From Hankyongella ginsenosidimutans (GTDB lineage Bacteria > Pseudomonadota > Alphaproteobacteria > Sphingomonadales > Sphingomonadaceae), in assembly GCF_005144965.1 (NCBI RefSeq), contig NZ_CP039704.1:1054001-1118000 (forward strand): a DNA stretch of 64,000 bases. Direction: 5' to 3'. Each line of letters starts with the position of its first letter. Positions within the stretch are counted from its first letter, which is position 1. Positions 1 through 64,000 of this stretch are shown here, piece by piece. The translations under genes were made by a program, and so were the position numbers. Under the pieces are notes generated by a model. That model searched no databases. It was not told the origin of the DNA and worked only from the letters and a program-made list of their open reading frames with translations.

Positions 1-290
1 CTCGAAACTGACCTGTACATGACTTTGCGCCGCTAGATTGTATATTTCATCTGGTTTTGTCTGCTGGATCAAACGGATCAGGTTCGTCGAGTCCGTCATG
101 TCACCATAGTGCATAAAAACCGCGTTTCTCCTTCATGCGGATCACGGTAAAGGTGGTCAACGCGCGCCGTGTTGAAAGAGGAAGATCGCCGCTTGACGCC
201 GTGCACGATATAGCCCTTGGCGAGCAGCAACTCCGACAAGTAGGCGCCATCCTGCCCGGTTACGCCTGTAATCAGAGCTGTTTTTGTCAA
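1..290 (-). CDS. gmd: GDP-mannose 4,6-dehydratase, N-terminal part
   Basis: Converts GDP-mannose to GDP-4-keto-6-deoxymannose for deoxysugar synthesis; a cytosolic short-chain dehydrogenase. Only the first ~96 residues are here; the gene leaves the window at its left edge. The nucleotide-binding segment [18 protein letters not shown] and the loop [10 protein letters not shown] are typical of Gmd. A TTG start at 290 is preferred because AGGAG (299-303) lies 8 nt upstream; the GTG three codons earlier would abut that site. The frame breaks at the A run 115-119 on the + strand: one more base gives [15 protein letters not shown], the normal continuation. Family assignment is firm; the later pathway cannot be told from this fragment. 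Confidence 0.9.
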
Positions 291-617
291 AATTATCACT
301 CCTGATGTTATGATGTGGCGTCTTAGGCAGGCTGCTTTGACCTGTCGAGTGGCTGAGTTTAGGCAATAGGCGCAGTACCCGTGGCGAGCGCCATGGGGAA
401 ATCTCCAGTATTTTCATATTTATAGCGGTGTTTTGGCATACCAACAGTGCTGTTCTGCGATCCTGCGTGACTTATCTGCATGCTTGAATGCGCGAAAACT
501 TTATCAGCTAGAGGCTTAAGCCCCGCGGAAAAGGCGCATAGAGGCGGCAAGACTCAAGAAAAATCCACCCAAACTTCTAATCATTTAATCAATTTTCGGA
601 AGTACCCGGAATAAAAA
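291..617. other. Intergenic region upstream of gmd
   Basis: About 330 bases between the gmd start and the tRNA 3' end, more AT-rich than its surroundings. It presumably holds the gmd promoter and the tRNA-Leu terminator. I see no convincing coding frame, repeat or strong hairpin. Confidence 0.5.
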
Positions 618-704
618 TGGTGCCCAGGAGAGGACTCGAACCTCCACGCCGTTGCCAGCGCCAGCACCTGAAGCTGGTGCGTCTACCAATTCCGCCACCT
701 GGGC
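618..704 (-). tRNA. tRNA-Leu (anticodon CAG)
   Basis: On the minus strand the transcript begins GCCCAGGUGGCGGAAUUGG and ends with an encoded CCA (618-620). The acceptor arm pairs GCCCAGG with CCUGGGC. The anticodon stem CCAGC/GCUGG frames the anticodon CAG, and there is a long class II variable arm as in leucine tRNAs. The T arm contains GGUUCGAGUCC. It reads CUG codons, the commonest Leu codon in this GC-rich DNA. Confidence 0.96.
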
Positions 705-832
705 ACGGTGTCATTCAAAGCGACTCCGGCGAGCCGCGATCTGGCAGAGCGAGCGCCGATAGGGGTTGCTCGGCTGTTGTCAACAGCGATCGGCTTTGGC
801 ATGAGCAGCGGACAGCAACACAGGTGGCGCGC

Positions 833-1775
833 ATGACGGATTTGGTGACGGTAATCGGCGGATCGGGCTTTCTCGGGCGTTATGTCGTGCAGCAGCTGGC
901 CAAGGCCGGCCACCGCGTGCGGGTCGCCGTGCGCCACCCGGAGCTGGCGCTGTTCCTGAAGCCGCTTGGTGCGGTCGGCCAGATCCAGATCGTCCAGGCC
1001 AATGTGCGCTACCCGGCGTCCATCGCCCGCGCGGTGGCGGCGCCAGCGCCGTCGTCAATCTGGTCGGCATCCTCTTCCCCACCGGTCGGCAGACGTTCGA
1101 CCGCGTGCAGGCCGAGGGCGCGCAGTGCATCGCCGCGGCTGCGGCCGCCGCACAGGTCAAAACGCTGGTCCATGTCTCGGCGATCGGCGCGGATGCACAA
1201 TCGACGGCGCACTACGCCCGCACCAAGGGCGAAGGCGAGGCCCATGTGCGCGCCGCCTTCCCCGCCGCCGTCATCCTGCGGCCGTCGCTGGTCTTCGGGC
1301 CGGAAGATGGCTTCTTCAACCGCTTTGCCGGGCTGGCGCAGATCGCGCCGGTCATGCCCGTCATCTGCGGCGACAGCCGGTTTCAGCCGGTCTATGTCGG
1401 CGATGTCGCCGCCGCCATCGCCAAGGCGGTTGATGCCCCGGCCGACTTCGCCGGCAAGACCTTCGAGCTCGGCGGCCCGCACGTATGGACGTTCCGCGAC
1501 CTGCTGAAATACATCCTCAAGGAAATCCGCATCGACCGGCCGCTGGTCGAAATCCCCTGCCGCTGGCCCGGCTGAAGGCAGCGGTCCTTGGCCTGTTGCC
1601 CCGGCCGCTGCTGACCCTTGATCAACTGAAGCTGCTGGCCCGGGACAATGTGGTCAGCCCCGGTGCCCTGGGACTCAAGGCCTTCGACATCGCGCCGACG
1701 CCTGTTGAAGCGATCGTCCCCAATTACCTCGTCACTTACCGCCCGCACGGCCAGTTCAACCGCAAGACCGCCTGA
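833..1775 (+). CDS. NAD(P)-binding NDUFA9-like / COG0702 epimerase-type protein
   Basis: Extended SDR-fold protein of about 314 residues, similar to the complex I NDUFA9-type proteins of alphaproteobacteria. The N-terminus carries the glycine-rich motif VTVIGGSGFLGRYVVQQL (residues ~4-21). Further on come LVHVSAIGAD, YARTKGEGE and ILRPSLVFGPEDGFFNRF, the usual hallmarks. The ATG at 833 puts the Rossmann motif at the N-terminus; no earlier in-frame start fits. Two one-base losses (about 1045 and 1560) split it into three frames, each continuing the same protein. It lies 28 bp upstream of uppP on the same strand. Role in ubiquinone or complex I metabolism is known only by family resemblance. 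Confidence 0.8.
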
Positions 1776-1803
1776 ACCGCGCCCCTTTGAAAAGAGACTG
1801 CTC

Positions 1804-2610
1804 ATGGACCTGGCGCACCTTGCCGAGGCGCTGCTGCTCGGCTTGCTGGAAGGCTTGACCGAGTTCATTCCCGTCTCCTCGACCGGGCATCTGGTGATCG
1901 CCGGGCACTTCATCGGCTTTCGCGACCCCGGCAACACCTTCAAGATCGCCATTCAGCTGGGCGCGATCCTGGCGGTATGCGTCGCCTATCGGCAGCGGCT
2001 GATTGGGGTCGCGGCCGGCCTGCTGCGCCGGGACGACAAGGCGATCCGTTTCAGCATCGCCGTGCTGCTGGGTTTCCTGCCTGCCCTGTTTGTCGGGCTG
2101 CTGGTCTACAAGCAGATCAAGGCGCTGCTGGAGAACCCGGCCGGCGTCGCTGTGGCGCTGATCGTTGGCGGACTGGCGATCCTGGCGATCGAACGCATGG
2201 TCAGGCAACCGAAGCATCACATCGTCGAGGACTTCCCGACCAGCCTGTCACTGCGCATTGGCCTGATGCAATGCCTGGCGATGATCCCCGGTGTGTCGCG
2301 GTCCGGCGCGACCATCATGGGGGCGCTGCTCATGGGCGTCGACCGGCGGGCAGCCGCCGAGTTCTCTTTCTTCCTGGCGATCCCGACCATGGCGGCGGCG
2401 ACCGCCTACGACCTGTACAAGCAGCGGCACCTGCTGGCGCTCGACGACGGGCTGACGATTGCGGTGGGCTTCGTCGCGGCGTTCCTCTCCGGGCTGCTGG
2501 TGGTGCGCGGCCTGGTGAACTTTGTCTCGCGCTATGGCTTTGCGCCGTTCGCCTGGTACCGAATCGCGGTCGGCAGCGTTGTGCTGATCCTGCTTGCGCT
2601 GGGCATTTAG
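1804..2610 (+). CDS. uppP: Undecaprenyl-diphosphate phosphatase
   Basis: Integral membrane phosphatase that recycles undecaprenyl diphosphate to the monophosphate lipid carrier for peptidoglycan and O-antigen synthesis; also confers bacitracin resistance in other bacteria. The 268-residue frame is intact. The conserved N-terminal motif EGLTEFIPVSSTGHL and the second motif PGVSRSGATIMGALLMG are both present, along with six to eight hydrophobic segments. The reading frame is open further upstream, but the ATG at 1804 gives the standard BacA/UppP N-terminus and follows the stop of the preceding gene by 28 bp, so the two may be cotranscribed. Confidence 0.96.
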   Translation: MDLAHLAEALLLGLLEGLTEFIPVSSTGHLVIAGHFIGFRDPGNTFKIAIQLGAILAVCVAYRQRLIGVAAGLLRRDDKAIRFSIAVLLGFLPALFVGLLVYKQIKALLENPAGVAVALIVGGLAILAIERMVRQPKHHIVEDFPTSLSLRIGLMQCLAMIPGVSRSGATIMGALLMGVDRRAAAEFSFFLAIPTMAAATAYDLYKQRHLLALDDGLTIAVGFVAAFLSGLLVVRGLVNFVSRYGFAPFAWYRIAVGSVVLILLALGI

Positions 2611-2700
2611 TACCGTATCGGACCAATATACGAACGCCGGACAGGGATGACGAAGCCGATAGTGGCGTCTGGGACCATACGTCTTCCTATAATCACATGT

Positions 2701-2721
2701 TAAGTCAGTAATACTGACTTA
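2701..2721. promoter_or_regulatory. Perfect palindrome upstream of gltD, operator-like
   Basis: TAAGTCAGTA, one central base, then TACTGACTTA: two perfect 10-base arms with no loop, far too short a spacing for an RNA hairpin. It lies 100 bp before the gltD ATG in a 211-bp spacer. The form is that of a binding site for a dimeric repressor or activator. No regulator gene is adjacent and I cannot name the family. Confidence 0.55.
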
Positions 2722-2821
2722 TATGGACGATTTTGCTTGGTTCTCCCCGCAAGGCGCGATATAGCGCATGAGAATTGCGCATCTGCGCGACATATCAGTA
2801 ATTTTATTTCGCGAGCTGACG

Positions 2822-4262
2822 ATGACCGAGACCCTCATGCTGAAGTTCACCGGCACGCCGCAGGCCTACCCGGACAAGCGGCCTGCCGAGGCGCGCCGGA
2901 GCGACTTTCATGAAATCTATCGCAGCTACATCGCCGAAAAGGCGCGCGAGCAGGCAAGTCGCTGTTCGCAGTGCGGCGTGCCCTTCTGTCAGGTCCACTG
3001 CCCTTTGCAGAACAATATTCCCGATTGGCTGCGCCTGACCGCCGAGGGCCGCCTGCAGGAGGCCTACGAGCTCTCCGCCGCCACCAACAGCATGCCGGAG
3101 GTGTGCGGCCGGATCTGCCCGCAGGACCGGCTGTGCGAGGGCAACTGCGTGATCGAGGCGGGCTTCAAGTCTGTGACCATCGGCGCGGTCGAGAAATATC
3201 TGACCGACACAGCCTGGGAAAACGGCTGGGTGCAGCCGATCATGCCGGTGCGGGACCGCAGCGCCCAGAGCGTCGGCATCATCGGCGCGGGGCCGGCCGG
3301 GCTGGCGGCGGCGGAGCATCTGCGCCTCCTGGGTTATGCCGTCCATGTCTATGACCGCTACGACCGGATCGGCGGCCTGCTGATCTACGGCATTCCCGGC
3401 TTCAAGCTGGAAAGGACATCGTGACCCGACGCGCTGAGCGGCTGCGCGACGGCGGCGTGCAGTTTCACCTGAATTTCGAAGTCGGGCGCGATGCGACACT
3501 TGCAGCCCTGCGCACGCGCCACGATGCGCTGCTGATCGCGACCGGGGTTTACAAGGCGCGGGACTTCAAGGCTCCGGGTTCCAGCCTCGAGGGCATTGTG
3601 CCCGCCCTCGATTACCTGACCGCCGCCAACCGGATCGACCTTGGCGATACGGTTGCAGACTATGAGTCCGGCGCGCTGAACGCCAAAGACAAGCGCGTGG
3701 TGGTGATCGGCGGCGGCGACACCGCGATGGACTGCGTGCGCACGGCTGTCCGGCAGGTGCTGCCTCGGTCCAGTGCCTGTACCGGCGGGACCGGGCCAAT
3801 ATGCCCGGCTCCCAGCGCGAGGTGCTGAACGCGGAGGAAGAAGGCGTCGAATTCTGCTGGTTGTCCGCCCCGGACGGCTTCACGGGCAAGACGCAGGTCA
3901 GCGGGGTCAAGGCCAGCCGGATGCGCCTCGGGCCGCCGGACGCCTCGGGGCGGCAGGCACCGGAACCGGAACCGGACAGCAGTTTCACCCTCAAGGCCGA
4001 TCTGGCCATCAAGGCGCTCGGGTTCGATCCGGAGCCGCTGCCGGCCCTGTTCGATGCGCCGGAACTGGCGGTCAGCCGCTGGGGCACGGTGCGCATCGAC
4101 CCGAAAACCCAGATGACCAGCCTGCCCGGTGTGTTCGCCGCTGGGGATATCGTGCGTGGCGCGTCACTCGTGGTATGGGCGATCCGCGACGGCCGTGACG
4201 CCGCACAGCAGATGCACAAGCATCTCGCGGCGCACGCAGTCGCCGCTCAGGCCGCGGCCTGA
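2822..4262 (+). CDS. gltD: Glutamate synthase (NADPH) small subunit
   Basis: Beta subunit of NADPH-GOGAT: takes electrons from NADPH through FAD and [4Fe-4S] clusters to the large subunit for glutamate formation. About 480 residues. Visible are the N-terminal cysteine motifs CSQCGVPFCQVHCPL and CGRICPQDRLCEGNC, the FAD-binding GIIGAGPAGLAAAEHL, the NADPH-binding VVVIGGGDTAMDC and the C-terminal GVFAAGDIVRGASLVVWAI. Two one-base losses break it: an A missing in the FKLEKDIV codons near 3412 and a G missing in VRQGAASVQ near 3757. The ATG at 2822 is chosen over an upstream one at 2768 because MTETLMLKFTG begins the family-like sequence. Unusually, gltB lies 2 kb downstream rather than adjacent. 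Confidence 0.93.
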
Positions 4263-4293
4263 GCGGTTTGCCTCACGATATAAAGGACAACCC

Positions 4294-4856
4294 ATGACTG
4301 TTCGTATCTCCTTCTGATCGCTGGCCTGCTCGCGGCGACGGGCGCGCAGGCGGCCGACAAGCCGGCGGAAAAACCGGCGGCAGCGCAGCCTGCAGCCGCC
4401 CAGACGCCGCCGCAGCTCGACGCGGAAACCGCCAAGGCGCTCGAGGCCGTCGTTGCTGCAACTGGTGCCGCCGACATCCTGCAGGCAAACCTCAAGCGCG
4501 TCGCACCCTTTCTCGTCGAGCCGCTGGTGAAGGCAAACCCAGGCAAGGAGGACGCCCTCAAAGCCGCCGTCGACAAGGCGCTCGGCCAGAGCATCGACAG
4601 CAGCAGGGAAATTTTCCTGGCTGGCGTCCGCACGGCCTATGTTCGTGCCTTGACGCCGGACGAGCTGAAGGCGGCAGCCGCGTTCGCCGCCACGCCGGCC
4701 GGCAAGAAGCTGATCGGCGCGCAGGCTGTCATCAACCGCGACATCTCGATCACCGGCCAGCAGATCACCAAGCGCGTCGCGGACGACACGCTGAAGGCTC
4801 TGAAGACCGAAGCCGAGAAATCCGGCTTCACGATCCCGAAGGAACTGACGGAATGA
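4294..4856 (+). CDS. DUF2059 protein, probably exported (first copy)
   Basis: About 187 residues. A signal peptide (MTVRIS-LLIAGLLAATGAQA) is followed by a low-complexity Lys/Pro/Ala stretch. The DUF2059 region then shows repeated helices and the motif ALTPDELKAAAAFAATPAGKKLI, in which the usual 'F..tp.G.k' signature is clear. A Shine-Dalgarno AAAGGA (4282-4287) precedes the ATG at 4294. One C is missing near 4310, so the signal peptide and mature part are in different frames. It overlaps the next DUF2059 gene by ATGA. DUF2059 proteins are periplasmic helical proteins of unknown function; I infer nothing more. Confidence 0.82.
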
Positions 4857-5368
4857 GTATGCGGCGACTACGCATTGCGTTGGTCGCGCTGGCGATCGGG
4901 TCGGGTGCCATGCACCCGGCCTGCGCTGCGGAGGTGGCCATCCCTCAGTCAAGCAGAAGGCGATCATCGAACTGCTGGAGGCGATGCAGTACAGCAAGAC
5001 CATCGCGAAGATCGTTCCATCGATGGTGGAGGCGATCGGCAAGCAGATCCCCGCCCCCGGAGCGGACAAAGCACAAATTGCCCAAATCATGAAGGAGGAG
5101 TTTGGCGCGGCCTTCAAGAAGCGGGAAGGCGACTTCACCGGCCTGCAGGTCAACAGCTTCAACCGGAATTTCAGCGAGGCGGAAATCATCGCTTTGACGG
5201 AATTCTACCGCACGCCGCTCGGCGCGAAGATGATCGGCTACATGCAGGGTGCGATGGGCGCAGATGCACTCGAAGGCGCCAAGCTCGGGCAGGAGGCGGC
5301 CAGAGGCCATGCCGCGCGTCCTCGAGCGGCTGCGCGCAGCAGGGCTTTTGAACCAACAAGGCTTGTAG
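4853..5368 (+). CDS. DUF2059 protein, probably exported (second copy)
   Basis: About 170 residues, starting inside the stop of the preceding paralogue (ATGA at 4853), so the pair is translationally coupled. The N-terminus RLRIALVALAIGSGAMHPACA is a signal peptide ending at a plausible AxA or lipobox-like Cys. The mature part carries SEAEIIALTEFYRTPLGAKMI, the DUF2059 signature. Two indels are inferred: a C missing near 4950, and one extra base (or two missing) near 5305, after which the protein ends RVLERLRAAGLLNQQGL. Tandem arrangement of two divergent DUF2059 copies suggests old duplication. Function unknown. Confidence 0.78.
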
Positions 5369-5378
5369 GAAACGACCG

Positions 5379-5720
5379 ATGGCCATCGCCCACACCGCTG
5401 CTCCCGGACACAGCCAACCCAAGGTACGGCTGTCGCACGACGAGATCGCGGCGATCAAAGCGGCTGCATGCGCAGTCTTTGGGCCGGAAGCGCATGTGCG
5501 CCTGTTCGGCAGCCGGGTGGACCCTGCGCGCCGTGGCGGTGACATCGACCTGTTGATCGAGGTGGGGCCCGGTCAGGACAGCATCCTGCACGAGGCCCGA
5601 TTCCTTGACCGGCTGTTCACGCGCATCGACGAGCAGAAGGTCGACCTGCTGCTGATGGTGCGTGGTGCTGAGCCGACGCCGTTCCAGCGGGTGGCGCTCG
5701 CAAAGGCGGTGCTGCTGTGA
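5379..5720 (+). CDS. Minimal nucleotidyltransferase (MNT domain, MntA-like)
   Basis: Intact 113-residue protein with the polymerase-beta-type nucleotidyltransferase core: VRLFGSRVDPARRGGDIDLLIE supplies the GSx10DxD motif (GS at ~45, D-x-D at ~56). This family often acts as the antitoxin of HEPN/MNT pairs, transferring AMP to its partner, or as a stand-alone minimal transferase. Shine-Dalgarno AGGAAACG (5367-5374) precedes the ATG. No HEPN-domain gene is on either side: upstream is DUF2059 and downstream a GFA protein. Its partner, if any, is therefore missing or elsewhere. Confidence 0.82.
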   Translation: MAIAHTAAPGHSQPKVRLSHDEIAAIKAAACAVFGPEAHVRLFGSRVDPARRGGDIDLLIEVGPGQDSILHEARFLDRLFTRIDEQKVDLLLMVRGAEPTPFQRVALAKAVLL

Positions 5721-5755
5721 CTGAAAACCGCTCAAACGTTGACGGAAGAGGACCG

Positions 5756-6181
5756 ATGACAGCGATATATTCCGGCCGTTGCCTGTGCGGCGCCATTGCC
5801 TTTGAAGGCCGTGGTGCGCCGGAGCTCACGGCCTGCCACTGCACCATGTGCCGCCGCTGGCACGGCGGACCGTCGCTTGCTGTGCGTTTTGCTGACGGCA
5901 TGTCGATCACCGGTGGTCAAGATCAAGTCGGCTGGTGGCGCAGCTCCGACTGGGCCGAACGCGGTTTCTGCCGGACCTGCGGCTCGACGCTATTCTATCG
6001 GATAATCGAGACGGGCGAACTGAGCGGTGAGGCCGGCGGCTTTGATCTGCCCGACGGCCTGCACATGGCAGAACATTATTTCATCGACCGCAAGCCCGAC
6101 TATTACGCCTTCGCCGACGATGCGCCCCAGCTGACCGGGGCGCAGGTGTTTGCGCGCTACAGCATGAGTGAGCCGGAATGA
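5756..6181 (+). CDS. GFA / CENP-V family zinc protein
   Basis: Intact, 141 residues from the ATG at 5756. Cysteine motifs RCLCGAIAFEG, CHCTMCRRWHGG and FCRTCGSTLFYR are the zinc-binding signature of the glutathione-dependent formaldehyde-activating (Gfa)/CENP-V fold. An in-frame GTG at 5717, overlapping the stop of the MNT gene, would add 13 residues; the ATG is preferred because GGAAGAGGA (5743-5751) sits just before it. Most members have no proven activity, so the Gfa reaction should not be assumed. It lies in the interval between gltD and gltB on the same strand. Confidence 0.86.
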   Translation: MTAIYSGRCLCGAIAFEGRGAPELTACHCTMCRRWHGGPSLAVRFADGMSITGGQDQVGWWRSSDWAERGFCRTCGSTLFYRIIETGELSGEAGGFDLPDGLHMAEHYFIDRKPDYYAFADDAPQLTGAQVFARYSMSEPE

Positions 6182-6215
6182 TGATCCAAACTGCAACTCC
6201 CGAGGAAGACAGGTA

Positions 6216-9200
6216 ATGACCAGCGAGACCGAACGCGAACGCCTGGCGGTCGAGGGCATGTACCGCCCGGACATGGAAAGCGACGCCTGCGGGGTCGGGT
6301 TTGTCGCCGCCATCGATGGCAAGCCATCGCGCCGGGTGGTCACCGCCGCGCTCGACGCGCTGAAGGCCGTCTGGCATCGCGGCGCGGTGGACGCGGATGG
6401 CCGCACCGGCGATGGCGCGGGCATTCACGTCGAAATTCCGCGCGACTTCTTCTATGAGCATATCGAGCGCACCGGCCATACCCCGCGCCCCGGTGAAGCG
6501 GCCTGCGGGCAGGTGTTCCTGCCGCGCACCAACTTCAACGACCAGGAGACCTGCCGGCAGATCGTCGAGTCCGAGATCATCGACTTCGGCTACGATATCT
6601 ACGGCTGGCGCCAGGTGCCGATCAACTGCAGTGTCATCGGCGCAAAAGCAGCGGCGACCCGCCCCGAGATCGAACAGATCCTGATCCACAACCCGAAGCT
6701 GGAGGAGGATCAGGCGACCTTCGAGCGCAACCTCTACCTGATCCGCCGCCGGATCGAGAAGAAGGTGATCGCGGCCCAGATTCCGGGCTTCTACATCTGC
6801 TCGCTGTCGGCGCGCAGCATCATCTACAAGGGGCTGTTCCTCGCCCAGGACCTGGCGGAATTCTACCCCGACCTGAAGGACGAGCGCTTCGTCAGCCGTT
6901 TCGCCATCTATCATCAGCGCTACTCGACCAACACCTTCCCGCAGTGGTGGCTGGCGCAGCCCTTCCGCATGGTCGCGCACAACGGCGAGATCAACACGAT
7001 CCGCGGCAACACCAACTGGATGAAGACCCACGAAATCCGCATGGCAAGCCTGGCGTTCGGCGAGCATTCCGCCGACATCAAGCCGGTGATCCCGTCCGGC
7101 GCATCCGACACCGCCGCCTTCGACGCCGTGTTCGAGGCCATTGTGCATGCCGGGCGCGACGCGCCGACCGCCAAGCTGATCATGGTGCCGGAAGCCTGGT
7201 CCAAGCAGTCGACCATGCCGGACGCGTTCCGCGACATGTACGCCTTCTTCAATTCGGTGATGGAGCCGTGGGACGGGCCGGCCGCGCTCGCCATGACCGA
7301 CGGCCGCTGGGTCGTCGGCGGGCTGGACCGCAACGCGCTGCGCCCCATGCGCTATCTGGAAACCAGGGACGGGCTGCTGATCGCCGGGTCGGAAGCCGGT
7401 ATGGTCGTGGTCATGGAGGCCGATGTGGTCGCCAAGGGCCGGCTCGGGCCGGGGCAGATGATCGCGGTCGATCTCGCCGAGGGCCGCCTCTACCACGACC
7501 GGGAGATCAAGCAGAAGATCGCCGCCAGCCAGCCGTTCGCGGAATGGGTGCGCGATTTCAAGCCGCTCGAACAGGTGATCGGTACGGGTCCGGAACCGGT
7601 GACGCTCGAGCGCGCGCGCCTGCGCCAGTTGCAGGTTGCCGCCGGCATCACCCACGAGGATCTCGAGTTGCTGCTGCAGCCGGCGGTCGAGGATGCCAAG
7701 GAAGCGGTCGGCTCGATGGGCGACGACACGCCGCTCGCGGTCATTTCCGACAATCCGCGGCACTTGAGCCATTTCTTCCGGCAGAACTTCAGCCAGGTGA
7801 CCAACCCGCCGATCGACGCCCTGCGCGAGGAACGGGTGATGTCGCTGAAGACCCGGTTCGGCAACTTCGCCAACCTGCTGGATCGCAACGCCCACCAGCC
7901 GGATGTGATGGTCACGGAGACGCCGATCCTCAGCAACGGCCAATGGCAGCGCCTGCTTGCGCACTTCGAGGGCCAGGCCCAGGTGATCGACTGCACCTTC
8001 GACCCGAACGACGGCCCGGAGGCCCTGAAATCGGCCTGCCGCCGCATACGCGAGGAGGCGGAGCGCGCGGTGCGGTCCGGGCGCGGCCAGTTGTTCCTGA
8101 CCGACGAATTCGTCTCCGCCGAGCGGGTCAGCGTGCCGATGATCCTGGCGGCCGGCGGTGTGCATGCGCATCTGGTGCGGCAGGGGCTGCGCACCTATGC
8201 CTCGATCAACGTACGCGCCGCCGAGTGTCTGGACACCCATTACTTCGCGGTGCTGATCGGGGTCGGCGCGACCACCGTCAACGCCTGGCTGACCCAGGAG
8301 GCCATCGCCGACCGCCACGCGCGCGGTCTGTTCGGCAGCCGCACGCTGGACGCATGCGTGCGGAACTACATTGCGGCCATGAACGCCGGGCTGCTGAAGA
8401 TCCTGTCCAAAATGGGCATCTCAGTCATCGCGTCCTACCGGGGCGGCTATAATTTCGAGGCGGTCGGCCTCAGCCGCTCGCTGGTCAACGAGTTCTTCCC
8501 CGGCATGCCGTCCAAGATTTCCGGCATGGGCTACAAGTCGCTGCAACTCAACATGACCGACCGGCACGCGCAGGCGTTCGACAGCGCCGTGGTCACCCTG
8601 CCGGTCGGCGGCCTGTACCGCTATCGCGCCAGCGGCGAGGTCCACGCCTATGACGGCAAGCTGATCCACATGCTGCAGGAAGCGGTCGCGACCGACAGCT
8701 ATTCGCTCTACCAGAAGTTCGCGCGCGGCCTGCGCGACATGCCACCGGTCTCGCTGCGCGACCTGATGGAATTCAACTGGGCGGATGCACCGGTACCCAT
8801 CGACGAGGTGGAGTCGATCACCCAGGTCCGCCGCCGGTTCCTGACCCCGGGCATGAGCCTTGGCGCACTTTCGCCCGAGGCGCACGAAACCCTGGCGATC
8901 GCCATGAACCGCATCGGCGCGAAATCGGTGTCGGGCGAAGGGGCGAGGACCGGCGCCGCTACACCCCTACCCCAACGGCGACAACGCCAATTCGCCGGTC
9001 AAGCAGATCGCCTCCGGCCGCTTCGGCGTGACGGCGGAGTATCTGAACGCCTGCGAGGAAATCGAGATCAAGGTCGCGCAGGCGCCAAGCCCGGCGAAGG
9101 CGGCCAGCTTCCCGGCTTCAAGGTCACCGAACTGATCGCCAGGCTGCGCCACGCGACGCCCGGCGTCACGCTCATCAGCCCGCCGCCGCATCACGACATC

Positions 9201-10720
9201 TATTCGATCGAGGATCTGGCGCAGCTGATCTACGACCTGAAGCAGATCAACCCGGATGCGCGCGTCTGCGTGAAGCTGGTGTCGTCCGCCGGCATCGGCA
9301 CGGTCGCAGCCGGCGTCGCCAAGGCGCATGCGGACATGATCCTGGTCTCAGGCCATGTCGGCGGCACCGGCGCCAGCCCGCAGACCTCGATCAAATACGC
9401 CGGCACACCCTGGGAAATGGGCCTCTCGAAGTCAACCAGGTGCTCACCCTCAACGGCCTGCGCCACCGGGTGAAGCTGCGCGCAGACGGCGGCCTGAAGA
9501 CCGGGCGCGACATCGTCATCGCGGCGATCCTCGGTGCGGAGGAATTCGGCATCGGCACCTTGAGCCTGGTCGCCATGGGCTGCATCATGGTGCGCCAGTG
9601 CCATTCCAATACCTGCCCGGTCGGCGTCTGCACGCAGGATGACGCCCTGCGCGCCAAATTCAGCGGCAGCGCCGACAAGGTCGTCAACCTCATGAGCTTC
9701 ATCGCCGAGGACGTGCGGGAAATCCTCAGCCGGCTCGGCGTGCGGTCGCTGGATGAGATCGTCGGCCGCACGGAGCTGCTGCGCCAGGTCAGCCGCGGTG
9801 CAGACCACCTCGACGACCTCGACCTCAATCCGATTCTCGCCAAGGTCGACGCGCCGGAGGAAATGCGCCGCTTCAACATTCCGACCCACCGCAACCCGGT
9901 GCCGGACTCGCTGGATGCGCAGATGCTGGCGGATGCCCGGCCGGTGTTCGAGCGCGGCGAGAAAATGCACCTCATGTATACCGCCCGTAACACCATGCGG
10001 GCGATCGGCACCCGCTTCTCCAGCGCCATCACCCGCAAGTTCGGCATGACCGGGCTGGCCGAGAACCATGTGACCGTGCAGTTGCGCGGTGCCTGCGGCC
10101 AGTCGCTGGGCGCGTTCGCCGTGCAGGGCCTGAAGCTGGTCGTGTTCGGTGAGGCGAATGATTACGTCGGCAAGGGCTTGTCCGGCGCGACCATCGTGGT
10201 GCGGCCCATGGTCTCGTCAACGCTGGCGAGCCAGGACAACACGATCATCGGCAACACCGTCCTCTACGGGGCAACGGCGGGCGCGCTGTTTGCCGCTGGC
10301 CAGGCCGGCGAACGCTTCGCCGTGCGCAACTCGGGCGCGCTGACCGTCGTTGAGGGCTGCGGTGCCAACGGCTGCGAATACATGACCGGCGGGGTCGCCG
10401 TGATCCTCGGCGACGTCGGCGACAATTTCGCAGCCGGCATGACCGGCGGCATGGCCTTCGTCTACGACCGCAACGGCGACTTCGAGGCGCGGGTCAACCC
10501 GGATACGGTGGTCTGGCAGCGCCTCGGCTCCAGCCACTGGGAAGCGGTGCTGAGAAACCTGATCGCCCGCCACGCCGAGGAGACCGCCTCGCGCTGGTCC
10601 GCGCAACTGCTGACCGACTGGGCGCACACCGCAGAGCGGGTCTGGCAGGTCTGCCCGAAGGAAATGCTCAACCGGCTGGAGCATCCGCTGAGCGACGCCG
10701 CACGCGAGGCAGCGGAATAG
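6216..10720 (+). CDS. gltB: Glutamate synthase (NADPH) large subunit
   Basis: Alpha subunit of GOGAT, about 1500 residues: a class II glutaminase domain frees ammonia that is channelled to an FMN site where 2-oxoglutarate is aminated. After a short propeptide the N-terminal nucleophile Cys is seen in SDACGVGFVAAIDGK. RFAIYHQRYSTNTFPQW and VAHNGEINTIRGN follow. The central and FMN domains include FLTPGMSLGALSPEAHETLA and LISPPPHHDIYSIEDLAQ. The [3Fe-4S] ligands lie in RQCHSNTCPVGVC, and the C-terminal Gly-rich beta-helix follows (GATAGALFAAG). Start 6216 has GAGGAAGA upstream. Four one-base losses (about 8943, 8973, 9082, 9427); the first three sum to one codon and restore the frame. Confidence 0.94.
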
Positions 10721-10762
10721 CGGTGATGACGCCCGATTGACCCGCCTTCGGGAAGAGTGTCG

Positions 10763-10799
10763 AAAAACCGGCGGCGGTGAAGCCTCAATCCGCCGCCGG
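10763..10799 (-). terminator. Rho-independent terminator of the sensor kinase gene
   Basis: Perfect 10-bp stem CCGGCGGCGG (10768-10777) / CCGCCGCCGG (10790-10799) with a 12-base loop that contains the kinase stop codon. Read on the minus strand, the stem is followed by TTTTT (10763-10767). On the plus strand there is no T run after it, so it serves the minus-strand pair, at a convergent junction with gltB. Confidence 0.8.
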
Positions 10800-12167
10800 C
10801 AGGCGCAGGCAGACGCTGAGGCCGCCCAGCGCAGCGGACGCGCCGAGCGTCACGCCGCCGCCGCACAGCGCGGCCAGATCGCGCACGATCGCCAGCCCGA
10901 TGCCGGAGCCGGGCTGCTGCTGGTCCAGCCGCTCGCCGCGCTGGAACACGCGCGCCTGCTGCTCGGGGGTCAGGCCCGGTCCGTTGTCCTCGATCAGCAG
11001 GGCGAGCGTGGATGGCGCGCTCACGTCCCGTTCAATGCTCACGCGCACGCGGCCGCCACCGTACTTGCAGGCGTTGTCCATCAGGTTGCCGAGCATTTCC
11101 TCCAGGTCCTGCCGCTCGCCGCGATAGGCCAGAGTCTGGTCCCCGGATAGCGCCACGGCGACCCCGCGCTCCGCGTAGATGCGGGTCATCGCCCGCTGCA
11201 GGCTTTCAAGGCTCGGCCAGACCTTCGTGCGCGCGCCGAGCGCCGCCCGCCGGCCCAGCGCCCGGGCGCGGGCAAGATGGTGATCGACATGGCGCTTCAT
11301 GCGCATCACTTCGCTGGTGACGGTGGCGGCAAGCGGCGTCCGGCCCGCGCTTGCCTCGTTCAGCAGCACGGTCATCGGGGTCTTCAGCGCATGCGCGAGG
11401 TTGCCGGCGTGGGTGCGCGCCTCGTCGGCCTGGGCGTCCGTATGGTCAAGCAGCGCGTTCAGTTCGTCGACCAGCGGCTGCACCTCTGGCGGAAAGCCGC
11501 CGCTCATGCGCTTGCTGGCCCCGGCGCGCACCGCGACAATCCCTTCCCGGATACGCCGCAGCGGCCACAGGCCGTAAGCCGCCAGCAGACCGACCAGCAG
11601 CAGCATTGCCACCCCGAGCGCGGCCACCGACCATAGCAGAACCCGCCGATAGCCGGCGATCTGCGCCTCCAGCCGCGCGGCATCGACCGCGACGACGAAG
11701 CGATAGACCCGGCGCGACCCGGCGAGCACCGCATCCTGCTCCAGCAGGCGCAGCCGTTCGTCGCCCAGCGTCGCGATGCGCCGCGCCGGCTCCCGGAAGC
11801 GCACGTCCGCAAGCTCGGTCGCCAGCGCCCGGTCCCACAGCGAGCGGGACCGCAAGGGCGGCGCGCCGACCGTGCTGATCTGCCAGTATTTGCCGGAATA
11901 GGGCTCGGCGAAGCGCTGGTCGGCAAGCGGCCGCTGCAATTGCACGCTGCCGTCCGGCTGCAGGTCGGCGGCACCCATGAGGCTGGCGAGCGCATCCTGA
12001 AGCTGCTCGTCGAAGGCCTGGGTCAAGGCGTTGGCCAGCACCCTGTCGAGCGCCAGCCCGCCGCCCAGCAGCACAGGCAGCAGAAAGCCGATCGCCAGCG
12101 CCAGAATACGCCGCGAGAGCGAGCCGCGCTGCAGCAGGATGTGTACGCTACTCTTCGCCCGGTTCAT
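10785..12167 (-). CDS. Sensor histidine kinase, PhoQ-like
   Basis: About 460 residues. An N-terminal membrane helix (LALAIGFLLPVLLGGGLAL), a periplasmic domain of ~130 residues and a second helix (LLWSVAALGVAMLLLVGLLAAYGLW) are followed by a HAMP-like segment. The H box is AGNLAHALKTPMTVLLNEA (phospho-His in LAHALKTP), then N box NLMDNACKYGG and G boxes LLIEDNGPGLTP and GSGIGLAIV. The ATG at 12167 overlaps the end of the regulator gene, as usual for coupled pairs. The periplasmic region resembles PhoQ-type sensors, known to sense Mg2+ or cationic peptides, but ligand is not evident. The downstream end is the terminator at 10763-10799. Confidence 0.87.
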   Translation of the reverse strand: MNRAKSSVHILLQRGSLSRRILALAIGFLLPVLLGGGLALDRVLANALTQAFDEQLQDALASLMGAADLQPDGSVQLQRPLADQRFAEPYSGKYWQISTVGAPPLRSRSLWDRALATELADVRFREPARRIATLGDERLRLLEQDAVLAGSRRVYRFVVAVDAARLEAQIAGYRRVLLWSVAALGVAMLLLVGLLAAYGLWPLRRIREGIVAVRAGASKRMSGGFPPEVQPLVDELNALLDHTDAQADEARTHAGNLAHALKTPMTVLLNEASAGRTPLAATVTSEVMRMKRHVDHHLARARALGRRAALGARTKVWPSLESLQRAMTRIYAERGVAVALSGDQTLAYRGERQDLEEMLGNLMDNACKYGGGRVRVSIERDVSAPSTLALLIEDNGPGLTPEQQARVFQRGERLDQQQPGSGIGLAIVRDLAALCGGGVTLGASAALGGLSVCLRLPAAD

Positions 12168-12815
12168 CGAGCACGTAGCCAAGCCCGCGCACCGTGCGCA
12201 GCACCGGCACGCCGAGTTTTTGCGGATGCGGGTGACGAACACCTCGATGGTGTTCGAATCCCTGTCGAAATCCTGGTCGTAGATATGCTCGGTCAGTTCG
12301 GTGCGGGAGACGACCTTGCCCTTGTGGTGCATCATGTAGGCGAGCAGCTTGTATTCCTGCGCGGTCAGCACCACGGGCTCGTCGTTGACGGTCACCCGGC
12401 TGGCCCGGGTGTCGATGGCAAGCGGCCCGCAGACCAGCTCGGGCGAAGCATGGCCGCTTGACCGCCGGATCAGCGCGCGCAGCCGCGCCACCAGTTCCGG
12501 CATCTCGAACGGCTTGGCGAGGTAATCGTCCGCGCCGGCGTCCAGCCCTGCCACCTTGTCCGACCAGCTATCGCGCGCGGTCAGCAGCAGCACGGGTGCT
12601 GCGACCCCAAGCCTGCGCCAACTGGCGAGCACCGCCAGACCGTCACGCTTGGGCAGGCCGATATCGAGCACGATGGCGTCATAGCTCTCGGACTCGCCAA
12701 GGAAGTGCCCCTCCTCGCCGTCGTGCGCGGTATCGACCGCATAGCCGGCCTTGGTGAGCGCCTCGTGCAACTGGCCCGCCAGCCGGGTCTCGTCCTCGAC
12801 GATCAGCAACCGCAT
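12148..12815 (-). CDS. OmpR/PhoP-family response regulator
   Basis: DNA-binding partner of the adjacent kinase, about 222 residues. Receiver domain RLLIVEDETRLAGQL, phospho-Asp in DAIVLDIGLPKRDG, LLLTARDSW and the Lys in DDYLAKPFEMPEL. The C-terminal winged helix ends in TVRGLGYVLDEPGEE. An A is missing from the run at 12217-12221; without repair the frame runs on into the kinase and gives a false 689-residue hybrid. GGGAGA lies 5-10 nt before the ATG at 12815. The promoter region immediately upstream is occupied by a palindromic repeat element. Confidence 0.9.
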
Positions 12816-12826
12816 ACTGCTCTCCC

Positions 12827-12950
12827 AGAGCCTGATCGGTTGAGGTTGAAGCATATGTGCTTCAACCGAGGGCGTGAATCAGGCTCTTATCAACACTTTA
12901 GACCATGATTCACGTTTCAGATCGATTCAATCTGAAACGATCAAGGTCTA
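12827..12950. repeat. Palindromic repeat element, copy between regulator and PepSY genes
   Basis: Two consecutive palindromes. The first is AGAGCCTGATCGGTTGAGG... to GAATCAGGCTCT (12827-12886), with an inner hairpin TTGAAGCATATGTGCTTCAA. The second is GACCATGATTCACGTTTCAGAT... ATCTGAAACG...GGTC (12901-12949). The same ~124-bp unit, nearly identical, recurs at 40375-40498, and the second palindrome alone recurs at 15285-15331. Its right end supplies the TAG stop of the PepSY gene. No coding capacity. Confidence 0.85.
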
Positions 12951-13279
12951 GCGCCCGCGCACGCCGACGATCCGGCCGGACGTCGCATCGACTTCGACCT
13001 TCATCTGCTGCCCGTTGCGGGTGCGGAAGGTGAGCCGATACAGCCGCTGGCGCGCATCGTAATCCGTCCCGACATGATCGCCATTGACCAGACCGGACGC
13101 GGCGACGCGCGAGAGGATCTCCCCAGCGGCAGGATGCGCCCGGCCTGCACGTCGCCGTATGCCGCGTCGGCGTCGCCGCGCTGGGCATGCGCCGGTTCGG
13201 CAGCGACACTCAGGACAAGGGCGAGAAAGCCGAGAAACCGGCACATCGGGGTCCACCGCAGGTTCATGGTGACAGACAT
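12948..13279 (-). CDS. Small exported PepSY-domain protein
   Basis: About 110 residues. The signal peptide CRFLGFLALVLSVAAEPAHA is followed by a PepSY-like region ending QMKVEVDATSGRIVGVRGR, the standard C-terminal strand of this fold. PepSY proteins are periplasmic and thought to inhibit peptidases or act as sensor accessories, and often sit beside PhoPQ-like systems, as here. One G is missing near 13118 (PLGEILSRVAASG after repair). The ATG at 13279 follows AAGAGAAC. The TAG stop (12948-12950) coincides with the terminal TAG of the adjoining repeat. Confidence 0.8.
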
Positions 13280-13351
13280 CGTTCTCTTGCAGTAGCGCTC
13301 GGGCCGTGAATACGCCATGAACAGGCGCAAACTCCAAGGATTTGTTACCCT

Positions 13352-15154
13352 ATGGCCGCACCCTTGCTGGGCCTTGAGACTATCGGCGTCATTCGCGGCG
13401 AAGGCTGGCTGTTCCAGGACCTGAGCCTGTTCATCGGCGAGCGTGAGCGTCTGGCCCTGGTCGGGCGCAACGGCGTCGGCAAGTCGACCCTGCTGAGTGT
13501 CATCGCCGGCGCGCTGGAGATCGACGCCGGACGCCGCACGCTCAGGCCCCGCACCCGCGTGGTGCTGCTGCCGCAGGAGCCGTCGCTGGCCGGCTTTGCA
13601 ACCCTGCGCGACTTCGCCCTTTCGCCGGACGCGCTGGGCGTCGCCGCTGCACCCTACGATGTCGACGCCATCGCCGGCGATCTTTCGATCGACCTCGACC
13701 GCCCGGCCGAGACCGCATCCGGCGGCGAGCGGCGGCGTGCCGCCATCGCCCGGGCGCTGGCGCTGGAGCCGGACATCCTGCTGCTCGACGAGCCGACCAA
13801 CCATCTGGACCTAACGGCCATCGCCTGGCTGGAAGAGCGGCTGGCCCGCTTCACCGGCGCGTTCGTCGCCATCAGCCACGACCGCATGTTCCTCACCCGC
13901 CTCACCCGCCAGACCCTGTGGCTGGAAAACAAGGTGGTGCGCCGCAACGAGGTCGGCTTCGGCGGCTTCGAGGCATGGCAGGAACAGGTCTATGCGGAGG
14001 CCGAGCGCGCGGCGGAAAAGCTTGACGCCAAGCTGAAGCTGGAACTGCACTGGCTGGCACGCGGCGTGACCGCCCGTCGGCGGCGCAACCAGGGCGCCTG
14101 CGCAAGCTCGACGAGATGCGCGCGGTGCGCCGCGCCATGACCGGGCAGGCAGGCGTTGCGAAAATCGCGCTGGAGACCTCCGAGCAGAAGTCGAAGTCCG
14201 TCATCGTCGCGCACGACGTCTCGAAAGCGTTCGGCGACAAGTCCATCGTCCGCAACTTCAGCCTGCGCGTGCAGGCGGGTGACCGCATCGGCCTGGTCGG
14301 ACCGAACGGGGCCGGCAAGACCACCCTGCTGAAGATGCTGACCGGCCAGCTCGCGCCGGACAGCGGCACCGTGACGCTGGCGAAAACCCTGGACCCGATC
14401 CACATCGACCAGCAGCGCACCGCCGCCGCACCCGGCCGCAGCGTGCGCCAGGTGCTGGCCGACGGCGGCGACTGGATCGAAGTGCGCGGCGAGCGCAAGC
14501 ACGTTGCGGGCTACCTCAAGGATTTCATGTTCGATCCCAATCTGGTCGACGCCTCGGTCGATACCCTCTCCGGGGCGAGCGCTCGCGGCTGGTCATGGCG
14601 CGCGCGTTCGCCCAGCCGTCCAACTTCCTGGTGCTGGACGAGCCGACCAACGACCTCGACCTCGAGACCCTTGATCTGCTGCAGGAGACCATCGCCGATT
14701 TCGACGGCACGGTGCTGATCGTCAGCCACGACCGCGACTTTCTCGACCGCACCGTCACCATGGTGCTCGGGCTGGACGGATCGGGCCGGGTGGACGTCGT
14801 GGTCGGCGGTTACAGCGACTACGAGGCCAAGCGCCGGGCAGCACCCACCCCTTCTGCAAAGCCGCGCAGCGCACCCCTGAGCCGGAAGTACAGAAGCCGA
14901 AGGACGACGGCCCGCGCCGGAAGCTCTCCTACAAGGACCAGCGCGATCTGGAGCTGCTGCCCGCCGAGGTCGAGGCGCTGAACACGCGCATCCAGGCACT
15001 GGAGGCAGCGCTCGCCGACCCAGGCCTCTACAGCAAGGACCCCGCCGGCTTCGCCAGGCTATCCGCAGAGCTGGACGCCACCCGCACGGCGCTCGAGGCG
15101 CGGGAGCTGCGCTGGCTCGAGGTGATGGAACTGGCGGAAAGCATCGAAGGCTAG
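13352..15154 (+). CDS. uup: ABC-F family ATPase, Uup type
   Basis: About 600 residues with two ATPase domains and no membrane segments: Walker A GRNGVGKST and GPNGAGKTT, signatures ASGGERRRA and LSGGERSRL, Walker B LLLDEPTNHLDL and LVLDEPTNDLDL. A C-terminal coiled coil (KLSYKDQRDLELLPAEVEAL onward, rich in Glu and Ala) marks the Uup subgroup, implicated in ribosome function and DNA-structure tolerance. Bases are missing at ~14093, ~14570 and ~14870. CCAAGGA precedes the ATG. Divergent from the PepSY gene. The stop TAG (15152-15154) is also the first three bases of a palindromic repeat. Confidence 0.88.
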
Positions 15155-15284
15155 AGTCTTTCCGACTGAGATTGAGGCACTCGTGTTAAAGTACCTCAAG
15201 CGAAGGCGATAAGAAAGGCTCCCACGCTTTGCGTAGACTCTTCCCCGATGGGGAGGAAGCATCATTCGCGCACAGGCCTCATAA
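15152..15284. repeat. Palindromic repeat element after uup
   Basis: Begins TAGAGTCTTTCCGACTGAG and includes the hairpin GAGGCACTCGTGTTAAAGTACCTC and then GCGATAAGAAAGGCTC. It is homologous, in reverse orientation, to 40141-40272, including the CCCGATGGGGAGGAAG hairpin and the CGCGCACAGGCCT-like tail that also ends the element at 51528-51701. Non-coding, lying between convergent uup and the TonB receptor. Confidence 0.8.
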
Positions 15285-15331
15285 GAACCATGATCGTTTC
15301 AGATTGAATCAATCTGAAACGATCATGGTTC
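15285..15331. repeat. Perfect 21-bp inverted repeat at the 3' end of the TonB receptor gene
   Basis: Arms of 21 bases (GAACCATGATCGTTTCAGATT and its exact complement) separated by five bases. It would form a very stable hairpin immediately after the receptor stop codon (TGA at 15330-15332), so it may act as a transcript terminator or 3' stabiliser. The core CGTTTCAGATTGA..TCTGAAACG is shared with 12911-12940 and 40451-40489. Confidence 0.9.
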
Positions 15332-17469
15332 AGAACCGGGCATTCAGGCTGAACCGGGCGTTGACAGGTGCGCCGGTCGAGATGTTGTTGTCGGTGTGGG
15401 CCGTCGGGAAATAGCGGGCGTTGGTCAGGTTCTCGATGTTGACCTGCGCCTCTACGCCTTTGACAATCGGCACATACAGAGCTGCATCCAGCCGGGTGTA
15501 GGACGGCAGGACGGACGTGTTGCTGATGGTGTTGAAGCTCTGGCTCTGATGGTAGACGCCGAAGCCAACACCGAGACGCCGAACGACATCATAGCGGTTC
15601 CACAGCGCAAAGACGTGGCGCGGCGTTTGCGCCACCGCCCGCCCGGCGGGTGCGGCGGTCGTGGTCTGGGTGATCTCAGCATCCTGCAGGGTGTAGGCGG
15701 CGCTCACCTGCCACTGCTTGGTGATATTGCCGACCAGTCCAAACTCAAGGCCGCGACTGCGCTGGCGCCAGTCAGCAGGATAACCCCGGAGTCGGACCGG
15801 CCGCCCGGGTATTGGTGCGGTCAAGCCGGTAGAGCGCGACCGTGGCGCTGAGATTATCCAGAATGTCCCACTTGGCCCCGACCTCGTAGCTGTTGAAGCG
15901 TTCGGGCTCGAGCGCGGCCAGCGACAGATCGAGCGAGACAAATTGATCGCCCGATTGCGGCAGGAACGAACGTGCATAACTGAAATAAACGGATGCGCTC
16001 TCGACCGGCTTGTAGATGAGGCCGGCACGCGGCGACACCAGAGTATCCGTGCGTTCGAAGCGCTGCCCGGCGAGCTGGTTTTCGACATCGAGCGCAAAGC
16101 GGTCCACGCGCGCACCGGCGATCAGGTCCCAGTGGTCGCCGATCGAGACCTGATCCTGCAGATAGATCGACTGCACGTTGAGGATGCTGCGCACCGACCG
16201 GTTACCGCTGCCCGCCCGGAACGTCACTTCAGGGACCGGCAGCGGGTCGGCAAAGGGATGGTTGCCCGCAGCCGTGTCGCATTCACGGTCACACCTGGCC
16301 CATCGAAAAGCCGTTGATCCGCTGGTTGCGGGTCAACTGGTTGCTGATTTCGATGCCCGCCAACACAACATGCTCCAGCGGACCCGTCGCCACCTTCCAG
16401 ACCAGATCACTCTGGCTGAACAGGTTGCGCCGGTCCGTCGGGTCGGTATAGGCTTCAATGGCTATCGTCTGTGCGTCACCAGCACGTGGGGCAGGCGTGA
16501 CCGGAAACACGTTAGTGTAGAGTTTGTCGTAGTCGCCGAACAGGATGCGGGAATTCAATTCCAGCGCATCGCTGAACCGATGGTGCAGGTTCGCCCGCAC
16601 GACATGCGCGCTGAACACCGTTCTGTTCAGATCGGGATCGCCGAAAAAGCGAGCGCGTGCATCACCAAGCGGGCGGTTGGCGCGGGTTGCATCCCCATCA
16701 TCCTGAGACGGAACGCCCCGGTCAATAACCCGGTCATCCTCGACATACTCATAGGACAAGCCCAGTTGCGTATTCGCGCCAAGGTCAAACGCGACGACAG
16801 GGTTCACAGCGAAGCGCTCCCGTCATAGGCGTCGCGGTGATTGTCCAATTGCTCGTAGAAGGCGTTCAGTCGCGCCTTCACACCCGGTGCGATCGGTGCA
16901 TTGAGATCGACGCCAACAGACCAGTCCCCGAAAGTATCGGCGGAGACGCTGGCGCCGACGAAGCGCTCTTCCTGCGCTGTCTTGGCCACCCGGTTCACGA
17001 CGCCACCGCCACCGCCGCGCCCGAATATCAGGGCGTTGGGGCCTTTCAGCACCTCAACCCGCGCCAGGTTGTAGAGCGGGCGGAAATACTGCACGTCGTC
17101 CCGAATGCCATCGATGTAGAAGTCGGCAGTCGAATTGTTACCGCGGATCGTGATCTGGTCACGGTGGCCCTCACCTTGCCCGATCAAGACACCGGGCACA
17201 TAGCGGCTGACATCGGCGATCGAGCGCAGCCCAAGATCCGCGATGAAATCTTCGGACAGGACACTGACAGTCTGCGGAACATCGACCAGTGGCGTAGGAG
17301 TCTTCGTGGCGCTTTCGGTCACCTTGATTGCATAACCGTCACGCTGGCCGATCACCGTGATGCGATCCAGTTGCGCCAACTCGATTCTGTCCTCGGCGAA
17401 CGCTGTGGACGGACAGACCGCGCCAGCCAGCAGGAACGCCAGGGTGGCAGAGGAAGCGCGAGAATACAT
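15330..17469 (-). CDS. TonB-dependent siderophore receptor
   Basis: Outer-membrane gated barrel of ~710 residues that imports ferric siderophores using TonB energy. Signal peptide SATLAFLLAGAVCPSTAFA, then a TonB-box-like DRITVIG. The plug domain follows, with VPQTVSVLSEDFIADLG, RYVPGVLIGQGEGHRD, TIRGNNSTADFYIDGIRDD and VLKGPNALIFGRGGGGG, and then a barrel ending in ...FSLNARF with the terminal Phe. The plug matches the TIGR01783 siderophore-receptor pattern. Indels near 16812, 16295 and 15783. The substrate cannot be named. No ExbB/D or siderophore genes are nearby, and I could not assert a Fur or RirA box in the 134-bp upstream spacer. Confidence 0.88.
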
Positions 17470-17604
17470 GCATCACATCCATGTTATTAAGAACCATTTT
17501 CAGAGAACGATTATCCGGCCCGCAGCACCCAGGCAAGCAGTTTTTGCAAATGTCTCTTAAGCGCATAACGTTAGATGGCGAACTCGGGCAGCCCAGCAAG
17601 CCGC

Positions 17605-18222
17605 TCACGCCATGTGTGCGGGCGGCGGGGCCTCGACCGTGAGTAGCGTGCCGTCCCGCCGGGGAATCCTCAGCGCTCGGGCATAGAGGCACAGCGGCCC
17701 GTCCCCTGCCCCGTAGACGGGATCGCCGACGATCGGTGCGCCGAGATGCGCCAGATGCACCCGCAACTGGTGGGTGCGCCCGGTCTCGGGCGTGAGCTCT
17801 ATCGTCCCGTCGGCAAGCGTGCGATAGCGGGTTGACGCCGGATCGCCGTCTGCACGCACGAGCATGCGCCAGCCCGCACCTGCAGACGATATCTTGGCGA
17901 GCGGCGCATCGATCATGCCCTCAGCCGGGTCAAGCGGGCCGACGACCCGCGCATGGTAGGTCTTGGCGATGGCGCGTGCCTCGAAGGCTTGCGTGATCCA
18001 GCGCCGGGCGTCCGCCGTGCGGGCGAGCAGCAGGCAGCCCGCCGTATCCCGGTCCAGCCGGTGCATGATCGTCGGGCTGGAGCGCCGCCCGAGCCGAAGC
18101 GAGGCCAATCCGTCCTCCAGGCTGGTTCTGGTGCGTGGCCCCGGATGCACGGCGAGCCCCGCCGGCTTGTTGAGCACGATCAGGGCGTCGTCGCAGTGCA
18201 GGATGTAAGGGCGCAGGTCCAT
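17605..18222 (-). CDS. RluA-family RNA pseudouridine synthase
   Basis: Isomerises uridine to pseudouridine in rRNA or tRNA. Intact, 205 residues from ATG 18222, a short catalytic-domain-only member without the S4 domain. The catalytic motif HRLDRDTAGCLLLARTA holds the essential Asp, followed by KTYHARVVG, ELTPETGRTHQLRVHLAHLG and IVGDPVYG, all typical of RluA/RluC/TruC. The exact target base cannot be inferred. It is divergent from rimO with a 76-bp spacer. An upstream extension of the frame to 18279 is disfavoured because it lacks family similarity. Confidence 0.88.
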   Translation of the reverse strand: MDLRPYILHCDDALIVLNKPAGLAVHPGPRTRTSLEDGLASLRLGRRSSPTIMHRLDRDTAGCLLLARTADARRWITQAFEARAIAKTYHARVVGPLDPAEGMIDAPLAKISSAGAGWRMLVRADGDPASTRYRTLADGTIELTPETGRTHQLRVHLAHLGAPIVGDPVYGAGDGPLCLYARALRIPRRDGTLLTVEAPPPAHMA

Positions 18223-18298
18223 GATGTCGTGTAGCGCAGGTGCCGGGGCTGGGAACAGCACGCTTTCCCTTGGCCGCATACATCGCTATCAGGCCGGC

Positions 18299-19628
18299 AT
18301 GGCCACAACCCTGCCCCTGCCCCGAAAGTCGGGCTTGTCTCGCTCGGCTGCCCGAAAGCACTGGTCGACAGCGAGCGCATCATCACGCGGCTGCGCGCCG
18401 ACGGCTATGATATTGCGTCCGACTATGCCGGCGCCGATGTCGTGCTGGTCAACACCTGCGGCTTCCTCGACAGCGCCAAGGCAGAGTCGCTCGACGCCAT
18501 CGGTGAGGCCATGGCCGAGAACGGCCGCGTGATCGTCACCGGCTGCCTGGGTGTCGAGGCGGCGATGATCCGGGAGCGCTTCCCGAAGTGCTGGCGATCA
18601 CCGGGCCGCAACAATATGAGCAGGTGGTGGATGCGGTGCGCACGGCCGCACCGCCGACGCGCGGGCCGTTCATCGACCTGGTGCCGGAACACGGCCTGAA
18701 GCTAACGCCGCGCCATTACGCCTATCTGAAGATTTCCGAGGGCTGCAACCACCGCTGCGCCTTCTGCATCATCCCGTCGATGCGCGGCGATCTGGCCAGC
18801 CGCCCCGTGAACGCCGTGCTGCGCGAGGCGGAAAAGCTGGTCGAGGCCGGCACGAAGGAACTGCTGGTCATCAGCCAGGACACCTCGGCCTACGGCGTCG
18901 ACCTGCGCCATGCCCCAAGCCCCTGGCGCGGGCGAGAGGTGCGCGCGCACATGACCGATCTGGCGGCAGCGCTCGGCGAACTCGGGGTCTGGGTGCGCCT
19001 GCACTATGTCTACCCCTATCCGCACGTCGACGATGTGATCCCGCTGATGGCGGAGGGCAAAATCCTGCCCTACCTCGACATCCGTTCCAGCACGCCGCCC
19101 CCGGCGTGCTGAAGGCCATGCGACGCCCGGCCAACCAGGAAAAACCCTGGAGCGCATCCAGCGCTGGCGCGCGATCTGCCCGGATATCGTGCTGCGCTCG
19201 ACCTTCATCGTCGGCTTCCCCGGCGAGACGGACGCAGACGTCGACTTTCTGATCGACTGGCTGCGGGAAGCCAAGCTCGACCGGGTCGGCTGCTTCACCT
19301 TCGAGCCGGTGGCAGGCGCTGCCGCCAACGATCTGCCCGGCGCGGTGCCGGAAGAGGTCAAGCAGGCGCGCTGGGATCGCTTCATGGCCGCGCAGGCCGA
19401 AGTCAGCACCGAGAAGCTCGCTGCCAAAGTCGGGCAGGTGATGACCGTGCTCATCGACGATGTGGATGAAGACGGCGCGGACGCGCGCTCAAGGCCGATG
19501 CGCCGGAGATCGATGGCACGGTCAAGCTGCGTGCGGCCGAGGGCCTGCAGGTCGGTGAATTCGTCGACGTCCTGATCGAGGACGCCGACGATCATGACCT
19601 CTACGCGGTTCCGGTCGACCGGGCCTGA
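18299..19628 (+). CDS. rimO: Ribosomal protein S12 methylthiotransferase RimO
   Basis: Radical-SAM enzyme adding a methylthio group to an Asp of ribosomal protein S12. About 445 residues: N-terminal MTTase domain ([21 protein letters not shown]), radical-SAM cluster motif [17 protein letters not shown] (Cx3Cx2C), [14 protein letters not shown], and a C-terminal TRAM domain ending [18 protein letters not shown]. Five one-base losses are seen (near 18320, 18590, 19085, 19145 and 19495). After repair it reads [16 protein letters not shown] at the start and [14 protein letters not shown] in the middle. Convergent with fabF, 7 bp apart. Confidence 0.93.
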
Positions 19629-19635
19629 GGCCGGT

Positions 19636-20895
19636 TTACACCTGGCCGAAGATCACGCAGGCATTGGTGCCGCCGAAGCCGAAGGAGTTCGACATCGCGC
19701 GGGTGATGCGCCGCGGCTTGGCGGTGTGCGGCACCAGATCGACGCCCTGGCAATTCTCGGACGGGTTGTCGAGGTTGAGCGTCGGTGGCGCCACCTGATC
19801 GCGCATCGCCAGCAGGCTGAAGATCGCCTCGACCGCGCCAGCAGCACCCAGCAGGTGGCCGATCGCCGACTTGGTGGAGGAGATCGACACGCCGCCGATG
19901 TCCGCGCCGAACGCGCGGCGGATCGCCCCAGCTCGATCTCGTCGCCGAGCGGGGTCGAGGTGCCATGGGCGTTGATATAGTCGATCTGCGCCGGCGACAG
20001 GTTGGCGCGCCGCAGCGCCATCTGCATGGCGCGGAAGCCGCCGTCGCCGGTCGGCTCGGGGCGGTCACATGGTAGGCGTCACCGGACAGGCCGTAGCCGA
20101 TCACCTCGCCGTAGATTTTGCCCCGCGCCGCCGCGCGTGCTCGTACTCCTCAAGCACCAGCGCGCCGGCGCCCTCGCCGATCACGAAGCCGTCCCGGTCC
20201 TTGTCGTAGGGGCGGCTGGCGCGGGTCGGGTCGTCGTTGAAGCCGGTCGACAGCGCGCGCGCCTGTGCGAAGCCGGCAACGCCGAGCGGGCAGATCGCCG
20301 CTTCCGCGCCGCCGGCGACCATGATGTCGGCGTCGTCGAACATGATGAGCCGGGCAGCGTCGCCGATCGCATGCGCGCCGGTCGCGCAGGCGGTGACCAC
20401 CGCGTGGTTCGGTCCGCGCAGGCCGTATTTGATCGAGACCTGGCCGGAGATGAGGTTGATCAGCCGCCCATGGACGAAGTGCGGCGACACCCGGCGCGGC
20501 CCGTTCTGGAACAGGTTGACCGACTCTTTCTCGATGCCGGGCAAGCCGCCGATGCCCGAGCCAAGCATGGCCCCGGCGCGCAGCTGCGTTGCCTCGTCCA
20601 TGTCGGTCAGACCAGCGTCTTCCATCGCCTGGCCCGCCGCGTCGATACCGAACTGGATGAATTCGTCGACCTGTCGCTGGGTCTTGTGCTCGATGCGCTT
20701 GTTGAAGTCGAACGTGCCGTTGCTGCCGTCGCCGCGCTTGACCTCGCAGGCGATCCGGCAGGCGTAGCCTTGCGCATCGAACAGGGTGATCGGGCCGGCG
20801 CCCGATTTGCTTTCGGTGATGGCGCTCCAGCTGGACGCGACATCCGCGCCCACCGGGGTCACCATACCCATGCCGGTTACGACTACACGCCGCAT
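19636..20895 (-). CDS. fabF: Beta-ketoacyl-ACP synthase II
   Basis: Condenses malonyl-ACP with acyl-ACP in fatty acid elongation. About 420 residues with catalytic Cys in NHAVVTACATGAHAIGDA, catalytic His residues in YINAHGTSTPLGDEIE and KSAIGHLLGAAGAVE, and the C-terminal NSFGFGGTNACVIF. Frame is lost at about 20118 (A missing), 20055 (C) and 19928 (G); all repairs give the expected KAS II sequence. It follows acpP by 103 bp on the same strand, the classic acpP-fabF pair. Confidence 0.95.
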
Positions 20896-20998
20896 ACGTC
20901 GATCTCCCTCATGGATTCAACGAAGCGGGCAGAGGCAGGCCCCGCCCGTGTCGCCACGCCGACGCGCCTTCCCCTGTCAAAGGCTCGCCGCGCTGTCC

Positions 20999-21238
20999 TT
21001 ACGCGGAAGCGTTGGCTTGTATGAAGTCGATGGCATCCTTCACCGTCAGAATCTTCTCTGCGGCGTCGTCCGGGATCTCAATGCTGAATTCCTCTTCGAA
21101 CGCCATGACCAGTTCGACAGTATCCAGGCTGTCAGCGCCGAGATCGTCAATGAAGCTGGCGGACTCAGTCACCTTGCCGGCGTCGACGCCCAAATGTTCA
21201 ACGACAATCTTCTTCACGCGTTCAGCGACATCGCTCAT
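20999..21238 (-). CDS. acpP: Acyl carrier protein
   Basis: Intact 79-residue acidic protein carrying fatty acyl intermediates on a phosphopantetheine arm. The attachment serine lies in [19 protein letters not shown], the canonical DSL motif. AAGGG lies upstream of the ATG at 21238. It is the promoter-proximal gene of acpP-fabF; the 232-bp spacer to the divergent SH3 gene presumably holds its strong promoter. Confidence 0.97.
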
Positions 21239-21470
21239 CTGTTCTACCCTTTTTCTGCGTTGGGGCTGGCATGGCAGGCCTGCCGCGGCCCAAGCCGGTC
21301 GCGCAAGAGGGCGACTGGCGATTCTTTGCCCACTAGACCGCCGCACCCCTGCTGGCAAGGGTGAAAAGCCAAGTCCGCTTTTGTTCCCACCTGCTTGCAA
21401 AATACAGGCGCACGATTCATAGACTTCGGGCGGATCGCGTGCCGGCGGATTGGGGCACAAGGAGTCTGGA

Positions 21471-21988
21471 ATGATGCGGAAAGCGATTGGCGGCCTGATC
21501 GCGCTGGCGATTTTGCGGCGGGGCCAGCAACGGCGGCGAGCATTGATGCGGACGGCGCGCAAAAACTCGGCGCATCCGGGCTGCCGATCCCGCGCTTCGC
21601 GTCCCTGGGCGCAAGCCAAGTCTACATGCGCACCGGGCCGGATCAGAGCTACCCGGTGAGCTGGATTTATACGCGGCCGGAACTGCCGGTGGAGATCATC
21701 CAGGAATACGGCCCATGGCGGCGGGTGCGCGATCTGGATGGCACCGAAGGCTGGATGAACGGCAACCTGCTGACCGACCGGCGCAACGGCATCGTGCGCG
21801 GCGGCATCCGCAACCTGTATTCCGCGCCGAAGCCGGATTCGCCGCGAGTCTGGCGCGTCGAACCCGGCGTGATCGGGCGACTCGTCGTCTGCGAGGACAG
21901 CTGGTGCCAGCTCTCCGTCGACGGCAAGACCGGATGGATCGTCCGCGATCAGGTCTGGGGCACCTATCCTGGTGAGAACTTCAATTAG
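21471..21988 (+). CDS. Exported bacterial SH3-domain protein
   Basis: About 172 residues. Signal peptide ([22 protein letters not shown]), then two SH3b-like modules: [19 protein letters not shown]...GWMNGNLL and [15 protein letters not shown]...[15 protein letters not shown]. The pattern 'N-R-tGP...p...y...pv.v..e...W..v.d..G..GW' is that of alphaproteobacterial SH3_4 proteins, which probably bind periplasmic glycans. AAGGAGTCTGG precedes the ATG. A G is missing near 21515, separating signal peptide from mature part. Its end overlaps the convergent hydrolase gene by 4 bp. Function otherwise unknown. Confidence 0.8.
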
Positions 21989-22846
21989 GCCAGATACTTC
22001 CCGAACCAGGCGAGGCACTCACTCCAACCGGCCTTCGCTACGTCCGGCCGATAGCTGGGGCGATAATCCGCATAGAAGGCGTGCGGCGCATCCGGATAGA
22101 CAATGAACTTGCTGCTTGTATGGCCGGCCTTGGCAGGGCATCCTTCAGGTCATCCAGGGTTGCCACCGGAATGCCCTGATCCGCCGATCCGTAAAGGCCG
22201 AGCACCGGCGCCTTGATCTGGGGCGCAAGATCAACCGGGTTCTTGGGCTGCAGCGCGGTCGGCGCCCAGAGACCCGGCCGTACCAGGCAACGCCGGCCTT
22301 CACCGTGCTCGGGGCATGCGCCGCATAGAGCCAGGTGATGCGCCCGCCCCAGCAGAAGCCGGTGACGCCCAGCCGCTTGACGTCGCCACCGTCGGTACCG
22401 GCGAAACGCATGGTCGCATCCAGATCGCTCATCACCTGCGCGTCCGGCGTGCCGGCAACGATCGGGCGGATCTCATCGAAGCTCGCGAGCTTGGTCACAT
22501 CGCCGCCGCGCACGTAAAGGTCGGGCGCGATGGCGTAAAAGCCTGCCTGGGCGAACCGGCGCGCCACATCCTTGATATGCTCGTGCAGGCCGAACACCTC
22601 ATGCACCACCAGCACGACCGCGCGCGGCTTGCCACCCGCCGGCTTGGCCCGATAGGCCGGGATGGAACGGTTCGCCGCTTTGACCTCGACGAGCCCTGCA
22701 ACCAGCCCGTCAGTCGGCGTCGTGATGACCGAGGCCGCGACCGGCTGCGCCGCCAGAGCGAACCCGCTGGCAACCACGCCGCCAGCCAGTGCTTGCCGGC
22801 GCGACAGACGGGTCGAATCAACCCAGGCATTCCAATCCGGCTCCAT
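21985..22846 (-). CDS. Dienelactone hydrolase family protein, Tat-exported
   Basis: Alpha/beta hydrolase of about 288 residues. The N-terminus [22 protein letters not shown] is a twin-arginine signal, so export folded to the periplasm is likely. The nucleophile is a Cys in GVTGFCWGG as in dienelactone hydrolases; the His end of the triad is near [21 protein letters not shown] lies 6 nt before the ATG at 22846, which decides against the ATG two codons earlier. Two bases are missing (near 22285 and 22138). Substrate unknown; family members hydrolyse dienelactone or other small esters. Confidence 0.85.
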
Positions 22847-22959
22847 ATGCATCCTCCTGCTGTCCATGCTTGCCAGTGTACTGCGCTGAGCGCGGCTGGC
22901 GAGGCTTTATCGCCCCGGTCCGCCGCATTTCAGGATGGCCTCCCGCATCGAAGCTGCTG

Positions 22960-23512
22960 TCAATTCTTGAACAGCGGCGGTGGCGGCAGCTCCTGGAGCA
23001 GGGCCTGGATGGCCCCATGTGCGGATTGACATGCAGCGCCGCCGCGAACGCCAGGCGGGCAATGTCCGGCTCTCCCTGGCGCAGGCAGATCTGCCCAAGG
23101 CCAGACAGCGCGCCGAAATGGCGCGGTTCAAGCTCAAGGGTGCGCTGGATGTCCGCGATCGAATCCGGGTCGCGGTCCTCAAGGTAAGCCAGCGTCGCCC
23201 GCTTGTTCCAGGCTTCGGACCAGAGCGGATATTGCTCCACAAGCATGTCGCAGGTCCGGCGTGCGGTCTCGAAGTCGCGGGTTGCCATGGCGCGGATGGC
23301 GGCCTGCATTGGCGCGGCCTGGGCGTCGGGCACGTCGTCGGTCCAGACCGCCCAGATCAGGTCCTCGATTTCGCCTGCAGCGAGTGCCGAATCGGCCTCT
23401 TTCAGGCTGGAGAACAGGCCGACCAGACGGCGGGGCTGCCGGCATGCGGGGCGCGAAACGGCAGCGCCATCAGCAGGTCGACGACAGGCTGCATGTCCAG
23501 CGCTCTCAGCAT
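22960..23512 (-). CDS. Tetratricopeptide-repeat protein
   Basis: About 185 residues, helical, with TPR-like units: AIRAMATRDFETARRTCDMLVEQYPLW, then SEAWNKRATLAYLEDRDPDSI and HFGALSGLGQICLRQGEPDIARLAFAAAL. No signal peptide, so probably cytoplasmic. Ends GAIQALLQELPPPPLFKN after restoring a G near 23008; a C is also missing near 23445. The ATG at 23512 overlaps the presumed nadB stop. Such proteins are common in alphaproteobacteria without known function. Confidence 0.75.
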
Positions 23513-25122
23513 CGCCTTGTCTCAGTCCCCAGGGCTCCAGCACCGTCTCCCGCGCCACCGGGAGCATGTCCGGAAAATCCCGATTGTAGTGCAGGCCGCG
23601 GCTTTCCTGCGCGACAGCGCCGACCGCACGATCAGGTCCGCAACCTGCACCAGATTGCGCAGTTCGAGCAAGTCGCGGTGCACCCGGAAATTGCCGTAAT
23701 AGTCGTGGATTTCATCGTGCAGCAGCTTCACGCGGTGCTGCGCGCGCTCCAGCCGCTTGGTGGTGCGCACGATGCCGACATAATCCCACATGAACTGGCG
23801 CAGCTCGGCCCAGTTGTGCGTCACCACGACTTCCTCGTCGGAGTCGGTCACCCGGCTCTCGTCCCAGTCGGGTGCCGGCGCGTGTGGACTCCACTGATCA
23901 AACTGCCGGTTGATGTCACGGGCGACATCCGCACCGAACACCAGGCATTCGAGCAGCGAATTGGATGCCATGCGGTTGGCGCCATGCAGCCCGGTGTGGG
24001 CGACCTCGCCGACCGCATAGAGGTTCGGCAGGTCGGCCCGGCCGCAGAGATCCGTCACCACCCCGCCGCATGTGTAGTGGGCGGCCGGCACGACAGGGAT
24101 CGGCTGGCGGGTGATGTCGATCCCGAGGTCCAGCAGGCGCGGTAGATGGTGGGGAAGTGACCGACGACGAAATCCGGGTCCTTGCCGCTGATGTCCAGAT
24201 GCACGAATTCCAGGCCCAGCCGCTTCATCTCGCCATCGATGGCGCGTGCGACGATGTCGCGAGGCGCAAGTTCGGCGCGCGGATCGTAGGCGTCCATGAA
24301 CCGGGCGCCGCCCGGCACGCGCAGGTGCCCTCGCCACGCATCGCTTCGGTGATCAGGAAGTTCTTGACCTCCCGGTGGTAGAGGCAGGTCGGGTGAAACT
24401 GGTTGAATTCCATGTTGCCGACCCGGCAGCCCGCACGCCAGGCCATGGCGATGCCGTCCCCGGTCGAGCCGTTCGGATTGGTCGAATAAAGGTAGACGCG
24501 GCTGGCGCCGCCGGTCGCCAGCACGGTCGCGCGCGCCTGGAAACGCTCCACCTGCTTGGTCTTCCGGTTGTAGATGTAGGCCCCGTGGCAGCGCCTGCTG
24601 CCATTGGCGGCGACGTGGCGCTGCGTGATGAGATCGACACCGACGCGGTACTCATAGAGCGTGATGTTCGGGTGGTTGCGCGCGCGCGCTCCAGCGCCCG
24701 TTGGACGGCCCAGCCGGTGGCGTCGTCGACATGGACGATGCGCCGGTGGCTGTGCCCACCTTCGCGGGTCAGGTGGAACGGGTGCTCTGCGTCGCCGCCG
24801 GGATTGAAGGCGACGCCCATCTCGACCAGCCAGGCGATAGCGTCCGGCGCACCCTCGACCACATGCTCGACGGCCGCGCGATTGTTGAGGCCCGCGCCGG
24901 CGTCGATGGTGTCGGCGATATGGGACTCGAAGGTATCCCCTCCTCGAGCACGGCGGCGATGCCACCCTGCGCCCAGGCGGTGGACCCTGCTGCGACTTCC
25001 GCCTTGGAGATCACCGCCACCTTGTAACGGTCCGCAAGTTTCAGCGCCACCGTCAGCCCGGCAGCGCCGGACCCGAGCACCAGAACATCGCTTTCAACGA
25101 CCAGCGGGCGGGAATCAGGCAT
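23506..25122 (-). CDS. nadB: L-aspartate oxidase
   Basis: FAD enzyme oxidising aspartate to iminoaspartate, the first step of de novo NAD synthesis. About 540 residues: FAD motif [75 protein letters not shown] and [18 protein letters not shown]. Indels occur near 24945, 24690, 24317, 24150 and 23600. The stop is uncertain: a further missing G near 23525 would end the protein at TGA 23506-23508, overlapping the TPR start. The ATG at 25122 overlaps the ABC stop by 8 bp, so the genes are coupled. nadA and nadC are not nearby. Confidence 0.9.
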
Positions 25123-26047
25123 CGACGGTGTCGGTCCGGTAGGTAAGCGCCAGGAAGATGTCTTCCAGATCGGCCTCTTCGGTCGAAACGTCAACGATGC
25201 CGAGGCCCTGCCCGCCAAGTGCTGCGAGGATTCGCCCGGCCGACGCCGTGCGCTTGTCATAGCGGATGGCGATGCGGTGCGGACCGCGCAGGGTCGCGTT
25301 GTAGCCGTCGAGGCAGCTTGGCACGGCATCGAGGCGGGCCTCGACCGAGATCACCACGACCTTCTCCGTCGCCTGCTCGAGCAGGGTTTCCTTGTCGGTG
25401 TTGGCGACCACCTGCCCGTTGTGGATGATGGCGATGCGGTCGCACAGTTGCTGCGCTTCCTCCAGGTAGTGCGTGGTCAGCACGACGGTGGCGCCGGCGG
25501 CATGGAGTTCGCGCACATAGCTCCAGAGCTGCTGGCGCAGTTCCAGGTCGACACCGGCGGTCGGCTCGTCGAGCACCAGGATCGGCGGGTTGTGCACCAG
25601 TGCCTTGGCGACCAGCAGCCGGCGCTTCATGCCGCCGGACAGGGTGCGCGAATAGGCATTGGCCTTGTCGTCGAGTTTGACCGCACGCAGCAGCTCCATC
25701 GAGCGGCGCTGGGCTTTGGGCACGCCGTACAGCCCCGCCTGCAGCTCCAGGACTTCCAGCGGCGTGAAGAACGCATCGAACACCAGTTCCTGCGGCACGA
25801 TGCCGATCGACGCCTTGGCGTTGCGCGGGTCGCGGTCGATATCGAAGCCCCAGACGGTCACCTGCCCCGAGGTCTTGTTGACCAGCCCCGCCAGCGTGTT
25901 GATCAGCGTCGACTTGCCGGCACCGTTCGGCCCCAGCAGCGCGAACATCGACCCGCGCGGAATATCGAGCGAAACGCCGCGCAGCGCCTGTTTGCCGTTG
26001 CTGTAGGTCTTGACGAGATTTTTAATGGAGATCGCGTTTTCGGTCAT
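25115..26047 (-). CDS. ABC-2 type transporter ATP-binding protein
   Basis: Intact, 310 residues from ATG 26047. Walker [16 protein letters not shown], signature [17 protein letters not shown], Walker [21 protein letters not shown] and H-loop [18 protein letters not shown]; the C-terminal extension is that of CcmA/NodI-like drug or polysaccharide exporters. The permease gene normally next to such ATPases is absent from both sides: a GT4 glycosyltransferase lies upstream, nadB downstream. The exported substrate is unknown. Confidence 0.88.
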
Positions 26048-26205
26048 GGGTGCAGCACGCCTCACGCTCGTGCGGTGGTCAAGGGAGAGTGGGGAGCGCA
26101 AAATTCTGCCGCCGCCATCGTCTTACCGCATATGGGGCTTCGTCGCGGTGCGCAACAGTGCGGCCACCAGCGGCAGGGAAGCGCACCGTTCTTGGCCTGG
26201 AAACT

Positions 26206-27310
26206 TCAGCGCGCTGCGACCCGGGCATAGAGGTCCGCATAGTGCCCGGCGCAGCGCGCAAAGCTGTACTGCGCGGCGACGCGTTCGCGGTTGGCGGCGC
26301 CCAGACGGCGGCGCAGCGCTGCATCCTCCAGCAGATGCCGCAGGCCGGCGGCGAAGCCGTCCTCATCCGCCACCGATACCACGAAGGGCCGGTTGTCCGC
26401 TGAGACGATTTCGCGCACGTCGCCGACATCGGTGGCAATAGCTGGCACGCCGGCCCCATGGCCTCGACCAGCGAGATCGGGAACTGCTCGGTGTCGGACG
26501 GCAGGGCGAACACATCGAACAGCCCGACATAGCGCGCCGGGTGCTTGAGAAGCCCGGCATGACCAGCCTGTCTGTCACGCCGCAGGCAGCGGCTTGCGCT
26601 TCGATGGCCACCCGCTCCGCGCCTTCGCCGACGATCACCAATCTGGCGTTCAGGCCCTCGGCCGCCTTGGCGAAGGCACGCACCAGCCGGGGCAGGTTCT
26701 TCTCCCGGCGCAGACCCGCCAGGGTGCCGACCACCAGCGTGTCATCCGTCTTGTGCAGTCCGGGGATCGCATCCGGCTGCGGCGGCACCGCGAGTGCTGC
26801 AACATCGACGCCGTTGGGCACATATTCGACCCGCCTCTGGCCCCAGGCCGTCCGGGCGATCCGTTCCAGAGCGCGCGACACGACCACCACCGCCACCGCC
26901 CCGGCAGGCCACGCGCCGATAGAGCGAGCGCCGCAGCAGCGGCCCGGCCGCTTCTTCCGGTCCGAAGCCTTCCTCGTGGTGGACGGCCGGCAGACGTGCG
27001 AACAGCCGGTTGGCCAGCAACACGTCCACCGCACCCCAGTTGTAGGTCAGCAGCAGGTCCGGCTTTACGCGCTTGAGCGCCGCGCCGATCGTCGGCAGCC
27101 GCTCCCAGAGCCGCCCTGCCTTCAGGCTCGGGAAATCTTCCAGCCAGGTGACACGTGCGCCCGGCGCGATCAGGTCCAGCGCGCCGCGCTGGTCCGGCAG
27201 GCTGGAGACCATCAGGTGCTCATGCGCATCACCCCAGTGGTTGACGAGCTGGGCGACGCGCACCTGCGGTCCCCGGCATTGAACGTCGAATGGACGTGCA
27301 GGATGCGCAA
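26206..27310 (-). CDS. GT4-family glycosyltransferase
   Basis: Retaining GT-B fold transferase of about 368 residues. N-terminal ILHVHSTFNAGGPQVRVAQLV; nucleotide-sugar binding region VGTLAGLRREKNLPRLVRAF; C-terminal FALPSDTEQFPISLVEAMGAG with the E-x7-E region typical of GT4. Start is a TTG at 27310, 2 nt after the stop of the epimerase fusion; no ATG or GTG fits. Indels near 27270, 26910, 26560 and 26455 when repaired give one frame of 369 codons. Tight spacing implies cotranscription with the fusion gene and a shared sugar pathway. Donor and acceptor are unknown. Confidence 0.84.
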
Positions 27311-27312
27311 GG

Positions 27313-29438
27313 TCAGTCCAGCATGGCGCGGGCGGGCACGCGGATGCCGCGCTCGATGAAGCGCGCCGGGTCGTAATTGGGCCGCCAGTCGAGCACGCGC
27401 TCGGTCTCGCTGATGTCCCATTTGCAGGGCATGCCGCGCGAGCGGATGTCACGTGTGGTCGGGAAGTCGACCGCCCGGCCGCCGGCGCGCTTGATCGCCC
27501 ACTTCAGTACCTCGCCGGACTGCTGCAGCCAGATCGGCTGCGGGTGGAACTTGAGCGGACGCCCAAGCACCAGGCGCAGTTCCTCGAGATATTCGCGCGC
27601 ACTCATGTAGACGCCACCGACGATATTGTCCGTACGGCCCAGCACGGCGTCGCCCGCCTGCAGCGCCTTGACGATGGCGCTGGCGCAGTCTTCGACTAGG
27701 ACGAAAGCCAGCCCGTTGCGGCCATCATTCCAGCCCTGGCAATGCTGGTCGTTGTTGAACAGCCCGAGTGCGGAATGGAACGGCACCCCGCCCTCGCCGA
27801 CCACGACGCCGGGACGCTGGATGGTCACCGGCACGCCTTTTCGCGGTAGAGCTTCAGCAGGCGGCGCTCGGCTTCCGCCTTGGCGAAGGCATAGTCGCCG
27901 CGCTCCGCTCCGTTCGGATCGGGCTGCGTCGCCGGTGTGATCGTCTCTGTCGGATCCCCGAGCCAGAGCGCAGCGATCGAGCTCACATGCACCAGCCGCT
28001 TGACGCCTTTGGCGAGGCAGGCTTCCGCCACATCCTCGGCCGAGCCGACCATGGCGGCCACGATCGCCTCACGGGAGCCGGATGCGCCGCCGTGGGCCAG
28101 GTTGACGACATACTTCGCCGACCCGATGGCGCGCGCGATGTCGTCGCCGCGGGTGACATCGGCCCGGACAAGCGTCACGCGCTCGTGGCTGAAAATTTCC
28201 GGCAGGCCGCGGATATTGCGCGCTGCGACCCCGACGCTGTAGCCGGCTGCGACAAGCTGCTCGACGACATGGCGGCCGATGAAGCCGGTACCGCCAAACA
28301 CGGCGACATCATAAGCTGGAACCTCTGCATCGGCTGCAAGCAGATTTGCAGGCACGGGGCAGCGGTCTCGGCAACGCCGGCCTTGATCGCGACTTCCTCT
28401 GCAAGTCCTACCACGGATGTGCCGAACGCGCCGGACAGTGGCGGCACCTGGCGTGCGCTGACGGCGGTGTGGAAGCTCTCGATCGAAGCGCGCATGGACT
28501 GGAAGAAGGCGTCCTGCCGCCCGACCAGCTTCAACTGCGCGCCGAGATACCCGGCGAACCCGCCAAGCGACTGGCCGATCAGGCCCAGACCGACCCCGAC
28601 TTCGCTGACGGCCGTGTCGGCGGCCTCCAGCAGGCGGGTGCGCCCGACCCGTGCGACCGTGTTGCGGAAGCAGTCGACGATCACCGCGCCGTCGTCGCAC
28701 ACAGCCGTCAGGTGCCAGAGCGGGAAGTTCTCGCCGAACGCCATGTGCAGTTGCGCCGTCGCCGGCCCGGCGCGCAGCGACACATCGAACGCGCGGTGGA
28801 AGGATACCCCGGTGCCAGTTCCTCCGCCGATCGCGCGACGGCGGCAGTCACCGCCACGCCCTCCAGCAGATGCGCGATCTGGGACAGCGGATGCACCATC
28901 TGCTCCAGAAGGATGTTGCGCGGGCTGGCGAACATCCAGTGGCCGAACTGGCGCGCCGTCAACTGGCGCAGCGGCACGGCGCACACCAGCGAGACATGGC
29001 GCAGACGACCGTAAAGCCCTGCTTTCAGATCGCGCGCGAACCGGGCAAGCGCGGGGTGCAGGGCAAAGTTCTGGTTGACGCCAAGCGCCACGCCTTTGCC
29101 TGCCGCCAGCGCCACCAGCGCATTCGCCTCCGCCAGCGTGACGCCCAGAGGTTTCTCGAGCAAGGTCGGCAAGCCCGCATTGAGGGCCTCGCCGCCGACG
29201 GCTGCATGCAGGTGTGGCGGCACCATGACATGCACCCGGTCCACGGCCTGCGCTGCAACCGCCTCAGCCAGCGAGGCGAACGCCCGGCGCCTTGCGCCTG
29301 CGCGGCAAGACGCTCCGCAGCGCGCAGGTTCGGATCGATGACGGCCGTGACCTTGAGCCCCTTCAGGCTGCCGATGGCGTCCACATGGGTTGCGGCGATA
29401 AACCCTGCGCCGACCAGCCCTATGCGCGTCTCTGTCAT
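27313..29438 (-). CDS. Fusion: Gfo/Idh/MocA oxidoreductase + NAD-dependent epimerase
   Basis: One continuous frame of ~709 residues after restoring single bases near 29293, 28808, 28353 and 27838. Residues ~1-355 form a Gfo/Idh/MocA dehydrogenase: RIGLVGAGFIAATHVDAI, MVPPHLHAAVG, LLEKPLGVTLAEANALV (the EKP motif) and a C-terminal domain with EQMVHPLSQIAHLLEG. Residues ~370-709 form an extended SDR epimerase: VAVFGGTGFIGRHVVEQL, VHVSSIAALW, YAFAKAEAERRLL (YxxxK) and PGVVVGEGGVPF. The linker VPANLLAADAEVPAYD carries no stop in either the raw or the repaired frame. Probably modifies a sugar nucleotide by oxidation and epimerisation. Followed after 2 nt by the GT4 gene. Confidence 0.8.
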
Positions 29439-29556
29439 CGCTAATCCCCTCGGAATCTACGGCCCGCTGGCGGTCCTAGCATCGTCGGACGGCGGCGCAA
29501 ACCGCTTTGGCCAATTCCGCAACGGCATAGGCAATGACTTGTGAGGATTTGCTTAA

Positions 29557-32500
29557 TTATTCAGCGCGCGCTTTTCGTCGTCGCGTCGCCAGCCCGCCCG
29601 CCAGGATCATGAGCACGCCAGTCCCCACGAGGCCAAGGCTGCTGGGTTCTGGCACGGGTTTACAGTCCGGGCAGACCTTGATCGATCCGTTGCCGTTGTA
29701 GACGGTCTGGGTGAGGTCCACGTTGGTGACGATGATCCGAAGAATGAGCTCATAAAGCCCCGGCGTATCCAGCGTCGTGCCAGGCCCGGTGCCGACCGTC
29801 GCGATCAAGCCGCCATAGCCGTCGCCGGTGGCCAGCAGAATTTCGCCGATATCGGTGCTGATCAACCACTCGACTGTGAACATGTCATCAGTCAGGCCCT
29901 TGATGATCGAATCCGTACCGTCAAGCCTCAGATCGTCCTTGATGCAGACTTCATAAGAGCCAGCCTCTAGATCGACCTCAACCGTGCCGCCCGAAGAACT
30001 GCCGCCGCTTGAACTGCCGCCGCTGCTTGACGATGCGCCGGAGCTGGAACCGCCCGAGCTGCCGCCGCTGGACGCGCCGCTGCTCGACGACGCGCCGGAC
30101 GAGGACGACGCTCCGCTGCTGGAGGACGCCCCGGACGAGGACGACGCGCCGCTACTGGACGACGCCCCGGACGAGGACGAGGCTCCACTGCTCGACGACG
30201 CACCGGACGAGGACGATGCCCCGCTGCTGGAGGACGCCCCGGACGAGGAGGAGGCTCCACTGCTCGACGATGCACCGGACGAGGACGAGGCTCCGCTGCT
30301 GGACGATGCCCCGGACGAGGACGATGCCCCGCTGCTGGAGGACGCCCCGGACGAGGACGAGGCCCCGCTGCTGGAGGACGCCCCGGACGAGGACGACGCG
30401 CCGCTGCTGGAGGATGCACCGGACGAGGACGACGCGCCGCTGCTGGACGACGCACCGGACGAGGACGAGGCTCCGCTGCTGGAGGACGCCCCGGACGAGG
30501 ACGATGCCCCGCTGCTGGAGGACGCCCCGGACGAGGACGATGCGCCGCTGCTGGACGACGCCCCGGACGAGGACGACGCGCCGCTGCTGGAGGACGCCCG
30601 GACGAGGACGAGGCTCCGCTGCTCGACGATGCACCGGACGAGGACGATGCCCCGCTGCTCGACGATGCACCGGACGACGACGACGCGCCGCTGCTGGACG
30701 ATGCACCGGACGACGCGCCGCTGCTGGAGGATGCACCAGACGAAGACGACGCTCCACTGCTCGACGACGCCCCGGACGAGGACGACGCTCCACTGCTGGA
30801 GGACGCCCCGGACGAAGACGACGCTCCGCTACTGGAGGATGCACCGGAGGAACTGCTGGACCCATCAGACCCCGAGGATGAGCCGCCACCGCCGCCACCG
30901 CCACCGCCACCGCCGCCGCCGGATGCCGGCGTCAGGAACGTCGGGACAGAGCCGCGCGACGAGCCGGGGCCGCGCACGCCGGGCGCACCGGTATTCGCCG
31001 CCTGCGACGGGAAGGCATAGTAGCCGATCGGGCTGCCGGCATCAGGCGCGATGTCCGGCAAACCGGCGGCATCCGGCACCTGCTCGGACGACGCCACTTC
31101 CGACGGCTCGCCGGCGGCCGGATTGACGTCTGGCGCACGCTGGGCGATGCCGCGCGGCCGCTGCACCGCCCGGCCCGGATCGAGCTTGTCGGGGACGACC
31201 ACCATACCGGCGATGACCGGTTCCTTGCCGGCGGCCGGCGAGAGATCGATGACCAGCTTGCCGTCCTTCACCGTCGCGCGCGTCGCCATCACCACGCCGC
31301 AATGCCCACGGCGGTCCAGCACATGGGCCGGCTGCATGGAGACGGTCTTGGCGTTCTCGAGCGCCTGCCCGGCCGGGCCGCGCACCCGGCCTTCCAGACC
31401 ACCGCGCAGACCGACCGCCGGTGCGGCGTGGCGGACCCAGAGTTCCGGCGATATGCCGCGCAGGTCAAGGCTCGCGACTTCAACGCCGTTGATCTTGACC
31501 GGGCCGCCAAACGCCTCCGGCGAACCGCCAGGCTCATAGATTTTCGGCGCATAGAGATAGACCCGGTATTCGCCGTTCGGCAATTCCGCCTCGATGCGGC
31601 GAACCCCGCTGATGCCCTCGGTGGTGAGGTTCGCGCGCCATGGCGCGATGTCGACGATGCCGAGATTTTCGCCGCTGATGTGCACATTGCCCGGCTCGAC
31701 CCGGGCGAACTTGCCGTAGCCGGCCTTGCCCTTCTGCACGAAGTCGTAGAACAGGCCGCGCTTGCTTGCTGCCACGTCGCGGCGGATCATGCCGCGCATG
31801 AAATAGGCTTTGCCGGCCGACGCCTGCATCGCGGCCATCACCGTGTCCCGCAGCGGGCTCTTGATCGTGAGGTCCGCACCGGCGGCGGCCAGCACCGCGC
31901 GTGCGCGGGTGATCAGGCGTGCGCTGTCGCCGCCCGCCTGGTCGAAAAACGCCTGCAGATTGGCAAGCCCTTCCGGCGTGCCGGACTTCGCGCCCGCAAC
32001 CGCATCTTCGAGCACGACCGCTGTGAGCGGTGCGGTGACGATACCGTTCGTTGGGCGCTCCAGCGCAGCAGGCGGGCGCACGAAGTCAATGAAGGACGCA
32101 GCGTTGCCATTGGTCGCGCCCAGCGCCGCCGTGATCGTCTGGCCGGTCAGACGCTGCGCCCGCACATAATCGGTGCGTTGAAGCAGAACGGCGTTCAACA
32201 GCGTCGGGGCACCGGCTTCCGGAATGAGGTCGAGGGTCAGCCGGCCGTTGCGCACCGCCACAGGCACCGCCAGGGCAACACCTGTGAGCGCGGGATCCGC
32301 CTTCGCAAGATCGCCCTCCGGCTGGTAAGTCGCCCCTGAGACGATGCCGCGCACTTCTTCCGGCGCGTGCAGGCCGATGCCTTTCGCGGTCAGGTCGGTC
32401 CAGCCGCTGGCTGGCGTGATTTCGGTCTCGCTCAACGGGCGGGCGACGCCGTTGACCTTGATCCTGCGACCGAACGGCCACGCGACCGCCGCCTGATCCG

Positions 32501-33188
32501 CTGCGCGCGCGACAGCAGGACGACACGATAGTCGCCGTTCGGCAGCGGCACGCTGAAGCGGGTGGCGCCGGAGACGCCGGCCGCGAACACGCCCTTTGCG
32601 TCGGGGGCGGCCACCTCAGTCACATCGCCGCCGAGCACCGCCGGTGAAAGGGCCCTGGCACCCGGCAGCGCCTTGGCGTCGACGGCCCAGGCCAGCCGGG
32701 CATCGGACGGCGCAGCGTCCGGCGTGATCCGCGCCGGCATATAGTGCGCACGCAGCATGGCGCGCACAGTCGCCTGCCGCACGGCGAGCGCCGCACGCTG
32801 CGCCTGCGCCGGGTCGCGCCAGCGCTTGTCCCTCGACATGGCGACCATCAGGCTGCGGTTCAGCGCCACAAGCGCATCGGCATCGCCGAACGCGCTGTCG
32901 AAATAGCGCGCCAGCGCCGTGCCAGCGCTGTTCTCGAACGCGGCCTGCGCCGCCTGGGTAACGGCCAGTGGGTGCTGGTCCTCGACGCCGGCCAGCGCAG
33001 CGTATCCGCAGCCGCCTGCCGGGTGAACCCGTCCGCACCCTGTTCGGCATTCGCAAGAGTCGCCAGTGCCAGCGGCTGCCCGACAGGCGACGGTGCAAGA
33101 AAATTATGATCCGCATTCGCGACGACAAACGCCGTCGCCGCCGTAAAACAGCCGCCAGGAGGCCTAGGATTTTCACACGCTGGCTCAA
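29557..33188 (-). CDS. Large PEP-CTERM surface protein with Ser/Gly/Ala repeat linker
   Basis: About 1200 residues once indels are repaired (near 33152, 32995, 32480 and 30600). TTG start at 33188 and signal peptide SQRVKILGLLAAV-FTAATAFVVANA. The N-terminal half has two beta-rich modules, each with a 'PLPNGDYRVVLLS' / 'LPNGEYRVYLYAP' strand and a 'NGRLTLDLIPEAG' / 'DGKLVIDLSPAAG' strand, recalling malectin-like carbohydrate-binding folds (inference). Then come a poly-Gly run, the Ser/Gly/Ala repeats and a ~110-residue domain with Cys pairs (VCPDC). The C-terminal sorting signal is V-P-E-P, a hydrophobic helix and RRRKARAE, the PEP-CTERM tripartite signal cut by exosortase. The Ser-rich linker is a likely glycosylation region. 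No exosortase in the window. Confidence 0.82.
30026..30850 (-). repeat. 18-bp tandem repeat coding (Gly-Ala-Ser4)n
   Basis: About 45 imperfect 18-bp units, many in 36-bp higher-order pairs, encode G-A-S-S-S-S over roughly 275 residues of the PEP-CTERM protein. Repeats differ only at synonymous or near-synonymous positions, so they are selected as protein. One C is missing near 30600. The opposite strand reads as an acidic PDEDDAPLLEDA repeat, which is a shadow. The bordering poly-Gly tract (30885-30925) is 12-14 residues. Confidence 0.9.
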
Positions 33189-33555
33189 AACTGAAGCCCC
33201 CGATCCACTTGGTCATGCTTAATGCGCATCGTTTATGAACAAGCCATGAACGCAAACGTGAGCTTCGGCGCCACTAAACGACATATATCTAGAAACACAG
33301 CAATTTCTCTGCCAAGCTGCTCCACCCCGCCATTCTTGCTCTATATTACTAACAGATTAAACATTTTTCCACTGAGGAACATTCGCATCCCCAGCAATTT
33401 CAGCGACAATCGCCTGACGCAATACTGCCATGGGCCATGATGTCATCCTTGACGCTTTGTAAGAAAAATCGACATTTGTGCCCCGGGAGCGCCCCGAAAC
33501 AGGACATGTGTTTGTGGCTTGACCGCCCCGGCGTTGGCCGCCAGAAGCATCAGGA
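33189..33555. other. Divergent intergenic region between PEP-CTERM gene and xseB
   Basis: About 370 bases, distinctly AT-rich in 33230-33400. It must hold the promoters of the PEP-CTERM gene (minus) and of the xseB-ispA-coaD run (plus). I see no gene, no strong hairpin and no copy of the palindromic repeats found elsewhere in the window. Confidence 0.5.
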
Positions 33556-33837
33556 ATGACAGACCAGGACCTGCAGGATCAGATCAGGACGCTCTCGTTC
33601 GAGCAAGCGATCGAGCGGCTTGAGGCCATTGTCGGCCAGCTCGAGCAGGGTCGCGCCGGGCTGGAGCAATCCATCGCGTTGTTCGCCGAAGGCTCGGAAC
33701 TCAAGCGTCATTGCGCGGCCAAACTTGCCGATGCACAGATGCGGATCGAGCGGCTGCAGATCGATGCGGACGGTCAACCGCGCGGCAGCGCGCCTTTGTC
33801 ACGGACACCCCATGATCGCGCCAGGACCCGGCCTTAA
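33556..33837 (+). CDS. xseB: Exodeoxyribonuclease VII small subunit
   Basis: Small helical subunit of exonuclease VII, which degrades single-stranded DNA. 93 residues in the frame as read; the helical hairpin LSFEQAIERLEAIVGQLEQG and the short repeat LEQSIALFAEGSELKRHCAAKL are diagnostic. The C-terminal ~15 residues overlap the ispA start and may be altered by a lost base. xseB-ispA order is widespread. Confidence 0.92.
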   Translation: MTDQDLQDQIRTLSFEQAIERLEAIVGQLEQGRAGLEQSIALFAEGSELKRHCAAKLADAQMRIERLQIDADGQPRGSAPLSRTPHDRARTRP

Positions 33838-34709
33838 ACCCGCCCTCGACCAGCTCGCCATCACCATGGATCAGCGGTTCGACCGCCTGCTCCCGCTCTC
33901 GTCAGACCCGCGCAAGCGCCTGATCGAGGCGATGCGCTACGCGACAATCGGCGGCGGCAAGCGCATGCGCCCACTGCTGACGATCGCGGCCTGCGACCTG
34001 TTTCATGTCGACCGGGAGCGCGCGTTGCGGGTCGCGCTCGCGGTCGAGTGCGTGCACTGTTACAGCCTGGTTCACGACGATCTGCCCTGCATGGACGACG
34101 ACGATCTCCGCCGCGGCCGGCCGACGGTGCACAAGGCGTTCGACGATGCGACCGCCGTGCTAGCGGGCGATGGCCTGTTGACCATCGCCTTCGAAATCCT
34201 GGCCGATGCGGAGACCCATGAGGACCCGCGCGTCCGCATCGATCTGGTGAAGGAACTGGCGAGCGCTTCCGGCGTCGCGGGCATGGTCGGCGGTCAGGCC
34301 ATGGACATCGCGGCGGAAGAGACAACGTTCGACCTGCCGGCCACCACCCGGCTTCAGCAGCTCAAGACCGGGGCGCTGATCGCCTTTTGCCTGGAGGCGG
34401 GCGGCATCATGGGCCGGGCCACCCGGAGCAGCGCGTGCATCTGCGTGGCTATGCACACGATCTCGGGCTTGCGTTCCAGATCGCTGACGACCTGCTGGAT
34501 GTCGAAGGGGATATCGAACTGGTCGGCAAGGCAGTGCAAAGGATACGGACGCCGGCAAATCCACCTTCGTCTCCCTGCTCGGCATCGACCGCGCCCGCCA
34601 GCAAGCGCAGATTCTGATTGACCAGTCGATCAGCCATCTGTCCAGTTTCGGTGCCCAGGCGGACCTGCTGCGGGCGATCGCGCGCTTCGCCATCGAGCGC
34701 GATCATTGA
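33812..34709 (+). CDS. ispA: Farnesyl/geranyl diphosphate synthase
   Basis: Prenyltransferase making farnesyl diphosphate from IPP and DMAPP, the precursor used by HpnD/HpnC for hopanoids and for undecaprenyl and ubiquinone side chains. About 299 residues: GGGKRMRPLL, first Asp-rich motif LVHDDLPCMDDDDLRRGRPT, KTGALIAFCLEAGGIMG, and second motif FQIADDLLDVEGD. One C is missing near 34425 and one A near 34540. The ATG at 33812 lies within the end of xseB. Product chain length (C15) is by family default. Confidence 0.93.
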
Positions 34710-34740
34710 TCCTGTCCCATTCGCGGTTCGGAGACGCGTG

Positions 34741-35253
34741 ATGCAGAACGGCGCAACCATCGCGGTCTACCCCGGAACCTTTGATCCGATTACGCTCGGC
34801 CATCTGGACATCATCCGCCGCGGTGCCAAGCTGGTGGACCGGCTCGTGATCGGCGTCGCGACCAACCCTTCGAAGACGCCGATGTTCTCGCTTGACGAGC
34901 GCGTGGAGCAGGTCCGGCGAGAGACCGCCGATATCCACGGCCAGATCGAAGTCGTTGCGTTCGACAGTCTGTTGATGAAGTTCGCCGAAAGCCAGAAAGC
35001 CAACATGATCCTGCGCGGCCTGCGCGCCGTGTCCGACTTCGAATACGAGTTCCAGATGGCGGGCATGAACCAGAAGCTCAACGCCAATATCGAGACCGTG
35101 TTTCTCATGGCGGACGTCGCGCTGCAGCCCATCGCCTCGCGCCTGGTGAAGGAGATTGCGATGTTCGGCGGCGATATCGACAGTTTCGTACCGCCGCGTA
35201 TCGCCAGAGACGTCGCCGCGCGCGTCGCCGACGGGATCAACGAGAAGAGTTAA
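34741..35253 (+). CDS. coaD: Phosphopantetheine adenylyltransferase
   Basis: Fourth step of coenzyme A synthesis, joining AMP to 4'-phosphopantetheine. Intact, 170 residues. The nucleotidyltransferase motif VYPGTFDPITLGHLDIIRR (T/HxGH) and the segment LRGLRAVSDFEYEFQMAGMN are conserved. ATG at 34741 is preceded by an in-frame GTG codon. Directly follows ispA (31 bp) and precedes the cyclophilin by 2 bp, so probably one transcript. Confidence 0.96.
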   Translation: MQNGATIAVYPGTFDPITLGHLDIIRRGAKLVDRLVIGVATNPSKTPMFSLDERVEQVRRETADIHGQIEVVAFDSLLMKFAESQKANMILRGLRAVSDFEYEFQMAGMNQKLNANIETVFLMADVALQPIASRLVKEIAMFGGDIDSFVPPRIARDVAARVADGINEKS

Positions 35254-35255
35254 CC

Positions 35256-35857
35256 ATGAAGACTGCGCATCGAACGCGGCGCGTTGCACTTTTCACTTTC
35301 GTCGCGGCGGCGCTCGGCGTCGCGATCACCACAGGAGGAGCCGCCATGGCGCAAGACGACACAACCGCGCAATCCGTCGACCTGGAGTCACCGGAGAATA
35401 TTCTGGTGTTCGAACTCTCGACCGGGGTGCCGTCAAAATCGCCATGCGCCCAGACAAGGCACCCAAGCATGTCGAGCGCCTGAAGACGCTGGCCCGGCGC
35501 GGCTTTTACGACAACACGGTGTTTCACCGGGTGATCGATGGCTTCATGGCGCAGGGCGGTGACCCGACCGGGACCGGCATGGGCGGCTCCGACCTGCCGG
35601 ACCTGCCCGCTGAATTCAACGATCTGCAACACCTGCGCGGCACGGCGTCGATGGCGCGCACCAACGATCCGAACTCGGCCAACAGCCAGTTCTTCATTTG
35701 CTTCGACGCCGCGTTTTTCCTGGATGGCCAATACACGGTGTGGGGCCGGGTCATTGAGGGCATGGACGCTGTCGACGGCATCGCGCGCGGCGAGCCGCCG
35801 GCCAGCCCGACGAAAATCCTGCGCGCCTACGTGCTCGCTGATCACCCCACGCAATAA
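35256..35857 (+). CDS. Cyclophilin-type peptidyl-prolyl isomerase, exported
   Basis: About 200 residues with a signal peptide (VALFTFVAAALGVAITTGGAAMA) and a cyclophilin domain: GFYDNTVFHRVIDGFMAQGG, GTASMARTNDPNSANSQFFI and VWGRVIEGMDAVDGI. Assists folding of periplasmic proteins by proline isomerisation. A G missing near 35430 separates the signal region from the domain. The coaD stop is 2 bp upstream. Confidence 0.9.
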
Positions 35858-35863
35858 GGCGGC

Positions 35864-38122
<2,259 letters not shown>

Positions 38123-38189
38123 GGCAATCAAAACGAACAAGAAGGGTCTGCACAAAGAGTGAGAGCCACGATACCCAGGGAGATGCCGT

Positions 38190-38491
38190 ATGATGACCGA
38201 GACCACGCCGTCGCATGAAGCAGCCCGGATTCCTGCCGACATGGCTACCGACCTCGCAGAGCAATCGCGCGCCTATGTCTCCGGCTACTCGGAAATGACC
38301 CAAGCCTGGCTCAACTTCGTGCAACATCGCTTCCAGACCGCCAGCAAGCAGATGCAGGCTGTCGCTGATTGCAAGGACATGGCGACCCTGATCGACCTCA
38401 ACACCGGGTACCTGCGCGATATGGCGAAGGAATATGGCGAGAACGCCATGAAATTCGCAGAAATCGGCAAAAAGCCTTCATGCCGAAATAG
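38190..38491 (+). CDS. Phasin family protein
   Basis: About 100 residues, almost wholly helical: YVSGYSEMTQAWLNFVQHRF and KDMATLIDLNTGYLRDMAKEYGE match the phasin_2 pattern of small proteins that coat polyhydroxyalkanoate granules or act as general surface helpers. GGGAGA precedes ATG 38190. Restoring one A near 38471 ends the protein EIGKKAFMPK at TAG 38489-38491; otherwise it runs to 38525 with unrelated residues. No PHA synthase nearby. Confidence 0.82.
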
Positions 38492-38501
38492 CGCAGCGGG
38501 G

Positions 38502-38522
38502 TCGGCGCGGATTTCGCGCCGA
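38502..38522 (+). terminator. Hairpin after the phasin gene
   Basis: TCGGCGCG / CGCGCCGA, a perfect 8-bp GC-rich stem with a five-base loop, 10 bp after the phasin stop. No T run follows, so it is a possible Rho-independent or attenuating hairpin only. Confidence 0.4.
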
Positions 38523-38635
38523 TAGCCTGCAAGCCGGGTTGTGCACGACCCATGGCGGCATGGAATTTCACGTATCCATGCTGTGGGGAATTATGGTGCG
38601 CGTTGCCCATCGCCGATGAACCTATCGTGCGAATT

Positions 38636-38660
38636 GCGCAACGCTGTATGATCGTTGCGC
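38636..38660. promoter_or_regulatory. Inverted repeat upstream of the amino-acid dehydrogenase
   Basis: GCGCAACG and CGTTGCGC, perfect 8-base arms nine bases apart, 70 bp before the dehydrogenase ATG. The spacing, centre to centre about 17 bp, fits a dimeric regulator operator, for example of the Lrp/AsnC type often controlling such genes. This is inference. Confidence 0.4.
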
Positions 38661-38730
38661 TTTTCAGTTGCTCTGACTGCGCCTCGCAGGAATCCTGCTG
38701 CAAATTGCAGCGAAGACAAGGGCGAGGCAT

Positions 38731-39808
38731 ATGGTTTTCTCGGACAGCGCATTCGATCACCACGAAGTCGTGGAGTTTGTCAGCGATCCAGCCTCGGGCT
38801 TGCAGGCGATCATCGCCGTGCATTCCACGGCTCTTGGGCCTGCGGCGGGGGATGCCGCTTCTGGTCCTACGCGACCGGTGCCGCCGCTTTGCACGATGCG
38901 CTCCGTCTCTCGCGCGGGATGAGCTACAAGAACGCGCTCGCCGACATCCCTTCGGCGGCGGCAAGGCCGTCATTCTGGCGCCGCAGACCCCGCTCAGCCG
39001 GGACGCGCTGTTCACGGCGTTCGGGCGCGCCGTCGAGCGGCTTGGCGGCCGTTATGTCACCGCTGAGGATGTCGGCACCTCCGTCGCCGACATGATGGTG
39101 GTCGCCCGCCAGACCTGCTTCGTCAGCGGCATCGGCGACGTGGACGAGCACGGCGCGACTACGGGCGGCGGCGACCCCAGCCCGCACACGGCGCTTGGCA
39201 TTTTCCACGGCGTTCAAGCCGCCGTCGCCGCCCGGCTCGGCCGCGGTGACCTGGCCGGCGTGCGCATCGCGGTTCAGGGGCTCGGCAACGTCGGCTTCAA
39301 CCTCTGCACGCTGCTGCATAACGCTGGCGCCGTGCTGACCGTCGCCGACGTGCGCGATGAGTCGGTGCGCCGCGCTGTGGAGACGTTCGGCGCGAGCGCC
39401 TGCGCGCCGGAGGCGATCCTGGCGGCGGACGTCGACGTCGTATCGCCCTGCGCGCTTGGCGCAGTTCTGACCCGGCAGTCGATCCCGACCCTCAAGGCGT
39501 CCATCGTCGCCGGCGGCGCGAACAACCAGCTCGAGACCGATGCCGACGGCGACCTGCTGCAGGCACGTAACATCCTCTATGCGCCGGACTATGTCATCAA
39601 CGCCGGCGGGATCATCAGCGTCGCGCTGGAGTATCTGGACACTTACGATGCCGAGGATCTCTCGCGGCGTCTGGCCGGCATCGGGGCGCGCCTCAGCGGT
39701 ATCTTCGCCGAGGCCCAGCGCACCGGCAAGCCGACCAACGTACTGGCCGACGCCATGGCGCAAGCCCGGATTGCAAGCGCACGCCCGGCGGAGCGCGTCG
39801 CTGCGTAA
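38731..39808 (+). CDS. Leu/Phe/Glu-type amino-acid dehydrogenase
   Basis: NAD-dependent oxidative deaminase of about 359 residues. Substrate Lys motifs AGGCRFWSY...SRGMSYKNALADIPFGGGKAVI (catalytic Lys in GGGKAV), then GIGDVDEHGATTGGGDPSPHTA and the Rossmann VRIAVQGLGNVGFNL. The size and GD/ATTGG motifs fit leucine/phenylalanine dehydrogenases rather than hexameric glutamate dehydrogenases. Gs and Cs are missing near 38840 and 38948. ATG at 38731 with GGCGAGG upstream. Isolated from amino-acid operons. Exact substrate uncertain. Confidence 0.87.
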
Positions 39809-39833
39809 TCCCGACCCCGGGGTCTGCCCTGTT

Positions 39834-39966
39834 TAGCAGGCTGTAAAGTCCGCTCGTGATGAGCTCGGACAGAGCCACGAGCCGCTCACCCTGAGCTGGT
39901 CAAAGGGGTGAGCGGCACAGGCAACCGCGCGACGGCACATGGCTCAACGTAAAGCCATCAGTCTTT
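39834..39966. repeat. Diverged copy of the MITE that interrupts hicA
   Basis: GCAGGCTGTAAAGTCCGCTCGTGATGAGCT, ACGAGCCGCTCACC and GCAACCGCGCGACGGC, ending AAGCCATCAGTCTTTA, align with 42210-42341 (GCAGGCTGTAAAATCCGCTCG..., ending AAGTCATCAGGCTCTA). The left terminal repeat is lost. First of a series of palindromic elements filling the ~690-bp gap 39809-40495. Confidence 0.8.
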
Positions 39967-40140
39967 AGCAGGTTGCTGAAAAGTGATTTCCCGCACTGCA
40001 TACTCACAGTCGTCACCTCGGCGGAGGCCGGGTCCATGGCTAACGCCTTATATTCGTTGCATATATATGCTCCCATGGATTCCGGCCTTCGCCGGAATGA
40101 CGAGATGAGTCTGCATTTTCCACTTTTCAGCAGCCTGTTA
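39966..40140. mobile_element. MITE-like element with 20-bp terminal inverted repeats
   Basis: Left end TAGCAGGTTGCTGAAAAGTG, right end complement TAACAGGCTGCTGAAAAGTG: 20-base ends with two mismatches, TA at both borders, 175 bp in all and no coding frame. Inside is GGATTCCGGCCTTCGCCGGAATGACG (40079-40104, palindromic), a form of the widespread GGATTCC-palindrome repeats of Gram-negative genomes. Non-autonomous Tc1/mariner-IS630-type MITE is the best reading. Confidence 0.75.
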
Positions 40141-40272
40141 GAGACTTGTTCGCGCATGGTACTTCCTCCCCATCGGGAGAAGGGCCTACACAAAGAGTGA
40201 GAGCCTTTCTTATCGCTTTCGCTCGAGGCACTTTAACACAAGTGCCTCGATCTCAGCCGGAAAGGCTCTCGG
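40141..40272. repeat. Palindromic element, reverse copy of 15152-15284
   Basis: Contains TCCTCCCCATCGGGAGAAGGG and the hairpin GAGGCACTTTAACACAAGTGCCTC between AGCCTTTCTTATCGC and GCCGGAAAGGCTCTC. Reverse-complemented it follows the element after uup almost base for base. Confidence 0.8.
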
Positions 40273-40374
40273 GTGGTGGAGGGCGGCGGATACTTGGCAT
40301 TTTCACCCCACCGTCCGTTTTTCAGACGGACACCTCCCTTAAAGGGGAGGATTTTCTTCCGCGCACAAGCCCCT
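40273..40374. repeat. Repeat segment shared with the element at 51528-51701
   Basis: GGTGGTGGAGGG, CCGTCCGTTTTTCAGACGGACACC (a hairpin) and GGGGAGGATTTTCTTCCGCGCACA have close counterparts at 51588-51695 (GGTGGTGGAGGG, CCGTCTTTCAGACGGACACC, GGGAGGATTTATATTCGCGCACA). Only part of the unit is present here. Confidence 0.75.
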
Positions 40375-40498
40375 TAGAGCCTGATCGGTTGAGGTTGAAG
40401 CATATGTGCTTCAACCGAAGGCGTGAATCAGGCTCTTATCAACAATTTAGACCATGATTCACGTTTCAGATTGATTCAATCTGAAACGATCAAACCTA
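40375..40498. repeat. Palindromic element, second copy of the 12827-12950 unit
   Basis: TAGAGCCTGATCGGTTGAGG to GAATCAGGCTCTTA (40375-40437) followed by TTTAGACCATGATTCACG... ATCTGAAACGATCAAACCTA, about 95% identical by eye to 12827-12950. It ends in the TAG stop (40496-40498, minus strand) of the RTX-like gene. Confidence 0.85.
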
Positions 40499-41273
40499 GA
40501 CAAGTTGCGGCAGAGATGCGTCCAGCGGCTGTTCTGCAAGCGTGGTTCGCCCTGCAAACTCCTGCAGGTCGGGGCCTGCCGGAGCCAGTTCGCCGTCAAT
40601 GACGGACCAGCCCGCGAGCGTTACGCGGAATTCGCGCACGCCATCAAACAGGACATCGATGTTGGCGGCTGCCTCGCCCCGGAACGTGGCATTGCTCTCG
40701 ATGATTTCCACAGCCGGCCCGTCGACGAAGACCTTTTCGAACGACTCGGAGCCGTCCGGATTCAACACTTGGCGAACTTCGAAAAGCGCGCTGCCGCCTG
40801 GTCGTATTCCAGATCATGAGAGCGGATACGAAAATCGAGCGTTTCGCCCAATTCATAATCGCGCAGCACGATACGATCCGCGCCTTGGTCGCCAGTATCC
40901 AGCACATCGTGCCAGAACAGCAGGTCGAAGCTGTCGACGCCCGCACCACCGAACACATTGGTCACCGTGTTCGCTTCATCGGCAAAGTCGAGGAGCGCTA
41001 TGAAAATCTGATCATCGCCAGTGCCGCCATCGACAATCTGGTCTGCGCTGTCACCTTGCACCAGGTCGTTGCCGTCGCCGCCATAGAGGCGGTCGATCCC
41101 GTCCTCGCCCGCGACAATGTCTTCGCCGCCACCGCCATGCAGGCGATCATTGCCTTGAGCGCCGGTGATAAAATCATCCCCTGGCCGCCACGGAACAGGT
41201 CGTCACCGACTGTGCCACGGAAAAGATCGTCGAGCGCCGAGCGCGGGGTCCAGACATTACGATACGTAGCCAT
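40496..41273 (-). CDS. RTX-like protein with calcium-binding nonapeptide repeats
   Basis: About 259 residues. After repair near 41180 and 40810 the N-terminal third reads [52 protein letters not shown] and [11 protein letters not shown]: GGxGxDxUx units that bind Ca2+ in a parallel beta-roll. A non-repeat domain ([20 protein letters not shown]...) follows. Such proteins normally leave by type I secretion using a C-terminal signal; none is obvious and no transporter is adjacent. [16 protein letters not shown] at the start has no signal peptide, consistent with type I export. Function unknown. Confidence 0.78.
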
Positions 41274-41348
41274 AAGTTGTTCTCCTGATCGAAATTACAA
41301 CGATCACGCCATGGCAACTTATGGTTAAGAATAGGTTCGCAGTCGCGG

Positions 41349-41832
41349 TTATGCGCCCAGGAGCCGCACGACCTCGGCCTCGATCGCATCCGGCGTGGTC
41401 TGGGGGCCGAAGCGGGCAACGACCGCACCCTGCCGGTCGATCAGGAACTTGGTGAAGTTCCATTTGATCGCCTGCGTGCCGAGCAGGCCGGGAGCGGCCT
41501 GTTTCAGGAGACGGTAGACAGGCGCGGCGTTCGCACCGTTCACGTCGACCTTGGCGAACATGGGAAAGCTCACGCCGTAGGTCAGGGAGCAGAATTGGGC
41601 GATCTCCGCGCTGTCGCCTGGTTCCTGGGCCGAACTGGTTGCACGGAAAGCCCAGGATTTCAAAGCCGCGCGCCCGGTGGCGTTCGTAGAGTGCCTCGAG
41701 CCCCGCGTACTGCGGCGTGAACCCGCATTTGCTGGCGACATTGACGATCAGCAGCACCTTGCCGCGATAGTCGGCGAGCGGTTGCTGCTGACCATCAAGG
41801 CGCGGGGCGGTGAGGTCGTAGAGGGTGGACAT
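41349..41832 (-). CDS. Glutathione peroxidase family protein
   Basis: Thioredoxin-fold peroxidase of about 161 residues reducing hydroperoxides. [19 protein letters not shown] carries a Cys, not selenocysteine; [14 protein letters not shown] and [16 protein letters not shown] hold the Gln and Trp-Asn-Phe of the catalytic tetrad. One base out of place near 41632. Located between the RTX-like gene and hicB, minus strand. Confidence 0.92.
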
Positions 41833-41849
41833 ATACGGTAACCCATAGC

Positions 41850-42065
41850 TTATGCGTGAATAACCGGGCGATAACGCGGAGCAGGTACCGCAAGGCCCGT
41901 GTCATGCGCCGCCTCAAGCCAAGCTTCCATGGCATGCTCAACCTCAGCCAGCGCCTGGGCAGGCGTATCGCCAAAGGCTGCGCAGGACTTGAGGTCGGGC
42001 ACATCGGCTACCCACAGTCCGTCCTCGTCCGACCAGAACAGGTTGATGTGGTAATGATGACGCAT
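41850..42065 (-). CDS. hicB: HicB-family antitoxin
   Basis: Intact, 71 residues: [29 protein letters not shown] is the partially degraded RNase-H-like HicB fold, with [24 protein letters not shown] after it. It lacks a separate C-terminal DNA-binding domain, as in the short HicB class. The ATG is 2 nt after the stop of the hicA remnant, the normal hicA-hicB order. Since its toxin gene is interrupted by a mobile element, this antitoxin is now probably without a working partner. Confidence 0.88.
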
Positions 42066-42067
42066 GG

Positions 42068-42499
42068 TTAGCCCTTGTCGAGCGAGATGCCGAACTCTTC
42101 GAGCATATCAAGGAATTGACGAAGCTGATAGCGCTTTGCCTCGCCATCGCGCGGCTGCACGCTAGAGTCTGATGACATTGGATGGGATCGCCATTCCGAT
42201 CTTCACGGAGCAGGCTGTAAAATCCGCTCGTGGTGAGCTTGACGAACCACGAGCCGCTCAACCCTTCGTCCAGCTCAGGGTGAGCGGCGCGTGTGCAACC
42301 GCGCGATGGCGTGTGGGTCAACCTAAAGTCATCAGGCTCTAAGCGGTCGGTCCGCACGCGGGTGAGTATAGATGCGATGGCTGCCACGTGTGCGCTTGAG
42401 CTCGAAGCCGCAGGCATCAAGCAGGGCTTCAAACTCGGCGAACCGTAAGGTTTTCGTGCCGGCAAGCAGCTTTTCCAGCGTTTTGTGCGGCTGTGCCAC
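42068..42499 (-). pseudogene. hicA: HicA-family toxin gene interrupted by a MITE
   Basis: HicA toxins are small dsRNA-binding-fold mRNA interferases. The N-terminal part (GTG 42499 to 42342) reads LEKLLAGTKTLRFAEFEALL and CGFELKRTRGSHRIYTHPRA, including the catalytic GSH motif. The C-terminal part (42162-42068) reads VQPRDGEAKRYQLRQFLDML. Between them lies a 175-bp palindromic element flanked by TA. Deleting it with one TA gives RPL-S-VQPRD in frame and 85 codons including the stop (255 nt exactly). The GTG is the base after the hpnH stop, so it was cotranscribed with hpnH. As it stands a 53-residue product ending PLRA is made, lacking the C-terminal helix. Confidence 0.88.
42163..42341. mobile_element. 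TA-flanked MITE inserted in hicA
   Basis: Element of 175 bp (42165-42339) with TA duplicated on each side. Ends are inverted repeats: GAGTCTGATGACATTGG at the left, GAGCCTGATGACTTTAGG at the right (complement). The inside contains a second palindrome, CTCGTGGTGAGC / ACGAGCCGCTCA ... GGGTGAGCGG. No coding frame. TA target duplication and short TIRs are the mark of IS630/Tc1-mariner-mobilised MITEs; the transposase would be elsewhere. A diverged copy is at 39834-39966. Confidence 0.9.
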
Positions 42500-43657
42500 C
42501 TACTCCGCTGGCTCGGATTTCACGCGGTCGAGCTTGGGATCGTGGATCCTGGCCATCTGTTCGGCGACGATCTGTTCGTGCACGTCGATCGCCGGACGCG
42601 AGTTGGTCAGGTCGATTTCCTGCGCCATCTCGCCTTCGGTCTTGATGCCGGTGATCGCCAGCTTGAGCATGGACAGCGGGTTGGCGACCGCGAGGTTGGC
42701 GGCGGTCGGCTCGTAGCCGCAGTGGGCCATGCAGTTCGCGCACTTTTCGTATTTGCCGGTGCCGTAGCTGTCCCAGTCCGTGGTTTCCATCAGCTCTTTG
42801 TAGCTGTCGACATGGCCTTCGCCGAGCAGGTAGCAGGGCTTCTGCCAGCCGAACACGCTGCGGGTCGGCATGCCCCAGGGCGTGCAGGTGTAGGTCTGGT
42901 TGCCGGCGAGGAAGTCGAGATACAGCGGCGAGTGCGTGAGGCTCCACTTCTTCAGCATGCCGCTTTGCTTGCCGATGGCGAACACGCGGCGGAACAGCTC
43001 CTTGGTCTTGCGGCGATTGAGGAAGTGCTGCTGGTCGGCGGCGCGCTCGTACGCATAGCCCGGCGCGATCGACACGCCGTCAACGCCCAGTTCGTGGCAG
43101 TAGTCCAGGAACTTGGCGATTTCCTCGGCGGGGTGGCCGTCGAAGATGGTGGCGTTGGCGGTGACGCGGAAGCCCTGGTCCTTGGCCACCTTGATCGCTT
43201 CCACCGCGCGCTTGAACACGCCCTTCTGGTTGACGGCATGGTCGTGATGGTCTTCGAGTCCGTCCAGGTGGACCGAAAACTGCAGGTACGGCGACGGCTT
43301 GAACAGATGCAGCTTCTTCTCGAGCAGCAACGCGTTGGTGCACAGCGACACATAGACCTTGCGGGCGACGATGCCCGCGACGATCTCGCCGATTTCCTTG
43401 TGCAGCAGCGGCTCGCCGCCGGGGATCGCCACCATCGGCACGCCGCTTTCGTCGACGGCATCGAGGCAGTCCTTGACCGACAGGCGCTTGTTCAGGATCG
43501 GGTCCGGATAGTCGATTTTGCCGCAGCCGACGCAGGCGAGGTTGCAGCGGAACAGCGGCTCCAGCATCAGCACCAGCGGGTAGTGCTTGTTGCCCTTGAG
43601 CTTCTGCTTGAGGATGTAGAGCCCGATATCGAGCTGCTGGCGGAAGGGGACGGTCAT
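42500..43657 (-). CDS. hpnH: Hopanoid C-35 radical SAM enzyme (adenosylhopane synthase)
   Basis: Joins the adenosyl radical of SAM to diploptene, beginning C35 bacteriohopanepolyol synthesis. Intact, 385 residues. Starts VPFRQQLDIGLYILKQKL; radical-SAM cysteines in FRCNLACVGCGKIDYP (Cx3Cx2C); MVAIPGGEPLLH; C-terminal CANCMAHCGYEPTAA with further cysteines. Lies 178 bp after ispH with two palindromes in the spacer. Its stop abuts hicA. hpnG, the next enzyme, is not in the window. Confidence 0.96.
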   Translation of the reverse strand: MTVPFRQQLDIGLYILKQKLKGNKHYPLVLMLEPLFRCNLACVGCGKIDYPDPILNKRLSVKDCLDAVDESGVPMVAIPGGEPLLHKEIGEIVAGIVARKVYVSLCTNALLLEKKLHLFKPSPYLQFSVHLDGLEDHHDHAVNQKGVFKRAVEAIKVAKDQGFRVTANATIFDGHPAEEIAKFLDYCHELGVDGVSIAPGYAYERAADQQHFLNRRKTKELFRRVFAIGKQSGMLKKWSLTHSPLYLDFLAGNQTYTCTPWGMPTRSVFGWQKPCYLLGEGHVDSYKELMETTDWDSYGTGKYEKCANCMAHCGYEPTAANLAVANPLSMLKLAITGIKTEGEMAQEIDLTNSRPAIDVHEQIVAEQMARIHDPKLDRVKSEPAE

Positions 43658-43670
43658 GGCGGGCCTTTCA

Positions 43671-43743
43671 AGTGTCTTAGAACCGAAGTTCGCTTCATGA
43701 TGATATCGGCCTCTCGTGCGAACTTCGATTCTAAAACGACACT
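43671..43743. repeat. Hairpin element in the ispH-hpnH spacer, first
   Basis: AGTGTCTTAGAACCGAAGTTCGC pairs with GCGAACTTCGATTCTAAAACGACACT, arms 23-26 bases with a three-base gap and one mismatch and a ~24-base loop. It begins 14 bp upstream of the hpnH start codon, so in the mRNA it would lie next to the ribosome-binding site. Confidence 0.8.
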
Positions 43744-43758
43744 AGAGACTATAAGTTG

Positions 43759-43833
43759 CTCGTGTCCTTTTCGAATCTGAAATCCAACCGAGCCTGATAT
43801 TGGGTGTTACGGATTTCAGATTCGGGACACGAG
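43759..43833. repeat. Hairpin element in the ispH-hpnH spacer, second
   Basis: CTCGTGTCCTTTTCGAATCTGAAATCC pairs with GGATTTCAGATTCGGGACACGAG across a 25-base loop. It begins 3 bp after the ispH stop (TGA 43836-43838). Could terminate or process the ispH transcript. Confidence 0.8.
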
Positions 43834-43835
43834 TG

Positions 43836-44809
43836 TCAGCCGACGGCGGCGACGCGGGCGGTGTCAAGCTCCGGCGGCAGCTTGAAATGAACATTCTCCT
43901 CGACGCCGGCAAGGGTCTCGACGGCAACCGTGCGCAGCTTGCCGAGCGCTTCGATCACACCCTGGACCAGGGCTTCCGGGGCCGAGGCTCCGGCGGTGAG
44001 GCCGACGGTGCCGACGCCGTCAAGCCATGACGGGTCGAGGTGGGTCGCATCCTCGATCAGGTAGCTGCGAATGCCCTGCTGCTCGCCGATTTCGCGCAGC
44101 CGGTTGGAGTTGGAACTGTTGCGCGCGCCGACCACCAGCAGCAGGTCGACATCGTCCGCCATCTGCAGCACGGCGGCCTGACGGTTCTGGGTCGCATAGC
44201 AGATGTCGCGGGTGTCAGGCCCCTTGATCGCGGGAAGCGCTTCTTCAGCGCCTCGATCACGGTGCGGGTGTCGTTGACGGAGAGCGTGGTCTGGGTGACG
44301 AAGGCCACGCGCTCCGGGTCCGCGATCTCCAGGGTCTCGACCTCGTGCGCCTCGCCGATCACGTGCACGCGCCCCGGAATCTGGCCGACAGTACCCTCGA
44401 CTTCAGGATGGCCGACATGGCCGATGAGGACGATATCGTACCCGGACGCCGCGTAGCGCTGGCCCTCCTTGTGCACCTTGGTGACCAGCGGGCAGGTGGC
44501 GTCGATCACTTCCAGGCCGCGCTCGGACGCATGCTCCTCGACCCGGCGCGCGACGCCGTGGGCGGAGAATATCGCGATCGCGCCGACCGGAATCTCGTTC
44601 ACTTCCTCGACGAACACCGCGCCGCGCTGGCGCAGGCTTTCCACCACGTGCTTGTTGTGCACGATCTCGTGGCGCACATAAACTGGCGCGCCATATTTCT
44701 CGAGCGCGCGTTCAACGATCTCGATCGCGCGCTCCACACCGGCGCAGAACCCGCGCGGCTTGGCGAGGACGATGCGCAGCGGGGTCACTTCAGCCTTTGT
44801 TTCCGTCAT
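43836..44809 (-). CDS. ispH: 4-hydroxy-3-methylbut-2-enyl diphosphate reductase
   Basis: Last step of the MEP isoprenoid pathway, giving IPP and DMAPP. About 324 residues. The three Fe-S cysteines are in [34 protein letters not shown] and [32 protein letters not shown] and [15 protein letters not shown] are also typical. A G is missing near 44235. Presence within the hpn cluster, supplying precursors, is a common hopanoid arrangement. A 192-bp spacer to hpnE shows no gene. Confidence 0.95.
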
Positions 44810-45001
44810 GCGTGTGGGTCTCTTTCGGCAAAGACAGGCGGTGTCGCGGCCACAGTGCAGGGGCCGGCTGCGTCGCGTGCGCTTTCGCACATGCGGTACA
44901 CTATCCAGAGACCGGGTAATGTTTCAACTGCGCCGTGGCAAGATTTGAAGGCGGTTGCGCGGCGATTCCGCGGCGGAACGCTGTGTTCTTGCCACAGGGG
45001 G

Positions 45002-46272
45002 TCATGCGCTCAGCATGCGTGCGAGCGCGCCAGCGCGATTGCCGGCGCGCAGGGCGCTTTCGATGGTTGCCGGCAGGCCGGTATCGATCCAGTCGCCGGC
45101 GAGCAGCAGGTTGGCGATCGGCGTGCGGGCTTCAGGGCGGCGCGAGACGCCTGCGGGCGACTGGTCGAACACGGCGCGTCGTTCCTTGATGATGCGCCCG
45201 GCCAGATAGTGCGCGTCGTCCGGCAGAGCGAGCGCCTGGCGCGTCTCGCCCCACAGGCGCGGCAGCAGCGCAGCGTCATCTGCCTGCGCCAGCGGGCCTG
45301 GCGCGGAAATGGTGATGGAGGCGATGCGGTCGCGCACGAAAATCCACTGCGCCGCGCCGCCCAGCACGCCAAGCGCCACAGCGCCGGCCGGGAACGGCGG
45401 CGGCGGCGCGGAAAGTCGGAAGTGGGCGTTGACGATCGCCTCGCCATCGTCCGGCGTCGTCAGGCCAGGAACCAGATCGCGCGCCCGGGTCGGCGGCAGC
45501 GCGACGATCACCGGATCGCGCGGACCCAGCACGATGCCGCCATCCGCCCGATCAAGTGCTGCGACCCGGTTGCCGGAAATCTCCAGCGAGCGCACGCGCG
45601 CGCCGGTCTCCACGATGCCGCCGAGCGCTTCGATTTTCGCAACCGTTGGGTCGACGAGCGCATCCGCCAGGCCGTCGCGCGCCATCAGCGGGCGGCAATA
45701 GGCGCCACCCTTCAGGAACGTCTCGGCCAGCACGCGCCAGAGCAGGCGCGCCTGCCCGCGCTCGGGCGGGGCGTTCAGCGCCGCGACCGTCAGCGGCTCC
45801 CAGAATCCGCGCCAGAGCGCGCCGCGTCGGCGGATGACGTCAGCGACGGTCGCGTCCGGCCCGGCGAGCGGCAGGCGCAGGCCTTCCAGAAAATCGGCGG
45901 GTACGACCCCGGCACAGAGCGCGCGGGGTCGAGCACCCACAGCGGCAGCCGGTCGAGGCCGGGCTTGACCGTCCAGCGGCGTCCCGTCTCCAGATCGATG
46001 AAGGGATAAACCGCGATCTCCGGCCCAACCAACTGGTCCTGTGCGCCGGTGCGCTTCACCAGATCGAGCACGGCGGTATTGCCGCTCATCATCAGGTGGT
46101 TGCCGTTATCGATGCGGGCGTCGAGCTGCGCATCCCAGTAGGTGCGGCAGCGTCCGCCGGCGCGCGGCGCGGCCTCGTGCAGCCTGACCTTCAGACCGGC
46201 TTCGGCGGCGGTCAGCCCGGCTGCGAGGCCGGCAAGCCCGGCCCCGACGATGTGCACGGTCGGCGTGGTCAT
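45002..46272 (-). CDS. hpnE: Hydroxysqualene dehydroxylase / squalene-associated FAD enzyme
   Basis: Reduces hydroxysqualene to squalene, final step of the HpnCDE route. About 424 residues: FAD motif VHIVGAGLAGLAAGLTAAEAG, APRAGGRCRTYWD, DNGNHLMMSGN, LNAPPERGQARLLWRVLAETF, and C-terminal IANLLLAGDWIDTGLPATIESAL. One frame break near 45905. Starts inside the hpnD stop (ATGA). Confidence 0.93.
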
Positions 46273-47131
46273 GCGGCAGGCGGCCAGAGCAGGGCGCGCA
46301 GTACGGCACCGATCTTGGACAACCTGCCGACCTTGGGGCGGTCAAGGGCATGGAAGCCATCGTCCGCCAGCACCTGCAGCATCCGGTCGTACACGGCGTG
46401 CATCACCAGCGCCGGCCGCACAACCCGCCAGTCGAGCGCGCTCAGTTCCGCGCGCGAACGAGCAAACGCGGCCCGCGCATCGGCGGCGAGCGCTGCGCGC
46501 GCCTGCGGCAGTGCCGGATGGCGCGGCAGGGCAGCGGGATCGTCAGGCAGGCCGAAGCGCGCGAGCAGGTCGTCCGGCAGATAAATGCGGCCCTCGGCGG
46601 CGTCCTCGCCGACGTCGCGGACGATATTGGCGAGCTGAAGCCCCTCCCCATGGCGATGGCGAACCGATCGGAGGCAGCACCTGCCGGCGCGCCGAACACC
46701 GGCATCGACAGCATGCCGACCGCGCCCGCGACCCGCCGGCAATAGCCCAGCAGCCGTTCCCGGCTCGGCGCGCGGATCGGCCCTTCGGCATCCCACGCCA
46801 TACCCTCGATCAGCAGCAGGAATTCAGCCTGCGGCAGGTTGAAGTGCTGCACCGGTGCCAGGAGGGCGACCCCGGTCGGCGTGGTCGGCGCGCCGGCATA
46901 GAGCCGGGCGATCTCGGCGCGCCACTCCTCCAGCCCTGCGCGTTTTACTTCAAGCGGCGCGGGTTCGTCGGCGATGTCGTCGATCTCGCGGCAGAAGGCA
47001 TAGATCGCGTGCATGGCCGCGCGGCGCTCCGGTGGCAGGATGCGCATGCCAAGCCCGAACGAGGTGCCGGAACGCTCGACCACCGCGCGCACATGCGCCA
47101 GCGCGTCCGGCAGGGCGATCGCCGCGCTCAT
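46269..47131 (-). CDS. hpnD: Presqualene diphosphate synthase
   Basis: Condenses two farnesyl diphosphates to presqualene diphosphate. About 288 residues with Asp-rich motifs FCREIDDIADE and ANIVRDVGEDAAEGRIYLP, and SFGLGMRILPPERR near the N-terminus. A G is missing near 46650 (AMGEGLQLANIV). ATG 47131 overlaps the hpnC stop and its own stop overlaps hpnE. Confidence 0.94.
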
Positions 47132-48002
47132 GCCCGGGCAAACAGGCCGACGAACACGCCTTCCGTGAAGGCGGAGAGGAAATCGAACTTCGAGAGCTTG
47201 ACCCGGGTCGCCAGCGGATCGCCCCGGCGCAGCCGCGTGCTGAGCTTGCGCGCCAGCGCGACGATCACCGCCGACTCCATGGCGAGCCGCCGGTCCTGAG
47301 GCCGCGCGGCAGGGCACGCGCCTGTCGCACCCAGATATCGGTCGCATCCAGCATCTGGTGCATGGTGGTGCGCAGGGCAGGCGAGAGCCGGGCGGCGCGC
47401 ACGTCGTCGATGGACCCGCCCGCCGCCGCCAGCCAGTCGAGCGCGACATAGCAGCGGTCGATCTGCTGCAGGTCGTCGCCCATGTCCTGGAGGTGATTGA
47501 GCACCTGCAGCGCCGAGCACAGCGCGTCGGATGCCGGGTAAAGCGCCGGGTCCTCGCCGTGCAGGTCGAGCAGGAAGCGCCCCACCGGGTCCGCCGAGCG
47601 ACGGCAGTAGTCGTGCAGCTCCGCCCAGTTCGCATAGCGGGTCTTGGTTGCATCCTGGCGGAAGGCGCTGAGAAGCGCGCGTGCATGCGCATCGGTCACG
47701 CCGCACTGCGCCAGCGACTCCCGCAGCCGGTGCGCCTTGGCGTAACCCGCACCAAAGCCCTGCTGGCCCGTGAGAGCCGCCTCCAGAGCATCGAGCCGGG
47801 CGATCTTGTCGTCCGCGGCCAGTTCCGCGTGATCGGCGATATCGTCCGCGGCACGCGCGAACGCGTAGAAGGCCGCGACATGCGGCCTCAGATGCGACGC
47901 GATCAGGAACGAGCCGACCGGGAAATTCTCGTCCGCCGCTCCCTTGCCGGAGTTTGCTTCCGGCGCATCGGATGCAGCCAGGCTCTGAACGGGTGAAGAC
48001 AT
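47128..48002 (-). CDS. hpnC: Hydroxysqualene synthase
   Basis: Converts presqualene diphosphate to hydroxysqualene. About 291 residues: ENFPVGSFLIASHLRPHVAA, FARAADDIADHAEL (first Asp motif), ADPVGRFLLDLHGE and LQVLNHLQDMGDDLQQIDRCY (second). An A missing near 47295 restores GLKDRRLAMESAVIVALARKL. First gene of the minus-strand hpnC-D-E run; the 59-bp spacer to the divergent hpnB contains both promoters. Confidence 0.94.
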
Positions 48003-48061
48003 AACGCTGTCCCTATCGGTCCCCGGCTTTGCAGGTCAAGCGGCGCGCGTTATTTCGGGGC

Positions 48062-49217
48062 ATGACAAACCTTGCCCTGTTCGCGACCACGATTGTCGCC
48101 GCCTGGACGTTCATGCTGGTTGCGCGCGGCGGTTTCTGGCGCGCCGATGTGCGGCTGGGCGATGCGCCCGCCCCGCAGCGCTGGCCCGATGTCGTCGGCG
48201 TGATCCCGGCGCGCGATGAGGCGGAGTCGATCGGTGCCGTGGTCCGCGCACACCTCTCGAGCGTCTATCCGGGGTCTTCCATCTGATCGTGGTCGACGAT
48301 GCGTCGTCCGATGGCACGGCGCAGATCGCCCGTGCCGCTGCTGCGGACATCGGGGCGGCGGATCGGCTGACCGTCTTGGCCGGTGCGCCGCTGCCGGCCG
48401 GCTGGACCGGCAAGCTGTGGGCGCAGGCGCAGGGCATCGCCGCCGCCCGCACGTGGGCGCCGACCTATCTGCTGCTGTGCGACGCCGATATCGCGTTCGG
48501 CCCCGAGACCCTGTCCCGGCTGGTCGCCAGGGCCGAGGCCGGGCGGCTCGATCTCGTGTCGCTGATGAGCCGGCTGGATGCGCGCGGGTTCTGGGCCGGC
48601 CTGTTGATCCCGGCGTTCATTCTGTTCTTCCAGAAACTGTATCCGTTCGCCTGGTCGAACGATCCGGCCCGCCGTACGGCGGCGGCGGCCGGCGGCGTGA
48701 TGCTGCTGCGTGCCGAAACCGCCGGAGCCTGCGACCTGCCGGAGGCCATCCGCGGCACCCTGATCGATGACTGCGCGCTGGCTGCGACAGTCAAGCGCGC
48801 CTCAGGCCGCATCTGGATCGGCCTGGCGGACGAGGGTGCTGCGACCTCGCTGCGCGACAACCGGTCGATCGGGAGCATCTGGTCGATGGTTGCGCGCACA
48901 GCCTACGCCCAGTTGCGGCACAGCCCGGTCTTGCTGGCGGGGACCCTCCTCGGCATGGCCTGGCTGTACTTGGCGGCACCGGCTCTGGCGCTGGCGTCGC
49001 CGCTGCACGGGGACTGGCGGGCGGGGGCGCTCGGCCTGCTCGGCTGGGCGTTGATGGCGCTGGCGTTCGCACCGACCCTCAAGGACTATCGCAAGGCGCT
49101 GTGGCGCGCCCCGCTGCTGCCGTTTGCCGGCGCGCTGTATGCCACGATGACCTTCTCTTCCGCCTGGAACCACTGGATGAAGCGTGGCGGGCGCTGGAAG
49201 GGCCGCACCTACCCTGA
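48062..49217 (+). CDS. hpnB: Hopanoid-associated glycosyltransferase HpnB
   Basis: Family 2 (cellulose-synthase-like) membrane glycosyltransferase found with hopanoid genes. About 385 residues: ALFATTIVAAWTFMLVARGG helix, VGVIPARDEAESIGAVVR, LIVVDDASSDGT, LCDADIAFGPETL, GTLIDDCALAATVKR, RDNRSIGSIWSMVARTAYAQL, then C-terminal helices and HWMKRGGRWKGRTYP. A G is missing near 48275. One C missing from 49212-49214 places the stop at 49215-49217; uncorrected the frame runs to 49260. Its transferred sugar is unknown. Confidence 0.92.
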
Positions 49218-50020
49218 TTGCCGGTACCCGGCTTTTCCCAGGCGCGCTGGCGCAGCTTGATGTCGCTCATCTGCCGTGCCTCGAATCGCCTGGCCAGGAA
49301 CCGGTAAAAGAACCAGTCCTTCGCGGCGAACGGCGTCAGGTGGTAAAGCAGCCGCTCGGGCAGCGTCCAGCGCACTGCCGTGCGGTCTGCGCGCCGGTCG
49401 GACGGCTGGCACCACTGGTCGGCGTCATAGAGCGTGCGGCCCTGTTTCAGCACCCGGTGGATCAGCTCATGGTCTTTCAGCAGATAGGGCCATAGCGCCT
49501 TGGAATAGCCGCCGGCCGCGCGCAGCGCCGCGGTGCGAAAACAGTGAGCGTAGCCGCCGGTGTGCGCCTGCCCCGGCAGCAGGCGGGACATGACCACGCC
49601 CTTCCAGCGCTTCAGCCGGGCCTGCCAGCGTGTCGGGTCCGGCCCCACGCCCATCGCCAGCACAGCGACAACGCGCGGGCCGTGACGGTCGAACAGTCGC
49701 TCGGCGTTGGCAAGATACTGCGGCGGATAGATGGTATCGGCGTCGCAGACGGCGACGAACTCGGTCTCGACCGCCGCCAGCCCGGCCTCAAGCGCATAGA
49801 CTTGGCCGGCGCGCGGCTCGTGCAGGTGCAGGATGGTCACATCCGGCACCTGCGCGGTCACCGCGCGGGCGATTTCGGCCGAGGCGTCGGACGAATTGTT
49901 GTCGACCAGGATCAGGGTGAGCGGCCGCACGCTCTGCGCCAGCAGGGAGCGCAGCATGGGCTCCAGGAAGCCGTCCGCCTCGTTATAGTAGGGGACGACG
50001 ACCGACCAGCGGGCCGTCAT
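49209..50020 (-). CDS. GT2-family glycosyltransferase
   Basis: About 271 residues, GT-A fold: VVVPYYNEADGFLEPMLRSLL, LILVDNNSSDASAEIARAV, FVAVCDADTIYPPQYL (DxD), PGQAHTGGYAHCFRTAALR and KDHELIHRVLKQGRTLY. A C-terminal amphipathic/hydrophobic part (YHLTPFAAKDWFFYRFLARRF) may associate with the membrane. The missing base at 49212-49214 also sets its stop at 49209 (TAG), overlapping the convergent hpnB end by 9 bp. It starts inside the parA stop (ATGA). Acceptor unknown; link to hopanoid glycosylation is speculative. Confidence 0.86.
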
Positions 50021-50759
50021 GATGCGAATTTGCCCTCCACCTCGCGCCAGAGCGCCTGGAAGGCGGCCGCCGGCTTGCTGCCGGCAGCGCTGACGCCGAG
50101 CGGCGCCTGCTGCACAGCCACCCGTTCCACCGCGCTGGAATAGGGATGTGGGTTTGCAGCAGGTCAGGCTCCTTGGCGGGCAGGCTCTCGATCATGTCCT
50201 TGTGCAGCTTCTTGCGCGCATCGACCATCGACAGGAACGGCATCAGGCGGGGTTTTGGCGTCTTTTCCCGCGCCAGATAGGCCCGCAACTGGCCGTAGGC
50301 GAGCACCGACAGCGGCGTCGGCAGCAGCGGCACCAGCAGCGCCTGGCTGGCGCGGAAAATCTGCTCCGCCAGCTCGGACAGCGACGGCGGCGCATCGAGG
50401 ATCACCCAGTCGTAGACGTCGCTCAGCGGTTTCAGCATCTTGACGATGCGCCGGTCGTCATCGTTGCCGGCGAGCCGCCGGTCGAGGTGCCGCAGCGACA
50501 GGTCGGACGGCAGGATGTCGAGCCGCTCGTAGGGGCTGGGGATGATCTTGTCGATCAGGGCGTCCTTGTCGCGCAGCAGCTTCTTGGCGCCACCCTCGAG
50601 CCCCGGCTGGGCGTCGATCAGGAAGGTGGCCCCGCCCTGCGCATCGAGATCCCACAGCAAGGTTCGCTGGCCCTGCTTTGCGGCAAGCCAGGCCAGGTTC
50701 ACGGCGGTCGTGGTTTTGCCGACCCCACCCTTGAAGTTGTAGACCGCGAGCACGTTCAT
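50017..50759 (-). CDS. ParA/MinD-like ATPase
   Basis: About 248 residues. Deviant Walker A VYNFKGGVGKTTTAVNLAW, Walker A' LLWDLDAQGGAT, Walker B WVILDAPPSLSELAEQIFRA. No ParB or centromere-like repeats nearby, so this is an orphan ParA of the type used to position cellular structures. Overlaps the GT2 start by 4 bp, implying coupled translation. A C is missing near 50137. The ATG at 50759 is used; an upstream frame to 50819 lacks family similarity. Confidence 0.88.
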
Positions 50760-50880
50760 GCGTCCGCTCTCCTTCTGAAACGGTAACACACGCCAGCGCA
50801 GAAATCCGCATGCGGTCAAGGCTTTTCATGCACTTCGCAATAAGCTAGACAGCTAGATGATGATATTCTGGAGGCTGGCG

Positions 50881-51122
50881 ATGATCGAAGTCGGTTCGTT
50901 CGAAGCAAAGAACACGCTTTCGGCCCTGCTGGACCGGGTGGCGAAGGGCGAGGAGGTGGTGATCACCCGCCGGGGCAAACCGATCGCTCGACTGGTCGGC
51001 GTTCAGGATGCGGACCGGCGTGCTCAGGCGCGTGCGGCTGCGCAAAACTGCTGGCTCTTGGCGAACGGAACACACTGGGCGGCCTTCTCATTCGCGATTT
51101 GATCGATGAGGGCCGGCGCTGA
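50881..51122 (+). CDS. Phd/YefM-type (VapB-like) antitoxin
   Basis: About 81 residues. MIEVGSFEAKNTLSALLDRV and EEVVITRRGKPIARLVG are the classic Phd/YefM dimerisation and DNA-binding segment. The C-terminal tail that wraps the toxin reads KLLALGERNTLGGLLIRDL after restoring an A near 51045. Its TGA overlaps the toxin ATG. Normally represses its own operon. Confidence 0.88.
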
Positions 51123-51530
51123 TGCTGGTACTCGATTCTTCCGTCGCCTTGGCCTGGTGTTTTCGCGACGAGCAATCTCCAGCTGTCATAAAATTGCGCA
51201 TGACATCGCGAGTCATGGCGCGGTCGTTCCATCCTTATGGCGACTTGAAATCGCAAACGGCCTGCAAACGGCAGTCCGGCGCGGCCGTATCGAACGCGCC
51301 ATGCGCGATCAGCTTCTGGACCAATTCGCCGCATACCCGTTGACGGTTGACAGCATGACCAACGACTTTGCCTGGTCATCGACGCTGGCTTTGTCAGACA
51401 AATACAGTCTGTCAGTCTATGACGCGGCTTATCTTGAGCTGGCTTTACGGCGCGGATTGCCGCTGGCGAGCTTGGACCGGACACTCTGTCAGGCAGCGCA
51501 GGCCGCAGGCGTCCCCTCGTACCGCTGTAG
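51122..51530 (+). CDS. PIN-domain toxin (VapC-like)
   Basis: Ribonuclease toxin of about 137 residues. MLVLDSSVALAWCFRDEQS gives the first acidic residue; SLWRLEIANGLQTAVRRGR the second; KYSLSVYDAAYLELALRRGLPLASLD the third and fourth. One base is missing near 51195 and a C near 51513, giving an end AAGVPLVPL at TAG 51528-51530. That stop is the first three bases of the adjacent palindromic element; without the C the frame runs on into it. Confidence 0.84.
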
Positions 51531-51701
51531 AGGAGACCTGTGCGCGGGTGATTATTCCTCCCCGCCGGGGAAGGGGACCACCCTCCAAGGTGGTGGAGGG
51601 TGGGTGATTCATGATATTTATGGGCTTTTCGCTGCTGCGTCCGTCTTTCAGACGGACACCCCTAAATGGGAGGATTTATATTCGCGCACAGGTCTCCTCT
51701 A
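51528..51701. mobile_element. MITE-like element with perfect 19-bp terminal inverted repeats
   Basis: Left TAGAGGAGACCTGTGCGCG (51528-51546), right CGCGCACAGGTCTCCTCTA (51683-51701): perfect inverted complement, TA at each border, 174 bp. Inside are hairpins CCACCCTCCAAGGTGGTGGAGGGTGG and CCGTCTTTCAGACGG. No frame. The left TAG is the VapC stop and the right one the stop of the convergent gene. Related pieces at 40273-40374 and 15260-15284. Confidence 0.85.
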
Positions 51702-52217
51702 CCGCCGCACGCGCATGGCCGGCGAGAAGCGCACAATCGTCTCCGGGGCCATGCGACGCTCAACGATGTCCAGTTCGAGATCGTCGACCTTGTCGAGCAG
51801 ACTGCGCTTGCGGCCTTCCGCCATGCCGGTCGCGCGGATTTCCGACTTCAGCCTCACCAGGTGCGCTTGAATGGCGCCATGCGCGACGTTGGCCAACTCA
51901 AGCGCGCCTTGGCGGTCGCGCTTGGCGCGCTGGACGCGCAGCCGGGCGATGATCGAGTCGACAGACATCAGGAAGCGTTTGAACTCGGTGTTGTAGCTGT
52001 CGGTTTCGGTCTCGAAGTAGAGATCGCCGACGTTCAGCTCCATGGCGATCGCCGTAATCTCGTTCATGTAGCGGTAGATCGCGTCGTACGAGTCGCTACT
52101 GAATTCGCCGTGGATGCTTTCCAGCAGGCGTGTACGAGAAATGCCTTCCAGATGAATGAACGCCTCCGCATCATCCTCCGGTAGATTAAAGAAGTCGCTG
52201 TCGCGCAGATAACTCAT
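51699..52217 (-). CDS. Protein of unknown function, 172 residues
   Basis: I do not recognise a family. Intact frame, acidic N-terminus SYLRDSDFFNLPEDDAEAFI, then helical, with basic heptad-like stretches (DSIIARLRVQRAKRDRQG, IQAHLVRLKSEIRATGMAEG) and an acidic DKVDDLELDIVERR. No signal or membrane segment. ATG at 52217 with CGGGGA upstream; an ATG at 52229 is possible. Its last codons run up to the palindromic element, whose TAG is its stop. Flanked by vapBC-like and CysG-like genes, on the opposite strand to both. Confidence 0.65.
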   Translation of the reverse strand: MSYLRDSDFFNLPEDDAEAFIHLEGISRTRLLESIHGEFSSDSYDAIYRYMNEITAIAMELNVGDLYFETETDSYNTEFKRFLMSVDSIIARLRVQRAKRDRQGALELANVAHGAIQAHLVRLKSEIRATGMAEGRKRSLLDKVDDLELDIVERRMAPETIVRFSPAMRVRR

Positions 52218-52488
52218 TTTTCCCCGCATCTTCAGAAAAACGCCTGAAAACGCATGCGTGAGAAGGGCGTGAAACGCCATTATGCAGCCGGAGTCGTGGA
52301 CAACCCGGCGGTTAACGTTTGTATTGTTCGTTCAGAATGGAACGACTCCCCTGTATCGCTGGCGTTATGCATTTTATTCCCCGATCGATGGACGCTAGTG
52401 GCGTAACAATTAATAATCCATTGACGTTGCACGGGCGTCGTCGTCAGTTCGTCGCAACTTGTCAGGTTCTCCGTTGGAATGGGTCCTT

Positions 52489-53262
52489 ATGCGTACTCTG
52501 CCTCTGCATATCTCGATTACCGGCAAGCCGGTCGTGCTTATGGGCGTCGGGCCGGCGGCGGACGCCAAGGCGCGGTTGATCGCAGCGGCTGGCGGCACGC
52601 CGGTCACGCCGGATGACCTGCGCGCGGCACAGGCCCGGATCGCCTTCGTGGCGCTGGACAACGAAGCGGCGGCGGCGGACGCCGCTGAGCAGCTGCGCAC
52701 GAGAGGCCTGCTGGTGAATGTCGTCGACAGGCCGGCATTGTGCGATTTCTCGGTACCGGCCATCGTCGATCGCGACACGGTTGTGATTTCGGTCTCGACC
52801 GGCGGTGCTTCCGCCTCGCTCGCCAAGGCGCTGCGCGAGCGGTTCGAGACCTGGCTGCCGCCCGGACTGGGCGCGCTTGCGGATGCGATCTTCGCTGCTC
52901 GCGCTGCCGTTACCGCAATCCACACGGGCGTGCCCGCGCGTCGACGGTTCTGGGATGCGCTGCTGCGTCCGGGCGGCGCGCTCGATCCGATGGTTCCGCA
53001 CCAGGAGCCGGAGGCGGCGATCGCACACGCGCTGGCCGGCGCAGCCTCCCCAGCCAAGCACATCGTCCGGATCTTGGCGGACGATCCGGACACGCTGACG
53101 CTGGGCCAGTTGCGCCTGCTCCAGCAGGCGGACGTGATTGTGTGCCCGCCGCCCGAGCCGCCAGCGGTGCTGGCTCTTGCGCGCCGCGATGCGCAAATTC
53201 GCCGCTGTGAAGTTGACGAAGAGGCCGGGTTGGTGGTTGTCCATCTTCTGGTTGGCGGCTAA
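52489..53262 (+). CDS. CysG-like siroheme synthase with truncated methyltransferase domain
   Basis: Intact frame of 257 residues. Residues ~1-150 match the CysG N-terminal precorrin-2 dehydrogenase/ferrochelatase: LHISITGKPVVLMGVGPAADAKARLIAAAGG, LLVNVVDRPALCDFSVPAIVDR, VVISVSTGGASASLAKALRE. Residues ~195-255 resemble only the beginning of uroporphyrinogen-III methyltransferase (DPDTLTLGQLRLLQQADVIV, then VLALARRDAQIRRC), after which it stops with a normal-looking VVVHLLVGG. So the methylase part is short and lacks SAM-binding regions. Start at 52489; a TTG at 52459 is less likely. cysI/cysH are not nearby. Confidence 0.8.
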   Translation: MRTLPLHISITGKPVVLMGVGPAADAKARLIAAAGGTPVTPDDLRAAQARIAFVALDNEAAAADAAEQLRTRGLLVNVVDRPALCDFSVPAIVDRDTVVISVSTGGASASLAKALRERFETWLPPGLGALADAIFAARAAVTAIHTGVPARRRFWDALLRPGGALDPMVPHQEPEAAIAHALAGAASPAKHIVRILADDPDTLTLGQLRLLQQADVIVCPPPEPPAVLALARRDAQIRRCEVDEEAGLVVVHLLVGG

Positions 53263-53312
53263 ACCCGGACGATTGCCCGCAAGAGACGATGCCGCAGGAG
53301 AAACGCCGCTTC

Positions 53313-53815
53313 ATGGCCAACGAAGAGACGCCGCCGGAGAGTCTGATCCCGTACGAGGATTTCGTACAGGACGCCTTGCGCGACGTCGTGCGCAAGGTGC
53401 TGACCGATGTCGCCATGACCGGCCTGCCGGGCAAGCACCATTTCTTCATCGGCTTTCGCACCGGCTATCCCGGCGTGGTGATGCCGCCTGACCTGCGCGC
53501 CCGCTACCCGGACGACATGACCATCGTGCTGCAGAACCGCTATTGGGACCTCAAGGTGGCGGATGACCGTTTCGAGGTCGGCCTGTCGTTCAACCAGGTA
53601 CCGACGCGGCTGGTCGTGCCGTTCGATGCACTGGTCAGCTTTGTCGATCCGGGCGTGAATTTCGGTCTGCAGTTCCAGCCGCCGGCGTATCAGCCGGACG
53701 AGCCGGCGGCCGTCGCCGCACCACCCCGCGAGGAACCGGACCCGCCCGCCCCGACGACAGCGGCGGCGGCGGCGGCAAGGTCGTCTCGCTTGACCGTTTC
53801 CGCAAGAAATCCTGA
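53313..53815 (+). CDS. sspB: SspB-family ClpXP adaptor (alpha type)
   Basis: Delivers ssrA-tagged proteins to ClpXP. About 168 residues: [73 protein letters not shown]; an acidic-Pro linker; and the C-terminal ClpX-binding tail [15 protein letters not shown] one-base loss in the GGC run at about 53765 separates the tail. The ATG at 53289 is an alternative start (+8 residues). Confidence 0.9.
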
Positions 53816-53832
53816 CAGAACAAGAGGTCGTC

Positions 53833-55230
53833 ATGTCCGCCACCCGCATTGAAACCGACAGCTTCGGTCCCATCGACGTCGCCGCCGACGTCTACTGGGG
53901 CGCGCAGACCCAGCGCTCGATCGGCAATTTCCCGATCGGCGACGAGCGCATGCCGGCCCCGCTGGTCCATGCGCTTGGCATCGTCAAGCTGGCGGCGGCG
54001 CGGGTGAACAACCGCTTCGGCCAGCTTGACGCCAAGATCGCCGAGGCCATCGCCGCCGCCGCGCAGGAAGTCATCGACGGCCGCCACGACAACCAGTTCC
54101 CGCTGGTGGTCTGGCAGACCGGATCGGGCACCCAGTCGAACATGAACGCCAACGAGGTGATCGCCGGGCGCGCCAACGAGATGCTGGCCGGCGTGCGCGG
54201 CGGCAAGTCGCCGGTGCATCCCAACGACCATGTGAACCGCGGGCAGTCGTCCAACGACTCGTTCCCGACCGCCATGCACATCGCCGCCGCCCGCGAGGTG
54301 GTCGCGCGGCTGATCCCCGCCTGCCGCCACCTGCATGCGGCGCTGGACGTCAAGGCCAAGGCCTGGGCCGACATCATCAAGCTGGGCCGCACGCACCTGC
54401 AGGATGCGACGCCGGTGACGCTGGGCCAGGAATTCTCGGGCTACGCGGCGCAGATCGCCTATGGCATCGAGCGGCTGGAGGCAGCGCTGCCGCGCGTCTA
54501 CGCGCTGGCGCAGGGCGGCACGGCGGTCGGCACCGGCCTCAACAGCTTCCAGGGCTTCGCGGAAGGCTTCGCCGCCGAGGTTGCGACGATCACCGGGCTG
54601 CCGTTCGTCACCGCGCCGAACAAGTTCGAGGCGCTGGCGACCCACGATGCGCTGGTCGAGCTGTCCGGCGTGCTCAACGTGCTGGCGGTCGGCGTCAACA
54701 AGATCGCCAACGACATCCGCCTGCTCGGCTCCGGCCCGCGTTCGGGGCTCGGCGAACTGCTGCTGCCGGAGAACGAGCCCGGCTCCTCGATCATGCCAGG
54801 CAAGGTCAACCCGACCCAGGCCGAAAGCCTCACGATGGTGGCCGCGCAGGTCATGGGCAACCACGTTGCAGTGACGGTCGCCGGTGCCCAGGGCCATTTC
54901 GAACTGAACGTGTTCAAGCCGGTCATCGCCTACAATGTGCTGCAGTCGATCCGCCTGCTCGCCGACGGCATGGTCTCGTTTGCAGACCGCTGCGTCGCCG
55001 GCATCGAGCCGAATACCAAGCGCCTCAAGCAGCTGGTCGATCAGAGCCTGATGCTGGTGACGGCGCTGGCACCCGAGATCGGCTACGACAACGCCGCGAC
55101 AATCGCCAAGCACGCCCACAAGAAGGGCCAGACCCTGCTGGAAGCCGCGCTGGACCTGAAGCTGATCGACGAAGCGCGCTTCCACGAGGTCGTGCGCGCC
55201 GAGACGATGCTGGGGCCGGACCCGCTCTGA
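53833..55230 (+). CDS. fumC: Class II fumarate hydratase
   Basis: Interconverts fumarate and malate in the TCA cycle; iron-free homotetramer. Intact, 465 residues: [76 protein letters not shown] and the signature [15 protein letters not shown] with the catalytic Ser. Begins 18 bp after sspB. Confidence 0.97.
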
Positions 55231-55231
55231 A

Positions 55232-55861
55232 ATGGCGACGGAGCAGCGGCGCGGGCTGATGTTCGTGCTGTCCTCGCCGTCCGGCGCGGGCAAAAGCACG
55301 CTCGCGCGCACTGCTGGCCAGCGATCCGGACATCGCCCTGTCGGTCTCGGCGACCACCCGGCCCATGCGCGCCGGCGAGGTGGACGGCCGGGACTATTAT
55401 TTCGTCGACCGGGCGCGCTTCGACGCCATGGTGTCGCAAGGCGCGTTCCTCGAGTGGGCCAAGGTGTTCGACAATCGCTACGGCACGCCGCGCGCACCGG
55501 TCGAGGCGATGCTGGACCAGGGCCGCGATGTGCTGTTCGACATCGACTGGCAGGGCACCCAGCAGTTGCATCAGGCGCGGCCCGAGGATCTGGTGCGCGT
55601 GTTCATCCTGCCGCCGTCGATTGCGGCACTGCATGCCCGGCTGCACAGCCGGGCGCAGGATCGGCAGACGTGATCGCCGGGCGCATGGCGCGCGCGGCCG
55701 GCGAGATCAGCCACTGGGCCGAATATGACTATGTGCTGGTGAACGATGATCTTGAAGACTGCTTGTCGCGGCTCAAGATCATTCTGGCGGCGGAGCGCTT
55801 GAAGCGCCAGCGCCAGACCGGTTTATCGGAATTCGTCCGCACACTGATGGCAGAGGCATGA
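55232..55861 (+). CDS. gmk: Guanylate kinase
   Basis: Phosphorylates GMP to GDP; essential. About 210 residues: P-loop LSSPSGAGKSTLAR, LSVSATTRPMRAGEVDGRDYYF, FLEWAKVFDNRYGTP, DVLFDIDWQGTQQL. Bases are missing near 55310 and 55670, splitting the frame into three. The ATG is 1 bp after the fumC stop; its stop overlaps the ATGA of the protease gene. Confidence 0.94.
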   Translation: MATEQRRGLMFVLSSPSGAGKSTLARTAGQRSGHRPVGLGDHPAHARRRGGRPGLLFRRPGALRRHGVARRVPRVGQGVRQSLRHAARTGRGDAGPGPRCAVRHRLAGHPAVASGAARGSGARVHPAAVDCGTACPAAQPGAGSADVIAGRMARAAGEISHWAEYDYVLVNDDLEDCLSRLKIILAAERLKRQRQTGLSEFVRTLMAEA

Positions 55862-57389
55862 AGGAAACTCGCGCAATGATGCGTTTTGCACGCAAGGGAG
55901 CCATGGCCATGGTCCGACTGAGCAAAACAGCGCTTCTTCTGCTGGCCGGCTTGTTTGCCGGCGCGGCGCTGGCCCTGCACTATTCCAACGATGCGCCCCG
56001 CGCCCAGCAGGCGGGAACGCTGGCAGCGCCGGAGGGCTGGACCGTACCGCCCCGACGAGCAACCAGCAGGTCATGCTGTCCTATGCGCCGGTGGTCGAGC
56101 GCGCGTCGCCGGCGGTCGTCAACATCTACACGGCGAAGGTCGTCCGCCAGCGCCGCAACGCGATGCTGAGCGATCCGCTGCTGCAATTCTTCTTCGGCAA
56201 CCCGAGCGGCCTGTCGCGGGACCGGGTGGAGCGTTCGCTCGGGTCCGGCGTGCTCGTCTCGCCGGACGGGCTGATCGTCACCAACCGCCACGTGGTCGGC
56301 GATGCGGACCAGATTCGCGTCGTGCTGGCTGACCGGCGCGAGTTCGAGGCGAAGCTGATCCTCTCGGACGAGCGCTCGGACCTCGCGCTGATCCGCATCA
56401 ACGCCGGGGCTGAGAAGCTGCCGGTGCTGCCGCTCGGCGACTCCGACCTCGTGAAGGTCGGCGATCTGGTGCTGGCGATCGGCAACCCGTTCGGCGTCGG
56501 CCAGACGGTGACGCACGGCATCGTCTCGGCGCTGCGCTCGGGCGGCGAAGGGCCGACCGGCTACCAATATTACATCCAGACCGACGCAGCGATTAACCCC
56601 GGCAACTCGGGCGGCGCGCTGGTCGGCATGGACGGCCGCCTGATCGGGCTGAACACCTTCATCTATTCGCAGTCCGGCGGCTCGGTCGGCATCGGGTTCG
56701 CGGTGCCGGTCAGTCTCGTGCGCTCGGTGATCGCGGCGGCCGGCACCGGCAAGGTGGTGCGGCCGTGGATCGGGCTGGAGACGCAGGCCATCGATTCGGA
56801 GCTGGCCCAAACCCTTGAGCTGCAAAAGCCGATGGGCGTGCTGGTCAACCGCGTGTCCAGCGGGTCACCGGCGGCCAGGGCCGGGCTGGAGGCGGGCGAC
56901 ATCGTGCTGGCGATCAACGACGTGCCGGTCACCGATCCGGAGGCGCTGCGCTTCCAGATCGCGACCCGCCAGCCCGGCCAGAGCCTGCGCCTGCAGGTGA
57001 TGCACAAGGGCAAGGTCGCCCAGGTCTCGGTCACCGCCGTCGCGCCGCCGGAGACGCCGCCGCGCGACGTCACCGTGCTGGGCGGGCGCACGCCGTTCAC
57101 AGGCCTCAAGGTCGCCAACCTGTCGCCGGCGCTGGCGCAGGAACTGGCGGTGCCGCAGGAGCGCGGGGTGATCGTGCTCGAGGTGAGCGGGCAGTCCCTG
57201 GCCGCGCGCCTCGGCATGGTGCGCCCCGGCGATATTCTGGAGACGGTTGGCGGCACATCCGTCGACACCGTCAAGGAACTGGACCAGGCGGCCAGGGCCT
57301 CCGGCGACGGCATTCGCTTCAGCCTGCTGCGCGGCGGCCAGCGCGGCGCCTGCGTCATCCAGCCGCCCAACCAGGCCTACTGCCGGTAG
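55858..57389 (+). CDS. Deg/Do-family periplasmic serine protease
   Basis: HtrA-type protease/chaperone of ~500 residues. Signal anchor LSKTALLLLAGLFAGAALALHY; catalytic triad His in GLIVTNRHVVGDA, Asp in LSDERSDLALIRI, Ser in AAINPGNSGGALVG; then two PDZ domains (GVLVNRVSSGSPAARAGLEAGDI and GVIVLEVSGQSLAARLGMVRPGDI). The protein ends QPPNQAYCR. The coupled ATG at 55858 is used; ATGs at 55876 and 55909 would give shorter signal peptides. A C is missing near 56050. Confidence 0.92.
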
Positions 57390-57496
57390 GGCGATTCGAA
57401 CCCGTCCTTGCGCGGAGGCCGTCAGACCGACGCAGGGTTGGCGGTACACTTCGCGGGCATGGGCATGGCCCGCCTGCCCGACCCACCCCTTGCATT

Positions 57497-57516
57497 TGTA
57501 GTTAAATTTAACTACA
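57497..57516. promoter_or_regulatory. Perfect 20-bp palindrome before the higBA-like pair
   Basis: TGTAGTTAAA followed directly by its complement TTTAACTACA, 35 bp upstream of the toxin remnant's ATG. No loop, AT-rich, typical of an antitoxin operator. Most probably the binding site of the XRE antitoxin encoded at 57830-58177. Confidence 0.7.
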
Positions 57517-57551
57517 TTGCGATATGGCTCGAAAGCACTGCGCCACATCTC

Positions 57552-57833
57552 ATGGCGCAAGGGGCGTTGAAGGACTTCAAGGCCTTTCCCCTGCCCGCAC
57601 AGCAAAAGCCGCGCGGGGGCTGACGCAGATTGCGGAAGGAGACACGCCAGAGATTGCCAAGCCGATGACCGGCCTTGGCGCAGGCGTGTGGGAACTGGCC
57701 ATCAAGGAGCGCGGGGACGCATTCCGCGTGATCTATGCGCTCCAACTGATCGAAGAGCGGCATCGCCACGCCGAAGCATGAAATCGACGTGGTGAAGGAG
57801 CGGATCAAACGCTTGAAGGAGGCGTTGGCATGA
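57552..57833 (+). pseudogene. higB: HigB/Gp49-type toxin gene, damaged
   Basis: RelE-superfamily mRNA interferase of the Gp49 type. ATG 57552 gives MAQGALKDFKAFPLPAQQK. After a one-base shift near 57607 comes ARGLTQIAEGDTPEIAKPM, GAGVWELAIKERGDAFRVIY, and then ALQLIEE. The family normally continues with a strand containing 'VLHAFQKK'; that stretch of about 12 residues is absent, and after a second frame change the sequence resumes GIATPKHEIDVVKERIKRLK to the stop. Loss of this core strand is not a homopolymer error and suggests a true inactivating deletion. The stop overlaps the antitoxin start. Confidence 0.75.
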
Positions 57834-58177
57834 GCAACCAAGCGAATAATGGCCGAGAAGAGGACTTCGAACTGGTGCGCGGCTCCGGCAACGTGTTTGC
57901 CGATCTGGGCTTGCCCAACGCTGAACTGGAACAGTTCCGCGCCATCCTTGCCGCCGAGATCGGCAAGACGCTGGCCGCCGACAAGCTGACCGTGCGCGCC
58001 GCCGAAAAGCTCACCGGCGTTGCCGCCGCCGACTTCTCCCGCATCCGGCAGGCACGGCTCAAGAGCTTCACCATCGACCGCCTGATGACCATCCTCGACC
58101 GGCTCAACCGCAAGGTGCAGGTGTCTGTCGCCGTCTATCCGCGCGATCCGGCGGGGGCGAACGCGCTGCATATTTGA
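57830..58177 (+). CDS. higA: HigA-type XRE antitoxin
   Basis: Intact, 115 residues. The segment GSGNVFADLGLPNAELEQF is typical of HTH_37-type antitoxins paired with Gp49-like toxins; the helix-turn-helix follows (LTVRAAEKLTGVAAADFSRI, IDRLMTILDRLNRKVQVSV). Overlaps the toxin stop by ATGA. With its toxin damaged it may survive as a repressor acting on the 57497-57516 palindrome. Confidence 0.88.
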   Translation: MSNQANNGREEDFELVRGSGNVFADLGLPNAELEQFRAILAAEIGKTLAADKLTVRAAEKLTGVAAADFSRIRQARLKSFTIDRLMTILDRLNRKVQVSVAVYPRDPAGANALHI

Positions 58178-58223
58178 GCTTTTCGAGAGGGGCAGGCCGC
58201 GCGGTGGCCCACGGACAAAATGC

Positions 58224-58421
58224 ATGACATTCCGGTATTTCGCATATGGTTCAAACATGCTGACCGAGTGGCTGCGGGGCAGATGCCCAAGCGCCGAACC
58301 GATTGGCATTGCCATCGCAACCAATCACAAGCTGAGGTTTGGAAAGCGGAGCATCGACAAATCTGGCAAAGCCACGGCGCTCGCGATGACGGTGGCGCGG
58401 CTCAGCCCCAGCGGTAGTTGA
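58224..58421 (+). pseudogene. Gamma-glutamylcyclotransferase, N-terminal fragment
   Basis: 65-residue frame beginning MTFRYFAYGSNMLTEWLRG, the substrate-binding YGSN motif of AIG2/GGCT-like cyclotransferases, and continuing NHKLRFGKRSIDKSGKATAL. Family members are ~150 residues; here similarity ends near 58385 and the last residues are the antisense of the next gene. It looks truncated by a rearrangement whose breakpoint lies at the 3' end of the convergent oxygenase-like gene. Confidence 0.7.
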
Positions 58422-59013
58422 AGCTGACGCTGATGCGGTCCCCGTCGGCGAGGTTGGGCGGCACCTCGTGGCGCAGCCAGCTCTCCCACAGCAGCAGCTC
58501 GCCAGGCTGCGCCGGCATGTCGACGAACGGCTGCTGGTCCTGCGGCGCGCTCTTCCTGCGGGTGGGCGCGGCCATCATGAGCGGCAGGCGCGGGTCCTCC
58601 AGGCGCAGGGGCTTTGCTCCGGCCGGCATCGCGACATAATAGGTGCCGCTGATGACCGAATGCGGGTGGATGTGGCCGCTGTGCCCTGCCCCGGTCGGCA
58701 GGATGTTGATCCACAGGCTGTCGAGCGCGAGCTTCCGGCCGGCCAGATCGAAGCCCAGGGCTTTGGCGAAGGCGCGCGCATGCGGGTCCAGCGCCTTGGC
58801 CAGCCGCTTGAACTCGGGGAAGCGCCAGGGCAGATCATTGAGGGACGCATAGGACGTGTAGCCGAGGTAGGCGTTCTTCTCGCACCAGCGCTGGCCGGCG
58901 GCGTCATCCTCGGCGATCGAGCGGCAGGCGGCTTCCAGCGCCGGGTTCCCGGCTGCGTCGAGGCTGGCCCGGTAGACCGGGGTCGCGAACAGGCGGGTCA
59001 GCTCAGCCGGCAT
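58402..59013 (-). CDS. Putative 2OG-Fe(II) oxygenase-like protein (TIGR02466 type)
   Basis: Intact, about 203 residues. LFATPVYRASLDAAGNPALE at the start, LDSLWINILPTGAGHSGHIHPHS, VISGTYYVAMP, and PGELLLWESWLRHEVPPN: the His-x-His and distal His plus the Arg-like end (DRISVSFNYRWG) fit the double-stranded beta-helix iron site of this family. ATG at 59013 overlaps the dapF stop; 59022 is an alternative. Substrate unknown. Confidence 0.8.
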   Translation of the reverse strand: MPAELTRLFATPVYRASLDAAGNPALEAACRSIAEDDAAGQRWCEKNAYLGYTSYASLNDLPWRFPEFKRLAKALDPHARAFAKALGFDLAGRKLALDSLWINILPTGAGHSGHIHPHSVISGTYYVAMPAGAKPLRLEDPRLPLMMAAPTRRKSAPQDQQPFVDMPAQPGELLLWESWLRHEVPPNLADGDRISVSFNYRWG

Positions 59014-59836
59014 AGGCGTCAAGGTCGACCTCGCCGGTGAACGCGGTGGCGACCCCGCCGGTCATCAGCAGCCGGTTGTCCGTCGTCCATTCGATGGTGA
59101 GCGGCCCGCCGGGCAGATGCACGGTCACGCGCCGGTCGGTCAGGCCGCGGCGGATGGCGGCGGCGGCGGTCGCGCAGGCCCCGGTACCGCAGGCGAGTGT
59201 CAGCCCGGCCCCGCGCTCCCACACCCGCAGCAGGATGGTCTGCCGGTCCTGGACCAGCGCCACGTCGACGTTGACCCGCTCGGGGAACAGCGGATCGTGC
59301 TCAATCTTGGGGCCAAGCGTGTGCAGGTCGTTGGCGGCGAGGTCGCTGACGAAGAACACGGCGTGCGGGTTGCCGACGTTGACGCCGGCCGGGTTGGCCA
59401 GCCCCTCCCAGGCGACCGGCATGGCGAGCGTGTCCATCGGGTAGGCGAGCGGGATTTCGTCCCAGCCGAAGCGCGGCGCGCCCATGTCGACGGTGGCGCT
59501 GCTCGCGCCGTCCGGGGTCGCGCTGAGCAGGCCGCCGCGCGTCTCGATGGTGCAGGCGTGGCCGACCAGGGTGGCGACGCAGCGGCTGGCGTTGCCGCAG
59601 GCCCCGACTTCGCCGCCGTCCTGGTTGTAGATGCGCATGAACACGTCGGCGCGGTTGGAGGGCTCCATCACGATCAACTGGTCGCAGCCGATGCCGGTCA
59701 GCCGGTTGGAGACGCGGCGCACCACATCGTAGTTGAGCCGCAGCGACTGGGTGCGGGCGTCGAAAATCACGAAATCGTTGCCGAGCCCGTGCATCTTGAG
59801 GAACGGGCGGCGACCGAGCGGCGGCAGTTTGGCCAT
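59003..59836 (-). CDS. dapF: Diaminopimelate epimerase
   Basis: Racemises LL- to meso-diaminopimelate for lysine and peptidoglycan. Intact, 277 residues: FLKMHGLGNDFVIFDAR, first catalytic Cys in EVGACGNASRCVAT, VNVGNPHAVFFV, and second Cys in TLACGTGACATAAAA. The start MAKLPPLGRRPFLKMHG at 59836 is chosen; an upstream frame to 59935 has no similarity. Confidence 0.97.
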   Translation of the reverse strand: MAKLPPLGRRPFLKMHGLGNDFVIFDARTQSLRLNYDVVRRVSNRLTGIGCDQLIVMEPSNRADVFMRIYNQDGGEVGACGNASRCVATLVGHACTIETRGGLLSATPDGASSATVDMGAPRFGWDEIPLAYPMDTLAMPVAWEGLANPAGVNVGNPHAVFFVSDLAANDLHTLGPKIEHDPLFPERVNVDVALVQDRQTILLRVWERGAGLTLACGTGACATAAAAIRRGLTDRRVTVHLPGGPLTIEWTTDNRLLMTGGVATAFTGEVDLDAYAG

Positions 59837-59876
59837 GTGTTGATACTCTGGAGGTGGATGCTCTAGGGTGTTGGCG

Positions 59877-60864
59877 CTACTTCGTGGTCGGCGCATCGTC
59901 CTTGAAGATGAAGGTCTGCGGCGGCTGGCCGGCAAGCAGAACGCCGCGATACATGCCGGGCGTGTTGAGGGCGAAGGCGTAGTTGCCCTCCCGGTCGAGC
60001 GCGATCAGCCCGCCATCGCCGCCGATCTTCCCGATGTGGGCGATGGTGGCATCCGCTGCCTCCTTGAGGCTCAGCTTGCCGAATTCCATGCGGGCGCACA
60101 CCGAGCGGGCGGCGGTCGCGCGGATGAAATATTCGCCGGAGCCGGTCGCGGAGACGCCGCAACTGGCGTTGTCGGCATAGGTGCCGGCACCGATGATCGG
60201 CGAGTCGCCGACGCGCCCGAACCGCTTGTTGGCAATGCCGCCGGTCGAGGTGCCGGCCGCCAGATTGCCGGCCTGGTCGAGCACCACCACACCGACCGTG
60301 CCGTATTTGTCGATCTTGAAGGCGGCCTTCTCGCGCTGGGCCTCCTCAAGCTGCTTCACGCGCTCCGGGGTGACGAAATAGTCGTTCGGCACCAGCTCGA
60401 GCTTCTGCTCGGCGGCGAAGGCGTCGGCGCCCGCGCCCTGCATCATGACGTGGCGGCCGTCCGTCATCACGGCGCGCGCAAGGCTGATCGGGTTGCGCAC
60501 CGTGGTGACGCCGGCGACCGACCCGGCAGCGAGCGTCGCGCCGTCCATGATCGCAGCATCCAGCTCGGCGCGGCCCTCGTGGGTCAGTGCGGCACCCCGC
60601 CCGGCGTTGAACAGCGGCGAGTCCTCCAGCGGTCTGAGCGCCGCCTCGACCGCGTCGACCGCCGTGCCGCCGGCCTTCAGCCGCGCTTCGGCCGCAAGCA
60701 AGGCCCGCGCAGCGCGTCATGGTAGGCGGCGCGTTTTCGGCCGGGAAATCCTTGGCGTCGAACACGCCGGCGCCGCCATGCAGCACGATCACATAGTCCG
60801 GGCGGGCGGCGGCGGGTGCGGTCATGAGCAGGAGGCTCCCGAGGATGGCAAGGACGTGTTTCAT
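59877..60864 (-). CDS. Isoaspartyl peptidase / L-asparaginase family Ntn hydrolase, exported
   Basis: About 329 residues with a signal peptide (HVLAILGSLLLMTAPAAA). DYVIVLHGGAGVFDAKDFPA, AVEAALRPLEDSPLFNAGRGA and AAIMDGATLAAGSVAGV come before the autocleavage site GTVGVVVLDQAG. The Thr there becomes the nucleophile, and SDSPIIGAGTYADN-type and ATGSGEYFIRA motifs follow. Probably periplasmic, hydrolysing isoaspartyl dipeptides or asparagine. One base missing near 60718. ATG overlaps the coq7 stop. Confidence 0.9.
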
Positions 60865-61396
60865 AGACGCTCCGACAAGCGGATGGCCAGACGGCATCCG
60901 GCGCGGATCATGCCAGACAACAGGGGATACGCAACCGCCTGTTCCGCCCCAAGGTCGAGCGCTGTCGCTTTGTGTTCCAGCTCCTCGGCCTGGAATTGCG
61001 CGATCGTCTCGCGCAGCGCCGGCTCTTCGTCTGCAAGCTGCGCAAGTTGCGCAGCGTAATGCCGGTCGATTTCGGTCTCGACCGCAACGGTGCAGGCCAT
61101 CGCGGCCTTGGGGCCGATCAGTGCGGTGGCAGCCCCAGCGCATAGCCGGCGACATGCCAGAGTGGCTGCAGCAGGGTCGGGCGTACGCGGCGTGCCGGGA
61201 TCATGGCGTCGAACGCCGCCTTGTGCGCAGCCTCCTGGTCGGCCATGCGCTGGATTTCGACAGCGCAGGGATGCCGGTCGCCCATGACCGCGCGCTGGCC
61301 GGCATAGATGCGCACGGCACCATATTCCCCGGCCTGGTCGACCCGGATCATCCGGGCGATCATTTGGTCTGCATGCGCGGGGTTCGGATCAGCCAT
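60861..61396 (-). CDS. coq7: Demethoxyubiquinone hydroxylase (Coq7)
   Basis: Di-iron monooxygenase of ubiquinone biosynthesis. About 178 residues: [67 protein letters not shown] and IAQFQAEELEHKATALDLGA; the Glu and ExxH residues for two irons are present in both halves. A G is missing near 61128. The start at 61396 lies inside the dsbB end (37-bp overlap). Confidence 0.92.
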
Positions 61397-61857
61397 AAGA
61401 CACCTGCGGCAGCGAGGAGCGACAACAGCAGGTTGTAGCCCGCCATGGACACGCCGAACAGGGACCATGCGATTTCGTCGCAGCGGATAGCGGGCGTGGC
61501 GATCAACTGCTTCAGCATGTCCGCGGTCGACCCGGCAACGCCTTCGGCCGAGCAGGCGGTCGGGCCTTCCCACCATTTCTGCTCCACGCCGACATGCATC
61601 AGGCCGATGCCGGCCGTCGTCAGCAACGCCAGTGCTGCAAGCAGGGTGAGGGCGCGGCTTGCCTGTTCGTGGCGCGTGCCGGCGGCGAGCGCCGCCAGCC
61701 CGAGCCCGATCGCGGCGGCATGCGGGTAGCGCTGCCAGAGGCACATCTCGCAGGGGAACAGGCCGCCGACAAACTGGAACGCCAGCGCGCCGCCGAGCAG
61801 CAGCGTCGAGGCGGCGACAGCCAGAGCAGGGGCAAGGGCCGGGCGGTTTGTCCTCAC
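61360..61857 (-). CDS. Disulfide bond formation protein B
   Basis: Inner-membrane protein that reoxidises DsbA using quinone. 165 residues from a GTG at 61857 (overlapping the upstream stop). Four hydrophobic helices; first redox pair in FPCEMCLWQRYPH, second pair in ACSAEGVAG...TPAIRCDEIAW; C-terminal helix MAGYNLLLSLLAAAGVLWLI. Intact in frame. A DsbI/DsbB-like alphaproteobacterial type. Confidence 0.9.
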   Translation of the reverse strand: MRTNRPALAPALAVAASTLLLGGALAFQFVGGLFPCEMCLWQRYPHAAAIGLGLAALAAGTRHEQASRALTLLAALALLTTAGIGLMHVGVEQKWWEGPTACSAEGVAGSTADMLKQLIATPAIRCDEIAWSLFGVSMAGYNLLLSLLAAAGVLWLIRTPRMQTK

Positions 61858-62699
61858 CGCGCCGCCACCGTGCGCTGCTGGGCGTGTCGTGCAATGATGC
61901 TCGGCGGCACGAGATTGATCCCTTCGGCCTCGAAGCCGGCGATCAGTGCCTGCACGGTCTTCACCGCACGCGGGAGGCTTCGACGAAGACGGTGGCGTAA
62001 CCACGCTGGCGCGACTGCGTGGACAGCACCGCGATATCCGCGACCGAAGGCGTCGACTCGATGTAGCGGTCGTTGACGGCGACCGGCATGCCAAGGGTCT
62101 GACCCAGATCCGGGACACGGTGTCGACGGCGGCGCGGGCGTCGAGGAACATCAGGTCGCCGGCCTTGAGCTGGCGCAGGACGCCGGTCATCACCGCTTCG
62201 TCGCGGGTGACGGCGGACCCCATGATGTTGTAGGCGCCGACAGCGCCGGGTGCCTGCGCCAGCGCCCACGCCAGGTTGGCGGCGTTCTGTTCGGTGCTGG
62301 CGTCCAGCTTGATCGTGTGCGGACCGGGGTCGTTGCGCGGATAGCTGAGCGGCTGCATCGGCACGCCGGCCCAGACCTCGTGCCCCTTGCCGCGCGCCGC
62401 CGTCGCGAGCTCGCGGCTTGCCTTGCCAAGCGGCGCGATGCCAATGGCTACGGTACTCGGCAGGGTCTCGACGATCGCCTTCGCCAGCGCCGGATTGCCG
62501 CCGACCTCCGTCACCACGATCGCCGCCCAGGGCCGCGGCGGCGCGCCTGCGGGCGCGATGTCCTGCAGCGCCGCAAGCTGCTGCTGTGTCAGGCTGGACT
62601 GGCGCTCCGGCACAAGTTGCAGCGGCTTGTCTTCGCCCTTGGGGCGGCATCAGCGGGCGTCTCCAGCCTGGCGCGCGGGGATGTCCCGCTTTGCTCCAT
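61854..62699 (-). CDS. Divergent polysaccharide deacetylase (DUF610) family protein
   Basis: About 281 residues. VTEVGGNPALAKAIVETLPSTVAIGIAPLGKASRELATAAR, GHEVWAGVPMQPLSYPRNDPGPHTI and GAYNIMGSAVTRDEAVM are the usual blocks of this periplasmic family, related to polysaccharide deacetylases (NodB fold) but with altered metal ligands. Bases are missing near 62640, 62098 and 61973. The start at 62699 (MEQSGTSPRARLE) overlaps the previous stop by one base. Found next to S41 CtpA proteases in alphaproteobacteria, as here; probably cell-wall related. Confidence 0.85.
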
Positions 62700-63106
62700 C
62701 AGCGGATCGGGGTTTTGCCGGCGGCTGCCCGCGCGGCGGCCGCCGCGCGGCGCTTCTGCTCCGCGGGCATCCCGACGTCTTCGCCGCTTTCCGCCAGGCC
62801 CTGTTCCCGGGCGGCGACCGCCATTTCCTGGTCGCGCTTCCAGTTTTTCATCATCGGCAGCAGCACGCGCGAGAAGGCGCCGGCCAGCGCGCTCAACAGC
62901 AGGACGGCGACGCCGGCCATCATGACCATGTGCAGGACGCTGACCCGCCCGCGCCGGCGCCCGCCGCGCGTCTCGGCAAGGCGGGCAGCGCTGCTGGCGC
63001 GGATGATCCGCGCCGTCGCTTCCCAGTCAGTCGCAGCGGCAGGACGGGGCGGCCCGCTATCGGTCGCACCCTGCCCGGTCTGGATGTCTTCGCCTGTGTC
63101 GGTCAT
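62699..63106 (-). CDS. Single-pass membrane protein of unknown function
   Basis: Intact, 135 residues, no family recognised. Cytoplasmic Asp/Ala-rich N-terminus, one membrane helix (VLHMVMMAGVAVLLLSALAGAF) at ~57-78, then a charged Ala/Arg-rich helical tail. It sits between the S41 protease and the DUF610 gene with a 1-base stop/start overlap downstream and 12 bp upstream, so it is probably part of that operon. Confidence 0.7.
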   Translation of the reverse strand: MTDTGEDIQTGQGATDSGPPRPAAATDWEATARIIRASSAARLAETRGGRRRGRVSVLHMVMMAGVAVLLLSALAGAFSRVLLPMMKNWKRDQEMAVAAREQGLAESGEDVGMPAEQKRRAAAAARAAAGKTPIR

Positions 63107-63118
63107 GCGGCCTCTTTG

Positions 63119-64000
63119 CTACCGGGCCGCAGATGCCACCTTCGCCGGAGCCTTTTCAAGACGCTTCAGAACCTTGATGGCGTAATCCAACTGGAAGTCG
63201 TCGATTTTCAGCTTCTTCAGCGCATCCGCGGTGGCGTTGAAGCGGGGATCCGGCTTGTCGTCGACCTCTTCGGTCCGGCTTGCGCCGCTGCTGTTGTTGA
63301 TGAGGTGGTTGCGCAGATCCGCCTCACGCAGGCGCGGCCGGTTGTTGAGGTCCGGGTCCGAGAGCTGCGGCACCAGGATGTCCGGCTGGACGCCGAGTTC
63401 CTGAACCGACCGGCCGGAAGGCGTATAATAGCGTGCCGTGGTCAGGCGCAGCGCTGTGTCCTCGGACAGGGGATCAGGGTCTGCACCGACCCCTTGCCGA
63501 AGGTGCGCTGACCGAGCACGAGTGCGCGCCGGTGGTCCTGCAGGGCGCCGGCGACGATTTCCGACGCGGACGCGCTCGATTCGTCGACCAGAACGATGAT
63601 CGGTTTGCCGTTGGTCTGGTCGCCGGGGCGCGCGTAATAGCGCTGGATGTCGTCCTTGCGCCGGCCGCGCTGCGACACGATCTCGCCGCGCTCGAGAAAC
63701 ACGTCGCTGACCTCGATCGCCTGATCGAGCAGACCGCCCGGATTGCGGCGCAGGTCGAGCACGTAGCCGGTCACGCGCTTGTCGCCGATCTTCTGTTGCA
63801 GATCGGCGACCGCCGCACGTGTCGACGCGCCAACGTTCTTGTTGAACTGCGACACCCGGATGTAGCCGACAGTGCCTGCTTTCACCTCGCTCTTGACCCG
63901 GTTGAGGGTGATGATCTCCCGCACCAGCACGACGTCCCGGGTCTTGTCCTCGCCCTCGCGCGCGATGGTCAGGGTGATCGACGTCTTCGGCGGCCCTTTC
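63119..64000 (-). CDS. S41-family C-terminal processing protease, partial
   Basis: CtpA-like periplasmic protease; the N-terminal part lies beyond the right edge. Visible are the end of the PDZ domain (ITLTIAREGEDKTRDVVLV), then VKAGTVGYIRVSQFN and GYVLDLRRNPGGLLDQA. The catalytic Ser is in LVDESSASASEIVAGAL and the Lys in LGQRTFGKGSVQTL; the domain ends TTARYYTPSGRSVQELGVQPDI. Frame breaks near 63470. A ~90-residue tail (LKKLKIDDFQLDYAIKVLK) follows, common in alphaproteobacteria. In related bacteria it acts on cell-wall hydrolase regulators. Confidence 0.92.
   Translation of the reverse strand, partial: ERAAEDVDHPDHRARGRGQDPGRRAGAGDHHPQPGQERGESRHCRLHPGVAVQQERWRVDTCGGRRSATEDRRQARDRLRARPAPQSGRSARSGDRGQRRVSRARRDRVAARPAQGRHPALLRAPRRPDQRQTDHRSGRRIERVRVGNRRRRPAGPPARTRARSAHLRQGVGADPDPLSEDTALRLTTARYYTPSGRSVQELGVQPDILVPQLSDPDLNNRPRLREADLRNHLINNSSGASRTEEVDDKPDPRFNATADALKKLKIDDFQLDYAIKVLKRLEKAPAKVASAAR

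Follow-up and report, generated by a model that had tools for sequence, protein, structure and literature searches.

A candidate exosortase-anchored protein with paired lectin-like modules and an exchanged repeat stalk in Hankyongella ginsenosidimutans

In the window, that is, the whole stretch of 64,000 nucleotides of Hankyongella ginsenosidimutans analyzed here (contig NZ_CP039704.1, positions 1,054,001 to 1,118,000), a long GASSSS repeat lies among broken reading frames, and an acidic repeat frame is open on the opposite strand. The locus therefore raises the question of whether a single protein is encoded there, on which strand, and what such a repeat could do in it. Exosortase substrates are mostly without known function and show little homology beyond their tail.

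Our results indicate that the minus strand from 33188 to 29557 is one gene of ~1,200 residues with four frame breaks in ~3.6 kb, as a previous sequence-only reading had claimed after frame repair, and that its parts follow each other on that strand in the order proposed there (Table 1). The frame changes near 33145 (1 to 0), 32990 (0 to 2), 32480 (2 to 1) and 30600 (1 to 0). The break near 32480 falls inside module 1, whose profile matches one frame with positions 5-166 and the following frame with positions 190-265, and the BLASTP alignments to two relatives (G055 and G039) run on in order past it. Similarly, the break near 30600 falls inside the repeat, and the GAS repeat carries on in the new frame. 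From there the frame is open up to the stop of the gene, joining 30 GAS units, the C-terminal domain (C-domain) and the PEP-CTERM tail with no repair needed; the stop between the repeat and the VPEP domain that the sequence-only reading had named as a possible objection is absent.

Table 1. Features of the gene and its surroundings (window positions).
Feature	Position	Strand	Remarks
Whole gene	29557..33188	-	start TTG 33188 or GTG 33176; stop 29559-29557; relatives align across the breaks
Signal-peptide-like N-terminus	33110..33188	-	MKILGLLAAV / FTAATAFVVANA across the ~33145 break; read by eye, two frames joined
Module 1, helical + beta-sandwich	32190..33000	-	split by breaks near 32990 and 32480
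Module 2, four helices then malectin/CBM35/YxiM-like beta-sandwich	31206..32021	-	HMM E 7.4e-77
Connector with NPAAG (APAAG in relatives)	30921..31205	-	
Low-complexity stalk	29981..30920	-	G13, ~44 GASSSS units, then GGSSS units
PKD/Ig-like beta domain (C-domain)	29661..29980	-	EVC and CPDC cysteines; adjoins the membrane segment
PEP-CTERM sorting signal VPEPSSLGLVGTGVLMILAGGLATRRRKARAE	29575..29658	-	PF07589 and TIGR02595
Sigma-54-like -24/-12 site TTGGCAGAGAAATTGCT (putative)	33299..33315	-	111-123 nt upstream of the start codon
Spurious acidic repeat ORF DDAPDEDDAPLLED	29984..31126	+	reverse complement of the stalk

Four breaks within 3.6 kb could also be taken as genuine, in which case the locus would be a pseudogene or two or three adjacent genes. 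However, contig positions 1-71827 match positions 2808874-2880753 at 99.74% (71.8 kb, both contig ends), most likely one circular overlap assembled twice, and these two copies show 14 mismatches and 124 indels, with a length that is not a multiple of three in 117 of the indels. Assuming that the errors are split equally between the copies, this corresponds to ~0.8 frame-breaking indels per kb per copy and predicts about three in the gene, where four are observed. Since the same 71.8 kb assembled twice differs by 117 frame-shifting indels, such breaks are to be expected here. In addition, conserved genes of the XrtA locus, including that of XrtA itself, are split in the same manner, the full GASSSS units differ only synonymously, and the gene is uninterrupted in most relatives. 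Therefore, the frame breaks are assembly errors, and a truly broken gene seems highly improbable to us. The neighboring oxidoreductase and IspA-like genes (window 28708-29438 and 33837-34800) are frame-split too, as the error rate predicts. The chromosome itself is probably circular with a length of ~2.81 Mb, and the duplicated contig ends may account for part of the 6.5% contamination estimate.

The repeat comprises 44 GASn matches and, where the frame breaks, one RASSSS; it lies within a low-complexity stretch of 313 residues with 63% Ser. TRF describes it with a period of 36 bp (21.8 copies, 30071-30848, score 1024), because two codon classes of the 18-bp unit alternate (TCC-TCC-AGC-AGC and TCG-TCC-TCG-TCC). 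Among the 41 full GASSSS units of these two classes used in the codon test, all 11 variable sites fall on minus-strand third codon positions and none on first or second positions. This decides the question of the strand: the plus-strand frame at 29984-31126 is open over 380 codons and could be read as the gene of an acidic repeat protein, but it is spurious because every variable site is a minus-strand third codon position. It also crosses the same frame break, where it becomes arginine-rich nonsense, and no relative needs it. The chance that it is coding is close to nil, in line with the sequence-only reading, which had already called this protein false.

All the parts listed by that reading (signal-peptide-like start, two modules, poly-Gly, GASSSS repeat, cysteine-containing domain and tail) are present. 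The relatives likewise start with a basic, hydrophobic segment. The iterated HMM recovers module 1 in two pieces, one in frame 2 (E 2.2e-37) and the other in frame 1 (E 1.1e-11), and the same pieces are obtained via alignment A1. The C-domain shows 23-34% identity to 24 relatives in alignment A3; its AlphaFold2 model (pLDDT 73.7) includes a helix at 116-141, which agrees with the transmembrane helix of the tail, PKD profiles give weak matches (E 0.0047 at best) in 3-4 of 25 relatives and none in the window protein, and Foldseek retrieves weak antibody-like matches only, none at E <= 0.001. At the C-terminal end, the PEP motif, the transmembrane helix and the basic cluster are all present, and both PEP-CTERM profiles exceed their cutoffs (PF07589 26.4 bits, cutoff 20.7; TIGR02595 20.9 bits, cutoff 16), so that the proposed VPEP/helix/RRRK tail was correctly recognized. 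These features, together with the richness in Ser, are common to the substrates of exosortase (EpsH, XrtA) (PMC1569441). Upstream of the gene, the degenerate pattern of the putative sigma-54-like site has 9 matches genome-wide against 6 for the reversed control, so that the site is no more than suggestive. This site was rejected as a feature of the family, being found in just a few relatives.

The genome also encodes the machinery that such a tail calls for. The exosortase whose absence would have argued against the sequence-only reading is there, with XrtA above cutoff (TIGR03109, 265.7 bits, cutoff 208), and the genome search suggested by that reading also yields PF07589 matches at 18 places, corresponding to 17 distinct PEP-CTERM genes, since two of them are one gene present in both contig ends. 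The XrtA locus is frame-broken, with TIGR03087 above cutoff and partial matches to TIGR03007, TIGR03015, TIGR03016 and TIGR03108. PrsR is detected (513.7 bits, cutoff 502.6), and PrsT lies in frame-broken pieces just downstream of it, none of which reaches the cutoff. XrtA, an EPS locus, PrsR and several PEP-CTERM genes per genome are features of the PEP-CTERM/EpsH system (Haft 2006; PMC1569441) and are all shared by this genome.

The N-terminal region consists of two copies of one alpha+beta module. The sequence-only reading had seen two beta-rich modules; the two modules do exist, but their nature as an uncatalogued alpha+beta pair with a carbohydrate-binding-like predicted fold had been missed. 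No explaining match was found among Pfam, NCBIfam or PDB sequences, the best PDB match by sequence being designed helical repeats (E 0.011). Likewise, 24 members of the module gave no match to Pfam, including the malectin, CBM35 and CBM6 profiles, and PF21254 (AGA-YXIM_GBD) matched no member of alignment A1 at E <= 1 and nothing across 142 genomes including this one. By these sequence comparisons, the module is an uncatalogued family, absent from Pfam and NCBIfam.

The AlphaFold2 model of the module (24-sequence alignment, pLDDT 82.8, pTM 0.83) presents four helices followed by a beta-sandwich. In Foldseek, YxiM of B. subtilis alone scores under 0.001 (E 1.1e-5), and the Foldseek alignments have a high rmsd (5-12 A). 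VIA gives Z values of 10.6 for the C-terminal domains of Bacteroides beta-glucuronidases, 10.1 for YxiM and 9.8 for plant FER, followed by malectin (7.9) and CBM35 (7.8), all of these matches covering module residues ~95-286, the beta half. As Z values under 8 may reflect no more than a common arrangement, the case for the fold rests on the glucuronidase, YxiM and FER matches. The beta half is thus modeled as a jelly roll of the YxiM/malectin/CBM35 type, the same predicted fold as the AGA-YXIM galactose-binding-like domain (PF21254; PDB 2o14), malectin and CBM35, which the model suggests could bind sugar. In contrast to these domains, the module has four extra N-terminal helices and lacks a sequence match to them.

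The module also occurs in other protein contexts. A FecR-like domain is inserted in the loop between its two beta parts in three alphaproteobacterial loci (L051, confirmed by Pfam, L053 and L054), and FecR-like domains lie outside the module in L058, where Pfam finds two FecR stretches, and L066. Nine forms that are not PEP-CTERM proteins (L048, L050, L051, L054, L062, L063, L064, L066 and L067) share a C-terminal tail whose last residues are SPN or SPS and which may serve as a signal for sorting or binding. Finally, the beta half is found alone in proteins of 770-1,170 residues (L072, L073, L075 and L076) with a conserved second part, GYLQWHGRMPTADPFDPTDGRE, that resembles a glycosidase; searches with L072 and L073 retrieved no Pfam family at 1e-5.

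Homologues of the module were found in 23 of 98 relatives, including Kordiimonas and other Kordiimonadaceae, and its profile matches 33 of 385 sampled alphaproteobacterial genomes; outside Alphaproteobacteria, none was found among the sampled genomes of the phylum. In the sample from its own family, the protein is common to G039 and G055 only, and two modules are also present in these two and in G060. An exosortase is present in 21 of the 23 module-bearing relatives and in 55 of the 75 others, a difference in the expected direction but not significant (p = 0.058); the co-occurrence is weak because exosortase is common among these relatives. In seven Kordiimonadaceae genomes, the gene and an exosortase share a contig, at a distance of 17-30 kb, although these are not independent cases, the linkage being shared by descent among related species. 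In one of them (G083), the stretch between the exosortase and the gene is the XrtA locus, with XrtA, PrsT and the chain-length, export, ATPase and glycosyltransferase families above cutoff, and beyond this locus a single ORF separates PrsT and the priming glycosyltransferase from the gene. That intervening ORF (L148, 18641-19534) is similar to the C-terminal region of CobT (NaMN:DMB phosphoribosyltransferase), with a score far short of the cutoff. A search of the flanks in relatives, run without a positive control, found none of the neighbors of the window gene. In the literature, our search found no paper linking Kordiimonas with PEP-CTERM, and the papers it found on Sphingomonas and PEP-CTERM were unrelated, judging by their titles and abstracts.

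Comparison of the relatives shows which parts of the protein are kept. Across the order, complete relatives retain the module, a connector of APAAG type and the sorting tail, and in most cases the C-domain as well, while their stalks are built of TDP, GGDT, EP, TPEP, PPPGGN, GTTD, GGSTTT, GGDTGGS or GSSSS repeats. The stalk of G039 (L077), a protein without the C-domain, is built of a cysteine-rich repeat, CPAGTTRDANGVCQPT, that brings TraA to mind, showing that not every stalk is a simple disordered polymer. Between K. laminariae and G062, the N parts are 98% and the C parts 93% identical, against 55% for the stalk, which is (PEPPTTPDPE)n over 118 residues in the former and (EP)n over 165 residues in the latter. 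Across 105 pairs of Kordiimonadaceae proteins, mean identity is 60% in the N part, 36% in the stalk, a figure inflated by shared Pro/Glu composition, and 56% in the C part. Regarding the tail, that of G070 (L092) is of VPLPA type, and in the f8 genomes (L079, L080 and L088) APPML, APASL or EPPML replace PEP.

The sequence-only reading had considered the size and repeat purity of this protein unusual for an alphaproteobacterium, which our comparison does not support: stalks in the same order are as long or longer, and purer, with 114 PTD units, 81 TGGD, 68 TGGSGGD and ~558 residues of GSTT type. Its focus on the long repeat was right in that the repeat is real, but missed that the stalk is the part exchanged between relatives. 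Within the family, a long pure repeat is nothing out of the ordinary; the novelty lies in the lectin-like module and in stalk exchange. With heads and tail conserved and unrelated repeats replacing each other in the stalk, the latter appears to be under selection for being long, flexible and soluble and not for its sequence. An active stalk could be imagined instead, in which dense O-glycans turn the protein into a mucin-like matrix, and its heads may bind the glycans of neighbors in a form of self-assembly. The 63% Ser of the window stalk, the richness in Ser/Thr of several relatives' stalks and the enrichment of Ser, Thr and Asn in PEP-CTERM proteins (PMC1569441) fit this idea; however, the stalks of many relatives are of Pro/Glu or Pro/Gly type and poor in Ser/Thr, such as that of G062, (EP)n, and that of G079, (PPPGGN)n, and therefore glycosylation is not the shared function of the stalk. 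We consider this possibility very unlikely.

Together, these observations lead us to favor, as the probable explanation, an exosortase-anchored adhesin that binds EPS, made of heads, stalk and anchor, in which the stalk would be selected for length and disorder and not for sequence. Starting from the parts seen in the sequence or its models (signal-peptide-like start, modules, stalk, PKD-like domain, tail, and XrtA with the EPS locus), the protein would be exported via Sec, and XrtA would cleave it at the PEP motif and deliver it to the outer cell surface or into the EPS layer. The stalk (~310 residues of Gly/Ala/Ser), which would be disordered and may carry O-glycans, could keep the heads off the cell, and the heads may bind polysaccharide, tying the cell to the matrix by analogy with flocculins and TraA. 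The stalk would evolve by replacement and expansion of repeat units.

Several observations weigh against the adhesin: no carbohydrate-binding family matches the module by sequence, a shared fold being no proof of binding; the Foldseek alignments have a high rmsd; the co-occurrence with exosortase is weak; the gene and the XrtA locus are 650 kb apart in this genome; and the stalk of G039 is cysteine-rich. The first is also an argument for the same exported and anchored plan with heads that are not lectins, where the beta-sandwich would bind proteins or be structural and the whole protein would be a spacer or an S-layer-like or sensory component of the matrix. The fusion of related modules to FecR domains agrees with this, as does the binding of peptides by such jelly rolls, the plant FER/RALF23 complex being among the fold matches. 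Nevertheless, the fold of the module is matched most strongly by an esterase-linked galactose-binding-like domain, by accessory domains of glucuronidases, and by malectin and CBM35, and the gene adjoins the EPS/XrtA locus in Kordiimonas; non-lectin heads are thus a possibility that we take seriously but find rather doubtful.

The proposed EPS-binding adhesin has counterparts in known systems. PepA of Aquincola is a PEP-CTERM protein able to hold EPS on cells in flocs (PMC9850573). It is small (under 29 kDa), whereas the window protein is far longer and has a pair of alpha+beta modules on a long stalk of repeats, and the PepA profile NF033554 reaches 25.4 bits (cutoff 80) in a match confined to the tail. 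The general plan is closer to that of TraA of Myxococcus xanthus, with a signal peptide, a lectin-like head, a repeat stalk and a C-terminal sorting tag, and to that of the yeast flocculins FLO1/FLO5, with a lectin head, a tandem-repeat stalk and a C-terminal surface anchor, so that the head-stalk-anchor plan exists in working systems (PMC3325183). The cysteine-rich stalk of TraA is paralleled in G039. However, the head described here is not identified as PA14 and its tag is PEP-CTERM instead of MYXO-CTERM, while the flocculins are eukaryotic and GPI-anchored; both cases are analogies, with no claim of homology.

A recognizable family with a conserved lectin-like module beside an EPS/XrtA locus, as in the cultivated Kordiimonas, makes the function of an exosortase substrate testable, and its conserved ends with swapped stalks provide a natural series for studying which properties selection acts on in a disordered surface tether. 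More tentatively, this could be an exosortase-anchored, lectin-like family in which head and anchor are fixed and the stalk, selected only for its physical properties, is rapidly replaced. If so, stalk replacement would perhaps retune the reach of the protein or evade phages, proteases or glycan recognition.
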